Source of the DNA: Acidobacteriota bacterium
GTDB taxonomy: Bacteria > Acidobacteriota > Vicinamibacteria > Vicinamibacterales > UBA823
NCBI GenBank assembly: GCA_002730525.1
Contig: PCAK01000031.1
Coordinates: 1-47,351, forward strand
Direction: 5' to 3'
Length of the DNA stretch: 47,351 nt
Shown: positions 1 through 47,351 of the stretch, in pieces
How positions within the stretch are numbered: the first letter of the stretch is position 1
Layout of the letters: each line of letters begins with the position of its first letter
Program-made: the position numbers and the translations under genes
The notes under the pieces: generated by a model
What the model saw: only the letters and a program-made list of their open reading frames with translations
What the model was told of the DNA's origin: nothing
The model's database searches: none

Positions 1-88
1 CTGGTGGTGGCGCGGCGGCTGCGCTCCACCGACGTGCTGGAGGCCGTGGCGGACCTCTTTGTGACCCACGGGGCGCCGGCGCACACCG
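1..88 (+). mobile_element. IS3-family transposase OrfB fragment (interior only)
   Basis: Read from base 1, frame 1 encodes LVVARRLRSTDVLEAVADLF followed by VTHGAPAHT. This matches the stretch of IS3-family OrfB (rve integrase core) just before the RSDNG motif that carries the second catalytic Asp. The similarity stops at about base 87-88, before that Asp, so the copy is inactive. The break lies one base from the stop codon of the gene on the opposite strand (89-91). The 5' part is outside the window. The family call rests on remembered IS3 sequences and a short stretch. Confidence 0.7.
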
Positions 89-2209
89 TCACTTCGCCAA
101 CGGATCCGGGCGCACCTGGAAGTGGACGACGAGCGGGCGGTTCGCGGTGCCGCCTTCCATCAGCCAAGGCGTCCGGTCGCCCTCCGAAACCCAGAGCCCG
201 CGGCCTTTCCAGCCGGCATCCGGGTCGTCGATGCGGCCATCGAATCCCTTACTGTAGAAGCCCAAGGGGTACGGCACGCGGAGCGTAACGAACTCACCGT
301 CAACAAGCGCGTGCACGCCGTCGAACAGGTTGCCGGTCGCGATCGGCACGTCGTTGCCGAGGCCGGATGTGTTGTGCTGGTCGACCCAGGTGTAGTAACT
401 CGACTCGATGCTGAATTCCGGGAGGTCGTCGAACCCGGGGCCGGGCAGTCCGTGCAGCGTCCATCCCTCCGGACAGTGATCGCCGGTGGCCTCCGGACCG
501 TTCAGCGGTCCTTCACACTTGCTGCGGTCGAACTCGCCGAGGTGGCCGCTGCCGAGCGACACCCAGACGACACCGTTCGAATCGATGTCCGCGCCGCGGA
601 CGCCGAAGCCGGGGAGTGGCGGCGTGTAGATTTCCGCCAGCGCGGTCTCTGACGGGTTGTCTCCGGGATCCAGCCGCAAGATGGCGCCCGGATACCGGAA
701 CGCCACCGATCCCCAGATCGAACCGTCGGCCGGATTCGGCATCACCGCGTAGAAGCCGGCGTTGATCCGGGTGTCGCGCGCAGGGTCGTTCGGCTCTCCC
801 GGCTCCACCCAGTCGTCGCGCCGGCCGTTGCCGTTCGTGTCGAGGATGAACGGGGTCCACCCTTGCGACGCTGCGGCGTCGCCGGTCTCATCGAATCTCT
901 TCGTATCGAGCCATCCGGCCACCTGTCCGCCGCCGCTCGTCCAGAGCGTGTCGTTGGCATCCGCGGCAAACTGCAGATGGTGCGTGCTGAAGCAGGTGTC
1001 GATGAAGGTGTAGTCGCCGCTGTCCGGCTCGTAGATGGCGAGGTGCCGCCCCGAACGCTCGAGCGGGAAGGCGCGGGCCGACGGGTGGTCCGACCCTTCG
1101 AGGCAGAAGTCGGGATTTCCCGGTCCGCGGATCCGCGACGTGTACCAGACGCGCTCGGCGGCGTCCATCATCGGATTATGGGCGTTGGCACGGCTGTCCC
1201 AGAGGAGTTCATCGCCCCAGTAGGGTGACGGCTCGACGACCGGCGCGCTGCCCGTCGTCGGCGTGTCGTCGTCACGCACCGGTGCGTGAAAGCTCGTGTC
1301 GGTGTTGGCCTGCGGATCGAGAATTGGGAAGTCGTCGGTGCTCAGCTCCGGTGCGCCGAAGATCCGGCCGTAGGCGTTGACGGTCGGGTCCCGCCGGTCG
1401 GTCGAGATCAGATCGTGCATGTAGACCGTCGGGCTGGCCCAGTCCCTGACGGTGGCCACGACGTTTCGTTCGACGCCGATCGGTCGCTCCGGGTGTGTCG
1501 TCGGCAGCGCCCCGCCGGCGACGCGATCGGTCCAGTCGGCCAGGTACTTCAGCGGGAGGCCGCCCAACCGCCCGGTCACCTGTCCCGCCATCTGGCGTCC
1601 GGCCTGACCCGACGAGATCCGCCTGAGCCAGGCCTCCTCGGACGACGCGAACTCTCCGATCCCTTCGGGCAGAGTGCGCGTCGACTCCTGGCCGAGTTGA
1701 TGGCAGCCGACGCAGCCCATGTTCTTCATCCAGGTGAGGTACTCGTTCATTCCGCCGTCGAGTTCCGCCTCCGCCAACTCGTTCTCTGACGGCAACGCCA
1801 TCATCGAGTACCAGTAGGCGGCTGGGTAGGCGTGCGCCGCCGACGCCGGATCCGGCGCGGCCACCGCCGTGAGGTCGACCATGGTGCCCGGCGCCACGTC
1901 GGTCTTGGCCGAGTCGAGGAGGCCGTAGCCGCGGACCCAGAGCTCGTAGTCGGCCGTGGGTAGATCAGGCACGACGAACCGTCCCGCGTCATCGGTGATG
2001 ACGATGCGTGAGAACCGTGTGCCGAGGTCGTCCGTTTCGGCGATGACCCAGACGCCGGCCTCGGGGCCGCTGTCGCTGGACACCACGCCGCCGATGTCAT
2101 CGTCGTCAATATCGATCGCGACGGCCGGCCCAGACTGGCAGCCGAGACTGAGTGCGCCCGCCACGCTGCACGCGGCCAGAGACGAGGCGAACCGGAATGG
2201 CACGTTCAT
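89..2209 (-). CDS. Lipoprotein with carboxypeptidase-regulatory-like domain, c-heme site and beta-propeller
   Basis: This 706-residue protein starts at ATG 2209, which has an AAGGAG site seven bases upstream. Starting there gives a lipoprotein signal ending LSLGC with Cys24 as the lipidated residue. Residues about 38-118 look like a carboxypeptidase-regulatory-like beta-sandwich. A single c-type heme motif CVGCH lies at 166-170. The rest has Vgb/streptogramin-lyase-type propeller repeats (for example VWVSLGSGHLGEFDRSKC) and ends VRPDPLAK, a C-terminus I recall from relatives, so the gene looks complete despite the transposase fragment beside its stop codon. The family is common in Acidobacteriota, but its substrate is unknown. 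The heme suggests extracytoplasmic electron transfer (inference). No partner gene follows it on the same strand. Confidence 0.8.
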   Translation of the reverse strand: MNVPFRFASSLAACSVAGALSLGCQSGPAVAIDIDDDDIGGVVSSDSGPEAGVWVIAETDDLGTRFSRIVITDDAGRFVVPDLPTADYELWVRGYGLLDSAKTDVAPGTMVDLTAVAAPDPASAAHAYPAAYWYSMMALPSENELAEAELDGGMNEYLTWMKNMGCVGCHQLGQESTRTLPEGIGEFASSEEAWLRRISSGQAGRQMAGQVTGRLGGLPLKYLADWTDRVAGGALPTTHPERPIGVERNVVATVRDWASPTVYMHDLISTDRRDPTVNAYGRIFGAPELSTDDFPILDPQANTDTSFHAPVRDDDTPTTGSAPVVEPSPYWGDELLWDSRANAHNPMMDAAERVWYTSRIRGPGNPDFCLEGSDHPSARAFPLERSGRHLAIYEPDSGDYTFIDTCFSTHHLQFAADANDTLWTSGGGQVAGWLDTKRFDETGDAAASQGWTPFILDTNGNGRRDDWVEPGEPNDPARDTRINAGFYAVMPNPADGSIWGSVAFRYPGAILRLDPGDNPSETALAEIYTPPLPGFGVRGADIDSNGVVWVSLGSGHLGEFDRSKCEGPLNGPEATGDHCPEGWTLHGLPGPGFDDLPEFSIESSYYTWVDQHNTSGLGNDVPIATGNLFDGVHALVDGEFVTLRVPYPLGFYSKGFDGRIDDPDAGWKGRGLWVSEGDRTPWLMEGGTANRPLVVHFQVRPDPLAK

Positions 2210-2299
2210 GTCGATCTCCTTGGGAAGTCGCCAGGGCGCCCGCATTTCCGTGTAGGCTGTCCTTTAGGGTCCTTATACACCGATAGGGGAGTTGCGCGT
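2210..2299. promoter_or_regulatory. Divergent promoter region between propeller lipoprotein and VWA gene
   Basis: The 90-base gap between divergent genes holds CCTTATACACCG at 2271-2282. It reads TATACA on the + strand and TATAAG on the - strand, so either could be a -10 box. GGGGAG at 2286-2291 is the ribosome site for the + gene. No convincing -35 box is visible on either strand. Confidence 0.3.
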
Positions 2300-3292
2300 A
2301 TGGCTCGGTTTCTGACCTCTGGATGCCTGGTGGCGGCTGTCGTCGCCGTTCTCGGGATGGCGGGACAGCAGCAGCAGCCGCTCTTCCGCGGCGAGAGCGA
2401 CGTTGTCCGCGTCTTCGTGACCGTGACCGATGGCGACGGCCGGCTCATCACGACCCTCACGCGGGACGAGTTCGAGGTGCGGGATGAAGGCAAACCGCAG
2501 CCGGTTACCCTGTTCGACAACACACCGCAACCCATCCGGCTCGTCGTCATGCTAGACGTCTCGGGCAGCATGCAGGGCAATCTGCCGCTGCTGCGCGGCG
2601 CGGCGGAACAGCTCATCGCGAGGCTCAGCGCGGAGGATCTCGCGCGGATCGGCATCTTCGGGCACGACATTGCAGTTGGCCCTACCTTCACTCGTGTTCC
2701 CGACGAGTTGTTGCAGGCGCTTCCGGAGGCGATCGCAGCCGATGCACAGACACCGCTCTGGCGCGCGCTCGACGAGGCGATGGACGCGTTCATTGAGGAA
2801 GACGAGGACGAGGGCGAAGGGCGGCCGGTGGTCCTCGTGCTGAGTGACGGAAAGGACAGCGGACCGACCAGCTTCGGCCGCGGCGTCGCCAGCCAGAGCC
2901 AAGTCATCGATCGCGCGCGCGACGACGACGTCATGATCTACGCGATCGGCATGCGCAGCCGGGGCCCGCGGCCGATGCTGCAGCCGGCGGTCGGTCCCGG
3001 CGGGCTCCGGGCGTTGATATTGGCCGACATGCCCGACTCGGGCCTTGCCCGTGTCGCGGAGGACACGGGTGGCGGCTATGTGGAGATTCGGCTCGGTCAG
3101 GATCTCGGCGCCGCGTTCGCGCGAGTCGCCGACGAATTGCACAGCCAGTACATGATCGGCTTCGCCCCGTCGAAACGCGACGGCAGGGTGCATGACATCG
3201 ACGTCCGGCTTTCCCAGCGCGGCTTGAGGGCACGGGCCCGGAAGGACTACGTCGCGCCATCTAGCCCCGGAGACGAAAGAAACCACGAGTGA
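2300..3292 (+). CDS. Exported VWA-domain protein (VWFA-related Acidobacterial type)
   Basis: This 330-residue protein has a Sec-type signal (hydrophobic residues 8-21). A short N-terminal beta-sandwich (DVVRVFVTVTDGDGRLI) precedes a von Willebrand A domain from about residue 80. The MIDAS motif DVSGSM is present with Asp86, Ser88 and Ser90, and a later SDGKDSG supplies a further acidic loop. This matches the VWFA-related Acidobacterial domain family (TIGR03436 type) in layout and length. Such proteins are thought to bind ligands or proteins in the periplasm; no function is established. The aldolase gene starts eight bases after its stop, so the two are very probably co-transcribed. GGGGAG lies upstream of the ATG. 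Confidence 0.85.
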   Translation: MARFLTSGCLVAAVVAVLGMAGQQQQPLFRGESDVVRVFVTVTDGDGRLITTLTRDEFEVRDEGKPQPVTLFDNTPQPIRLVVMLDVSGSMQGNLPLLRGAAEQLIARLSAEDLARIGIFGHDIAVGPTFTRVPDELLQALPEAIAADAQTPLWRALDEAMDAFIEEDEDEGEGRPVVLVLSDGKDSGPTSFGRGVASQSQVIDRARDDDVMIYAIGMRSRGPRPMLQPAVGPGGLRALILADMPDSGLARVAEDTGGGYVEIRLGQDLGAAFARVADELHSQYMIGFAPSKRDGRVHDIDVRLSQRGLRARARKDYVAPSSPGDERNHE

Positions 3293-3299
3293 GGACGCC

Positions 3300-4487
3300 A
3301 TGCTGCTTGTAAACAGATTCAGGTTCGTCGGTGTCGCGTACGTTGCGGTGGCGGTCAGTGCCGTGCTGGGTGCCGCGGCGCTGCCGGCCTCGGCCCAGCC
3401 GGCGCAACCCGATCAGCGGTTCAGAGCCGAGGACTTCGACTACGGGTCGCGCTTCGAGCTACCCGAGGGGGAGCATCCCGAAATCTGGAACCCCGCGAAG
3501 CGGAAGCTGATCGCCGGCGGCCCGATGATCGGCGGTACGGTCCGTGCGACCGATGCGCGAACCTACTGCGCCATGGCCGGCGCCGGCTACGACTTTCTCT
3601 GGGTGGAGATGCAACACGAGGCGATCTCCTGGGAGCAGGTGGCGCGCCTCTGGCGGACATGTCCAGGCCCTGCCGCGCCAGGGGTCCGCGTAGCCTACGC
3701 GGACGAGCGTGAGATCCAGCATGCCACCGACATGGGCTCGCTCGTCATCGTGGTGCCGACCATCGACAGTGTCGAGGAGGCCCAGGCCGCCATCGACTGG
3801 ACCTACTTTCCACCGATCGGCCGGCGTAGCTCCGGCGGCGGCCAGGGGCCGAGCGAACTGTGGAACGACGTGCCCGGGGGCTACCGGCAGACGTGGAACG
3901 CCAACGTCGTCCTGTTCCTGATGATCGAAACGCTCGAGGGTGTCGAGAACGCGCGCGAGATCGCGAGATTGCCCGGCGTGACGGGGCTGTTCGCGGCGAG
4001 CGGCGACCTGGGGAACTTCTCCGGCTTCGGCCAGGGCGACGCCGAGTACGAGGCGCTGATCACCGAGGTCGCGGACGCGGCGCTCGAGGCGGGGATCCAT
4101 GCCTGCGGTCCGCTGCGGTGGGCGGACCGCCCGGCGTTCACCTGCTTCCAGGCGGGTACAGAGGCGGCCAACATCCGTCGGGGCGCGCAGGCCGAGATTC
4201 AGCTGGCCGAAGAGCGCTTCGGCCGCACAGGTTCGGGCGGGACGTCGATGACACGGTCGGGCGCGGCCGGTGTTCTGGCGAATCTGACGGCCGAGTGCGG
4301 GTCGATCACGTATGCCGACGATTGCTACGCGGCGGCGGCGGCGGCCGTCACGGCCGCTGGTGCGATGGCGGCGCCCGAGCAGGCGCAGATCCGGCAACGA
4401 CTGCGTGACATCATCGGCGCGAACCGGAGCCATGCCGCGCGGCTTCGCGAGATCGCCTCGCGAGGCGGGCTGGCTCTGGACCCCTAG
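3300..4487 (+). CDS. Exported HpcH/HpaI-type aldolase
   Basis: This 395-residue protein belongs to the class II HpcH/HpaI aldolase/citrate lyase family, which cleaves or forms 2-keto-acid adducts using a divalent metal. The barrel (about 70-310) keeps the family landmarks: WVEMQHE (His106), the metal Glu in FLMIET (Glu210) and an Asp in AASGDLGNF (Asp236). Two features are unusual. It has a clear Sec signal ending PASAQ near residue 33, whereas the family is normally cytoplasmic. It also has an extra C-terminal helical tail of about 80 residues rich in Ala with two Cys. It is the second gene of a pair with the VWA protein. The substrate is unknown; a 2-keto-3-deoxy sugar acid would fit the neighbourhood (inference). 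Confidence 0.82.
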   Translation: MLLVNRFRFVGVAYVAVAVSAVLGAAALPASAQPAQPDQRFRAEDFDYGSRFELPEGEHPEIWNPAKRKLIAGGPMIGGTVRATDARTYCAMAGAGYDFLWVEMQHEAISWEQVARLWRTCPGPAAPGVRVAYADEREIQHATDMGSLVIVVPTIDSVEEAQAAIDWTYFPPIGRRSSGGGQGPSELWNDVPGGYRQTWNANVVLFLMIETLEGVENAREIARLPGVTGLFAASGDLGNFSGFGQGDAEYEALITEVADAALEAGIHACGPLRWADRPAFTCFQAGTEAANIRRGAQAEIQLAEERFGRTGSGGTSMTRSGAAGVLANLTAECGSITYADDCYAAAAAAVTAAGAMAAPEQAQIRQRLRDIIGANRSHAARLREIASRGGLALDP

Positions 4488-4498
4488 GCTGAGCCCAA

Positions 4499-5170
4499 CT
4501 ATTCATACTCGGTGCATAGCTGGTACTGAGCCGGCTCGTCCTCCTCGATCGACGGGAACCGACTGGTCGGTTCGATGAAGTAGTTGTCGGTCTCGTCGTC
4601 GTTCAGCGACGAGACCTCGCTGGCGAGCACCGCGCCGCCGGCAGCGGTGAACTGATGGGCCAGTCTGGGCGGCAGCGTGATGCTCTCGCCGGGCGACAGT
4701 TCGACCCGGCCGCGGGCTGCCACCGTGCGGCGAATTCCGTCGACCGAGACCGTGACGGCGTCGTCGGTCAGCCGGCCCTCCGCGTCGGCCCGGCAGACGT
4801 CGACGACGAGTTGCCCGCCACACCGGTTGATGATGTCCTCCATCTTGACCAGGTGGTAGTGCCAGGGCGTGACCTGCGCGTCGCCGACGACCATGATCTT
4901 CTCGGCGTATGACTTCACCGGGTCGCCGGGCTCCGCCGCGGCCCTTCCGTTCCGCAACGTGAAGAGCAGCAGGCCGCACCGAGCGTAGTCGCCGCGGCCG
5001 AAGTCGGTCAGATCCCACCCGAGACGGCACCGCCGGAGCTCGTCGGCGTCCGCCCCCGCGTCTCTCCACGCCGCCGGGCTCCAGAGGGCAAACGGCGGCA
5101 GGGCGAACCGGTGGGTGTCGAAGAGCTCGATAGCGGCCCGGACCCGGGCGTTGATCGTGGAGCGTTTCAT
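4499..5170 (-). CDS. D-lyxose/D-mannose ketol-isomerase family cupin
   Basis: This protein of about 223 residues matches D-lyxose isomerase in length and motif. These single-cupin enzymes interconvert D-lyxose/D-xylulose or D-mannose/D-fructose with Mn. The metal set is visible: TPWHYHLVKMEDIINRCGG gives His104, His106 and Glu111, and LPPRLAHQF gives His172. There is no signal peptide, so it acts in the cytoplasm, unlike most of its neighbours. ATG 5170 is chosen because family members begin MKRS; an in-frame GTG at 5179 with AAGG seven bases upstream is the alternative. It is divergent from the cytochrome-propeller gene and convergent with the aldolase gene (11-base gap). Confidence 0.85.
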   Translation of the reverse strand: MKRSTINARVRAAIELFDTHRFALPPFALWSPAAWRDAGADADELRRCRLGWDLTDFGRGDYARCGLLLFTLRNGRAAAEPGDPVKSYAEKIMVVGDAQVTPWHYHLVKMEDIINRCGGQLVVDVCRADAEGRLTDDAVTVSVDGIRRTVAARGRVELSPGESITLPPRLAHQFTAAGGAVLASEVSSLNDDETDNYFIEPTSRFPSIEEDEPAQYQLCTEYE

Positions 5171-5210
5171 GGTGACCACGCGGCGGCCTTGACTCCGGAT
5201 TGCCGCGCTA

Positions 5211-5229
5211 CAGCGAACATTGTACGCTG
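5211..5229. promoter_or_regulatory. Inverted repeat in divergent promoter
   Basis: CAGCG (5211-5215) and CGCTG (5225-5229) form an inverted repeat with a 9-base spacer that reads TACAAT on the - strand, a possible -10 box for the isomerase gene. Its place between divergent starts suggests an operator, but no regulator gene is in the window. Confidence 0.3.
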
Positions 5230-5274
5230 CTGCTGTCTTCGGAATGTGCCCGCCCTGCCCGGGCGGGAGGGGGG

Positions 5275-6510
5275 ATGATTATGTGGATTCGTAGTCTCAC
5301 TGCATTGGCGGTTCTCGCGTTCGGCGCCGCCACGCCAGTCCAGGCCCAGCGGGGGCAGCCGGTCTCCCTTCCGGACGGCGCGGGCAAGCTCCTGGCGGAG
5401 GCAGCCTGCGCGAGCTGCCACGGGCTCAACATGATCACGCGCTCCCAGGGCTACGATACGGCGGAGGAGTGGCGGAAGGTCATGGCCACAATGGTGGAAT
5501 TGGCGGAGCCGCAAGAGGAGACCCTCGCCGACTATCTGACCACGCACTTCCCGGAGAAGCCGGGTCGGCGTCCGACACTGATTCCCGGCGACACCGAGAT
5601 CGAGATCGTCGAGTGGACGGTTCCGACGCTCGGGCAGCGGTCCCGGGATCCGATCGAGGCGCCGGACGGATCGATCTGGTGGACCGGGATGTGGGCGAGC
5701 CTCGTGGGCCGGATCGATCCGGAGACGATGGAGATGGAGGAGTACCATCTTCCGCCAGAGGCGCGACCTCACAGCCTCATCGCCGATGAGGACGGCAGCA
5801 TCTGGTACACCGGGAACAGCAACGCCACCCTCGGTCGGCTGGAACCCAGGACCGGCGTGATCACCGAGTACAAGACCGAGGCGCGCGACCCGCACACCGG
5901 CCTGTTCCACCCGAACGGGCAGCTCTACTTCACGGCCCAGCAGGCCGGGATGCTCGGACGGCTCGATCCCGAGAGCGGCGAACTGACTGAAATCGTGACC
6001 GAGCCCAGACCCTACGGGATCCAGGTCGGCCCGGGCGGCACGCTCTGGATCGCCCACAACGGCACGAACAAAATTGGCGCGATGGATCCGGACACGATGG
6101 AGATCCGGTACTACGAGATCGCCGAGCCCGAGACGCGGATCCGCCGCCTGGCGCTCAGCAGCGACGGGATGGTCTGGTACGGGAACTCCACCATGGGACG
6201 GCTGGGGCGGCTGAACCCGGAAACCGGGGAGATCAAGGAGTGGCCGTCACCGAGCGGCTCGACCTCGCACCCCTACGCGGTCTCCGTCATCGACGACGTC
6301 ATCTGGTACAACGAGTCGGCGATGCGGCCGGAGGCGCTGGTTCGCTTCGATCCAGAAACCGAAGTGTTCCAGAGCTGGGCGATTCCGTCAGGCGTCGGCA
6401 TCATCCGTCGGACCTGGGTGACCCGGGCTGGTGATCTCCTCATTCACCAGAGCAGTTCGAACACCGTGGGTCTCGTGAAGATTCAGGAACCGGGCGAGTC
6501 GCAGCCGTAA
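5275..6510 (+). CDS. Exported cytochrome c / Vgb-type beta-propeller fusion
   Basis: This protein of about 411 residues starts at ATG 5275 (or ATG 5281, which has better spacing from GGGAGG at 5265-5270). A Sec signal ends near VQAQ. A small cytochrome-c-like segment has one heme motif, CASCH at 45-49. From about residue 125 the chain is a Vgb/streptogramin-lyase-type propeller with repeated units of the form DGSIWWTG..LVGRIDPETMEMEEY and DGSIWYTG..TLGRLEPRTG. True Vgb cleaves streptogramin B, but these heme-fused exported relatives have no proven reaction and antibiotic resistance should not be assumed. The fusion suggests that substrate binding or oxidation is linked to heme electron transfer in the periplasm (inference). 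Confidence 0.8.
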   Translation: MIMWIRSLTALAVLAFGAATPVQAQRGQPVSLPDGAGKLLAEAACASCHGLNMITRSQGYDTAEEWRKVMATMVELAEPQEETLADYLTTHFPEKPGRRPTLIPGDTEIEIVEWTVPTLGQRSRDPIEAPDGSIWWTGMWASLVGRIDPETMEMEEYHLPPEARPHSLIADEDGSIWYTGNSNATLGRLEPRTGVITEYKTEARDPHTGLFHPNGQLYFTAQQAGMLGRLDPESGELTEIVTEPRPYGIQVGPGGTLWIAHNGTNKIGAMDPDTMEIRYYEIAEPETRIRRLALSSDGMVWYGNSTMGRLGRLNPETGEIKEWPSPSGSTSHPYAVSVIDDVIWYNESAMRPEALVRFDPETEVFQSWAIPSGVGIIRRTWVTRAGDLLIHQSSSNTVGLVKIQEPGESQP

Positions 6511-6617
6511 GCGGCGGCGGGCGGGCGAATCCGTCGGGCGGCCCTTCAGGTGGTAGAGTCCCGCTGATGAAGGAGTTCGTACGGGGTGGGCCCGGTGTGA
6601 GTGCAGCCTGCCGGCGC

Positions 6618-8153
6618 CTAGACCGGGCGAGGTAGGCGGGGCACCCTGACCGGGCTCTCCGCCTGCACCCGGTTCCAGATGCGGCGCCCGACCCGGTCGG
6701 CTTCATCGAGGACGGCGTCCTCGTCCATCGTGAGGACCCGGTGGTCGCGCATGACGAATCGCCCGTCGATCATCGAGGATTCAATGTCGGACGGTTGACC
6801 GTTGTGGATCCACGCCGAGGCGATCCGGCCCGCCGGCACCAGGTGGGCCTTCAGCGTGTCCAGGACAAGGAGGTCGGCCTTCTTGCCAACCTCGAGCGTG
6901 CCAAGGCTCTCGCGCTGATGGACGGCGCGCGCGCCGTTCTCGGTCGCGTCGGCGAGGATGTCTTCCGGCTGCGGCTGGAGGCCCGGCCGCTCGTCGTCGC
7001 GCCGGGTCCGCTCCGTTCTGAGCGCGGTCCGCATCACCTCGAAGAGGTCGTTCGTGTTGTTGTCGGTGCCGAGCGCGATCGGGCAGCCGGCGGCCCGCAG
7101 GGCGGGAATCGGCGGACTGACCCCGCGGTTCGCCGCCATGGCGGCCTGGTGCGAGACGATTGTGCCCGAGCGGGCCAGTATCGCGATCTCGCCCGCGTCG
7201 ACGTACCGGGCGTGTGCCGCGAACAGGCGAGGGCCGAGGAAGTCGTGCTGGTCGAGATAGGCCGTCGGCCGGACGCCGTGGTAGCGCAGCATGAACTCGA
7301 ACTCAGCGCGGCTCTGGTTCAGATGGATGGTGTAGCCGACGTCGTGCGCCTCGGCGAAGGCACGGACGGCCTGCAGGAGTTCCGGCGAGGAAGTCTCGGT
7401 AAGCGCGGCCGCGGGAAAGACGGAGATCCGTCCGTCTCGCGCGCCGTGCCACGTGCTGAAGAGGTCCTCGATCCGCTGCATCCCTGCGTCGCGCCGGTCG
7501 GGTGAGAACCGCGGCGTCTCGCTCGCCGCGAGCCGTTCCGGCGACAGCGGGCCGGCCACGTTCTCACTGTCGCGAACCGACTCGGCGAAGACGCAGCGGA
7601 GGCCGCTGTCGGCCAAGGCCTCGGCGTCCTGCGCGATGTTTCCCGTGTACTCCACGATCGTCGTCGTCCCCGTCCGGATCGCTTCGAGCGCCGCGACGGT
7701 GACCATTAGCGTGGCTTCCTCGCCCTCGAGCAGGCTGCCGGGGGAGACCGCTAGGCGATAGGAATTCGGGAAGCCGAAGTCTTCGTTGAAGCCCCGGGCC
7801 AGGACGGCCCCCATGTGCGCGTGACAGTTGATGAGGCCGGGGAAGAGCGCTTTGCGCCGGCCGTCGTAGACGTCGGCTCCCGGATACGCCTGGAGGACGT
7901 CGTCGGTCGAGCCGAGCGCCGCGATTACGCTGCCTTCGACCGCAAGCGCCACGTCCTCCTGCACGCTATCGGCGTTCACCACCGTGGTGTGGGTGAAGAC
8001 GACGGTGTCGCTCTGCGCCTTCTCGCCGGCGCCACCACGATCGAAGAGGAGCGTGGCGGCGCTCGCGCCGGCGCCGGCGAGAAGGCGGCGCCGGCCGGGG
8101 TCGACGGGGTCGGTTGCCGGAATCGACGACGACCGGGGTTCGCCGGGTGTCAC
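6618..8153 (-). CDS. TAT-exported amidohydrolase-superfamily protein
   Basis: This 511-residue protein begins with a twin-arginine signal (GRRRLLAGAG, residues 20-29). It is followed by an amidohydrolase-superfamily chain of the AtzA/TrzA/guanine-deaminase branch. The metal ligands are visible: HAH at 111-113 after PGLINC, His277 in TIHLNQS, His314 in AAHARY and Asp364 in LGTDNN. The composite beta-sandwich is at the two ends (GRRKALFPG; GTLEVGKKADLLVLD). Such enzymes hydrolytically deaminate or dechlorinate rings, or cleave amides; the substrate cannot be read from sequence. The GTG start lies two bases after the stop codon of the preceding NHL lipoprotein, so the two are translated from one message. 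Confidence 0.85.
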   Translation of the reverse strand: MTPGEPRSSSIPATDPVDPGRRRLLAGAGASAATLLFDRGGAGEKAQSDTVVFTHTTVVNADSVQEDVALAVEGSVIAALGSTDDVLQAYPGADVYDGRRKALFPGLINCHAHMGAVLARGFNEDFGFPNSYRLAVSPGSLLEGEEATLMVTVAALEAIRTGTTTIVEYTGNIAQDAEALADSGLRCVFAESVRDSENVAGPLSPERLAASETPRFSPDRRDAGMQRIEDLFSTWHGARDGRISVFPAAALTETSSPELLQAVRAFAEAHDVGYTIHLNQSRAEFEFMLRYHGVRPTAYLDQHDFLGPRLFAAHARYVDAGEIAILARSGTIVSHQAAMAANRGVSPPIPALRAAGCPIALGTDNNTNDLFEVMRTALRTERTRRDDERPGLQPQPEDILADATENGARAVHQRESLGTLEVGKKADLLVLDTLKAHLVPAGRIASAWIHNGQPSDIESSMIDGRFVMRDHRVLTMDEDAVLDEADRVGRRIWNRVQAESPVRVPRLPRPV

Positions 8154-8155
8154 GG

Positions 8156-9298
8156 CTACTGCACCGAGTACTTCGTGAACGCCCCGCCGGCGAACCGCAG
8201 GGAGTTCGGCCCCTCGGCGGCGTACACGTTGCCGTCGGCGTCGACGGCCACGCCTTCGCCTGCCGCGCCCTGGTACGGCCGACTCTCGGCGTCGTGCGGC
8301 GGGATGTAGCCGGTGATGACGTCTTCGTCGAGGGGGCCGATCCGAACACCGTTCGTCCAGGGGAAGTGGCTGTTCGGGCTCGATTCGGAGTCGATCGCGT
8401 AGAGCATCCCTTCATGCATGAAGATGCCGCTGATCCGTCCGTAGGCGTAGCGCGACTCGAGGTAGTTACCCTCCTGGTCGAAGATCTCGATCCGATGGTT
8501 ACCGCGGTCGGCGACCCAGAGCCGCCCCTGATCGTCGAATTCGAGCGCGTGCGGCGTCCGGAACTCGCCGTGCATCGATCCGATCTGTCCCCACTCGGTG
8601 AGGTAATTGCCCTCGGCGTCGAACTTGACGATTCGCCCGGTCGAGCCCTCTGGGTGCGGGGGGCTGTTCTGCCCGTTGTGCCCGTCGCTGACGTAGATGT
8701 TGCCGTCCGGCCCGACGATGACGTCGTTCGGCTGGTTGAGTTGGCCGGGCTCGCTGCCCGGTTGGCCCGCCACACCGATCGACATCAGTAGTTCGCCGTC
8801 GGCGCTGAACTGGTGGACCTGGTGGCCCCGGGTGCCTGCCTGGTTCCCGGCGAAGTCGGTCACCCAGACCGTCCCGTCGTTGGCCGCATGGATGCCGTGC
8901 GGCGTGACGAAGATGTCGGCGCCGAAGTTGGCGAGGATCTCACCGGTGTTCCGGTCGAACTTGAAGATCGGTGGAACCGGGTTGCTCTCACAGTCGGTGG
9001 GGCCGCCGCTCAGCGCACCCGCACCGCAGCGCTCGTAGGCCCAGACGTGCCCATCGTTCGGATCGATGTCGACCCCGGCCGTCGAGCCCCACTCTCGCCC
9101 TTCGGGCAGCGTGCCCCAGTTGCGCGTCTCGTTCGGGGCCGGGTTCGGCAGGCCCTCGCCGGTGATCAGGTTGCCGCTGGCGACGACCGCTACGGCTTCC
9201 GGCATCGCTTCCGGTGCGCCCGATTCCGAGGCGCAGCCGGCCAGCAGGAAGACGGCAGAGATGAACAGCACGGACTTCAGAGTGTGCAACGATGACAT
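8156..9298 (-). CDS. NHL-repeat lipoprotein, PAL-like (peptidyl-hydroxyglycine lyase fold)
   Basis: This 380-residue protein starts at ATG 9298 with AGGGAG seven bases upstream. A lipobox FLLAGC sets Cys22 as the lipid anchor. The mature chain is a six-bladed NHL-type propeller with clear repeats (DGTVWVTDF, DGNIYVSDGHNGQ, QGRLWVADRGNHRIEIFD, DGNVYAAEG). The blades carry TPHGIHA and TPHALEF histidines, like the PAL family whose eukaryotic members cleave peptidyl-hydroxyglycine using zinc. For exported bacterial members the reaction is unproven. It is paralogous to 41176-42327, which shares the ERCGA..PHGIH..VWVTD order. The amidohydrolase gene follows at once, so a binding or delivery role for that enzyme is possible (inference). 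Confidence 0.8.
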   Translation of the reverse strand: MSSLHTLKSVLFISAVFLLAGCASESGAPEAMPEAVAVVASGNLITGEGLPNPAPNETRNWGTLPEGREWGSTAGVDIDPNDGHVWAYERCGAGALSGGPTDCESNPVPPIFKFDRNTGEILANFGADIFVTPHGIHAANDGTVWVTDFAGNQAGTRGHQVHQFSADGELLMSIGVAGQPGSEPGQLNQPNDVIVGPDGNIYVSDGHNGQNSPPHPEGSTGRIVKFDAEGNYLTEWGQIGSMHGEFRTPHALEFDDQGRLWVADRGNHRIEIFDQEGNYLESRYAYGRISGIFMHEGMLYAIDSESSPNSHFPWTNGVRIGPLDEDVITGYIPPHDAESRPYQGAAGEGVAVDADGNVYAAEGPNSLRFAGGAFTKYSVQ

Positions 9299-9366
9299 GG
9301 TCAACTCCCTTCGCTACGGCAGATGCGGCGGATGCCGAACGCTACCGTAGCACGAAGCACTTCGGA

Positions 9367-10935
9367 TTACAGCAGGCGCGCATCTCTAAGGACCGACGGC
9401 ACGAGTCGGATGATCGAGCCAGGCGTCGAGGCGGTCAGCGCGACCCCGGTGCCTCCGCCGGTGGGGTCCTGGCGCGCGACGTAGACGTAGCCGTCGGGGC
9501 CGACGACGACATCGCGCACCCGGCCGAACTGCGCGAACAGCACCTCCTGGTGCGTCACCTCGCGGCCGGTGATTTCGAGGCGTCGAAGTTCCTGACCCCA
9601 CAGGCCGCCGACGAGCAGACTGTTCGTCCAGCCTGGGAACGGGTCGCCCGAGTAGAACTCGATGCCCGCCGGTGCGAGCGTCGGCGTGAAGTAGACGATC
9701 GGCGACTCCATGCCCTCGCGCGAGACCTCCGTGATGCCCCGCTGGATCCCAGACGAGATGACCCCCCAGCCATAGTTGCGTCCGGGGTCGACGACGTTGA
9801 TCTCGTCGCCTGCGCTCGGTCCGTGCTCGGACTCCCAGAGCGCCCCGGTCTCCGGATGCCAGGCCAGCCCCTGGGGATTCCGGTGGCCGTAGCTCCAGAT
9901 CGAGGGAACCACGCCGTCCCGACCGGCGAACGGGTTGTCGCCGGGAATCGTGCCGTCGTCATTGACGCGATGGATCTTGCCCAGGGGGACGGCCAGATCC
10001 TGCGCGTGCGCCATCACGTCGCGTTCACCGATCGAGAAGAAGAGGTGATCGGCGTCGTCGAAGACGAGACGCGTGCCGTAGTGCGTGTCACTGGACGTGT
10101 ACAGGTCGAGCGGCGCGCGATAGATCACTTCCTGGTCGACCCACTCGCCATCGTCGTTGATCCGGCCCCGGACGAACACCTCCATGTTGGGCGGACTCGG
10201 TGGGTCGCGCCCGGGTGGCATGCCGGGCGTCGCTTCGGAGGCGGACGGCGTGTGCCCGGGCATGACCTCCGAGTACGAGAGGTAGATCCAGCCGTTGTCG
10301 GCGTATTGCGGATGGATCGCGACGTCGAGCATGCCCGCGTCCTGACGCTCCCAGACTTCCGGCGTGCCCGCCACCGGTTCGGAGAGCTCGCCGTCGGCGA
10401 TGATGCGCAGCGTCCCGCGCCGTTCGGTCACCAACATCCGGCCGTCGGGCAGAAAGGCCAAGGCCCACGGCGTCTCCAGGCCGTCGACGATGGTCTCGAT
10501 CCTGAATGTGTGGCGTTCCGAGCCGATGACCTCACCGTCCGCTCCCGGGACGAACGCGGGCGCTTCGACGAAGCTACCGGTCCGTCTGCGGATGAACTGG
10601 ACGAGCGCCCACACCTCCGGAGCATCGAGCAGATCTGCGAACGGTGGCATCTCGGTGTCGGCGACGCCCTGTTCGATTGCCGTGATGATGGCGTCATCAT
10701 CGACTGAATCGAGCCAGGCCTGATCGAACAGGCTGACCGCCCGACCCCCGGAAGGGTCGGAGCCGTGACACGCGGCGCACTCCTGCTCGAACAGTTCGGC
10801 CGCGGCCTCGAGACGGTTGCGAGTCGGAGTCTGCGGCTCGAATTGCGTGATGACGCCGGCCGTGGCGACCAACACCATCCCGCACAGGATGGCCGCTCCG
10901 ACGAGCGTCCTACCAGTCGACAACCGAGCCATCAT
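9367..10935 (-). CDS. Cytochrome c-PQQ aldose dehydrogenase fusion (Asd/YliI type)
   Basis: This 522-residue protein has an N-terminal hydrophobic signal or anchor (11-30) and a small cytochrome c with CAACH (53-57) and a candidate Met ligand in TEMPPF. From about residue 140 comes a GSDH-type six-bladed propeller. Landmarks of soluble PQQ aldose dehydrogenases are present: WALAFLPDGRMLVTERRGTL, GHRNPQGLAW, SEHGPSAGDEINVV and NYGWG. The expected reaction is oxidation of aldose sugars to lactones in the periplasm, with electrons passing from PQQH2 to its own heme. The start codon lies 26 bases inside the end of the upstream dehydratase gene and has no clear ribosome site, so translational coupling is likely. 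No PQQ-synthesis genes are in the window. Confidence 0.88.
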   Translation of the reverse strand: MMARLSTGRTLVGAAILCGMVLVATAGVITQFEPQTPTRNRLEAAAELFEQECAACHGSDPSGGRAVSLFDQAWLDSVDDDAIITAIEQGVADTEMPPFADLLDAPEVWALVQFIRRRTGSFVEAPAFVPGADGEVIGSERHTFRIETIVDGLETPWALAFLPDGRMLVTERRGTLRIIADGELSEPVAGTPEVWERQDAGMLDVAIHPQYADNGWIYLSYSEVMPGHTPSASEATPGMPPGRDPPSPPNMEVFVRGRINDDGEWVDQEVIYRAPLDLYTSSDTHYGTRLVFDDADHLFFSIGERDVMAHAQDLAVPLGKIHRVNDDGTIPGDNPFAGRDGVVPSIWSYGHRNPQGLAWHPETGALWESEHGPSAGDEINVVDPGRNYGWGVISSGIQRGITEVSREGMESPIVYFTPTLAPAGIEFYSGDPFPGWTNSLLVGGLWGQELRRLEITGREVTHQEVLFAQFGRVRDVVVGPDGYVYVARQDPTGGGTGVALTASTPGSIIRLVPSVLRDARLL

Positions 10936-12109
10936 CGGGGTCGAATTGGGTGGTGTACGGCCTGGGTTCGCCGACCTCCGCCATCAGTTTGTCTTCGTCG
11001 ATGGTGATGCCGAGGCCGGGGCCGGTCGGGATCGGCCGGTAGCCGTCGGCGACGGGCGGCAGCGGCTCGGCGAGCAGGTCGTACTCGCGGTCACCGCGCT
11101 CCTGGACCATGAAGTTCGGGATGCAGGCGGCCAGTTGCAAGCTGGCGGCGAGCGAGCAGGGGCCGTTCGGATTGTGGGGCGCGATCGGCGCGTAGTAGGC
11201 CTCGGCCATGCCCGCGATGATCTTCAGTTCGGTGATGCCGCCTGCGTAGCAGACGTCGGGCTGCAGGATCATGGCGGCCCTCTTCTCGAGAATTTCGCGG
11301 AATCCCCACTTGGTGAAGACGCGTTCGCCGGTGGCCAACGGGATATGCGTCTTCAGCGCGAGGTCGGCCATGACGTCGACATTGAGCGCCTGGACGATCT
11401 CCTCGTAGAACCAGGGATGATAGGGCTCGAGGGCCTTGATGAGAAGGCTGGCGGTGGTCGGCTGCACCGCGCCGTGAAAATCGAGGCCAATGTCAACGCC
11501 GGTACCGTGCTGGTCGCGCAGCGCGCCGAACCGTTCGGCGACCTCCTCGATGAACTTGCTGCCTTCGGTGTACTTGAAGGGCTGACGGGCCGATCTCGGC
11601 CCGACCTTCATCGCCGTGACGCCGGTCTCCTCGCTGACCGTGCCGTAGACCTTCGCCCGGTCGCGCGTCGGACCACCGAAGAGCTGACAGATCGGCACGC
11701 CGTAGCACTTGCCGGTGATGTCCCAGAGCGCCTGGTCGATCCCGGACGAGATGGCCGTCTTGATCGGTCCACCCCGGTAGAACGCGCCGCGGTGAATCGC
11801 CTGCCAGTGGTGCACGACAGGACGGGGATCCTTCCCGATCAGGTAGTCGCCGACTTCGAGCGCGCCGGCGGCGCAGGCCTTGGCATCGTCCTTGAGCATC
11901 TCGCCCCAGCCGGTGATGCCGGCATCGGTCGAGATCTTGACGAAAACCCAGGAGTTCGTCAGGACGAACGATTCGATATTCGTGACCTTGATCGCGTCTC
12001 CGGGGCTGACGGGCGCCTCCTGGGCGGCGGCGCCCGCGGCGCTGAGACCGACGAAGGCTGCGGGCCCGGTGGCCAGGAAGGCGCGCCGGTCGAATCCGTT
12101 CCTTTTCAT
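10910..12109 (-). CDS. TAT-exported enolase-superfamily dehydratase, galactonate-dehydratase-like
   Basis: This 399-residue protein has a twin-arginine signal (FDRRAFLAT, 6-14). It is followed by the mandelate racemase/muconate lactonizing capping domain and barrel. The ligand set matches D-galactonate dehydratase: LDFHG (Asp210, His212), Glu236 in FYEEI, Glu262 in ATGERVF and the acid/base His312 in APHNPNGP. In that family the enzyme dehydrates an aldonic acid to a 2-keto-3-deoxy acid. Export is unusual, because known members are cytoplasmic. Its gene overlaps the PQQ aldose dehydrogenase gene by 26 bases. A TATAAT box 30 bases upstream of the ATG gives a short leader. The exact sugar acid is not determined; gluconate or other aldonates are possible. 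Confidence 0.85.
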   Translation of the reverse strand: MKRNGFDRRAFLATGPAAFVGLSAAGAAAQEAPVSPGDAIKVTNIESFVLTNSWVFVKISTDAGITGWGEMLKDDAKACAAGALEVGDYLIGKDPRPVVHHWQAIHRGAFYRGGPIKTAISSGIDQALWDITGKCYGVPICQLFGGPTRDRAKVYGTVSEETGVTAMKVGPRSARQPFKYTEGSKFIEEVAERFGALRDQHGTGVDIGLDFHGAVQPTTASLLIKALEPYHPWFYEEIVQALNVDVMADLALKTHIPLATGERVFTKWGFREILEKRAAMILQPDVCYAGGITELKIIAGMAEAYYAPIAPHNPNGPCSLAASLQLAACIPNFMVQERGDREYDLLAEPLPPVADGYRPIPTGPGLGITIDEDKLMAEVGEPRPYTTQFDPDDGSVVDW

Positions 12110-12132
12110 CGTGAAACTCCGTTTGCCGGGAA

Positions 12133-12154
12133 CACCTGATTATAGGTGAAAGCT
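12133..12154 (-). promoter_or_regulatory. Promoter of the dehydratase/aldose dehydrogenase operon
   Basis: The - strand reads AGCTTTCACCTATAATCAGG. TATAAT (12139-12144) lies inside an inverted repeat CACCT/AGGTG (12133-12137, 12144-12148). No TTGACA-like -35 box is at the usual distance. The same GCTTT-N-CACC-TATAATC block recurs before other - strand genes here. Confidence 0.5.
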
Positions 12155-12224
12155 CAGCACCAACGCTGTCGCTCGGGCACAGAAATCTCTTGCAAACGAC
12201 TCGACCTCTGCTATTCCTAAGGTT

Positions 12225-13049
12225 ATGCCAAGACGATCTGACAGGCGAACCTTCATCAAGGCGATCTCGGGTGCGGTCTGTGCGTCACCGTTCATGCGGG
12301 CCACTCCTGCCGCCGCTGGAGAACGTGCCCAAGCGTCGACGCTGCGTCGATTCGCCGTCGCATCGGACGGCCACTTCGGTCAGCCGAACACGAACTACGT
12401 GAGGTTCCATGAAGAGATGATGGCGTGGCTCAACGAAGAGCGGCGGGGCAAGGGCCTCGATTTCGTCGTCTTCAACGGCGACCTGATTCACAACGAGCCG
12501 GAGTTGTTGCCGCAGGTGCAAGAGTACTACGAGCGCCTCGAGGTCCCTTACTTCGTCACCAAAGGCAACCACGACATGACCACCGCGTCGCACTGGGAGG
12601 AGGTGTGGGGATACGGCGAGAACCACGACTTCGAACAGGGCGACTGTGCCTTTCTACTCGGCACGACCTCGAATGTCCAAGGGGACTATCTCTGCGTCGA
12701 CGTCGATTGGCTCGAGGAGCGGCTATCCCACTACCGGGACAAGCGGCACATTTTCGCCTTTCTCCACATCAGCCAGCGAAAGGTGACGAGGTACGGCGTC
12801 GACTGCCTGGAGGCGTCGTCGCTTCTGGAGACCACCCCGAACGTTGCGGCCGTCTTCCATGGCCATGATCACGATGTCGACGGCTTCATGTACGCGAACG
12901 AGAGAGCCTACCTGTTCGATGGCCACATCGGCGGCGACTGGGGCACGAATTACCGAGGCTATCGCATCGTGGAGATCGACGAGGAAGGAAACGTCGGGAC
13001 CTACCAATGCAATCCCCAGGCCTTCATCGTCAATCGAGCAGTGCTCTAG
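12225..13049 (+). CDS. TAT-exported calcineurin-like metallophosphoesterase
   Basis: This 274-residue protein has a twin-arginine signal (SDRRTFIKA, 5-13). It has the full calcineurin-like phosphoesterase motif set: D-x-H (Asp48, His50), GD (85-86), GNHD (114-117), a single His in FLHIS (His181) and GHDHD (213-217). The family hydrolyses phosphomonoesters or diesters with two metal ions, here outside the cytoplasm. The substrate is unknown. The ribosome site is weak (AAGG at 12219-12222, very close to the ATG). It is divergent from the dehydratase operon and stands alone. Confidence 0.85.
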   Translation: MPRRSDRRTFIKAISGAVCASPFMRATPAAAGERAQASTLRRFAVASDGHFGQPNTNYVRFHEEMMAWLNEERRGKGLDFVVFNGDLIHNEPELLPQVQEYYERLEVPYFVTKGNHDMTTASHWEEVWGYGENHDFEQGDCAFLLGTTSNVQGDYLCVDVDWLEERLSHYRDKRHIFAFLHISQRKVTRYGVDCLEASSLLETTPNVAAVFHGHDHDVDGFMYANERAYLFDGHIGGDWGTNYRGYRIVEIDEEGNVGTYQCNPQAFIVNRAVL

Positions 13050-13080
13050 AGACCAGACCGACACGAGCGCGCCGGCGCTA

Positions 13081-13121
13081 CTCCGGCTCCACGTACCGGA
13101 GGGCGCCACGAAGAGCGTGGC
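13081..13121. terminator. Two adjacent hairpins after the phosphoesterase gene
   Basis: CTCCGG (13081-13086) pairs with CCGGAG (13096-13101). GCCACG (13105-13110) pairs with CGTGGC (13116-13121) around loop AAGAG. There is no T tract, so intrinsic termination is uncertain. Confidence 0.3.
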
Positions 13122-13180
13122 CTGACCGCCCGCGGCTCGTGAAGATTTCGTCCAGAGCAGGTAAGATCGGGCGCATCAGG

Positions 13181-14248
13181 ATGCCACTCCGCGATTTCGT
13201 CCTGGCGCCCGGCCTCGTGCTTGGCCTGGCGCTGGCGGTCAGCGCGCCTGCCTCGGCCCAGCCGTTCTCGGCGCAGCAGATCGGTGATGTCGTCCGCCTG
13301 GAGGACGCGCGCAGTGGCATGGCGGTGTCGATCGCGCCGGGCGTCGGCAATATCGGCGTCGCCCTGACCGTCAACGACGAGCCGGTGGTCTGGTGGCCCT
13401 ATGCGTCGCCCGCCGAGTTCGCGGCCAGACCCAGCCTGGGCGGCATCCCGTTCATGGGGCCCTGGGCGAACCGGCTCGACGAACAGGCCTTCTACGCCAA
13501 CGGACGCCGGTACGCTTTCGACATGGGCCTCGGCAACGTGCGGGGCGAGATTCCGATTCACGGATTCCTGGCGACGGCCGAGTGGCAGCTCGTCGACGCG
13601 TCCGCCGATACGACGTCCGCATGGGCGACGAGCCGGCTCGAGTTCTACAAGGAGCCGGCCTGGATCTCGCAGTTCCCGTTTGCGCACACGATCGAGATGA
13701 CCTACCGGCTTAGGGACGGGATGCTCGAGGTGGCCACGCGGCTGCACAACCTGTCGACGGAGCCGATGCCGGTCGCGATCGGGTTCCATCCGTACTTCCA
13801 GCTCACCGACTCGCGGCGCGACGACTGGACGATCTCGGTCGGTGCGCGGACCCGATGGCTGCTCGACGATCGGAAGCTGCCGACGGGCGAGACCGAGCCG
13901 ATCGACCGACTGTTTCCGGATCCTCAGGCCGTCCCGCTGCGGGATCACGAACTGGACGAGGTATTCGCGGATCTCGTGCGTGACGCCGACGGCCGCGCGG
14001 TGATGACGGTGAAAGGTCGCCAGCAGCAGGTCGACGTCATCTTCGGTCGCAACTGGCGCGCGGCGGTCGTCTGGGCGCCGAAGCCCGCCTCGCCCGGTCA
14101 GGACCGGAATTTCGTCTGCTTCGAGCCGATGGCCGGCATCAGCAACGCGTTGAATCTGGCCGAGCGGGGCGTCTACTCGGAGCTGCAGAGCATCTCCCCG
14201 GACGGCGTCTGGGAGGAGAGCTTCTGGGTCCGGCCGACCGGGTTCTGA
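13181..14248 (+). CDS. Exported aldose 1-epimerase (mutarotase)
   Basis: This 355-residue protein starts at ATG 13181, where a clean Sec signal (10-27, ending APASAQ) begins; the frame stays open upstream but that part is not signal-like. It is an aldose 1-epimerase/galactose mutarotase-fold protein. The two active-site His are in IPIHGFL (His127) and VAIGFHPYF (His203), with the C-terminal catalytic Glu in CFEPMAGISNALN. It interconverts alpha and beta anomers, here in the periplasm, which would help a downstream PQQ aldose dehydrogenase that prefers one anomer (inference). A TAAGAT box at 13162-13167 is only 13 bases before the ATG and there is no Shine-Dalgarno site, so the message may have almost no leader. 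Confidence 0.85.
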   Translation: MPLRDFVLAPGLVLGLALAVSAPASAQPFSAQQIGDVVRLEDARSGMAVSIAPGVGNIGVALTVNDEPVVWWPYASPAEFAARPSLGGIPFMGPWANRLDEQAFYANGRRYAFDMGLGNVRGEIPIHGFLATAEWQLVDASADTTSAWATSRLEFYKEPAWISQFPFAHTIEMTYRLRDGMLEVATRLHNLSTEPMPVAIGFHPYFQLTDSRRDDWTISVGARTRWLLDDRKLPTGETEPIDRLFPDPQAVPLRDHELDEVFADLVRDADGRAVMTVKGRQQQVDVIFGRNWRAAVVWAPKPASPGQDRNFVCFEPMAGISNALNLAERGVYSELQSISPDGVWEESFWVRPTGF

Positions 14249-14333
14249 AACGATTGCAGGGCGTCGTGCCGGGCGGCACCGGCGGGTGAATAAAGGGCCC
14301 TTCAGGGTCGCGGGACACGGAAAGGGAGTGGTC

Positions 14334-15635
14334 ATGGCAGCGAGTCACGAGGCACGTTCGAACGGTCTGAGTCGGCGGGATTTCGCGCGCATGATGACGG
14401 TGGGTGGGGCCGCGTCGTGGTTCGTGGCCGGCCGACCGTGGACCGGGCCGGCACAGGCGCTGCTGCAGACCCCCGCCCAGCCGACCGAATCGTTCTGGGG
14501 CGCGGTGCGCGACCAGTTCGTCATGCCCCGCGATCTCGGTGTGATGAACGCGGCCAACCTGTGCCCGTCGTCCGCGCCCGCACTCGACGCCATGTACGAG
14601 AACACGCGCGACATGGACCGCGATCCGTCGCCGCAGAACCGGGTGAAGATGGCCGAGGGGAAGGAGAACACCCGCCAGCTCCTGGCCGACTTCCTGCGCG
14701 TCACCCCCGAGGAGATCATCATCACGCGCAACACCAGCGAAGCGAACAACATGGTGTCGAGCGGCGTGCATCTCGGCGAGGGCGACGAGGTCGTTCTCTT
14801 CGCCGACAATCACCCGAGCAACAAGCGGGCCTGGGAGAGCAAGAGCGAGCGCTTCGGCTTCACGATCAATGAGTTGCCGAATCCGAATCCTCATCCGGGG
14901 CCGGAGTACTACATCGAGGCGGTGCGCGCGGCGCTGACGCCGCGGACCCGCGTGCTCGCCCTCACGCATCTGACCAGTTCGGTGGGGGACCTGATGCCGG
15001 CGCGCGAGCTGTGTCAGTTGGCGCGGGAGAACGACGTGCTCTCGCTCCTCGACGGCGCGCAGAGCTGCGGCCTGCTCGACGTCGACCTCGGCGACATCCA
15101 GCCCGACTTCTACACCGGCAGTGCCCACAAGTGGCCGTGCGGCGCCAAAGAGGCGGGGGGGCTATTCGTGAACCAGCGATCCCACGACAAGATCTGGCCG
15201 GTCATCCTCAGTGCCTACTCGGGTCGTGTCGGGATCTCTCGCACACACGAGGGCTTCGGCCAGCGGGACGAGCCGGCCATCATTGCGTTCGGCGAGGCGC
15301 TGAAGTTCCAGACCCGCGTTGGCCGCCAGGCGATCGAGCAGCGCTCGCGGGACCTGGCGTCACTGGCGATCGAGGAGTTGAACAAGATCGATGGCGTCCA
15401 GGTCTGGACCAGCCCTAATCCTTCCCGCCGCGCGGCGGTGGTCTCGTTCCTGCCCGGGAATCTCGACGTGCGACGGCTCTCGGCGGCGCTCTACGAGAAC
15501 GATCGGATCGGCTGCGCGACTCGGGGCGGGCAGGATCGCGGCGGACTGCGATTCTCACCGCACTTCTACAACCTCGAGTCGGAGGTCGAGCGCGGCGTCG
15601 CGGCCGTCAAGAAGTACGTGGCGCAGGGCGTGTAG
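14334..15635 (+). CDS. TAT-exported class V aminotransferase-fold PLP protein
   Basis: This 433-residue protein starts at ATG 14334 with GGGAG upstream. It has a twin-arginine signal (LSRRDFARMM, 12-21) followed by a fold-type I PLP enzyme of the class V/isopenicillin-N-epimerase-like group. The PLP-binding set is visible: Asp240 and Gln243 in LLDGAQSCG, and the Schiff-base Lys266 in GSAHKWPCGA. The phosphate-binding region NTSEANN is at 133-139. Members include epimerases, desulfurases and lyases; the reaction cannot be assigned. TAT export fits a cofactor that must be inserted in the cytoplasm before transport. It is convergent with the NHL gene that follows. Confidence 0.82.
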   Translation: MAASHEARSNGLSRRDFARMMTVGGAASWFVAGRPWTGPAQALLQTPAQPTESFWGAVRDQFVMPRDLGVMNAANLCPSSAPALDAMYENTRDMDRDPSPQNRVKMAEGKENTRQLLADFLRVTPEEIIITRNTSEANNMVSSGVHLGEGDEVVLFADNHPSNKRAWESKSERFGFTINELPNPNPHPGPEYYIEAVRAALTPRTRVLALTHLTSSVGDLMPARELCQLARENDVLSLLDGAQSCGLLDVDLGDIQPDFYTGSAHKWPCGAKEAGGLFVNQRSHDKIWPVILSAYSGRVGISRTHEGFGQRDEPAIIAFGEALKFQTRVGRQAIEQRSRDLASLAIEELNKIDGVQVWTSPNPSRRAAVVSFLPGNLDVRRLSAALYENDRIGCATRGGQDRGGLRFSPHFYNLESEVERGVAAVKKYVAQGV

Positions 15636-15659
15636 CCGCCGCCGGACGTCGTCGTTGGC

Positions 15660-16838
15660 CTACTCGGACGGCCAGAGGACGCCCTGCTGCCCCCGGGGGA
15701 CATTGCCGATCCCCTTGTAGACGAACTTCTGGACCCGGCGTCCCTCGAACGTCTCGGTCGTGTAGATGTTGCCCTGCGAGTCGGTGGCGATGCTGTGCGC
15801 GCCGTAGAACTGGCCGGGCTGCCGGCCGCCGTCGCCGAAGCTCGTCAGCACCTCGAGCGTGTCTCGCAGCAGGATGTGAATCCGCTGGTTCACGCCGTCG
15901 GCCAGATAGATATACGTTTGCCACTGGTCGCGTGAGAACGCGACGTCCCACACCGACCCGCCGCTGAGGGTCCGTTTCTCGACGAACTGTTCCTTCACGA
16001 ACGTGCCATCGGGCCGAAAAACCTGGATCCGGTCGTTCGCCCGGTCGCAGACGTAGAGCAGACGGTCGGTCGAGAGCTCCGAGCAGTGGACCGGACTCCG
16101 GAACTGCTGCGCCGGCGGTCCATCCGGATCGTAGCGTCCAAGGTCGCCGTCGTCGGGGCGATTGCCGTACGCGCCCCAGTAGCGCTTGAACTCTCCCGAG
16201 TCGGCGTCGAGCACGGCGACGCGCCTGTTGCCGTAGCCGTCGGCCACGTAGACCTCGTTCTCCAAGGCGTCGACGAAGACCTTGGCGACACGCCCGAAGT
16301 TCTCCCTGTCGTGACTGCCGCCGTTGGCGCCAGCTCTGCCGAACTGCGCCACGAACTGTCCGTTTCTGGTGAACTTCAGGATGTGGGCGTCGTTGGCCCC
16401 GTTGCCGCCGATCCAGAGATTCCCGCGATGGTCGAAGGCCAAACCGTGGTTTGATTCGGGCCACTCGTAGCCGTCACCCGATCCGCCCCAGGAGCCGACG
16501 AGGTTGCCCGCGGGGTCGAACTCCAGGATGGGCGGCGCGGCCTCGCAACACTCCTCGGCGTTGCCGTTCGCCGCCGGGCTCTCACCGGCCGAGACCGATC
16601 CGGGCCGGTGGACGATGTAGATGTGGTCCCGCGCGTCGACGGCGACGCCGATCGTCATCCCCATGACCCAGTGGTTGGGCAGCGGCTTCGGCCAGAGCGG
16701 GTCCACCTCGAAGGTCGGCGCCTCGACGCCGCTCTGGGCCTGCACGACCCCCGCCCGCTCAACGAACGACTGGCCGGCGCCGAGAACGCCGATTGCGGCC
16801 AGAAACAGCGTGCTTACGAAGAGTTGTCGTCTGCGCAT
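15660..16838 (-). CDS. Exported NHL-repeat six-bladed beta-propeller protein
   Basis: This protein of about 392 residues starts at ATG 16838 (MRRRQLF), eight bases after a GGAGG site; in-frame ATGs at 16844 and 16853 are less well placed. A Sec signal covers about residues 5-35. The rest is an NHL-type propeller with repeats such as RGNLWIGGNGANDAHILKF, NEVYVADGYGNRRVAVLD, DRLLYVCDRANDRIQVFR and TYIYLADGVNQRIHIL. No catalytic residues are recognisable, so binding or an unknown lyase/hydrolase activity are both possible. It has its own promoter-like TATAATC box and is convergent with the PLP enzyme gene (24-base gap). Confidence 0.8.
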   Translation of the reverse strand: MRRRQLFVSTLFLAAIGVLGAGQSFVERAGVVQAQSGVEAPTFEVDPLWPKPLPNHWVMGMTIGVAVDARDHIYIVHRPGSVSAGESPAANGNAEECCEAAPPILEFDPAGNLVGSWGGSGDGYEWPESNHGLAFDHRGNLWIGGNGANDAHILKFTRNGQFVAQFGRAGANGGSHDRENFGRVAKVFVDALENEVYVADGYGNRRVAVLDADSGEFKRYWGAYGNRPDDGDLGRYDPDGPPAQQFRSPVHCSELSTDRLLYVCDRANDRIQVFRPDGTFVKEQFVEKRTLSGGSVWDVAFSRDQWQTYIYLADGVNQRIHILLRDTLEVLTSFGDGGRQPGQFYGAHSIATDSQGNIYTTETFEGRRVQKFVYKGIGNVPRGQQGVLWPSE

Positions 16839-17311
16839 CGTCATCGCCTCCATTGCTGTACTCGCGCCAGCGGCTGCCAACGTCGTCGTGTCGAGCTCAC
16901 GTGGGGAAGCGTGTCCCGCGACGGGTAGTGATTATAGATGGAAAGCGAAAAACGCCGTCGCCACCCGAACCTGTTTCTGCTCTTGGTTGGGATCAGCGCC
17001 AAAGGCCGGAAGGGGGTAAGCCACGGCCATTCTGGCCCGGCGGGCGCAGATCAAACGGAGGACACTGGCAGCGCGAAAACGTGAGAATCTACACATGCCG
17101 CCCAGCGCGGCGACCCGGCGGGAAGGCTCTCTTACGAAACTGGAGCCTCGGTCCAGATCGATTTGACGACGTACAATCGAGAGTGCACGGTGCGGCACTC
17201 ACCCCGAATCCGGCGACGCAACCGCGATTATGTAGGAGAATGGTACGGGTCACCAAGTGGCTCAAGCGCCAGCTCACCACCTCTCTCCTTGATTCTATGC
17301 GGGAGATCGTC
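16839..17311. other. Intergenic stretch between divergent propeller genes
   Basis: This 473-base stretch holds a - strand promoter-like block (TATAATC, ATTATA on + at 16931-16936, with GCTTTCCATC before it) for the NHL gene. Towards the right it has a weaker ribosome site (AGGAGA at 17234-17239) directly before an ATG in frame with the next gene; that ATG is too close to be the likely start. No RNA gene, repeat or supported small ORF was seen. Reading frames are open across much of it but show no protein-like pattern. Confidence 0.5.
16931..16946 (-). promoter_or_regulatory. Promoter of NHL propeller gene
   Basis: The - strand reads GCTTTCCATCTATAATC. The -10 TATAAT covers 16931-16936, about 93 bases before ATG 16838. 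It belongs to the repeated GCTTT-N-CACC-TATAATC type; no -35 box is visible. Confidence 0.45.
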
Positions 17312-19330
17312 ATGCACCAGAATCGATTGCTTGTGGCAGTGCTCGTTGTGTCGTCGGCCAGCCTGTACGTGCCGTACGCCTTGCGCGGCCGTGCGCAAGG
17401 GACGCTTGACGGGGATGTCTGTCCGTCGGAACCTACGGAAACCACGGTCACGTTGACCGGCGAGACCTACCGACGTGATCGTCGTCGTCCTCGACGCGGC
17501 TTCTTCACGACAGGCCAGAATGCCGATCTCGTTCTCTCACATCTGAACTTCAACCGCACGGGTGGCGGGAACCTCTTCAATCACCCGGCCAGCATGGCTA
17601 CCGACGGCACGCGCCTCATCCTCGCCGATACGTTCAACAACCGTGTACTGGTGTGGCGGACACCACCCGACCGCAATGTGCCTCCTGACTTCGTCCTCGG
17701 ACAGAGGAACAAACAGCGCAACGAACCAGGAACGGGGCGTGACCAGATGAACTGGCCCACGCAGGTCACTACTGATGGGCGGCACCTGGCCGTCGCCGAC
17801 ACGATGAACGAGCGCATCCTCATCTGGACGGACTTTCCGACCAGGACCGGCGAGGCAGCGGACGTTGTCCTCGAGTCAAACGTGCTCCGTCAGCAGGATC
17901 CAACGAAGTACTTCGAGTGGCCCTGGGGTGTCTGGACCGATGGCAGGAAGCTCGTCGTGGCCGGGACCCAGAGTTCCTCCGTGCTCATCTGGAACAGGAT
18001 CCCTGCTGCCGACAACATCTCGCCGGATATCGCTGTGACCAACAGACGTCTAGGCACACCTCGGACAATCACGAGCGACGGAACGACCCTCATCGTCGGG
18101 GATCACAATGCCAACGTCCCTGGCAAGAGTGCTTGGGGCACATTTTTCTGGCGTACGTTCCCGACCGCTGACAATGCGCCGCCGGATTTCTTCCTCGACG
18201 ATCCGTATGGCGGGTGGCTGCACGGAACGTTCACCCAGGACGGCACGCTCCTGGGGCTCGACTCGGCGTTCAAGATCTGGAACACCGTCCCGGTCGACGA
18301 GAACGACGCGCCAGACGTGGTGCCCGTTCTTCCGTGGTCTGGCGGGGCTGGTGATTATGCCGGGGTCGCGGTGGCTGAGGACCGTGTATACGTGGTTTCG
18401 GGGAACGCGAACCGTATCGTCGTGTACGACTCGATGCCGACGCAGAATGACACGCCCCCGGATTTTGCCATCGGCAGCCCGTCCATCTGTACGAACACGC
18501 TCGTCACGAACCACTTCATCACGAACCCCGTGCCCGCCAGCGATGGGCAGAGCTTGTTTGTCTCCTCGGACTTCGACAACCGTCTGTCGGTGTGGACCAC
18601 CATACCTGGCGAGAGCGGTGCCCCTCCCGACATCATCTATCAATTCCCTGCGGGGGGGGACGGCCCGTGGGACAATGGCATCGACACGCGCGCGTTCGCC
18701 CTCGCCGGCGGGCAGACGGTTCTCATCTGGCAAGACTTGCCGCTTGCCGGTGAGCTCCCCGATCGAACGCTCACGGAGCACATAGGTAGCGTAGAGTTGC
18801 AGGAGCTTCGGGGCGTCGCGATTGACCGCAGGAACTTCTACCTGGCGGATCGCACGGCCAACAAGGTCTACGTCTGGACGGGGATTCCTTCGTCCACCTC
18901 TGAGCCAGCGTTCTCACTGGACGTCGCTGGACCGGACCGCGTCGCCAGCGACGGCACCTACCTGGTTGTCGTGAGCCCCAACGCACACTCCGTGCTCCTG
19001 TACGAGGTGAAGGGTTTGTCTGCGCGCACGGAACCGACCGTCGTCGGGGGCCAGGGGGTGTTCAACCTGCCTCAAGGCGCATTCGCGTCCAACGGCCGTC
19101 TCTTCGTCGCCGACACGGGCAACAGCCAGATCCACGTGTGGAGCAAGATCGCCGATGCACTGGACGGGCAGAGTGCTGATATCGTCCTGGGCGAGGCGAG
19201 CTTTGAGGACACGACGCCCGAGATCAAGCGCGACAAGACCTTTTGGCCCGCCGCCCCCTTCTATGATGGGGAGCTCCTCTGGGTCGGCGAGTTCAAGTTC
19301 TCGAACCGGCTGCTTCGCTTCGCGCCCTAG
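17312..19330 (+). CDS. Exported 12-unit NHL-like propeller-repeat protein
   Basis: This 672-residue protein starts at ATG 17312, six bases after GGGAG, and has a Sec signal (5-30). The chain is built from about twelve units of 45-60 residues. Each runs DGTRLILADTFNNRVLVW then xxxP and a loop ending PPDFVLGQ. The edge strands include VLVWRTPP, ILIWTDFP, VLIWNRIP, LSVWTTIP, VLIWQDLP, VYVWTGIP and IHVWSKIA. The N-terminal ADLVLSHLNF and the last unit's ADIVLGEASF suggest that the first and last units close a ring. Twelve units would fit two six-bladed propellers (inference). I do not recognise a named family. No heme, catalytic or anchor motif was found, so a binding role outside the cell is the safest reading. 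Confidence 0.7.
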   Translation: MHQNRLLVAVLVVSSASLYVPYALRGRAQGTLDGDVCPSEPTETTVTLTGETYRRDRRRPRRGFFTTGQNADLVLSHLNFNRTGGGNLFNHPASMATDGTRLILADTFNNRVLVWRTPPDRNVPPDFVLGQRNKQRNEPGTGRDQMNWPTQVTTDGRHLAVADTMNERILIWTDFPTRTGEAADVVLESNVLRQQDPTKYFEWPWGVWTDGRKLVVAGTQSSSVLIWNRIPAADNISPDIAVTNRRLGTPRTITSDGTTLIVGDHNANVPGKSAWGTFFWRTFPTADNAPPDFFLDDPYGGWLHGTFTQDGTLLGLDSAFKIWNTVPVDENDAPDVVPVLPWSGGAGDYAGVAVAEDRVYVVSGNANRIVVYDSMPTQNDTPPDFAIGSPSICTNTLVTNHFITNPVPASDGQSLFVSSDFDNRLSVWTTIPGESGAPPDIIYQFPAGGDGPWDNGIDTRAFALAGGQTVLIWQDLPLAGELPDRTLTEHIGSVELQELRGVAIDRRNFYLADRTANKVYVWTGIPSSTSEPAFSLDVAGPDRVASDGTYLVVVSPNAHSVLLYEVKGLSARTEPTVVGGQGVFNLPQGAFASNGRLFVADTGNSQIHVWSKIADALDGQSADIVLGEASFEDTTPEIKRDKTFWPAAPFYDGELLWVGEFKFSNRLLRFAP

Positions 19331-19616
19331 TTCCATCTCCAGCACCTTTTCTCGAACGCTTTAATTCGTTCAGCTCAGATCGGCCCTTCTCGTGCGCAAT
19401 GTTTCAAGAATCTTTCAAGAGTAGAGAGCAAGTGGTCCGAGCTACATTCACCCATCACAATTCTGTGTGGAGCGGACAGCCTTCCGTCAACCATCCGTAT
19501 GCCGCAAGCTTCTCTCTAGAAGTGTCGCCGTCGCTCACGTGGCTCGGGAAGAGCGAAACGCCGGGTTAAACCGGGTCGTCTGTCCAGTTAGGCTGCCATC
19601 GAAAGGAATGACTGAG
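19331..19616. other. Intergenic stretch before PQQ-like propeller gene
   Basis: The 286 bases hold no supported gene. A short direct repeat TTTCAAGA occurs twice at about 19402-19422. AAAGGA at 19602-19607 is the ribosome site that favours ATG 19617. No terminator or RNA gene was seen. Confidence 0.35.
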
Positions 19617-21077
19617 ATGCGGAGACTACTCGGAGCGGTGTGCGCGCTGACGGTTGCGGCCGGAGGGTCGCTTTTGGCTGACAACTGGCCCCACTGGCGC
19701 GGTCCGAGCCACAACGGCGTCAGTTCTGAAACGAGCTTGCCGGTGAGCTGGAGCGCTAGGTGTCTCGACGCGCCGGAGCCCCAGGCGACGGCGGCGCCCG
19801 CGGGCCCCCGCATCGTCCGGGCCAGCCTGACCGTGTCGAGAGACCAACGACAGCGGCGCAGGGGTGGTCGGCGGCGCGGCGGAGGTTCGGTGGCGGTCCC
19901 GACGCATCCGCCGAACTGCGACGAGTTCGCGACCGAGAACATCGCGTGGCGGCTCCCGCTACCGGCCTACAGCGGCTCGACGCCGATCATCTGGGGCGAC
20001 CTCGTGTTCCTCAACGTCGCCACGGAAACGGCCTCGGGCAGCCTCGAGCTCTGGGCGGTCGATCGCCGGACGCAGGCGGTCGCCTGGAAGGCGCTCATCG
20101 CTGACGGCAACAACATGCAGCGGAAGCAGAACATGTCGTCGCCGTCGCCCGTGACTGACGGGGAGCATGTCTGGGTGATGACCGGCGTGGGCGCACTGAA
20201 GGCATTCGACTTCGACGGCAACGAGATCTGGTCGCGCAATATCTCGGACGACTATTACCCGTTCGGACTCAACTGGGGATACGCCTCGTCGCCGCTCCTG
20301 CAGGGCGACGCGCTCTACGTCCAGGTGCTCCACGGCATGCGCACCGACGATCCGTCGTACCTCGTCAAGGTCGACAAGATGACCGGCGAGACGCTGTGGT
20401 ACATCGAGCGGCCGACGACGGCACGACGCGAGTCCCCGGATTCCTACACGACGCCGGTCTGGCTCGAGTACGGCGGCAAGACGGAACTCGTCATCACGGG
20501 CGGCGATGCGGTCACCGGCCACGATCCCGACACCGGCGAGGAACTCTGGCGCGCGAACGTCCTGAATCCCGAGAACAACGGGGCCTATCGGATCGTCGCG
20601 TCGGCGACGATCATGGGCGACCTGATCGTCGCGCCGAGCCGCGTCCGGCCGATGGTTGCGATCCGGCCGGGCGGCAGCGGTGACATCGGCGACAGCCATA
20701 TCGCGTGGGAGTTCGACCGGGGCCCCGACGTGCCGACGCCGGTCAGCGACGGCGAGTATGTCTACGTCGTGACCGACCGAGGCGTGGTCTACTGTCTGCG
20801 GCTCGAGACCGGCGAGATCGTCTACGGCCCCGAGCGGCTGCCAAGCGGTACCTACAGCTCGTCGCCGATTCTCGCGGATGGCAAGATCTACGTGTCGACC
20901 GAGGAAGAGGGGCTGTGGACCGTGTACCGGTCCGGGCCGGACTTCGAGATTCTCTCGTCAAACTCGTTCGACGACGGCTGCACGCCCTACTGCCTAAGCA
21001 CCGTGGCGGTGTCACAGGGCCAGCTGTTCATCCGCTCGAGCGCCAACCTCTGGGTGATCGGCGAACGAACAGGATAG
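19617..21077 (+). CDS. Exported PQQ-binding-like beta-propeller protein
   Basis: This 486-residue protein starts at ATG 19617, nine bases after AAAGGA; an in-frame ATG at 19608 is too close to that site. A Sec signal covers 1-21. WPHWRGPSHNGVSSET then opens a propeller of the PQQ-binding-like outer-membrane type (WD40-like tryptophan-docking repeats: DGEHVWVMTGVGALKAFDFDG, DTGEELWRANVLNP, DGEYVYVVTDRGVVYCLRL). An Arg/Gly-rich, Pro-rich insert at about 47-106 (with RRRGGRRRGGG and two Cys) interrupts the first blade, where close relatives run from PVSWS straight to ENIAW. The protein lacks the heme and full alcohol-dehydrogenase motifs, so PQQ binding is not shown. It is convergent with the DUF1080 gene (6-base gap). 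Confidence 0.8.
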   Translation: MRRLLGAVCALTVAAGGSLLADNWPHWRGPSHNGVSSETSLPVSWSARCLDAPEPQATAAPAGPRIVRASLTVSRDQRQRRRGGRRRGGGSVAVPTHPPNCDEFATENIAWRLPLPAYSGSTPIIWGDLVFLNVATETASGSLELWAVDRRTQAVAWKALIADGNNMQRKQNMSSPSPVTDGEHVWVMTGVGALKAFDFDGNEIWSRNISDDYYPFGLNWGYASSPLLQGDALYVQVLHGMRTDDPSYLVKVDKMTGETLWYIERPTTARRESPDSYTTPVWLEYGGKTELVITGGDAVTGHDPDTGEELWRANVLNPENNGAYRIVASATIMGDLIVAPSRVRPMVAIRPGGSGDIGDSHIAWEFDRGPDVPTPVSDGEYVYVVTDRGVVYCLRLETGEIVYGPERLPSGTYSSSPILADGKIYVSTEEEGLWTVYRSGPDFEILSSNSFDDGCTPYCLSTVAVSQGQLFIRSSANLWVIGERTG

Positions 21078-21083
21078 CGGCGG

Positions 21084-21896
21084 TCACTGGAGTCGCCGAA
21101 GTTCGACCCTGCGAAACTGGATCGGGTGGCTCTCGGACTGCAGCGAGATCGTACCTCCGGACAGCAACAGACCCGCTTGCCGTGCGGCGAGGTCGCGGGA
21201 ATGTTCCTCGCGGTCGTCGAGTTGCGGCGCCTCGTATTCGAGGACGACCTTGCCGTCGATCAGGTGCCGGATGACCTGGTCGCCGCGCACCTCTACCTCC
21301 ACGGTCACCCACGCGTCGCCGCCGTAGGTCAGTGACAACGAGTTGGTGCAGTGTTGGGTGACGAGTTCGCCGGCCATGACGACGTTGGTGCCCGGCGTGC
21401 ACAGGTTGGCGGTGGCGCGCTCGCCCTCGCCGGTCCCGCCGAGGAACTGCACCTCGATCGAGACCGGAAACTCTTGTTCCACCGCCATCGCAGAGGGCGG
21501 TTCGCCGTGCAGCATCACGCCGCTGTTGCGGACCGCCCAGTTCGGCCCGCCGGGCGCCTGCTCGCCGACGAAGCGGTACTCGACGCGCAGCAGATAGTGC
21601 GAGAACGACTGCTCGTAGAACAGATGCCCGAAGCGGCCGGCGAAGTCGTCGTACTGGTCGTAGGCGACCGTGAGTAGGCCGCCCTCGACCCGGAAGGTCT
21701 CGCCGTAGTTATCCCCGAGTTCGTAGCCGGTGATCTTGGGCGTCCAGCCGTTCAGGTCGCGGCCGTTGAAGAGCTCGATCCAGTCGGACTGAGCCGGCGT
21801 GACCAGGCGCGCGCTGTCTCCGTCGAAGGCGAGCACGCTAACGCCAGTCAGGATCGCGAGAACGACGAGGGTGAACCAGGTCTTTGTTGTCATCAT
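21084..21896 (-). CDS. Exported DUF1080 (3-keto-disaccharide hydrolase-like) protein
   Basis: This 270-residue protein has a Sec signal (7-24) and a single concanavalin-like jelly roll of the DUF1080 family (WIELFNGRDLNGWTPKI at the start; VRNSGVMLHG in the middle; GTISLQSESHPIQFRRVELR at the end). The family includes enzymes that cleave 3-keto-glycosides after oxidation by Gfo/Idh-type enzymes. One such oxidoreductase is encoded at 25931-27415, but not next to it. ATGATG gives two possible starts, and no Shine-Dalgarno site is visible before them. Upstream is a TATAAT box overlapped by a palindrome, so this gene is the best candidate here for control by a repressor. Confidence 0.82.
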   Translation of the reverse strand: MMTTKTWFTLVVLAILTGVSVLAFDGDSARLVTPAQSDWIELFNGRDLNGWTPKITGYELGDNYGETFRVEGGLLTVAYDQYDDFAGRFGHLFYEQSFSHYLLRVEYRFVGEQAPGGPNWAVRNSGVMLHGEPPSAMAVEQEFPVSIEVQFLGGTGEGERATANLCTPGTNVVMAGELVTQHCTNSLSLTYGGDAWVTVEVEVRGDQVIRHLIDGKVVLEYEAPQLDDREEHSRDLAARQAGLLLSGGTISLQSESHPIQFRRVELRRLQ

Positions 21897-21910
21897 CTAA
21901 GGAGGCGTTC

Positions 21911-21953
21911 GGGATCAGCTGATTTTGGGATCAGCTGATTATAGGGGAAGCTG
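21911..21953 (-). promoter_or_regulatory. Promoter with two palindromic operator-like sites
   Basis: The 10-base palindrome ATCAGCTGAT occurs twice, at 21914-21923 and 21930-21939, within a 16-base direct repeat. The second copy overlaps the - strand -10 box TATAAT (21938-21943). Sites one and a half helix turns apart over a -10 box suggest a dimeric repressor that controls the DUF1080 gene. No regulator is encoded nearby. Confidence 0.5.
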
Positions 21954-22000
21954 ACCCGTGCGGTCCGACAACCCTCGCGCTGGCGGGGCTGTCGGGGGTA

Positions 22001-22006
22001 TATAGT
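22001..22006 (+). promoter_or_regulatory. -10-like box for cytochrome c operon
   Basis: TATAGT lies 27 bases before ATG 22033, giving a short leader. No clear -35 box is seen. Confidence 0.3.
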
Positions 22007-22032
22007 TCGTGATTCTTCGTTGATAGGAAACC

Positions 22033-22407
22033 ATGCCTCGTCACTCACGCAGTCGTCGATCCAGATCCGTCACGACACTGGCCACGGCGTCGTTCGTGGC
22101 CCTGATCCTGCTGGGCGCCGGCGTGGCGGGCAGGCAGGACGACGGGAATCGAGGCAGGCAGGCGTTCGACGACGCGGGCTGCGCGACGTGTCACGGTCCG
22201 TCGGCTAAGGGCGGCACGGCGCCGAAACTCGTGGGAACGGGCCGGACGTACCCCGATTTTCTGAGGGTTGTTCGCGAAGGGATCGGCGAGATGGAGGCAC
22301 AGTCGGAGAGCGACGTGCCCGACGAGCAGCTCACCATCATCTACGAGTGGCTCGGGCAATCGACGTCGACACGGATCGCAAGTGAAGGCGTGACGCACAC
22401 GCCGTGA
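22033..22407 (+). CDS. Small exported cytochrome c
   Basis: This 124-residue protein has a basic N-terminus and hydrophobic core (13-33) that act as a signal or anchor. One class I cytochrome c domain follows, with CATCH at 50-54. No single Met ligand can be assigned with confidence; GEMEAQ is a candidate. AGGAAA precedes the ATG. The next gene, a TAT flavoprotein, starts 33 bases after its stop. This small cytochrome is therefore the natural electron acceptor for that flavoprotein (inference), in place of oxygen. Confidence 0.85.
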   Translation: MPRHSRSRRSRSVTTLATASFVALILLGAGVAGRQDDGNRGRQAFDDAGCATCHGPSAKGGTAPKLVGTGRTYPDFLRVVREGIGEMEAQSESDVPDEQLTIIYEWLGQSTSTRIASEGVTHTP

Positions 22408-22439
22408 ACTCGCATACCGCCAAGCAAGAGGAGTCTCAG

Positions 22440-23720
22440 ATGGATCGTCGACGCTTTGTCAAGACGGTGGGAGCGAGCGCGGGAACGTTGGCGCTCGGCA
22501 CGAACGGCGTTCTGAACGCGGCGTCTGGCGACGTCGTGGCGCCCGCATCCCAGTCGACGCAGGGGACGGGAAGCGACGTCACCGTGGACGTGGCAGTCGT
22601 GGGTGCCGGCGTCATGGGCAACTGGACGGCGCTCCACCTTCGGGAGATGGGCCTGTCGGTGGCGCTAATCGATCAGTACGGGGCCGGGAACTCGAAGTCG
22701 AGTTCGCCGGGCGAGATCCGGGGGATGCGTCTCACCTACGGTGAGGACGAACACGAGATGCTCTGGGCGCGCGATGCCTGCGAGCAGTGGAAGATTCGCG
22801 AGGCGGAGTTCGGCACCCGGATGTTCTACCAGTGCGGCGGCCTCGCGTTCAGGCGCGAATGGACCGCTCGTAACAACGCGGAGCGCGCGCTGTTCGACAA
22901 GCACGGGGTGCCGTACGAGGTGATCCCGAACGACGATTTGGTCCGGCGCTGGCCGCAGGCGCCGCCCCCGAGCGAAGAACACTTCGGCTTCTATCACCCC
23001 TGGGGCGGGGTGCTGTCGCCGCGAGATACCAACATGGCTGTGGCGACGGCGTTCAAGGAGAAGGGCGGCAGGTTCCTGCTGGGGAAGGCCGCGCCGGGTG
23101 CGCGGGCCGGGGGCTCGCTCCAGACGGTGACGCTCTCGTCAGGTGAGACGGTCAGCGCCGGCACGTTCGTGTTTGCCGTGGGGGCCTGGCTGCCGAAGGT
23201 GTTTCCCGAGGTGATGGCGGGCAAGCTCTCGGTGCGGAAGGCTGCCTACAACATGATCGGCACGCCACCCGGCGACCATCGCTTCGCCGTGCCCAACCTC
23301 CCGAACACCGGTCTCGGGCTGCCGAGCATCAATGGCGCCGGTTTCGGGCTGTTGATCAATCCGACCGACGAAGTGGATCCCGACCAGTACGAGCGTCTGC
23401 CGAGCGCGGAGGAAACGGCCCGGGTCAGGCAGACCCTGGCTAGCCGTTTCCCTGCACTCAAGGACCAGCCGATCCTCCACGTCTGGACCTGTCAGACCGA
23501 ATTCTCGGTCGACGGGCAGTGCATCTTCGACCTCCATCCCGAGATGGACAACGTCTGGCTGGTCGGCGGCGGCTCCTGGCATGCGTTCAAGATCGGCCCG
23601 GTGATCGGCGACTACGTCGCCCACCGGGTGACCGGCGAGGAAAAGGGATTGCCCGAAGCCAACCTGAGTGGCTCGGAGCTGGCGGCGCTCTTCAAGCTGA
23701 AGGCGGAGACATTTGCTTAA
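22440..23720 (+). CDS. TAT-exported FAD oxidoreductase, monomeric sarcosine oxidase-like
   Basis: This 426-residue protein starts at ATG 22440 with GAGGAG upstream; an in-frame GTG at 22404 overlaps the previous stop but lacks a site. It has a twin-arginine signal (MDRRRFVKTVG). The DAO/FAD fold starts with VAVVGAGVMG (51-60). HVWTCQTEFSVDGQCIFDLH resembles the stretch of sarcosine oxidase and N-methyltryptophan oxidase that holds the Cys bound covalently to FAD. The family oxidises secondary amines (N-methyl amino acids). TAT export fits flavin loading in the cytoplasm. It lies between two c-heme genes and its end meets the start of the next gene, so all three probably act together. Confidence 0.85.
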   Translation: MDRRRFVKTVGASAGTLALGTNGVLNAASGDVVAPASQSTQGTGSDVTVDVAVVGAGVMGNWTALHLREMGLSVALIDQYGAGNSKSSSPGEIRGMRLTYGEDEHEMLWARDACEQWKIREAEFGTRMFYQCGGLAFRREWTARNNAERALFDKHGVPYEVIPNDDLVRRWPQAPPPSEEHFGFYHPWGGVLSPRDTNMAVATAFKEKGGRFLLGKAAPGARAGGSLQTVTLSSGETVSAGTFVFAVGAWLPKVFPEVMAGKLSVRKAAYNMIGTPPGDHRFAVPNLPNTGLGLPSINGAGFGLLINPTDEVDPDQYERLPSAEETARVRQTLASRFPALKDQPILHVWTCQTEFSVDGQCIFDLHPEMDNVWLVGGGSWHAFKIGPVIGDYVAHRVTGEEKGLPEANLSGSELAALFKLKAETFA

Positions 23721-23721
23721 C

Positions 23722-25857
23722 ATGATGACGAGACTCTGGTTGGTTGGGTTGCTCGTGGGCCTGCTGTTCGGCCCGAACCTCGGCGCCGCACAGGAGAGCC
23801 TTCCTGACGAAATTCGTCTTGACCTGGAAGAGAACGGCGGGTTGTTCGTGCCGGACGGGTTCGAGGCGCAGGCGGTCATCAACCAGTTCGAGGGCCGAGT
23901 CCGGCACATTGCCGTGGGCGACAACGGCGACGTCTACGTGAAGCTCCGCGATGCCCATGAAGAGAATGGCAACGCGGTTCTGCGCGACACGAACGGCGAT
24001 GGACGGCTCGACGACATCAGGTACTTCGGGAAGTACCCGATCTACGGCCGATACGGGACCGCCATGCGGATCCATGACGGCTACCTGTACTTCAGCACAC
24101 AGAAGACGGTCTACCGTCAGAAGCTGACACCCGGCCAGATGGTGCCCGATAGCGAGATCGAGGCGATCGTCGTCGACCCCAACGAGCCGCCCGCGCGCGA
24201 GCACAACGCCAAGCCGATCGCCTTCGACGACGCAGGACATCTGTTCGTTCCGTTCGGCGCGCCTTCCAATTCCTGCCAGGATCCGAAGCGCACCCCGGGC
24301 CAGCCAGGTGTGGATCCGTGTCCGCAGCTCGGCCCCTACGGGGGCGTCTGGCGTTTCGACGCCGACACGCCGAACCAGAGCCAGGAGGACGGCACCCTAT
24401 TCGCCACCGGTATCCGGAGCCTGGTCGGGATGGATTGGAATCCCGTGGACCGGCAGCTCTACACGGTGATGCACGGGCGCGACAGCCTGCTGCGGATGTT
24501 CCCCAACCACTTCGACGGGTGGGAAAGCGCCCTGCTACCGGCTGAGGAGTTTCTACGGGTGACGGAGGGCGCCGACTTCGGCTGGCCGTACTGCCACTAC
24601 GACCAGCTGCAGGGCAAGAAAGTGCTGGCGCCCGAATACGGGGGCGATGGGCAGACCGTCGGTCGATGCAGTGATTACGACCTACCCATCAGGGGCTTTC
24701 CGGGCCACTGGGCGCCCAACGACATCGTCTTCTATCACGGCGACCAATTCCCGGACCGTTATCGAAACGGCGCCTTCGTCGCCTTCCACGGCTCGACGAA
24801 CCGCGCGCCCTATCCCCAGTCCGGCTACATCATCGGCTTCGTGCCGTTCGCGAATGGCGAGCCCAGCGGTCCGACGGAAGTCTTCGTCGATGGATTCGCC
24901 AGAGTCGACCCGATCGTGTCGGCCGGCGACGCGGTCTTCCGGCCGATGGGCATCGCGATTGGGCCCGATGGTTCGATGTACGTGGGTGAAACCGAGCATG
25001 GGGCGATCTGGCGGATCCGCTTCACCGGCGACGCGGCGACCTTCGGGGAGAACCAGTTGGCGGCGATGAAGGCACGCGAAGCGCTGAGCCACATCCGCAC
25101 TCCCGATCCCGTGGCCGACAACCTTTCGCCTGCAGTCCTCACCGGCGGCGCGCTCACCTACGAGTCCTATTGCGCGACCTGCCACCAAGCCGATGGCGAA
25201 GGTGACGGTGCCCGCTTTCCGCCCATTGCGAGAACCGAGTGGGTGAGTGGCGACAAGAACCGGCTCATCGATCTCACCCTGAATGGGATGGAGGGTGACA
25301 TCGAGGTGAACGGCGAGAGCTACAGCAACGTCATGCCGCAGCACAGCTTCTTGACCGATCAGGAACTCGGGGAGCTCCTGACCTACCTTCGGGCAGGGTT
25401 TGGCAACGACGCGAGCGGGGTCAGCGAGGAAGAGGTGCGCAGACGCAGAAACGGCGCCTCAGGCACGACGCTGAAGATCAGGCTGACCAGCGTCTTCGTC
25501 GACGATCAGGCGGAGGCGCTGGGCTTCTACACCGAAATCCTGGGCTTCCAGAAGAAGGAAGACTTTCCCGTCGGCCCATTCCGGTGGCTGACCGTCGTGG
25601 CCCCCGGCGCTGAGGACGGCCCCGAGCTGCTCCTGGAGCCCAGCGACAATCCCGCTGCCCAAGCCTTCAAGCAGGCGATGTTCGAGCAGGGCATCGCCGC
25701 CGCCGCGTTCGAGGTCGAGGATGTGCAGGCGACCTACGAACGGTTGCGGGAGTCAGGCGTCGACTTTTTCACCGACCCGACCTCTGTCGGCACGGCGACC
25801 ATTGCCGTCTTCGACGACACGGGTGGCAACCTGATTCAGATCTACGAGACGCCATGA
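23722..25857 (+). CDS. Sorbosone-dehydrogenase-like propeller / cytochrome c / glyoxalase (VOC) fusion
   Basis: This protein of about 711 residues has a Sec signal (to about 24). An L-sorbosone/PQQ glucose-dehydrogenase-like propeller (about 30-455) includes GIRSLVGMDWNP, GADFGWPYCHYD and PMGIAIGPDGSMYVGE. A cytochrome c domain follows with CATCH at 484-488 and a candidate Met in NVMPQHSF. From residue 584 a complete VOC/glyoxalase domain begins LKIRLTSVFVDDQAEALGFY and ends IQIYETP. VOC proteins of this type are usually separate cytoplasmic proteins; here the domain is joined in frame with no ATG at the join. Start is ATG 23722, or TTG 23713 with GGAG closer; either overlaps or abuts the flavoprotein stop. 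The substrate is unknown. Confidence 0.85.
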   Translation: MMTRLWLVGLLVGLLFGPNLGAAQESLPDEIRLDLEENGGLFVPDGFEAQAVINQFEGRVRHIAVGDNGDVYVKLRDAHEENGNAVLRDTNGDGRLDDIRYFGKYPIYGRYGTAMRIHDGYLYFSTQKTVYRQKLTPGQMVPDSEIEAIVVDPNEPPAREHNAKPIAFDDAGHLFVPFGAPSNSCQDPKRTPGQPGVDPCPQLGPYGGVWRFDADTPNQSQEDGTLFATGIRSLVGMDWNPVDRQLYTVMHGRDSLLRMFPNHFDGWESALLPAEEFLRVTEGADFGWPYCHYDQLQGKKVLAPEYGGDGQTVGRCSDYDLPIRGFPGHWAPNDIVFYHGDQFPDRYRNGAFVAFHGSTNRAPYPQSGYIIGFVPFANGEPSGPTEVFVDGFARVDPIVSAGDAVFRPMGIAIGPDGSMYVGETEHGAIWRIRFTGDAATFGENQLAAMKAREALSHIRTPDPVADNLSPAVLTGGALTYESYCATCHQADGEGDGARFPPIARTEWVSGDKNRLIDLTLNGMEGDIEVNGESYSNVMPQHSFLTDQELGELLTYLRAGFGNDASGVSEEEVRRRRNGASGTTLKIRLTSVFVDDQAEALGFYTEILGFQKKEDFPVGPFRWLTVVAPGAEDGPELLLEPSDNPAAQAFKQAMFEQGIAAAAFEVEDVQATYERLRESGVDFFTDPTSVGTATIAVFDDTGGNLIQIYETP

Positions 25858-25930
25858 CGGGCCCGCGTGTCTCGTCGACTGTGCTAGTCTCGCGCTCACT
25901 AGGTAGGCCGGAGGCGGGGAGGAGTCGATC

Positions 25931-27415
25931 ATGAGCATATCCAAGAATAGCGGTGGGGCCGCGCGGTCCGGGCTGTCGCGGCGGGCATTCCTGGAACGTT
26001 CGGCGTTGGCGACGGGGGGGATGATGATCGTCCCGCGTCATGTGCTGGGTGGGGTCGGCTACCAAGCCCCGAGCGACCGGCTCAACATCGCCGGCGTTGG
26101 CGTCGGCGGTCGGGGTGCCGGCATCCTGCGCGGCGCGAGTGGCTACACCGAAGAGACCGGGAGGACCCTCGACAACGTTGTCGCACTCTGCGACGTCGAC
26201 GAGGAACGGGCCGCCGAAACGTACGCGCGGTTTCCGCAAGCGAAGCGCTACACCGACTACCGCGTGATGCTCGACGCGATGCCGGACGGCATCGACGCCG
26301 TGATGGTCGCGACGCCGGACCATATGCACGCGGTCGTTGCGATGGCGGCGATGCAATTGGGCAAACACGTCTACGTCGAGAAACCGTTGACACACGATGT
26401 CTACGAGGCCCGGATGCTCACCGAGGCGGCCCGGCGCTACGGAGTCGCCACGCAGATGGGCAATCAGGGGAATTCGGGAGAGGGCATCCGCCAGATCTGC
26501 GAGTGGATCTGGGCCGGCGCGATCGGCGAGGTGCGCACCGTTCACGCCTGGACCAATCGGCCCGTCTGGCCGCAGGGTCTCACGCGCCCCGTTGACACAC
26601 CGCCCGTGCCGGCCACGCTCGACTGGGATCTCTGGCTGGGCACCGCCCCGGTGCGCTCGTATCATCCCGCCTACCTGCCTTTCAGCTGGCGCGGGTGGTG
26701 GGACTACGGCACCGGCGCGTTGGGGGATATGGCCTGCCACATCATCGACCCGATCTTCAAAGCGCTGAAGCTCGGATATCCGACGAGCGTCGAGGCGAGT
26801 GCGTCGGTGTTCGTCGACGACTGGAATCCGCTGCCTAACCTCGGCAGTGCACCCAACTCCTCGGTGATCCACTTCGACTTTCCCGGGCGCGAAGGGATGC
26901 CGCCCGTCCAGGTCACCTGGTACGACGGCGGCCTTCTGCCTCGCCGACCGGCGGAGCTGGGGGAGGACGAGATGTTGGGCGACGGGGATGGGGGATGTCT
27001 CTTCGTCGGGAGCCGAGGCTCGCTCATGTGCGAGACGTACGGCCGCAACCCAGTGCTCCTGCCGACGTCGAGGATGGAGGATTTCGAGCAGCCGGCTCCC
27101 ACGCTGGCGCGCGTCGACGGCGACACGGAGGGCCACCAGCGTGTTTGGGTGGACGCCTGCAAGGGCGGTCCGTCGTGCACTTCGAACTTCGACTACTCCG
27201 GGCCGTTGACCGAGATGGTCCTGATGGGCAATCTTGCCCTCCGCAGCTTCATGCTCAGCGAATCGGTCCTGGACGACCGAGACCGCGAGCAAACCCACTA
27301 CCTGGGCCGGAAGAAGCTCCTCTGGGACGGCGCGGCGATGCGCATCACGAACCTCAAAGACGCCAACCAGTACGTTCGCCGGGAGTACCGCGAGGGTTGG
27401 TCGCTCGGTGTGTGA
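25931..27415 (+). CDS. TAT-exported Gfo/Idh/MocA oxidoreductase
   Basis: This 494-residue protein starts at ATG 25931 with GAGGAG upstream. It has a twin-arginine signal ([11 protein letters not shown], 15-25). An N-terminal Rossmann domain (GVGVGGRG, 55-62), the family EKP motif (VEKPL, Glu150-Pro152) and the C-terminal alpha/beta domain with DMACHIIDP follow. The family uses a tightly held NAD(P) to oxidise or exchange sugars, as in periplasmic glucose-fructose oxidoreductase; TAT export carries the cofactor across. In related bacteria such enzymes make 3-keto-glycosides that DUF1080 proteins hydrolyse, and one is encoded at 21084-21896. An NHL protein gene follows after 18 bases. Confidence 0.88.
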
Positions 27416-27433
27416 GGCACAGTGAGGCCGATC

Positions 27434-28561
27434 ATGCGCTGGTGCACCGGTGTTCTTGTGGGCGCTGTCCTGGTGGGGCTCGTCGTTGGGCCGGCGTCGT
27501 CCCAGGAGGCCGGCCCGAATGGGCGGAGCCCGTACGACATCACCGAGGGGTGGCTGCAGCCGTTCGCGGATGAGGGATTCGCGTTGGGGGGGAACTCGGG
27601 CGTCTTTGCCGAGTCGCCGGACCGTATCTTCGTCCTCCAGCGTGGCGAGACACGGCTACCCGACCCGGTGCCGTCGGGGTTCACCGGCTTCGTGGGCTCG
27701 ATTGGCATCAACGCGCTGCGCGGCGAGGGCCGGATCTGGCAGAACTGCATCTTCGTGGTCGACGGCGATGGGCGCCTTCTCGAGGTCTGGGACCAGTGGG
27801 ACCATCTGTTCGAGGGTACCGATGGCCCCGGACCCCACCGGATCCGCATCAGCCCCTACGATTCCGATCGGCGCGTCTGGGTCGTGCACGAGACGGCGCA
27901 TCAGATCTTCGTCTTCTCGAACGACGGTCGCGATCTCCTGATGACGCTCGGCGAGAAGAACGTCGCGGGGCGCGACGAGACGCACTTCGGGAAACCGCAG
28001 GATGTGGCATTCCTGCCGGATGGACGCATCCTGGTCGCCGATGGCTTCGACAACTCGCGCGTGGTCGTCCTCAACGGTGAGGGCGCGTATCTCAGCGAGT
28101 TCGGTGAGCTGGGAGGCGGGCCCGGTCAGTTCGACGTCGTGCACTCGCTGGCCGTCGGGCCGGGCGGCCTGCTCTTCGTCGCCGACCGGGAGAACCGGCG
28201 GATCCAGGTCTTCCGGCAGTCAGCCGAGGCTGTCGGCTCGGATCAGCCCGAATTCGCGCCGGTCGCCCAGTGGACCGGCTTCGGCCTGGCGCTCGATATC
28301 ATCGTCAGCAGAGACGGCGTCTGGGTCTCGCACCTGCAACCGCCGAGGGTCACCAAGCTCGATCTCGAGGGCAACTGGCGCTACACCTGGGCCTTGCCCA
28401 CCGAAGGGCCGACGCGTTTTCTCGAGATGCACTCGTTCGCGGTTGACGCCGACGGCAACCTGTACGGCTCGGACAATCAGAACGGGCGGACGCAGAAGTT
28501 CGTGCCGAGAGCGGACGCGGACCCGTCGCTGCTGATCGGTGCACCGTACGTCCGACCGTGA
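27434..28561 (+). CDS. Exported NHL-repeat propeller protein
   Basis: This 375-residue protein starts at ATG 27434, six bases after GTGAGG; the in-frame GTG 27422 is less likely. A Sec signal (3-23) ends near ASSQE. The mature chain has NHL/six-bladed propeller repeats: SDRRVWVVHETAHQIFVFSN, DGRILVADGFDNSRVVVLNG, GGLLFVADRENRRIQVFRQ and DGNLYGSDNQNGRTQKFV. No catalytic motif was recognised. It lies 18 bases after the Gfo/Idh gene and is probably in its operon, so binding the same glycoside substrate is a reasonable guess. Confidence 0.78.
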   Translation: MRWCTGVLVGAVLVGLVVGPASSQEAGPNGRSPYDITEGWLQPFADEGFALGGNSGVFAESPDRIFVLQRGETRLPDPVPSGFTGFVGSIGINALRGEGRIWQNCIFVVDGDGRLLEVWDQWDHLFEGTDGPGPHRIRISPYDSDRRVWVVHETAHQIFVFSNDGRDLLMTLGEKNVAGRDETHFGKPQDVAFLPDGRILVADGFDNSRVVVLNGEGAYLSEFGELGGGPGQFDVVHSLAVGPGGLLFVADRENRRIQVFRQSAEAVGSDQPEFAPVAQWTGFGLALDIIVSRDGVWVSHLQPPRVTKLDLEGNWRYTWALPTEGPTRFLEMHSFAVDADGNLYGSDNQNGRTQKFVPRADADPSLLIGAPYVRP

Positions 28562-28576
28562 ACTGCGGGCACGCCC

Positions 28577-29425
28577 CTAGCGCCTCGGCCTCGACCGTCG
28601 TTCGTACTCCTCGAGCAGTGCGGGCGACAGGGGATAGATGTCGCCGAACCGGTGCTCTCCTGACCTCAGCAACTCGCGCTGATAATTTTCCATCGCGACC
28701 TTCGCGCGCGCCCTGTCCAGGACCTCACCGATGAGTTGCGGCGGGATGAAGAGCACGCCCGAGTCGCTGGCCACGACGATGTCTCCCGGGAGCACGGTCG
28801 TCCGGCCGATCCGCACCGGGACGTTCCAGTCGACACCCTGCCACTGCGAGACCACGGCCGTGAAGTACCTGGCGAATACCGGAAAACCGGCGAAGCTCGG
28901 ATCCGACAGCTCGGCGAGGTCGCGACCGCCACCGTCGACGACAGCGCCGCGGATGCCCGCGAGCTTCATGCCCAGGGCGCCCATGTCGCCGAACATGTGG
29001 TCGCCGGACATCCCCCCGAGTTCGACGACGATGACATCTCCGGGTGTTGCCTCGTCGGCCGCTCGGCCGTAGAAGCTTCGATTCCAGTCGCCCTCTCCGG
29101 CCAGCGTGTTGAGCGCGTCGACGAGATCGGGCCTCGGCGGTAGATGCCGCATCGTCAGTGCGCGTCCGACGACTCGTTCACCGGGCTGCGTTGTTTGAAA
29201 CCCGCGCACGTAGTTTTCCCGATAGGCGCCGAGCGCGTCCCAGAGCGCCTCCATCTGAAGCGTCTTCAGCTCTTCGAGCTGGGCGTCGGTGACCTCCACG
29301 TTCCGCGACGGCGCCAGCGTCTCCATGATCGTCGACGCAGCACGGTCCTGGGCCCGCGCGAGTGCCGCCGAGGCGATCGACAGCGCGGCGCAGACGACGA
29401 CTATCCGAATTGTCATTCTTCGCAT
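28577..29425 (-). CDS. Exported RraA-like / HMG-aldolase-type protein
   Basis: This 282-residue protein starts at ATG 29425, with GGAAAGAG upstream and a signal peptide (MTIRIVVVCAALSIASAALA). The RraA-like fold (about 55-260) has GGMSGDHMFGDMGALGMKLAG and DGGGRDLAEL; Arg168-Asp169 is the pair that binds metal and substrate in 4-hydroxy-4-methyl-2-oxoglutarate/oxaloacetate aldolases. True RraA inhibits RNase E and lacks enzyme activity, but it is cytoplasmic, so an aldolase or decarboxylase role on 2-keto acids fits this exported form better. It is convergent with the NHL gene and has its own TATAAT box. Confidence 0.82.
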   Translation of the reverse strand: MRRMTIRIVVVCAALSIASAALARAQDRAASTIMETLAPSRNVEVTDAQLEELKTLQMEALWDALGAYRENYVRGFQTTQPGERVVGRALTMRHLPPRPDLVDALNTLAGEGDWNRSFYGRAADEATPGDVIVVELGGMSGDHMFGDMGALGMKLAGIRGAVVDGGGRDLAELSDPSFAGFPVFARYFTAVVSQWQGVDWNVPVRIGRTTVLPGDIVVASDSGVLFIPPQLIGEVLDRARAKVAMENYQRELLRSGEHRFGDIYPLSPALLEEYERRSRPRR

Positions 29426-29494
29426 TTGTACTCTTTCCAGAGGACTTCGCAGAGTCGAGTGTCGGCAGGCTTGGGAGCATGACAGGGACGGGGG

Positions 29495-29510
29495 ATTATA
29501 GCCAGAATGG
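29495..29510 (-). promoter_or_regulatory. Promoter of RraA-like gene
   Basis: TATAATC on the - strand (ATTATA on + at 29495-29500) lies 70 bases before ATG 29425. The preceding 10 bases (CCATTCTGGC) depart from the GCTTT-N-CACC block seen in the other boxes. Confidence 0.4.
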
Positions 29511-29570
29511 CGGTCCCAACGGGAACCGCCGGAGCGCAACGCCCGCGGCTACCAGGCGCGGGGCCTGAAC

Positions 29571-30400
29571 TCATCTATCCGCGCCGACTCCCCGAGGAGG
29601 CTTTGCGCCGCCGCCGCGTCGCCCCGGCGAAGATGCGTGCGAGTTGCCACGAGAGCGAGGGGAGGTCCGCCGCGTAGGAGATGTTGGTGGTGATCGCGAC
29701 GACGATGCCGTGCTCGGGCAGGTCATGAACGAGGTGAACCCACCAGCCGAGCTTCCGCCGTGACCGAATATCGTCGTGTTTCCCTCCGGACCAAGGGGGG
29801 TAGAGCGGACGAACCAGCAGAGGCCGTAGCCGGTCGATTCCCCCGACTCGAGTTCGAGCGGCGTGCGCAGCAGGTCGAGCGTATCGGCACGGAGCAGACG
29901 ACCGTCGAGCATCGCGAGGCCGAAGCGGGCGACGTCGGACGGCGTCGACAGCAGCGCGCCGCCTCCCTAAATGCAGCTGTTGTCAGGATTGTTGGCGTCC
30001 TCGATGCCGTAGGTCGGATCGCGGGCCGCTCGGGGCCAGTAGAAGCGCGTGGTGCCGGCCACGGGGCGGGCAGGGTCGTCTAGCCTCGTATCACGCATTT
30101 CCAGCGGGTCGAAGACCTCGCGCTGGAGGAGGTCGAGAAACGGCTCGCCCGCAGCCGCCTCGGCGACCGCGCCTACCAGCGTCCACCCGTAGCTCGAGTA
30201 ACAGAACCGGGTTCCGGGAGCGAAGCGCAACGGATCGTCGGCGAAGAGCGCGAGCCCTTCGAGCGGGCTCGCGCAGTGTCGGCGTATCCGGCCGCCGGCG
30301 GGGCGTCGATCTCGGAGTGCAAGGCTGAGAGGTCGTCGTCGTGTACGGGTGCGTACGCGGCGAACAGCGAGGCGGCCAGGATGGCGCGAATGACGTTCAA
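29571..30400 (-). pseudogene. Decayed beta-lactamase-family serine hydrolase
   Basis: Three reading frames together show one broken gene. An N-terminal signal-like piece (NVIRAILAASLFAAYA, from about 30400) runs to DLSALHSEIDAP. It then jumps frame into SPLEGLALFADDPLRFAPGT and SYGWTLVGAVAEAAAGEPFL. This means the stretch with the catalytic SxxK and the middle of the first domain is deleted. An in-frame TAG follows DANNPDNSCI (29967-29969), then reading continues GGGALLSTPSDVARFG. A frameshift near 29730-29745 separates GHGGSSAGGFTSF from LPEHGIVVAITTNISYAADL. With the nucleophile gone and three further lesions, no active protein is expected. Confidence 0.85.
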
Positions 30401-30524
30401 GGCGAGTCTGTGGTTGAGCTTCGCACAATCCTTTTCACGTAGAAAGTGGGCTCATTGTAGGCTGGAGGGCGCGTCGGCGCCAGGTCGGGGGTAGGGCACA
30501 GAAAGCGTTTGGAGCGTATAGGCC

Positions 30525-32549
30525 ATGCGAATGACATTGTGGGTTGCTCGAGCTGGATTCCTTCTGACTTTGGTCGGCGTCTCGGCGTGCGAGTCAGGAC
30601 CTCCGCCAACGGGGTTGGAGGCTCCATCGCCGGCCGTGGACGCGATCGGACTGGCCGAGCTGACCCGCCTGGATCACCTCGCGCGCTTCAAGCGCTCGGT
30701 GAAGGTCGGGGCGTTCTCGAGCTACGACCGTACGGGTGGAAACGACGACGGCTTCTCGGGGGCGTACTCGTTCATCCGCCAGGACGCCGAGGGGCTCGTC
30801 CTGGCGGAGCTCGATGGCCCGGGAGCGATCTACCGCATCTGGACCCCGACGCCGACGGACGATGTCTTCGCCTTCTACTTCGACGGGGAAGACGAACCGC
30901 GACTCGAAATTCCGTTCAGGCAGCTGTTTACGGGCGAGCGTGAGCCGTTCGTTTCGCCGATCGTCGGCTATGGGGCGGGTGGGTTCTACTGCTACTTGCC
31001 GATAACGTTCGAGCGATCGATCAAGATCGTCGCTCGGGCGGAGACGCTTCAGTTCTATCAGATCAACTATGCGCTCTATCCGGACGACGTGGAGCTGGGA
31101 ACGTTTGACGGGTACGCGGCGCCCGAGTCGCGCGCACTCCTGGCGACAGCCGTCGAGCTGTTCGAAGCTGCGGGGGAGGATGTCAGCGCTAGCGCGGCGC
31201 CGGCGGGTGTCGAACTGCTGACCGAGCGCACGTCGGTGTCCCTCGCGCCGGCCTCGTCGGTCACCCTGTTCGAGACCGACCAGGGAGGACGGATCGCTGG
31301 GCTGCGTCTCGGTCCGGCGTCGGCGTTCGCCGGGAAGGTGCGGGACGTCATCATTCGGATCTTCTGGGATGGCGACGAGCAGCCTGCCGTCCTGAGTCCT
31401 GTCGGGGATCTGTTCGGGTACAGCTGGGGCGATCCAGCGATGCGATCGGTCGTGGCCGGCACCGCCGGCGATACGAACTACCTCTACCTGCCGATGCCGT
31501 TCGACGAATCGGCGCGGATCGAGCTGACGTCGGAGCGAGCCGAAGGTCCGCCGCTCGACGTGGAGGTCGAGGTGGTTTGGACCCGGATTCCGCGGGAGCC
31601 GGACGAAGGGCGATTCTACGCACTCTGGCGCCGTGAGAACCCAACCATCGACGGCGAGCCGTTCACGTTCTTGGACACGCAGGGCCGTGGGCACATCGTG
31701 GGTGCGGTGTTGCAGGCGCAGGGGTTCGAGTCGGCGCAGACGGGCTTCTTCGAAGGGGACGATCAGGCGATTCTCGACGGCGAGCTCGTCATTCATGGCA
31801 CCGGTTCCGAGGACTTCTTTAATGGCGGTTGGTACAACGTGACCGGGCGCTGGATGTCACGCGTGTCGCTGCCTCTCAGTGGGTGCCTGGACTACAACAA
31901 TGCGCTCGGCCGGAGCGCCGGGTATCGCTTCATGCTGACGGATGCCTATGCGTTTCGCACGAGCGCTCGGCTGACGATCGAACACGCGCCGACTGAGAAC
32001 CGGCTGCCGACCGACTACGCGTCGGTCGTGTATTTCTACTCGGAGGAGCGGCCGACGATGGCCTTCGAACTACCCGGCGAGGCGGAGCGGCGGGTCAGCG
32101 GTCCCGACCGGATCCTGTTCCGACCCGGCTGGAGTGTGCCGATCGACTCCTTCTCGTTTCGGGGCATGACCGTGACGAAGGTTCAGGAGCCGATCGACGG
32201 AGTGGATACGCGCTATCTCGAGGTGAGGGTCGAAGGGGAGGACGTGTTCGGGCCGCACAGCGTCGGCTTCCGTTGCGAGCTGCCCGAGGCGGGCACTTAC
32301 GCCGTGTCGATCGAAGCGCTGGGTGGGCCGGACCAGGCGACCGTGCAGCTCTTTCGGAACGAGCGAGCCGAGGGCCAGGCCGTCGACCTGTTTCGGGAGG
32401 CGCGCCAGCCGGTCGGGCCGCTGCGGCTGGCCGAACTCGAGTTCGCGGAGGGTGAGAACGCCGTCCTGCTGAAGCTGAGCGGGACGAACGATCGGTCGTC
32501 CGGCCAGGGAGTCGATCTGACAGGCCTCGTCTTCGAGCGGGTGCCGTGA
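30525..32549 (+). CDS. GH172 (DUF2961) lipoprotein
   Basis: This 674-residue protein has a lipoprotein signal ending VGVSAC (Cys22). A DUF2961 domain follows, now glycoside hydrolase family 172, whose members act on alpha-D-fructofuranosides/difructose anhydride and D-arabinofuranosides. Family signatures are clear: FKRSVKVGAFSSYDRTGGN, GGFYCYLPITF, QTGFFEGDD (Glu410) and HGTGSEDFFNGGWY (Glu429). The two Glu match the spacing and context of the catalytic pair reported for the family. GH172 proteins assemble as trimers or hexamers with exchanged strands. An extra C-terminal beta-sandwich (about 560-674) could bind sugar. The ribosome site is weak. Surface attachment suggests hydrolysis of furanoside glycans outside the cell. 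Confidence 0.87.
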   Translation: MRMTLWVARAGFLLTLVGVSACESGPPPTGLEAPSPAVDAIGLAELTRLDHLARFKRSVKVGAFSSYDRTGGNDDGFSGAYSFIRQDAEGLVLAELDGPGAIYRIWTPTPTDDVFAFYFDGEDEPRLEIPFRQLFTGEREPFVSPIVGYGAGGFYCYLPITFERSIKIVARAETLQFYQINYALYPDDVELGTFDGYAAPESRALLATAVELFEAAGEDVSASAAPAGVELLTERTSVSLAPASSVTLFETDQGGRIAGLRLGPASAFAGKVRDVIIRIFWDGDEQPAVLSPVGDLFGYSWGDPAMRSVVAGTAGDTNYLYLPMPFDESARIELTSERAEGPPLDVEVEVVWTRIPREPDEGRFYALWRRENPTIDGEPFTFLDTQGRGHIVGAVLQAQGFESAQTGFFEGDDQAILDGELVIHGTGSEDFFNGGWYNVTGRWMSRVSLPLSGCLDYNNALGRSAGYRFMLTDAYAFRTSARLTIEHAPTENRLPTDYASVVYFYSEERPTMAFELPGEAERRVSGPDRILFRPGWSVPIDSFSFRGMTVTKVQEPIDGVDTRYLEVRVEGEDVFGPHSVGFRCELPEAGTYAVSIEALGGPDQATVQLFRNERAEGQAVDLFREARQPVGPLRLAELEFAEGENAVLLKLSGTNDRSSGQGVDLTGLVFERVP

Positions 32550-32571
32550 GGTCGACGTCAGCCCGCGGTCT

Positions 32572-33489
32572 CTAGCCTTCGAGTGCTGGGACTCGCACGA
32601 GGACGTAGGTGATGTGCCCACCCTCCGGGACGACGTAGCCGTGGGGTGTCCTTGCGGGAATGTGGAGCACGTCGCCGGCAGCCACCGGGTGCCGCGACCC
32701 GCCGTCGATCCTGGCACCCTGGACGTTCGACTGGCCGATCATCTCTCCGCCGACGAGGAGGGTGCCCGCGCCGCTCTGCACGAACACTAGATCGATGATG
32801 TCCTGGTGTAGCTCGGGAGGTCCGTCGTCATCCCGGCGAATGAATCGGAAGCGGTGGGACTGGCCACCTGCGCCGTAGTCGGCAAGCGTCTCACGAGCGG
32901 AACCGTCTGGCCCCACCCTTGTCCCGAGGGCTCGATTGCGCTCTTCCAGTTCTGAAGATTCCCACATGCCGAATTCCGGAGGGTCCAGCCGAGGCGCGTC
33001 ACCATCCGGAACCTCGACCACCTCGCCGACGAAGGCCGGGACCCGCACGAGCAGATACGTGACGTGCCCGCCATCCGGCACCAGGTAGGCGTGGGGAGTT
33101 CCGGCCGGGATGCGGAGCACGTCGCCGGCAGCCACGCCGTATCTCCACCCGCCGGTGATGGAAGTGCCGAGGTCACCTCTGCGACCGAGCATCTCGCCGC
33201 CGACCAGGAGGGTTCCCGAACCGCTCTGAATGAGGACGACGTCGTCGATGCCGTCGTGCTGCTCGGGCCTGCCGTCCCGGTCTCGGCGAATGAATCGAAA
33301 CCGATGCGATCCGGAGGGACTGCCGTAGTCGGCGAGGGTCTTACGGGCGGAACCGTCCGGTCCCGTCTCGGCTCCGAGGGCATCATTGCGCCCTGCCAGC
33401 TCCGACATGCTCCACACGATGAATCCAGGGTCGGCCTGTAGCATCAGCGTGAGCACAAGAGCCAGCGTCGGAAGGTGGTGTCCAATCAT
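32572..33489 (-). CDS. Exported tandem-duplicated cupin protein
   Basis: This 305-residue protein has a short signal-like N-terminus (6-19) and two near-copies of one cupin unit, at about 25-152 and 175-302. The copies share WSMSELAGRNDALG/WESSELEERNRALG, GPDGSAR-TLADYG, SHRFRFIRRD, SGxGTLLVGGEM and AGDVLxIPAxTPH. Each keeps one His in the first cupin motif region (EQHDG, ELHQD) and one in TPH, so each could hold a metal. The function is unknown. It is convergent with the GH172 gene (22-base gap) and has its own promoter-like box. Confidence 0.8.
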   Translation of the reverse strand: MIGHHLPTLALVLTLMLQADPGFIVWSMSELAGRNDALGAETGPDGSARKTLADYGSPSGSHRFRFIRRDRDGRPEQHDGIDDVVLIQSGSGTLLVGGEMLGRRGDLGTSITGGWRYGVAAGDVLRIPAGTPHAYLVPDGGHVTYLLVRVPAFVGEVVEVPDGDAPRLDPPEFGMWESSELEERNRALGTRVGPDGSARETLADYGAGGQSHRFRFIRRDDDGPPELHQDIIDLVFVQSGAGTLLVGGEMIGQSNVQGARIDGGSRHPVAAGDVLHIPARTPHGYVVPEGGHITYVLVRVPALEG

Positions 33490-33568
33490 TCGGGTCTCCC
33501 CAACACCGTCGCAACGAATATCTTGAACCTGGGGTCACCGCGCAACGGGCGAAGTCGGGAACAGACGG

Positions 33569-33584
33569 ATTATAGGTGCAAAGC
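33569..33584 (-). promoter_or_regulatory. Promoter of cupin gene
   Basis: The - strand reads GCTTTGCACCTATAATC; the -10 covers 33569-33574, 80 bases before the ATG. It is the cleanest match to the repeated block. Confidence 0.5.
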
Positions 33585-33685
33585 GAATCGTTCGCCGCGG
33601 TAGGTCGATTCTTGGCTTACGGGCGTATACTTGCGAACACCGTTAAGAGAATCGGCGGGTAACCTCGTCTGCGAAGGAGAGACCC

Positions 33686-34936
33686 ATGGACTCCAAGAGA
33701 CCGGATCGAAGGAGATTCCTGAAAGGCGGCGCCGCGTTGGCCGGCGGCTTGACCCTGGGGGCGGTAGAGCCCGTGGTGGGCCAGCTGCCAGGACCTGAAG
33801 GGTTCATCAAGGGCACTGACGAACTGATCGCCTACGGGGAGCGCTCCCGTTTCGTGGACTCGGTACGCATAGCGCACCCGCCCGGCAGTCGGCCTTCGCC
33901 CGATGAGTTTGGGCTCGTGTTTCATGTGGCGGCTCCGCTTCAGGATTCGGTGGGGGTGATCACGCCATCCTCGCTCCACTTCGTGGGAACCACCCGTGGC
34001 TCCTTCATGCCGGACATCGATCCGCGGAAACATCGTCTCATGATCCACGGCATGGTGGACCGTCCGCTGACCTTCACCATGGAGGAGTTGAAGCGCCTCC
34101 CGTCGGTCACCCGCACACATTTCATCGAGTGCGCGGGGAACAGTTCGAGGTCCGACCGTAGGACCGCGCAGGAGACGCACGGCATGACCAGCTGCGCCGA
34201 ATGGACCGGCGTGCCGCTGTCCGTCCTGCTCGAGGAGGCCGGTGTGAAAGATGGGGCGCCCTGGATCGTCTGTGAAGGGACAGAGGAAGTGAAGGGATCG
34301 TCGAGCATTCCGATGGCGAAGGCGATGGAGGACTGCCTGGTGGCCTACGGCATGAACGGCGAGGACCTGCGTCCCCAGCAGGGGTTTCCGCTGCGGCTGA
34401 TGGTGCCTGGCTTCGAAGGGATCTTTCACACCAAGTACCTGAGGCGGATCAAGGTGGTGGATCGGTACTACATGACCTACAACGACTACGGGCATCTGAC
34501 GCAGGACCCTGACACCGCGGCGCTGGGGTACCAGATCGGCCCGAAATCTCTCATTACCTTTCCCTCCGGCGGACAGGAGCTGCCGGGCCGCGGATTCTAC
34601 GAGATCAGCGGCCTGGCGTGGTCCGGTGGGGGCGCCATTAGCAGGGTGGAGGTCTCCACCGACGGCGGCCGAAGCTGGTCGGACGCCGAGATCAAGGGGT
34701 CGGCGAATCGCATGGCGCATACCCGATTCGGCTTCTCCTGGAATTGGGACGGGCAGGAAACTGAGCTCCAGTCGCGCTGCACGGACGAACTGGGTCAGGT
34801 GCAACCGTCGAGAGCCCAGGTCGCCGAGTTCTTCGAAGTCCCGCTGGGCCCGTCATTCAGGGTGCCAGGCCGCGATAACTCCATTCAACCGTGGCGGGTC
34901 GCGAGCGATGGGAGCGTGCACAATGCGATTTCTTAA
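33686..34936 (+). CDS. TAT-exported sulfite dehydrogenase-type molybdoenzyme (SoxC/SorA-like)
   Basis: This 416-residue protein starts at ATG 33686 with AGGAG upstream and has a twin-arginine signal (DRRRFLKGGA, 7-16). The sulfite-oxidase molybdopterin domain contains the Mo-binding Cys149 in HFIECAGNSSRSD. The C-terminal Mo-co dimerisation domain includes GLAWSGGGAISRVEVSTDGG. Members oxidise sulfite or act as the SoxC part of the thiosulfate-oxidising complex, passing electrons to a cytochrome c. The next gene overlaps its end by 14 bases and encodes such a cytochrome. No soxAX, soxYZ or soxB is in the window, so sulfite or a related oxyanion is more likely than full Sox chemistry. Confidence 0.88.
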   Translation: MDSKRPDRRRFLKGGAALAGGLTLGAVEPVVGQLPGPEGFIKGTDELIAYGERSRFVDSVRIAHPPGSRPSPDEFGLVFHVAAPLQDSVGVITPSSLHFVGTTRGSFMPDIDPRKHRLMIHGMVDRPLTFTMEELKRLPSVTRTHFIECAGNSSRSDRRTAQETHGMTSCAEWTGVPLSVLLEEAGVKDGAPWIVCEGTEEVKGSSSIPMAKAMEDCLVAYGMNGEDLRPQQGFPLRLMVPGFEGIFHTKYLRRIKVVDRYYMTYNDYGHLTQDPDTAALGYQIGPKSLITFPSGGQELPGRGFYEISGLAWSGGGAISRVEVSTDGGRSWSDAEIKGSANRMAHTRFGFSWNWDGQETELQSRCTDELGQVQPSRAQVAEFFEVPLGPSFRVPGRDNSIQPWRVASDGSVHNAIS

Positions 34937-35492
34937 GCTTCTCCCGGTTCTGATTCTGATGCTCATGGCGAACTCCGCACTGGCGCAGTCGCCCACGTAT
35001 GGCGTGGGAAGGACCCCGAGCGCCGAAGAGATCCGTGCCTGGGATATCTCCATCAGTCCTACGGGAGAGGAACTCCCGCCGGGGAGTGGGACCCCCGAGG
35101 AAGGCGCACTGGTCTACCAGCGGAAACGGTGCGGGGGATGCCACGGGCCTGAAGGGGAAGGGGGCCGAGCTGACAGGTTGGTGAAGCGTGACGGTGGGTC
35201 GGAGGCCGATCCTTGGGCATGGGGGCGAGTGCTGCCGATCCGCGCGCCGTACGCGACGGTGGTCTGGGACTACATCAATCGCGGTATGCCCCTCAATAGA
35301 GAGGGGACCCTCACGGCCGATGAGGTCTACGCGCTGACCGCCTACCTGCTCTACATCAACGATGTCATCGGAGAGGACGGGGTCCTCGACGCCCAGAGCC
35401 TGCCGCAGGTCGAGATGCCAAACCGCAATACGTTCGCCCGCGTGCCGGACTGGGAGCCCGGAATGCCGAGACTTCAAGGGTACCCCTACTAG
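34923..35492 (+). CDS. SoxD-like cytochrome c partner
   Basis: This 189-residue protein starts at ATG 34923, inside the end of the molybdoenzyme gene, with GGAG upstream. A Sec signal (4-21) is followed by a class I cytochrome c domain with CGGCH at 70-74 and a probable Met ligand in NRGMPLNREG. The ending (VEMPNRNTFARVPDWEPGMP) is like that of cytochrome subunits of SoxCD-type sulfite dehydrogenases. It should accept electrons from the molybdenum centre. The overlap implies translational coupling and equal amounts of the two subunits. Confidence 0.87.
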   Translation: MRFLKLLPVLILMLMANSALAQSPTYGVGRTPSAEEIRAWDISISPTGEELPPGSGTPEEGALVYQRKRCGGCHGPEGEGGRADRLVKRDGGSEADPWAWGRVLPIRAPYATVVWDYINRGMPLNREGTLTADEVYALTAYLLYINDVIGEDGVLDAQSLPQVEMPNRNTFARVPDWEPGMPRLQGYPY

Positions 35493-35569
35493 ACCTACGT
35501 CAAGCCGAGCTCTCGACGCCTGTTCCGCCTTCAGTGTTCTATTGAATCGGCACGGCCGGAGCCGGTGGG

Positions 35570-35990
35570 CGCAATCCTGGGTGTCTTGGATCCGACTCGA
35601 GCTCTGATAGACCGTGCCGCCCTGATTGGTCCCAAAGAACCGGCGGCCATCGGCGAGCTCGGGCTCGGCGCCGATGTAGTACGTCGTCGCCGAGCGGCCG
35701 GGTTGCACGCCGTTGCACGTTGCAGGCGAGGCGCCGCGCAAGCCCGGCCGGAACCGGAATCGGTAGCCGCTCTTGTAGATCGTGTTGAGGTTGAACTCCG
35801 GGCTCATGTATCCGTCGCTGCCGTCGGCGGGTAGCCGAGTGAGGTCTAGCATCGACGACGCATAGAACCCCGAGGCGCAGCTCGCGGTGAAGGTTGCCTG
35901 CGCCGAGTTGACGGTGCGCAGAATTCCGACCGCCGAGGTTTCGAACGCGATGGCCCGCGCGCGGCTGGGTTCGAGACGCGAGACTGTCAC
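35570..35990 (-). pseudogene. Headless type IV pilin-like fragment
   Basis: From about 35990 the - strand encodes RARAIAFETSAVGILRTVNS, then ATFTASCASGFYAS, and later ATTYYIGAEP and FFGTNQGGTVYQSS. This is the globular half of a type IV pilin/GspG-like protein. The prepilin cleavage site and hydrophobic N-terminal helix are missing. The fragment begins ten bases after the stop codon of the flavoprotein gene. A GTG at 35990 with AGGAG upstream could still start translation. At the other end the frame runs on, antisense to the cytochrome gene, with no natural stop. I read it as a remnant cut at both ends, not a working pilin. Confidence 0.7.
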
Positions 35991-36000
35991 ATGCTCTCCT

Positions 36001-38430
36001 TCAGCTGAGCAGGCGCCGGTTCTCGGGATCGTACAGCGGCTGCTCGACGACCCGGGCGGTTCGGCGCTCGCCGAGAATCTCCACCGCGAGCTCGGTGCCG
36101 GGCTCGAGATGCCTGGCCGGCAGGTAGGCCAGGGCGATCGTCTTCTCGACCGTATGCCCGTAGCCGCCCGAGGCGACGTAGCCGATCCGCTCTCGGCCAG
36201 CCAGAATCGGCTCGTAGCCGTGAGGATCGGCGTCCCTAGCATCGACGACGAGGCAGGCGAGGGCACGCTTGAGGCCGCGCTCTCGCTGACGGAGGAGCGC
36301 GTCACGGCCGATGAAGTCGCCCTTCTCGAAATCGACGAAGCGGCCCATCCCGGCCTCGAGGGGAGTGTAGTCCGCGGACATGTCGAAACCCCAGAGACGG
36401 TAGGCCTTCTCGAGCCGCATGGAATCGAGCGCTCGATATCCGAAGTCGACGATCCCGTACTGCCAGCCGGCATTCATCAAGAGGTCGTAGAGGTCCCTCT
36501 GATCCGCCATGGCATGGTGAAGCTCGTAGCCGAGCTCGCCGACGTACGAGACCCGGAGCGCCCGTACGGAAATCGTGCCCGCGGACAGCTCGCGGCAGCG
36601 GAAGAAGGGGAAGGCCTTTCGCGAGCAGTCGGCGCCGGTAATCGCTTGAAGCAGGTCGCGCGAGCGCGGACCTGCGAGCGAGAGGACCGCATCCCGGTCC
36701 GTGACGTTCGCCAGTTCGACGCTGTCGTCATCTGGCAGGTGGCGCGCGATCCACTCGAAGTCGTGGCACTCGGTCGCGGCCGCCGACACCACGTAGAAGC
36801 GGTCCTCGGCGAGCCTGGTCACGGTGACGTCGCACTCGATGCCGCCCCGGGGGGTGCACATCTGTGTCAGTGACATTCGGCCGATCGAGTGAGGCAGTGA
36901 ATTCGCGCACAGGCGGTCGAGGAATCTCTCCGCACCTGGCCCCGAGACTTCGTACTTCGCAAAGCTCGTCTGGTCGAGCACCCCGACGGACGATCGAACG
37001 GCGGAGCACTCTTCACCGACGGCGGCGTGCCAGTTTCCCCGATGGAAGGAGTACTCGTCGCGTGCCGGACCTCCGGAGGAGAACCAGAGCGGGCGCTCCC
37101 ACGCGAATCGGGCACCGACGACCGCTCCCTTGGCGAGCAGTCGATCATAGAGTGGTCCCGTCTTCAGCGGCCGCCCGGCCTGGAGCTCCTCTTCCGGGTA
37201 GTGGATGGCGTATTCGCGCTCGTACACCTCGCAGGCGCGGGCCGCCACGTACGTCGTCGAGCTGGCGTCGGCGTCGAAACGGCGCGCATCCAGCTCCCAC
37301 ATGTTGTCACTCGGCTGTCCCTCCACGATCCACTCCGCGGCGTACTTCCCCGCGCCGCCGCCGAAGACGATTCCGAAGATGCTGAAGCCGGCCAGGACGT
37401 GAAAGTTCGGGAGACCGGGTATCGGTCCCATCAGGCAGCGACCATCGGGAGTATAGCCGTCGGGCCCGTTGACGATGCTCTTGATCCCCGCGTTCTCGAA
37501 GGCGGGTACCCGCCTGGCGGCAGCCTCGAGCACGTCCTCGAGCCGGTCGAGATCGGGTTGGAGCAGGCGGCTGTGAAAGTCCTCTGGAATCCCCTCGAGC
37601 GCCCATGGCTTCGTGTTACGCTCGAAAGGGCCAACGAGCAGGGCGCCTCCCTCGGTTCTGATGTAGAAGGAAGCATCCGCGTCACGAAGCACCGGCAGCT
37701 CGACCTCGACCGAGCTGAGTTCTTCGAGCTTCTCGGTAATGAGATAGTGATGCTCGAGGGGCACGATCGGGAGATCGACCCCGACCATGCGGCCGACCTG
37801 CTTCGCCCACTGGCCGGCGGCATTGACGACGATCTCAGCGCGGATCTCGCCCTTCGAGGTCGTGACGAGCCAGCTGCTGCCGGATCGCTCGATCGCGGTC
37901 ACGACCGTGTGCCGGAGGATCTCCGCGCCCTTGGAGCGAGCGCCCTTCGCGAGTGCCTGGGTCAGGCCGCTTGGATCGACGTATCCGTCTGTCGGGAGAT
38001 GGGCTGCGCCTACGATGCCGTCCAGCTCGATGAGCGGGAATAGCTGCCGGGCGTCCTGGGGAGAAACGATCTCGAAGGGGACGCCCAGCAGGTCGGCGAT
38101 GCCCTTCCGGTAACGAAACTCATCGAGGCGATCCTGCGAGTTCGCAAGCCGTACACTCCCGCAGCGGTGGAAGTCGATGGCCTGCCCGGTCTCGGCCTCG
38201 AGCGACGTGTACAGATCGAGGCTGTACTGAAGCAGCTTCATCAGGTTGTAGCTCGCGATGAACTGTGTGCAGAGGCCGGCAGCGTGCCAGGTCGAGCCGC
38301 TGGTGAGCTCGTCCTTCTCTACGAGGAGGACGTCGTTCCACCCCAGCCGTGTCAGGTGGTAGAGCAGGCTGCACCCTGCCACGCCGCCCCCGATGATGAC
38401 GACTCTCGCGTCACGTCCCGCCGAGCCCAC
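36001..38430 (-). CDS. Dimethylglycine/sarcosine dehydrogenase-like FAD-GcvT fusion
   Basis: This 809-residue protein matches the two-domain dimethylglycine/sarcosine dehydrogenase family. The N-terminal DAO-type FAD domain begins VVIIGGGVAGCS (10-21). STWHAAGL contains His49, the usual site of covalent FAD attachment. The C-terminal half (from about 430) is a GcvT-like folate domain with YVGELGYELH and EAGMGRFVDFEKGDFIGRDAL. The family removes N-methyl groups and passes the carbon to tetrahydrofolate. There is no signal peptide, as expected for a folate enzyme, which contrasts with its TAT-exported partner. GTG 38430 lies three bases after the stop of the upstream gene, so the two form one operon. 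Confidence 0.87.
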   Translation of the reverse strand: MGSAGRDARVVIIGGGVAGCSLLYHLTRLGWNDVLLVEKDELTSGSTWHAAGLCTQFIASYNLMKLLQYSLDLYTSLEAETGQAIDFHRCGSVRLANSQDRLDEFRYRKGIADLLGVPFEIVSPQDARQLFPLIELDGIVGAAHLPTDGYVDPSGLTQALAKGARSKGAEILRHTVVTAIERSGSSWLVTTSKGEIRAEIVVNAAGQWAKQVGRMVGVDLPIVPLEHHYLITEKLEELSSVEVELPVLRDADASFYIRTEGGALLVGPFERNTKPWALEGIPEDFHSRLLQPDLDRLEDVLEAAARRVPAFENAGIKSIVNGPDGYTPDGRCLMGPIPGLPNFHVLAGFSIFGIVFGGGAGKYAAEWIVEGQPSDNMWELDARRFDADASSTTYVAARACEVYEREYAIHYPEEELQAGRPLKTGPLYDRLLAKGAVVGARFAWERPLWFSSGGPARDEYSFHRGNWHAAVGEECSAVRSSVGVLDQTSFAKYEVSGPGAERFLDRLCANSLPHSIGRMSLTQMCTPRGGIECDVTVTRLAEDRFYVVSAAATECHDFEWIARHLPDDDSVELANVTDRDAVLSLAGPRSRDLLQAITGADCSRKAFPFFRCRELSAGTISVRALRVSYVGELGYELHHAMADQRDLYDLLMNAGWQYGIVDFGYRALDSMRLEKAYRLWGFDMSADYTPLEAGMGRFVDFEKGDFIGRDALLRQRERGLKRALACLVVDARDADPHGYEPILAGRERIGYVASGGYGHTVEKTIALAYLPARHLEPGTELAVEILGERRTARVVEQPLYDPENRRLLS

Positions 38431-38433
38431 GGT

Positions 38434-40443
38434 CTATCTCGACGGGAGGGGGTCGCTCTCGGAGGTCCGGCGCCGGGCGCGGCTGCGAACGACGAGCTGC
38501 TCGCCGGCCGCTCGATACGCCTCGTCGATGGCTGAGTCCGTGTGCGTCGAGGCAGCGGCATCGGAGTTGGCGATGGAGATCCGACCGAATCGCCGCCTCC
38601 CGACGACGCACGGCCGATCGTCGGGAGCAAACAGCGCCCACTCGATCGGGTCGTTCAACGTGTCGTAGCTGTAGGCATACCCGTGAGGCCAGCGATTCAC
38701 GGTGATCGCTTCGATGTCCCGGGCCGGATCGAATCCCCCGCCCTGCAGGGTGCGACCGAGTTGGTCGCGAATGTTGCGCTCGAACGTCTCGAAGGTCGCG
38801 GCCATCAGATCCGCTCGCCCGATGCGATGCTGCTCCTTCTTCGGACGCCCAGGAGCGCAGGGCGATCTGGACATGTGCAGAATCATCGGGTCGTCAGGCG
38901 ATGTCGACGGCTGGTAGGAGCCGAACTGTACCGACCGGCCCAGGCTGACCCCGGTGTGGTACATCCCCGGAGCGCGCGCCCCTGAGATGCCGAGATTCGT
39001 GAACGCCGTCCAGTTTCGGATCAGGACGCTCGTGTAGACGTTGGCCATCTTGACGCCATACATGAGCGCCGCTCTCTGATCGTCGGACATTTCGGGGACG
39101 AGGTGCGGGATGACCCCGTTGTAACACGCCATCACACAATGATCGGCCCGTACTTTCTCGGCCTTGCCGTCACGGACGTACGTGACCTCGACCTCGCGGG
39201 CCACATCGGGATCGCCCAGATGCCGGACCGAGATGGCGGTGCTGTTGAGGCGAATCCGAGCGTCTGAGCCTGCACGATCGATCCGATCGTACGCGAGGCG
39301 CGACGTGATCGAGTCGTCCAGTGAAGTGCCCGGAAGCGCGTCGGGGATCATGGCACGAACCAGGAGCCGGGCGACCGTGGCGTTCCCGTCGGGTAAGTAG
39401 AGATCCTCTCCGTGGTTCCCCTCACTCTCACGACCGTGTTGTCCGCCGCCGATGTGGCTCAGGGGGTTCACGCGGGGGAGGGGCTCGAGGTGCATCCCCT
39501 GGAAGCCGGGATAGCCCTGGGCCCATCCATAGAGCGCCGGATAGGCGTCGATCCCGACGCAGAAGCTGCCCTTCGGGCGGTCATCGAAGAACGGAATCAC
39601 ATCGGGGTGAACTTTGGCGAGATCGAGGAGGAAGTCCCGATAGCTGATCCGGGCCAGGCGTTCCTTCTTGTCCACATCCGAGAGTCCGGGCATATAGTCC
39701 GGGTTCGCGCCGTCGTCGTAGAGCCGTGTGATGTCCCTCCGCGCATCCGGAGAGAGCGGGGTCTGTGCGAGCCAGTCGGCCCATCCGCTGCTGCCCGATC
39801 CCCCTCGTCCCTTCACCAGCCGATCCTCGCCGAACACCTCTTTCGCAAAGAACGTAGCGTTGCCGAGGCCCAGCGATCGGTAGAATCCCATCCCCGCCAC
39901 GCTGGTCGCGATTCCGCTTTCCACGTCGATGCCGATCGCTGAGAGGAGCGTCCTTGCGACGGTGCTGAATTGGCGCACGGACTCGAGGTACGACGTGCCA
40001 CCGTTCAGCATCAGCGTGCGGCCCCGGGAGGTCATCTCGTTCCGCTTGGCGTGGCCGCCGAAGTCATCGTGGTTGTCGAGAACCAGCACACGTGCGCCGC
40101 GGCCAGCCGAGGTCAAGAAGAAGTAGGCCGCCGAGAGCCCGCTCAGCCCCCCTCCGACCACCACCATGTCGTAGTGCTCGCCCGTGTCGGCGGCATCGGT
40201 CCAGGAGTTCCCATCACGGAGCGCATGGGCGACCTCGAAAGACCCGGCGTGACTTCCGCGCATGCCAGTCAAGGCCGGTGGATAGTATTCCTGCGCCTGG
40301 GACGCATCGGACGTCCCCTCGCGCGCCGAGATCGAGCCAGGTGCGATGAGCGCCCCCCCGATGGCAACCCCCACGCCATTGACGAAGTCGCGTCGGGTGA
40401 TATTCCGGCGCATCCCGAGATCACGATCCTTACTCTCGGCCAT
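38434..40443 (-). CDS. TAT-exported flavoprotein, spermidine-dehydrogenase-like
   Basis: This 669-residue protein starts at ATG 40443 with GGAGGGG upstream. It has a twin-arginine signal (ITRRDFVNGVGVAIGG, 15-30). The FAD fold has VVVGGGLSGLSAAYF (95-109) and LDNHDDFGGHAKRNEM. The N-terminal layout (DRDLGMRRNITRRDF, then YPPALTGMRGSHAGSFEVAH) is what I recall of bacterial spermidine dehydrogenase SpdH and relatives. Polyamine oxidation in the periplasm is therefore the best guess, but substrate choice within this family is poorly known. It is the first gene of the operon with the dimethylglycine-dehydrogenase-like gene, which points to amine or quaternary-amine use. Confidence 0.8.
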   Translation of the reverse strand: MAESKDRDLGMRRNITRRDFVNGVGVAIGGALIAPGSISAREGTSDASQAQEYYPPALTGMRGSHAGSFEVAHALRDGNSWTDAADTGEHYDMVVVGGGLSGLSAAYFFLTSAGRGARVLVLDNHDDFGGHAKRNEMTSRGRTLMLNGGTSYLESVRQFSTVARTLLSAIGIDVESGIATSVAGMGFYRSLGLGNATFFAKEVFGEDRLVKGRGGSGSSGWADWLAQTPLSPDARRDITRLYDDGANPDYMPGLSDVDKKERLARISYRDFLLDLAKVHPDVIPFFDDRPKGSFCVGIDAYPALYGWAQGYPGFQGMHLEPLPRVNPLSHIGGGQHGRESEGNHGEDLYLPDGNATVARLLVRAMIPDALPGTSLDDSITSRLAYDRIDRAGSDARIRLNSTAISVRHLGDPDVAREVEVTYVRDGKAEKVRADHCVMACYNGVIPHLVPEMSDDQRAALMYGVKMANVYTSVLIRNWTAFTNLGISGARAPGMYHTGVSLGRSVQFGSYQPSTSPDDPMILHMSRSPCAPGRPKKEQHRIGRADLMAATFETFERNIRDQLGRTLQGGGFDPARDIEAITVNRWPHGYAYSYDTLNDPIEWALFAPDDRPCVVGRRRFGRISIANSDAAASTHTDSAIDEAYRAAGEQLVVRSRARRRTSESDPLPSR

Positions 40444-40578
40444 AGCCCCTCCGATTCTCGAACGCAGTGACGTGCTCAGTGAGACCGCCCTATTCAAGGC
40501 CGACCTCAGATGCAGGTTGCTTGCTGGATTCTACCCCGGAGCTACCCAACCCGTACCGGCTGACAACGCTGGAGGGGG

Positions 40579-40584
40579 TATAGT
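40579..40584 (+). promoter_or_regulatory. -10-like box for DinB gene
   Basis: TATAGT lies 33 bases before ATG 40617. CTGACA at 40560-40565 is only 13 bases upstream, too close for a normal -35. Confidence 0.3.
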
Positions 40585-40616
40585 GACCCTGAGACACGAC
40601 CCTCTGGAGGTATGCA

Positions 40617-41156
40617 ATGTGCGGTATCCGTTTCGGCTTCGTCCTCGCGGCGCTCGGTTTCGTCGCCACGTCGGCAGGCGCGCAGAGCGCGCCGCCGAAC
40701 TTCCTCGAGGAGTTCGAGGGTCAGTTTGGCGCGTCGGCCTCGAAGCTCGTCGCCCTCGCCGAGGCGATGCCGCCGGAGACCTACACCTGGAGCCCAGGTG
40801 AGGGCGTCGCATCGGTGGCGCGGGTGTTCATGCACGTTGCCGGGTACAACTACATGTATCCGGATCTGAACCTCGGTATTCCCGCGCCGATGGGCCGTGA
40901 GGAGTACGGTCGCTGGGAGGCCGACCTGCGTGACAAGGAGCAGGTGCTGGAGATCCTCCGCGCCTCGATGGAGCACGTGCACGAAGTGGCCGGCCGGATG
41001 ACCGCGGATCAACTGGACCGCACGACGGAGCTGTACGGCCGCGACGTCGGTGAGTGGGCCGTACTCTTCCAGCTCATCGCTCACATGAACGAGCACCTGG
41101 GCCAGTCGATCGCGTACGCGCGTATGAACGGCGTCGTGCCGCCCTGGTCACGGTGA
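40617..41156 (+). CDS. Exported DinB-family protein
   Basis: This 179-residue protein starts at ATG 40617, seven bases after GGAGG, with a signal peptide (to about 22, TSAGAQ). The DinB/YfiT four-helix bundle follows. Its metal-binding His are visible in VFMHVAGYN and, near the end, in LIAHMNEHLGQ (HxxxH). Characterised members are metal-dependent thiol transferases or hydrolases in the cytoplasm; exported DinB proteins are common in Acidobacteriota but have no known role. It is divergent from the amine-oxidation operon and convergent with the NHL gene. Confidence 0.82.
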   Translation: MCGIRFGFVLAALGFVATSAGAQSAPPNFLEEFEGQFGASASKLVALAEAMPPETYTWSPGEGVASVARVFMHVAGYNYMYPDLNLGIPAPMGREEYGRWEADLRDKEQVLEILRASMEHVHEVAGRMTADQLDRTTELYGRDVGEWAVLFQLIAHMNEHLGQSIAYARMNGVVPPWSR

Positions 41157-41175
41157 GGCACGCCCGGGGGCCCCG

Positions 41176-42327
41176 TCACCGCTTCACGAATTTCTTCAGT
41201 CGCTGATTCTTGCCGCTGTTGTACGTACCGATAAGGACTTCGCCGCCGTACACGTTGCCGGCCGCATCAACAGCCACGCCTTCGGGTGCGATCTCGGCCT
41301 CCGGAATGAAGTAGATCACCTTGCCGTCCCGAAGGCTTCCGATGCGGATGCCTCTCAGCCATTCGCGCCACCGGGCGCCGGCAACTGGTCGGAGGCCGCC
41401 ATCGCGAAAATCAGGGCTCGACTCGCCATCGGCCACGTACAGCATGTCGTTCGCGTCGATGAAGAGGCCGCTGGGACGGCTGAACTGGTACCACTCGTCG
41501 AGGTAGGTTCCGTCCTGATCGAGTATCTGGATACGGTCGTTGCCGCGGTCGGCGACGATCAGCCGCCCGGACGAGTCGAAGGCGATGGCATGCGGCGTCT
41601 TGAACTCGCCGGGTCCGGAGCCGAGTGTCCCGATCACGTCGATGAACGCTCCGTCCTTGGTGAACCGCGAGATGCGCGAGACGACAGTCGGCCCCGGGTC
41701 TTGGCTCTGGCCGCTGTGGCCTTCGGCCACGAGAATGTCGCCGTTCGGCGCGATGAGGACGTCGCACGGCTCGTTCAGGCGGTCCGGAGGATCTCCGGCG
41801 ATGCCCGGGGTGCCGAGCGTCATCAGGAGCTCGCCGTCCGGGCTGAACTTGAAGACGGTGTGCCCCTTGTCCGCGGCGTCCGGGAACTGTTCCAGCTCTT
41901 CCGGTGTTGCGGATCGCCCGTCGGTGACCCAGACGTTGCCCTTCTGGTCGACGTGGATGCCGTGCGGCCAGGCGAACATGCCCGCGCCGAAGCTCGTGAC
42001 GAGCTTGCCCGACGCGTCGAACCGGTGGACGGCGGGCACCTCTGACCCGATGCAGCTGTTGGCACCACATCGCTCGGTGACCCAGATGGAGGTGCCGTCG
42101 ATGCCGGTGTCCATCGCCGGCATGGAGCCCCACGTCCTGCCAGGCTCGCCCGCTCTCGGCATCTCGGCGATGGGCATCATGAAGTGATCGTCGACGGTGC
42201 GGTAGGGATTCGGACGATCGTTGACGGGCTCCATGTCCGCCGATGACTGCGCTCGCGCGTCGGTCGGAACGGCCGCCGCACAGATGGCGAGGGCCAGTGT
42301 CAGCACGATTGGGCGTCTCTGTTGCAT
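41176..42327 (-). CDS. Exported NHL-repeat protein, PAL-like
   Basis: This 383-residue protein starts at ATG 42327 (MQQRRPIV), nine bases after GGGAG; the earlier in-frame ATG 42336 directly abuts that site. A Sec signal ends ARAQS. The six-bladed propeller has the order TERCGA..AVHRFDASGK..WPHGIHVDQKGNVWVTDG..NGDILVAEGHSGQ..RLIVADRGNDRIQILD..NVYGGE. This is the same plan as the lipoprotein at 8156-9298. The blade His and Cys resemble peptidyl-alpha-hydroxyglycine lyase, but the reaction of these bacterial proteins is unproven. Unlike its paralogue it is not lipid-anchored and has no enzyme gene directly downstream. Confidence 0.8.
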   Translation of the reverse strand: MQQRRPIVLTLALAICAAAVPTDARAQSSADMEPVNDRPNPYRTVDDHFMMPIAEMPRAGEPGRTWGSMPAMDTGIDGTSIWVTERCGANSCIGSEVPAVHRFDASGKLVTSFGAGMFAWPHGIHVDQKGNVWVTDGRSATPEELEQFPDAADKGHTVFKFSPDGELLMTLGTPGIAGDPPDRLNEPCDVLIAPNGDILVAEGHSGQSQDPGPTVVSRISRFTKDGAFIDVIGTLGSGPGEFKTPHAIAFDSSGRLIVADRGNDRIQILDQDGTYLDEWYQFSRPSGLFIDANDMLYVADGESSPDFRDGGLRPVAGARWREWLRGIRIGSLRDGKVIYFIPEAEIAPEGVAVDAAGNVYGGEVLIGTYNSGKNQRLKKFVKR

Positions 42328-42511
42328 TGCGGTCATCTCCCTCTCACCGAACTCTCGAAGGGCTCTCGGTCAACGAGGATCCACGTAGTCAAGGCGCGCC
42401 GGATAGAGTACTCCATGGCAGTGTTCGAGCTCTGAGAAATTGGTGCATGGCGCCAGCTCGACGGGAAAGGTCTTCGGCAATAGTGCGCAGATGAATTGTG
42501 CAGGTGAAGAA

Positions 42512-43704
42512 ATGAACGCCATTCGGCTTCATGGCTGCCGGCTTCTGGTTGTTTCATGCGTGGTCGCGGCGTCGGCATTGTCAGCTGCGACGGTCAGCGA
42601 CGTTGGCCTGTTGTCCCAAGGAACCACCGATTCGTTCGATCCGGCCACGATTGAGGCGATCGGCGACAAGGTCGCGGATTGGCAGCTCGCCAACCTCGAC
42701 GATCTCAGCTATATCCGGAATCTGCGCGATGAGGACACCTATCGGCGTGGCTGGCAACACGCTGCGCTGTATGTGGGCCTGATGAACTGGGCCGCGCTGC
42801 CGGGGAATGAGAAATACGATCGTGCGCTGAGAGAGATCAGCGAAGACAACCAGTGGCAGCTGGGAAGGCGCCTATTCCATGGTGACGACCACGCGGTGGG
42901 ACAACTGTACCTTCACTTCTACGAGCAGGAAAAGGACTCGGGGATGGTCGCGCACATCATCCAGCAGTTCAACCAGATCCTGGTGGCCAATCCCGGTGAC
43001 ACGCTCGAATTCCTCGGGGATCCCTCGCCTGGGGTGGGGTGGGTGTGCCAGCTGCGCTGGTGCTGGTGCGACGCCCTGTTCATGTCCCCCCCCGACCTGG
43101 ATGCAGCTGTCGCTGGCGACCGGCGAAGAGCGATACCTGGCGTATGCCGACAAGGAATTTTGGGCAACGCACGACTATCTGCTGGACCCCGAATTCAGCC
43201 TGTTCTATCGCGACAGCCGGTACTTCACGAGGCGTGACGAGGAAGGCAACAAATTGTTCTGGTCGCGTGGTAACGGCTGGGTGTTTGCCGGCCTCGTGAA
43301 TATCCTGAAGATCCTGCCCGAGGATCACCCGTCGTATTCGAGGTACCTGAAGCTCTACGGCGACATGGCGTCAACGATTGCCGACATTCAGCGTGACAAC
43401 GGGCTGTGGAGCGTGTCCCTGCTGGCGAAGGAAGCGTATCCGGCGCCGGAAACCAGTGGCTCCTCGTTCATGGTGTACGGCCTCGCGTGGGGGGGTGAAC
43501 AATAGCCATCTGGACGCCGACTCTTTCGGGCCGGTGGTCAGGAAGGGGTGGAGCGCGCTGGTCAACGCGGTCGGAGCCGACGGCAAGCTGGGCTGGGTTC
43601 AGCCGGTCGGCGGTGCTCCGGACAGTGTCTATGAAACCGACAGCCACCTGTACGGCGTCGGCGCGTTTCTCCTCGCCGCATCGGAAATGTTGCAGGCCGG
43701 GTGA
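42512..43704 (+). pseudogene. Frameshifted GH88/GH105-type unsaturated glucuronyl/rhamnogalacturonyl hydrolase
   Basis: A signal peptide from ATG 42512 is followed by a six-hairpin glycosidase chain: WQHAALYVGLMNWA, WCWCDALFMSPP, EFWATHDYLLDPEF, LFWSRGNGWVFAGL, SSFMVYGLAWG and DADSFGPVVRKGWSALVNAV. The family hydrolyses unsaturated uronyl disaccharides left by polysaccharide lyases. The chain is in three frames. One extra C in a run of eight (43084-43091) breaks MSPP-TWMQLSLATGEERY. One extra G in a run of seven (about 43490) breaks YGLAWG-VNNSHLDAD. Removing one base at each point restores one protein of about 396 residues. Both lesions are in homopolymers, so sequencing error is as likely as real inactivation. 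Confidence 0.82.
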
Positions 43705-43738
43705 CCGATATACAGCCCGACGATTGGTGCAGCGGCTG

Positions 43739-43768
43739 CGTGGGGCAAGGCTGACGCCTTGCCCCACG
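43739..43768. terminator. Perfect 13-bp hairpin between convergent genes
   Basis: CGTGGGGCAAGGC (43739-43751) and its exact complement (43756-43768) flank a TGAC loop. The hairpin lies between convergent genes ending at 43704 and 43790. It could stop transcription from both sides, though no T tract follows. It could also be one copy of a dispersed palindromic repeat. Confidence 0.6.
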
Positions 43769-43789
43769 TCCCAGTGTGGCGACGCCAGG

Positions 43790-44941
43790 TCAGCGGGGGT
43801 CGCGATACGTCGACACCGGCGGGAGCTGCGCGCCGGACAGGTCGGCCGGTAAGCTTTCTTCGGCTACGACCTTGTGGGTCAGCGTGCCGATTCCATCGAT
43901 GCTGGCGCTGATCGTCTCGCCCGCCTGCAGGTATCCGGAGCCTGTCGCGCGCTCGACGCGACCCGCACCGGTTCCGCCGGACGTCCCGCTCTGCAGAACG
44001 TCACCAGGGAAGACCGTGATGAGCGACGACGCGTACTCGATGAGCTCAGGAATGTTGTGGATCATGTCTCCGGCCCTGGCCTCCTGGACGGTCACGCCGT
44101 CGATGACCAGGGTCTGGTGCAGGCGCTCCATCGGATCACCGTAGAACTCCTTGGGGACGATCCACGGCCCGTGGGGCGCGAACGTGTCATGGCCCTTGCC
44201 GACGAACCAGTCCGACCCGGAGCCGTAGCCCCCCGGAGGACGCCCGCCACGATCGGAGATATCCATGGCGACCATGTAGCCGAACACGTGGTCGTAGGCA
44301 CGGCTCGCGGAGATGTACTTGCCCGCGCGGCCAAAGACGATAGCCATTTCGACTTCCCATTCGATCCGGTCCCGGCCGTAGGGCATCACGACGTCATCAC
44401 CGCTACCGATGATCGCGCCGCGGGTCGGCTTCAGGAACAGATAGGGGACGCCCCGGTTCTCTTGCCGCTCACTGGTCCGCGCACGTAGCTCCTCCTCGGT
44501 GCAGCCCTCGCACGCGTGCGTGTAGAAGTTGACCGCCGCATTCATGAGCTTGCTGGGATATAGGATCGGAGCAAGGATCTTGACGTCTCCGACGTCGTGG
44601 ACGTAGTCGGCGCGCGCGCCGCCCGAAAGCCGGTTCCCGGCGACGAGGTCGTTGACGATCTCGTAGAGCCGGTACTTGACGCCGTACTCGTACTGGCCGA
44701 TCAGTTCGAGCATGTCGGCCGGCATGGCGAGGCGGGGGTAGGTGTGATCCAGTTCCAGCGCGCTGTTCGCCGCGCCGATGTCGACGATCAGCGAATCCCG
44801 CAGCACGAGTCCCACGATGGCCTCTCCATCGATGCGGAAGGTGCCGACCTTGAAGGGCTCGACCGACTCCCTGAACTGGGCCTGTAGCCCGGCCGGGGCC
44901 GCGAGCACGACGAACAGGGCGGCGAGAATGGTTGATCGCAT
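43790..44941 (-). CDS. Exported fumarylacetoacetate-hydrolase-family protein
   Basis: This 383-residue protein starts at ATG 44941 with GGAGG upstream and has a Sec signal (to about 22, GLQAQ). The FAH-type C-terminal domain includes IEWEVEMAIVFG with the metal Glu residues, FGYMVAMDISDRG with the metal Asp, KGHDTFAPHGPW, and FPGDVLQSGTSGGTG. The family hydrolyses C-C bonds or dehydrates keto acids. Members include 2-keto-3-deoxy-sugar-acid dehydratases and diketo-deoxy-fuconate hydrolase, which would fit the sugar-acid theme here. Export is unusual for the family. Four Cys/His residues in THACEGCTEE could add a metal site or disulfide. Confidence 0.83.
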   Translation of the reverse strand: MRSTILAALFVVLAAPAGLQAQFRESVEPFKVGTFRIDGEAIVGLVLRDSLIVDIGAANSALELDHTYPRLAMPADMLELIGQYEYGVKYRLYEIVNDLVAGNRLSGGARADYVHDVGDVKILAPILYPSKLMNAAVNFYTHACEGCTEEELRARTSERQENRGVPYLFLKPTRGAIIGSGDDVVMPYGRDRIEWEVEMAIVFGRAGKYISASRAYDHVFGYMVAMDISDRGGRPPGGYGSGSDWFVGKGHDTFAPHGPWIVPKEFYGDPMERLHQTLVIDGVTVQEARAGDMIHNIPELIEYASSLITVFPGDVLQSGTSGGTGAGRVERATGSGYLQAGETISASIDGIGTLTHKVVAEESLPADLSGAQLPPVSTYRDPR

Positions 44942-45094
44942 GCAGTCCTCCGTGTGAATTGTGTTCCGCGTGCCCGCGCGGGACGTGGCCCGGCCATCGG
45001 GTTACCGCAGGCATACAAGGTCGCGCAGTCTGACCGAGGATGACCGGCCGGAGCGCCGCCGTCAAGGCGGTTCGCGCGCCTGGAGCTTCTCTTG

Positions 45095-45540
45095 TTAGTC
45101 GCGTAGCGCCGCGACTGGATCCAAGCGGGAGGCCCGGCGGGCCGGCAGGTAGCTGGCCTGGAGCGGCGCGGAGGCGAGCAACGCCGCGGCGGAAGACGCG
45201 ATCCATGGGTCGTCCGGCCGCACATCGAAGAGAAACGCACCAATTACGCGGAGGTTGACCAAGGAGGCGGCCAGGCCCAGGACGAGTCCGATGATGGTCA
45301 GTCTCGCGCCGCGGCGCAGCACCTGTCCCACCACGTCGGCCGGGCGTGCTCCCAGCGCCATGCGAATGCTGATCTCCTGCGTTCTGACGGCCACCGCGTG
45401 GGCGATCACGCCATACACACCCACGATGGCGGGCAAGATGGCCAGGGCGGCTCTGGCGCACGTTCTGGCGGAGTTCGTCGAGCATACCCATCATCACCGA
45501 TTGCGCCGCGACTGCGTGCTGCTCGTTATCCGGCGATGCC
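45095..45540 (-). pseudogene. C-terminal remnant of ADOP/MacB-type FtsX permease
   Basis: The readable part (45436 to 45095) is LPAIVGVYGVIAHAVAVRTQ, EISIRMALGARPADVVGQVL and SYLPARRASRLDPVAALRD, then a stop. This is the last two membrane segments and natural C-terminus of an acidobacterial duplicated orphan permease or MacB-like permease. Just upstream, in another frame, AAQSVMMGMLDELRQN looks like the preceding periplasmic segment, so there is a frameshift near 45455. Everything before that is lost; the remnant starts where the SDR gene ends (45526). No working transporter is encoded. Confidence 0.8.
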
Positions 45541-46311
45541 GCCACCGTCGACCACGAGGGCGGTGCCGGTCACGAACGAGGAGGCATCGGTCGACAGAAA
45601 GAGCACAGCGCGAGCGATCTCTTCGGCGCTACCGATGCGGCCCATCGGGCGGTCGGAGGCGCCCTCCAGGTAGCTCTCCCACGAAAGTCCGCGCTGCTTC
45701 GCGTCGTCCGGCAGCATTGGCGTGTCGGTATCACCTGGGCAGATACAGTTCACCCGGATGCCTCGGGGGCCGTGGTCGATCGCCATCGCTTTGGTCATCA
45801 CCACTAGGCCACCTTTGGCGGCGCAGTACGCGGCGGCGCGTTCGCCGCCCTGGATCCCCCAGCCGGAGCTGCAATGGATGATCACGCCGCTGCCACGCTC
45901 GATCATCGACGGCAGGGAGTACTTGGACATCAGGAATGCGCCCTTGAGACTGGTGTCGATGGTTAGATCCCACTCGCTTTCAGAGCAATCAGGCACCGTG
46001 TTCGGGTAGTAGACGCCGGCGTTGTTGAACAAGATGTCGATGCGACCATAGCGCTCCAGCGTCTCGCCGACCGCTCTCTGGCATTGGTCGGCGAAACGCA
46101 CGTCGGAGACCATGAAGTGCGCCTCACCGCCGGCTTCCTCGATTTCCCGAGCGACCTTCCTGCCGCGCTCCTCGTTGCGCCCCGTGATTGCGACTTGGGC
46201 TCCATGGCGCGCGAGCAAAATGGCGCTCGCCCGGCCGATCCCGGCGCTCCCTCCCGTGATCAACGCAGTCTTTCCGGTCAGATCTTCCACGCGTTGGCTG
46301 GTTGTCGTCAT
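45526..46311 (-). CDS. Classical short-chain dehydrogenase/reductase (second of pair)
   Basis: This 261-residue protein has all classical SDR motifs: TGGSAGIG (19-26) for the nucleotide, NNAG, the Ser in IIHCSSGWG, and the catalytic YCAAK. It ends VVDGGGIAG. There is no signal peptide, so it works in the cytoplasm. The stop of the upstream SDR and this ATG share ATGA (46308-46311), so the two are translationally coupled. Substrate cannot be assigned; sugar or secondary-alcohol oxidation with NAD(P) is typical. Just downstream lies a truncated permease remnant, and then an FAH-family gene on the same strand. Confidence 0.88.
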   Translation of the reverse strand: MTTTSQRVEDLTGKTALITGGSAGIGRASAILLARHGAQVAITGRNEERGRKVAREIEEAGGEAHFMVSDVRFADQCQRAVGETLERYGRIDILFNNAGVYYPNTVPDCSESEWDLTIDTSLKGAFLMSKYSLPSMIERGSGVIIHCSSGWGIQGGERAAAYCAAKGGLVVMTKAMAIDHGPRGIRVNCICPGDTDTPMLPDDAKQRGLSWESYLEGASDRPMGRIGSAEEIARAVLFLSTDASSFVTGTALVVDGGGIAG

Positions 46312-47063
46312 CGCTGGCTCGCCAGTCCGCCGGCCGTCTCGGCTCCATCCATCACGTAGACGTGGCCGCTGGCGAAAGCGGCATCCTCCGATGCGAGGAA
46401 GGCGAAGAGCGCGGCGATCTCCTCCGGCTTGGCGTGTCGCCCCAGCGGGATCTTGTTGTTGACGCGCTGAAGCATCTCGTCCGTGTACTCCGCTCGCTGC
46501 ATCGGCGTCAAGCAGTAGCCGGGGGAGATGGCGTTGACCCTGACGGTGGGCGCCAACTCGAGCGCCATGGACTTGGTCAGGGCGATCACTCCGGCCTTCG
46601 TCGCGTTGTAGTCCGCGTAATGCGGATATCCGTGCGTGCCGTTGGTCGATGCGGTATTGAGGATCACGCCACCACCTTGCTTCAGCATACGGCGCGCGGC
46701 CGTTTGCGCGACGTGAAAGACGCCGGTCAAGTTCACGGCGAGTACGTCGTCCCACTCCTCTGGGGTGATGTCGACAAACGCGTGCCGGATACTGATGCCA
46801 GCGTTGTTGATCAGTACATCGACCGCACCCATGTGCTGTACCGCTGTGGCGAAGGCGGCCTCCACCGCGTCGCGATCGGCAACGTCGGCATCGAGGACAC
46901 CGGACAGGCCCGGCAACTCCTTGCCGATCCGTTCGCGAGCGTCGGCGCTGCGATCGATCACGCAGACCGAAGCCCCTTCTTCGAGAAACCGAGCAGCGGT
47001 GGCGGCGCCGATGCCGCTCGCGCCGCCTGTCACCAGTACCCGCTTGCCTCGTAATCCTCGCAT
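46308..47063 (-). CDS. Classical short-chain dehydrogenase/reductase (first of pair)
   Basis: This 251-residue protein starts at ATG 47063, six bases after GGAGGTG. It has the motifs TGGASGIG (12-19), NNAG, ILNTASTNGTHGYP with the catalytic Ser, and YNATKAG. It ends YVMDGAETAGG. It is a cytoplasmic NAD(P)-dependent oxidoreductase. It resembles SDRs of L-rhamnose/L-fucose or 2-keto-3-deoxy-sugar-acid oxidation, but motif-level reading cannot fix the substrate. Together with the second SDR and the FAH-family gene it recalls non-phosphorylating deoxy-sugar pathways (inference). Confidence 0.86.
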   Translation of the reverse strand: MRGLRGKRVLVTGGASGIGAATAARFLEEGASVCVIDRSADARERIGKELPGLSGVLDADVADRDAVEAAFATAVQHMGAVDVLINNAGISIRHAFVDITPEEWDDVLAVNLTGVFHVAQTAARRMLKQGGGVILNTASTNGTHGYPHYADYNATKAGVIALTKSMALELAPTVRVNAISPGYCLTPMQRAEYTDEMLQRVNNKIPLGRHAKPEEIAALFAFLASEDAAFASGHVYVMDGAETAGGLASQR

Positions 47064-47200
47064 TCGTGCACCTCCGTTGCTGATCTCGTTGGTGGTGCTG
47101 GCTCTGTGGCGATCCACGCCTTACGAGATCTCAAGATACGTGATGCGGTCAGCCTAAGCATCGTGCCGGCATGATCTTGGGGAGCGGGTCATATGCCCAG

Positions 47201-47206
47201 ATTCTA
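47201..47206 (-). promoter_or_regulatory. -10-like box for SDR pair
   Basis: ATTCTA on the + strand reads TAGAAT on the - strand, about 138 bases before ATG 47063. No clear -35 box is seen. The leader would be long. Confidence 0.25.
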
Positions 47207-47250
47207 CCGCTTGGGCTGGAACAGCCCTTTCCCCTTCCAGTTTTTGTCCT

Positions 47251-47309
47251 TGCCCCCTCGAACCGGTCCAAAACTAGGGAGAGGATTTTGGGTCGAAAGG
47301 GAGCTGGAA
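47251..47309 (+). mobile_element. Probable left end of IS3-family element
   Basis: The 59 bases before the OrfA start begin TGCCCCCTCGAACCGG and contain GGGAG (47299-47303), the OrfA ribosome site. IS3 elements usually begin with TG close to OrfA, so the left terminal repeat may start near 47251. The right end is outside the window, so the repeat cannot be checked here. Confidence 0.4.
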
Positions 47310-47351
47310 GTGCCGAGACAACGCTACACGCCGGAGCCAATCATCACCAAG
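47310..47351 (+). CDS. IS3-family transposase OrfA, N-terminus (runs off window)
   Basis: GTG 47310 with GGGAG seven bases upstream starts VPRQRYTPEPIITK, the common opening of IS3-family OrfA (MPRxRFTPEQIIxK), a small helix-turn-helix protein made before the OrfAB frameshift product. Only 14 codons are present. The Pro at position 10 replaces the usual Gln. The copy may be intact beyond the window. It has the same orientation as the OrfB fragment at 1-88, but the two cannot be one element. Confidence 0.7.
   Translation, partial: MPRQRYTPEPIITK

Follow-up and report, generated by a model that had tools for sequence, protein, structure and literature searches.

A galactonate-dehydratase-like subfamily with a putative twin-arginine leader and without barrel helix alpha1, encoded in Acidobacteriota and other phyla

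Sugar-acid dehydration is normally treated as a cytoplasmic reaction, and the locus described here raises the question whether it might take place outside the cytoplasm. The window, that is, the whole analysed stretch of 47,351 nucleotides from an Acidobacteriota bacterium, encodes a galactonate-dehydratase-like protein of the enolase superfamily (10910..12109, minus strand; 399 residues), putatively exported by the twin-arginine (Tat) system. The initial annotation had coupled it to a neighbouring aldose dehydrogenase and asked whether an entire non-phosphorylative sugar pathway lies outside the cytoplasm. To this proposal our analysis adds a putatively exported subfamily spread across phyla, a single clade without the leader, and a missing barrel helix.

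Domain searches revealed MR_MLE_N and MR_MLE_C (Pfam) in the dehydratase, and the NCBIfam galactonate dehydratase model NF010624 gave 352.5 bits against a cut-off of 311, placing the protein in this family. The metal ligands Asp210, Glu236 and Glu262 and the beta3 histidine His212 are present, and the His-Asp dyad Asp285/His312 and Glu337 also occupy the expected places, so that the three acidic ligands, the dyad and the beta3 histidine of a galactonate dehydratase are all found. The ligand set proposed earlier (Asp210, His212, Glu236, Glu262 and His312) is thereby borne out at every position. In the alignment, His212, Glu236, Glu262, Asp285, His312 and Glu337 are invariant in 84 of 84 family members, and position 210 is always Asp or Glu (Glu in 17). 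Judged by these residues, the dehydratase is predicted to be a catalytically complete enzyme of the aldonate type, from which we infer its reaction and substrate class. The substrates of its closest annotated homologues are themselves unproven, and its own substrate could fall outside the aldonates. Compared with NF010624/PRK14017 and the Ralstonia pickettii structures 3rr1 and 3rra, the protein is alike in full-length match, in catalytic and metal-binding residues and in fold. However, it carries a Tat leader, lacks barrel helix alpha1 and has EEI instead of EEP after the second metal ligand, and no kinase or aldolase partner was found for it.

The AlphaFold2 model of the dehydratase, built from 54 sequences (pLDDT 86.4, pTM 0.85), adopts the enolase-superfamily fold, with 3rr1 as the best solved structural match (Z 46.2, 1.9 Å over 355 residues). 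Strands beta1 (residues 151-155) and beta2 (residues 166-169) are modelled without an intervening helix at a pLDDT of about 95, whereas the same segment of 3rr1 has the full helix length. The shortened junction (residues 155-163; 11621..11647, minus strand) is also seen in the alignment, where the stretch from Tyr155 to Gly163 is exactly 9 residues long in each of the 84 family members, against 17 in the sister subfamily (52-55% identity) and 17-27 in other relatives. The complete galactonate dehydratase barrel, with alpha1 between beta1 and beta2, is thus not formed in the model. The constant length indicates that the loss of alpha1 is fixed in the subfamily and is not an error of a single sequence. 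This shortening of the active-site barrel, which the initial annotation did not contain, could alter the chemistry.

The dehydratase gene overlaps by 26 bp (10910..10935, minus strand) a gene encoding a fusion of cytochrome c with a PQQ-type aldose sugar dehydrogenase (9367..10935, minus strand; 522 residues; PF13442 and PF07995), and both open reading frames and their strands are as first described. The dehydrogenase has an export-type N-terminus, a single CxxCH motif for heme c attachment (CAACH, residues 53-57; 10765..10779, minus strand) and a GSDH domain scoring 380 bits. The His of its THYG motif and the Arg of RNPQG align with the quinone-site residues of the solved homologues. It shares the GSDH domain and these quinone-site residues with the soluble PQQ aldose sugar dehydrogenases (2g8s of E. 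coli and the glucose dehydrogenase 7cdy), but adds an N-terminal membrane or signal segment and the fused cytochrome c, and lies in a genome without detected pqqC or pqqE. The search for pqqC found none in this genome and passed the cut-off in 12 of 100 relatives; pqqE was matched only below the cut-off, and own PQQ synthesis was thus not detected. Since PQQ could be taken up from outside, the missing synthesis has no bearing on the family membership of the dehydrogenase.

Two more genes complete a same-strand run, an NHL-repeat beta-propeller lipoprotein directly after the dehydrogenase (8156..9304, minus strand) and, as the last member, a deaminase-like amidohydrolase (6618..8153, minus strand) that appears exported by its N-terminus. 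A second genome of the genus keeps the order, strands and 26-bp overlap of the pair (94% and 83% identical), and the whole four-gene run, including the syntenic NHL gene, is the same there (L162; also L028, Acidobacteria bacterium UBA2161). Because the pair recurs in a second genome it is not a sequencing artefact, and an origin of the pair by chance or artefact was rejected on the repeated order and overlap. The overlap and the matching chemistry make cooperation between dehydratase and dehydrogenase plausible within the genus; it would require PQQ from outside and a lactonase for lactone opening. The NHL lipoprotein is at most a candidate lactonase, since among solved proteins it is matched best by TRIM/NHL and peptidylglycine-lyase-type propellers and SGL matches it only weakly.

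Outside the genus the pair breaks up. Orthologues of the dehydratase at 73-94% identity were found in 80 named genomes. In 74 of these the sequence extends 1.5 kb or further downstream, and a GSDH gene follows in one of these 74 loci, the same-genus L028. A general operon with the dehydrogenase was therefore rejected outside the genus. Conversely, there are relatives (G018, G047, G062, G031 and others) that encode homologues of the dehydrogenase with 55-66% identity and for which the dehydratase search gave no orthologue at its threshold. In three order-level relatives PQQ dehydrogenases lie 0.3-3.2 kb from the dehydratase, adjacent and on the same strand in one only; these genomes are rich in such genes, and the neighbours were not counted as support for coupling. 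The adjacent case (G016, L150:7314-10837) is an exported PF01011-type PQQ dehydrogenase of an unrelated quinoprotein family, encoded on the same strand 327 bp downstream; a GSDH gene lies 3.8 kb from the dehydratase in that genome. Of the oxidation-dehydration pair proposed by the initial annotation, the exported sugar dehydrogenase of the right chemistry (GSDH domain, quinone-site His and Arg) thus stands, whereas functional coupling of the pair is not supported, its conservation in relatives ending at the genus.

The dehydratase might then be exported and yet have nothing to do with the dehydrogenase, its substrate being a different sugar acid, such as one released when uronate or sulfated polysaccharides are degraded, and the overlap an accident of placement. 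The neighbours of the orthologues agree with this, since they differ across most of the 80 named genomes (sulfatase, DUF1501, DUF1552, Gfo/Idh/MocA and OMP/TonB-type proteins). Their variability also led us to reject a substrate assignment from neighbours, as they name no substrate. The maximum-likelihood tree points the same way: the window dehydratase and its genus sister fall within a supported clade (100/99) of Bacteroidota, Verrucomicrobiota and Planctomycetota sequences, apart from most Acidobacteriota ones. This grouping with other phyla suggests horizontal transfer, and the window copy was probably acquired in this way. However, both genomes of the genus have retained the overlap and the order of the four genes, and one other genome has the unrelated PQQ dehydrogenase close downstream on the same strand, so we regard a dehydratase of unrelated function as rather unlikely, if still a serious competitor.

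At the other extreme, the whole non-phosphorylative pathway could be extracytoplasmic, running through mutarotase, aldose dehydrogenase, the possible NHL lactonase, dehydratase and, at the end, an HpcH aldolase or FAH hydrolase, so that the cell would import nothing but pyruvate and small aldehydes. Every enzyme type is encoded in the window with export signals. Of the helper proteins listed by the initial annotation, an aldose 1-epimerase (mutarotase; 13187..14248, plus strand), an HpcH/HpaI-type aldolase (3300..4487, plus strand), an RraA-like protein and an FAH-family protein (43790..44941, minus strand) each start with an export-type segment. The HpcH protein can be aligned with HpaI aldolases, and the His, Arg, Glu and Asp of the active site are conserved in it. 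Synteny of the island extends to the sister genome. Profile searches of the genome that contains the window, which is 99.2% complete in 45 contigs, are compatible with such a route. Three enolase-superfamily proteins passed the cut-off, namely the window dehydratase, a MenC-scoring protein and one scoring as cis-3-hydroxyproline dehydratase; the sole IlvD/Edd protein was assigned to IlvD by its score. The searches of these two families thus left the window dehydratase as the only candidate for an aldonate dehydratase. The lower enzyme of the De Ley-Doudoroff route was not detected, as KDPG/KDPGal aldolase (PF01081) had no match in this genome in a search that matched in 8 of 14 controls; one DapA-like DHDPS protein is present. 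FAH-family proteins are normally cytoplasmic. All five of this genome (L166-L170), including the one in the window, start with signal-like or lipoprotein segments, and both HpcH proteins over the cut-off have signal-like starts. These signals, together with the absence of KDPG aldolase and of another dehydratase candidate in the families searched, leave room for an extracytoplasmic route.

Nevertheless, the linkage beyond the genus that would mark a wholly extracytoplasmic Dahms/Weimberg-type pathway was not found, no PQQ synthesis was detected, the helper genes are spread across 40 kb on both strands, and no dehydratase orthologue was detected in the relatives mentioned above that have a dehydrogenase homologue. 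One of these relatives (G031) holds a compact aldose cluster (L156:241-11821) of MFS carrier, GntR regulator, IlvD/Edd dehydratase, FAH hydrolase, FAD-linked oxidase, GSDH homologue, heme-binding DUF7133 protein and mutarotase. As in the window, the GSDH homologue (66% identical over the GSDH part) lies near a mutarotase; unlike in the window, the dehydratase is a leaderless IlvD/Edd enzyme accompanied by the carrier, the regulator and the FAH hydrolase. By its gene content this is the classical split arrangement, with oxidation predicted outside and dehydration inside. The cluster speaks for a function of this type of dehydrogenase in sugar catabolism and weakens the claim that the dehydrogenase belongs with the exported dehydratase. 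We therefore consider a complete pathway outside the cytoplasm quite improbable.

The window as a whole looks like an island of exported enzymes. Most genes whose N-termini were read have Tat, Sec or lipoprotein-type starts, and the signal-bearing set comprises HpcH, FAH, RraA-like, Gfo/Idh/MocA, class V aminotransferase, DAO, sulfite oxidase-type and DUF1080 proteins and several NHL/PQQ propellers. One open reading frame (23713-25857) encodes a fusion of a GSDH-like propeller with a cytochrome c and a glyoxalase domain, and its counterparts in the sister genome are split around a DUF2961 gene. The window also encodes a DUF1080 protein (3-keto-disaccharide hydrolase) and a Tat-type Gfo/Idh/MocA oxidoreductase (21084-21896 and 25931-27415), which resemble parts of the periplasmic 3-ketoglycoside route of LacABC and DUF1080 (PMC9007349). 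That route likewise combines periplasmic sugar oxidation with a subsequent enzyme step, but its chemistry is the hydrolysis of 3-keto sugars, whereas the reaction proposed here is aldonate dehydration.

The evidence for the location of the dehydratase lies in its leader (residues 1-30; 12020..12109, minus strand). The N-terminus reads MKRNGFDRRAFLATGPAAFVGLSAAGAAAQ, with Arg8-Arg9 in the context FDRRAFLA, followed by a hydrophobic segment and, around residue 30, by the cleavage-like site AAAQ, in agreement with the Tat signal first reported; the region is of low confidence in the AlphaFold2 model. We read the N-termini of 83 orthologues, 80 from the named genomes and three from order-level relatives. 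An RR leader of the pattern [DNS]RR-x-[WFL]-L-[RKQ] is present in 67 of them, 66 by automatic count plus L004, whose leader was found in an upstream frame (MPQMNRRMCLKSM). The consensus, [D/N/S]-R-R-S-[W/F/L]-L-[R/K/Q], matches the Tat pattern. Mean identity to the window protein is 29% over residues 10-30 and 82% over residues 40-399, and such fast divergence of the leader ahead of a conserved body is as expected for a cleaved leader. The RR consensus leader precedes a mature domain that is complete without it, as in Tat substrates, and the genome encodes TatC (219 bits), so the export machinery is represented. Taken together, these sequence features make export of the dehydratase via Tat well supported. 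A vestigial or unrecognised leader on a cytoplasmic enzyme is very improbable: 13 orthologues from Latescibacterota, Gemmatimonadota and Poribacteria do entirely without a leader, but a dead leader would be expected to lose its RR motif, and here 67 of the 83 sequences retain this motif within its Tat-consensus surroundings while the rest of the leader drifts ahead of a body complete in itself.

In those 13 leaderless orthologues, the leader is missing as a block and the proteins start about 13 residues ahead of the conserved body; three more of the 83 are ambiguous. In the maximum-likelihood tree the 13 form one clade (100/92) nested among leader-bearing sequences, which suggests that the leader was lost once, a single loss being the simplest reading. 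The nesting marks the leader as a removable module and implies that the enzyme body is also able to work in the cytoplasm. In five leaderless loci (L042, L044, L047, L049 and L054; Latescibacterota and one Gemmatimonadota bin), the upstream regions have PhyH, glyoxalase-like, cupin-like and SDR genes in common, and also a leaderless HpcH aldolase where the contig extends that far. The leaderless aldolase and the SDR near the Latescibacterota orthologues are at most suggestive of a substrate. Overall, the orthologues come from at least seven phyla (Acidobacteriota, Verrucomicrobiota, Planctomycetota, Bacteroidota, Latescibacterota, Gemmatimonadota and Poribacteria), the phylum being taken from each record title.

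Based on these observations, we propose with moderate confidence that the dehydratase belongs to a distinct, horizontally spread galactonate-dehydratase-like subfamily without barrel helix alpha1, and that, after Tat-dependent export, it acts outside the cytoplasm as the dehydratase of an aldonate-like sugar acid. The protein would pass folded through the Tat system. Mg2+ bound to Asp210, Glu236 and Glu262 would then stabilize the enediolate, while His312-Asp285 would take the C2 proton of the sugar acid and His212 would aid the departure of the C3 hydroxyl, yielding a 2-keto-3-deoxy acid; these steps are established enolase-superfamily chemistry. In this genus only, the gene would have joined a run in which it overlaps the gene for an exported aldose dehydrogenase, a possible maker of the substrate of the dehydratase. 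No description of an exported aldonate dehydratase was found in the open-access literature, which does not prove that none exists; the paper on SAR202 enolase paralogues mentions neither signal peptides nor the periplasm (PMC6946804).

A broader scheme would make the aldonate pathway of the genus largely extracytoplasmic, with an exported aldose dehydrogenase passing electrons to cytochrome c, the helix-trimmed Tat dehydratase, HpcH and FAH proteins cleaving sugar acids in the periplasm and small fragments being imported, as part of a Tat-exported aldonate dehydratase subfamily dehydrating in the periplasm of several phyla. We hold this scheme to be unlikely, though worth stating. The conserved, putatively exported subfamily across phyla, together with its one leaderless clade, offers a natural test of where the reaction takes place and why. 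The constant loss of one helix from an otherwise conserved (beta/alpha)7-beta barrel enzyme poses a clean structural question. Finally, a genome with signals on five FAH and on HpcH proteins and with no KDPG aldolase detected lends itself well to the study of how uncultivated phyla of soil and sea might metabolise carbon outside the cytoplasm.
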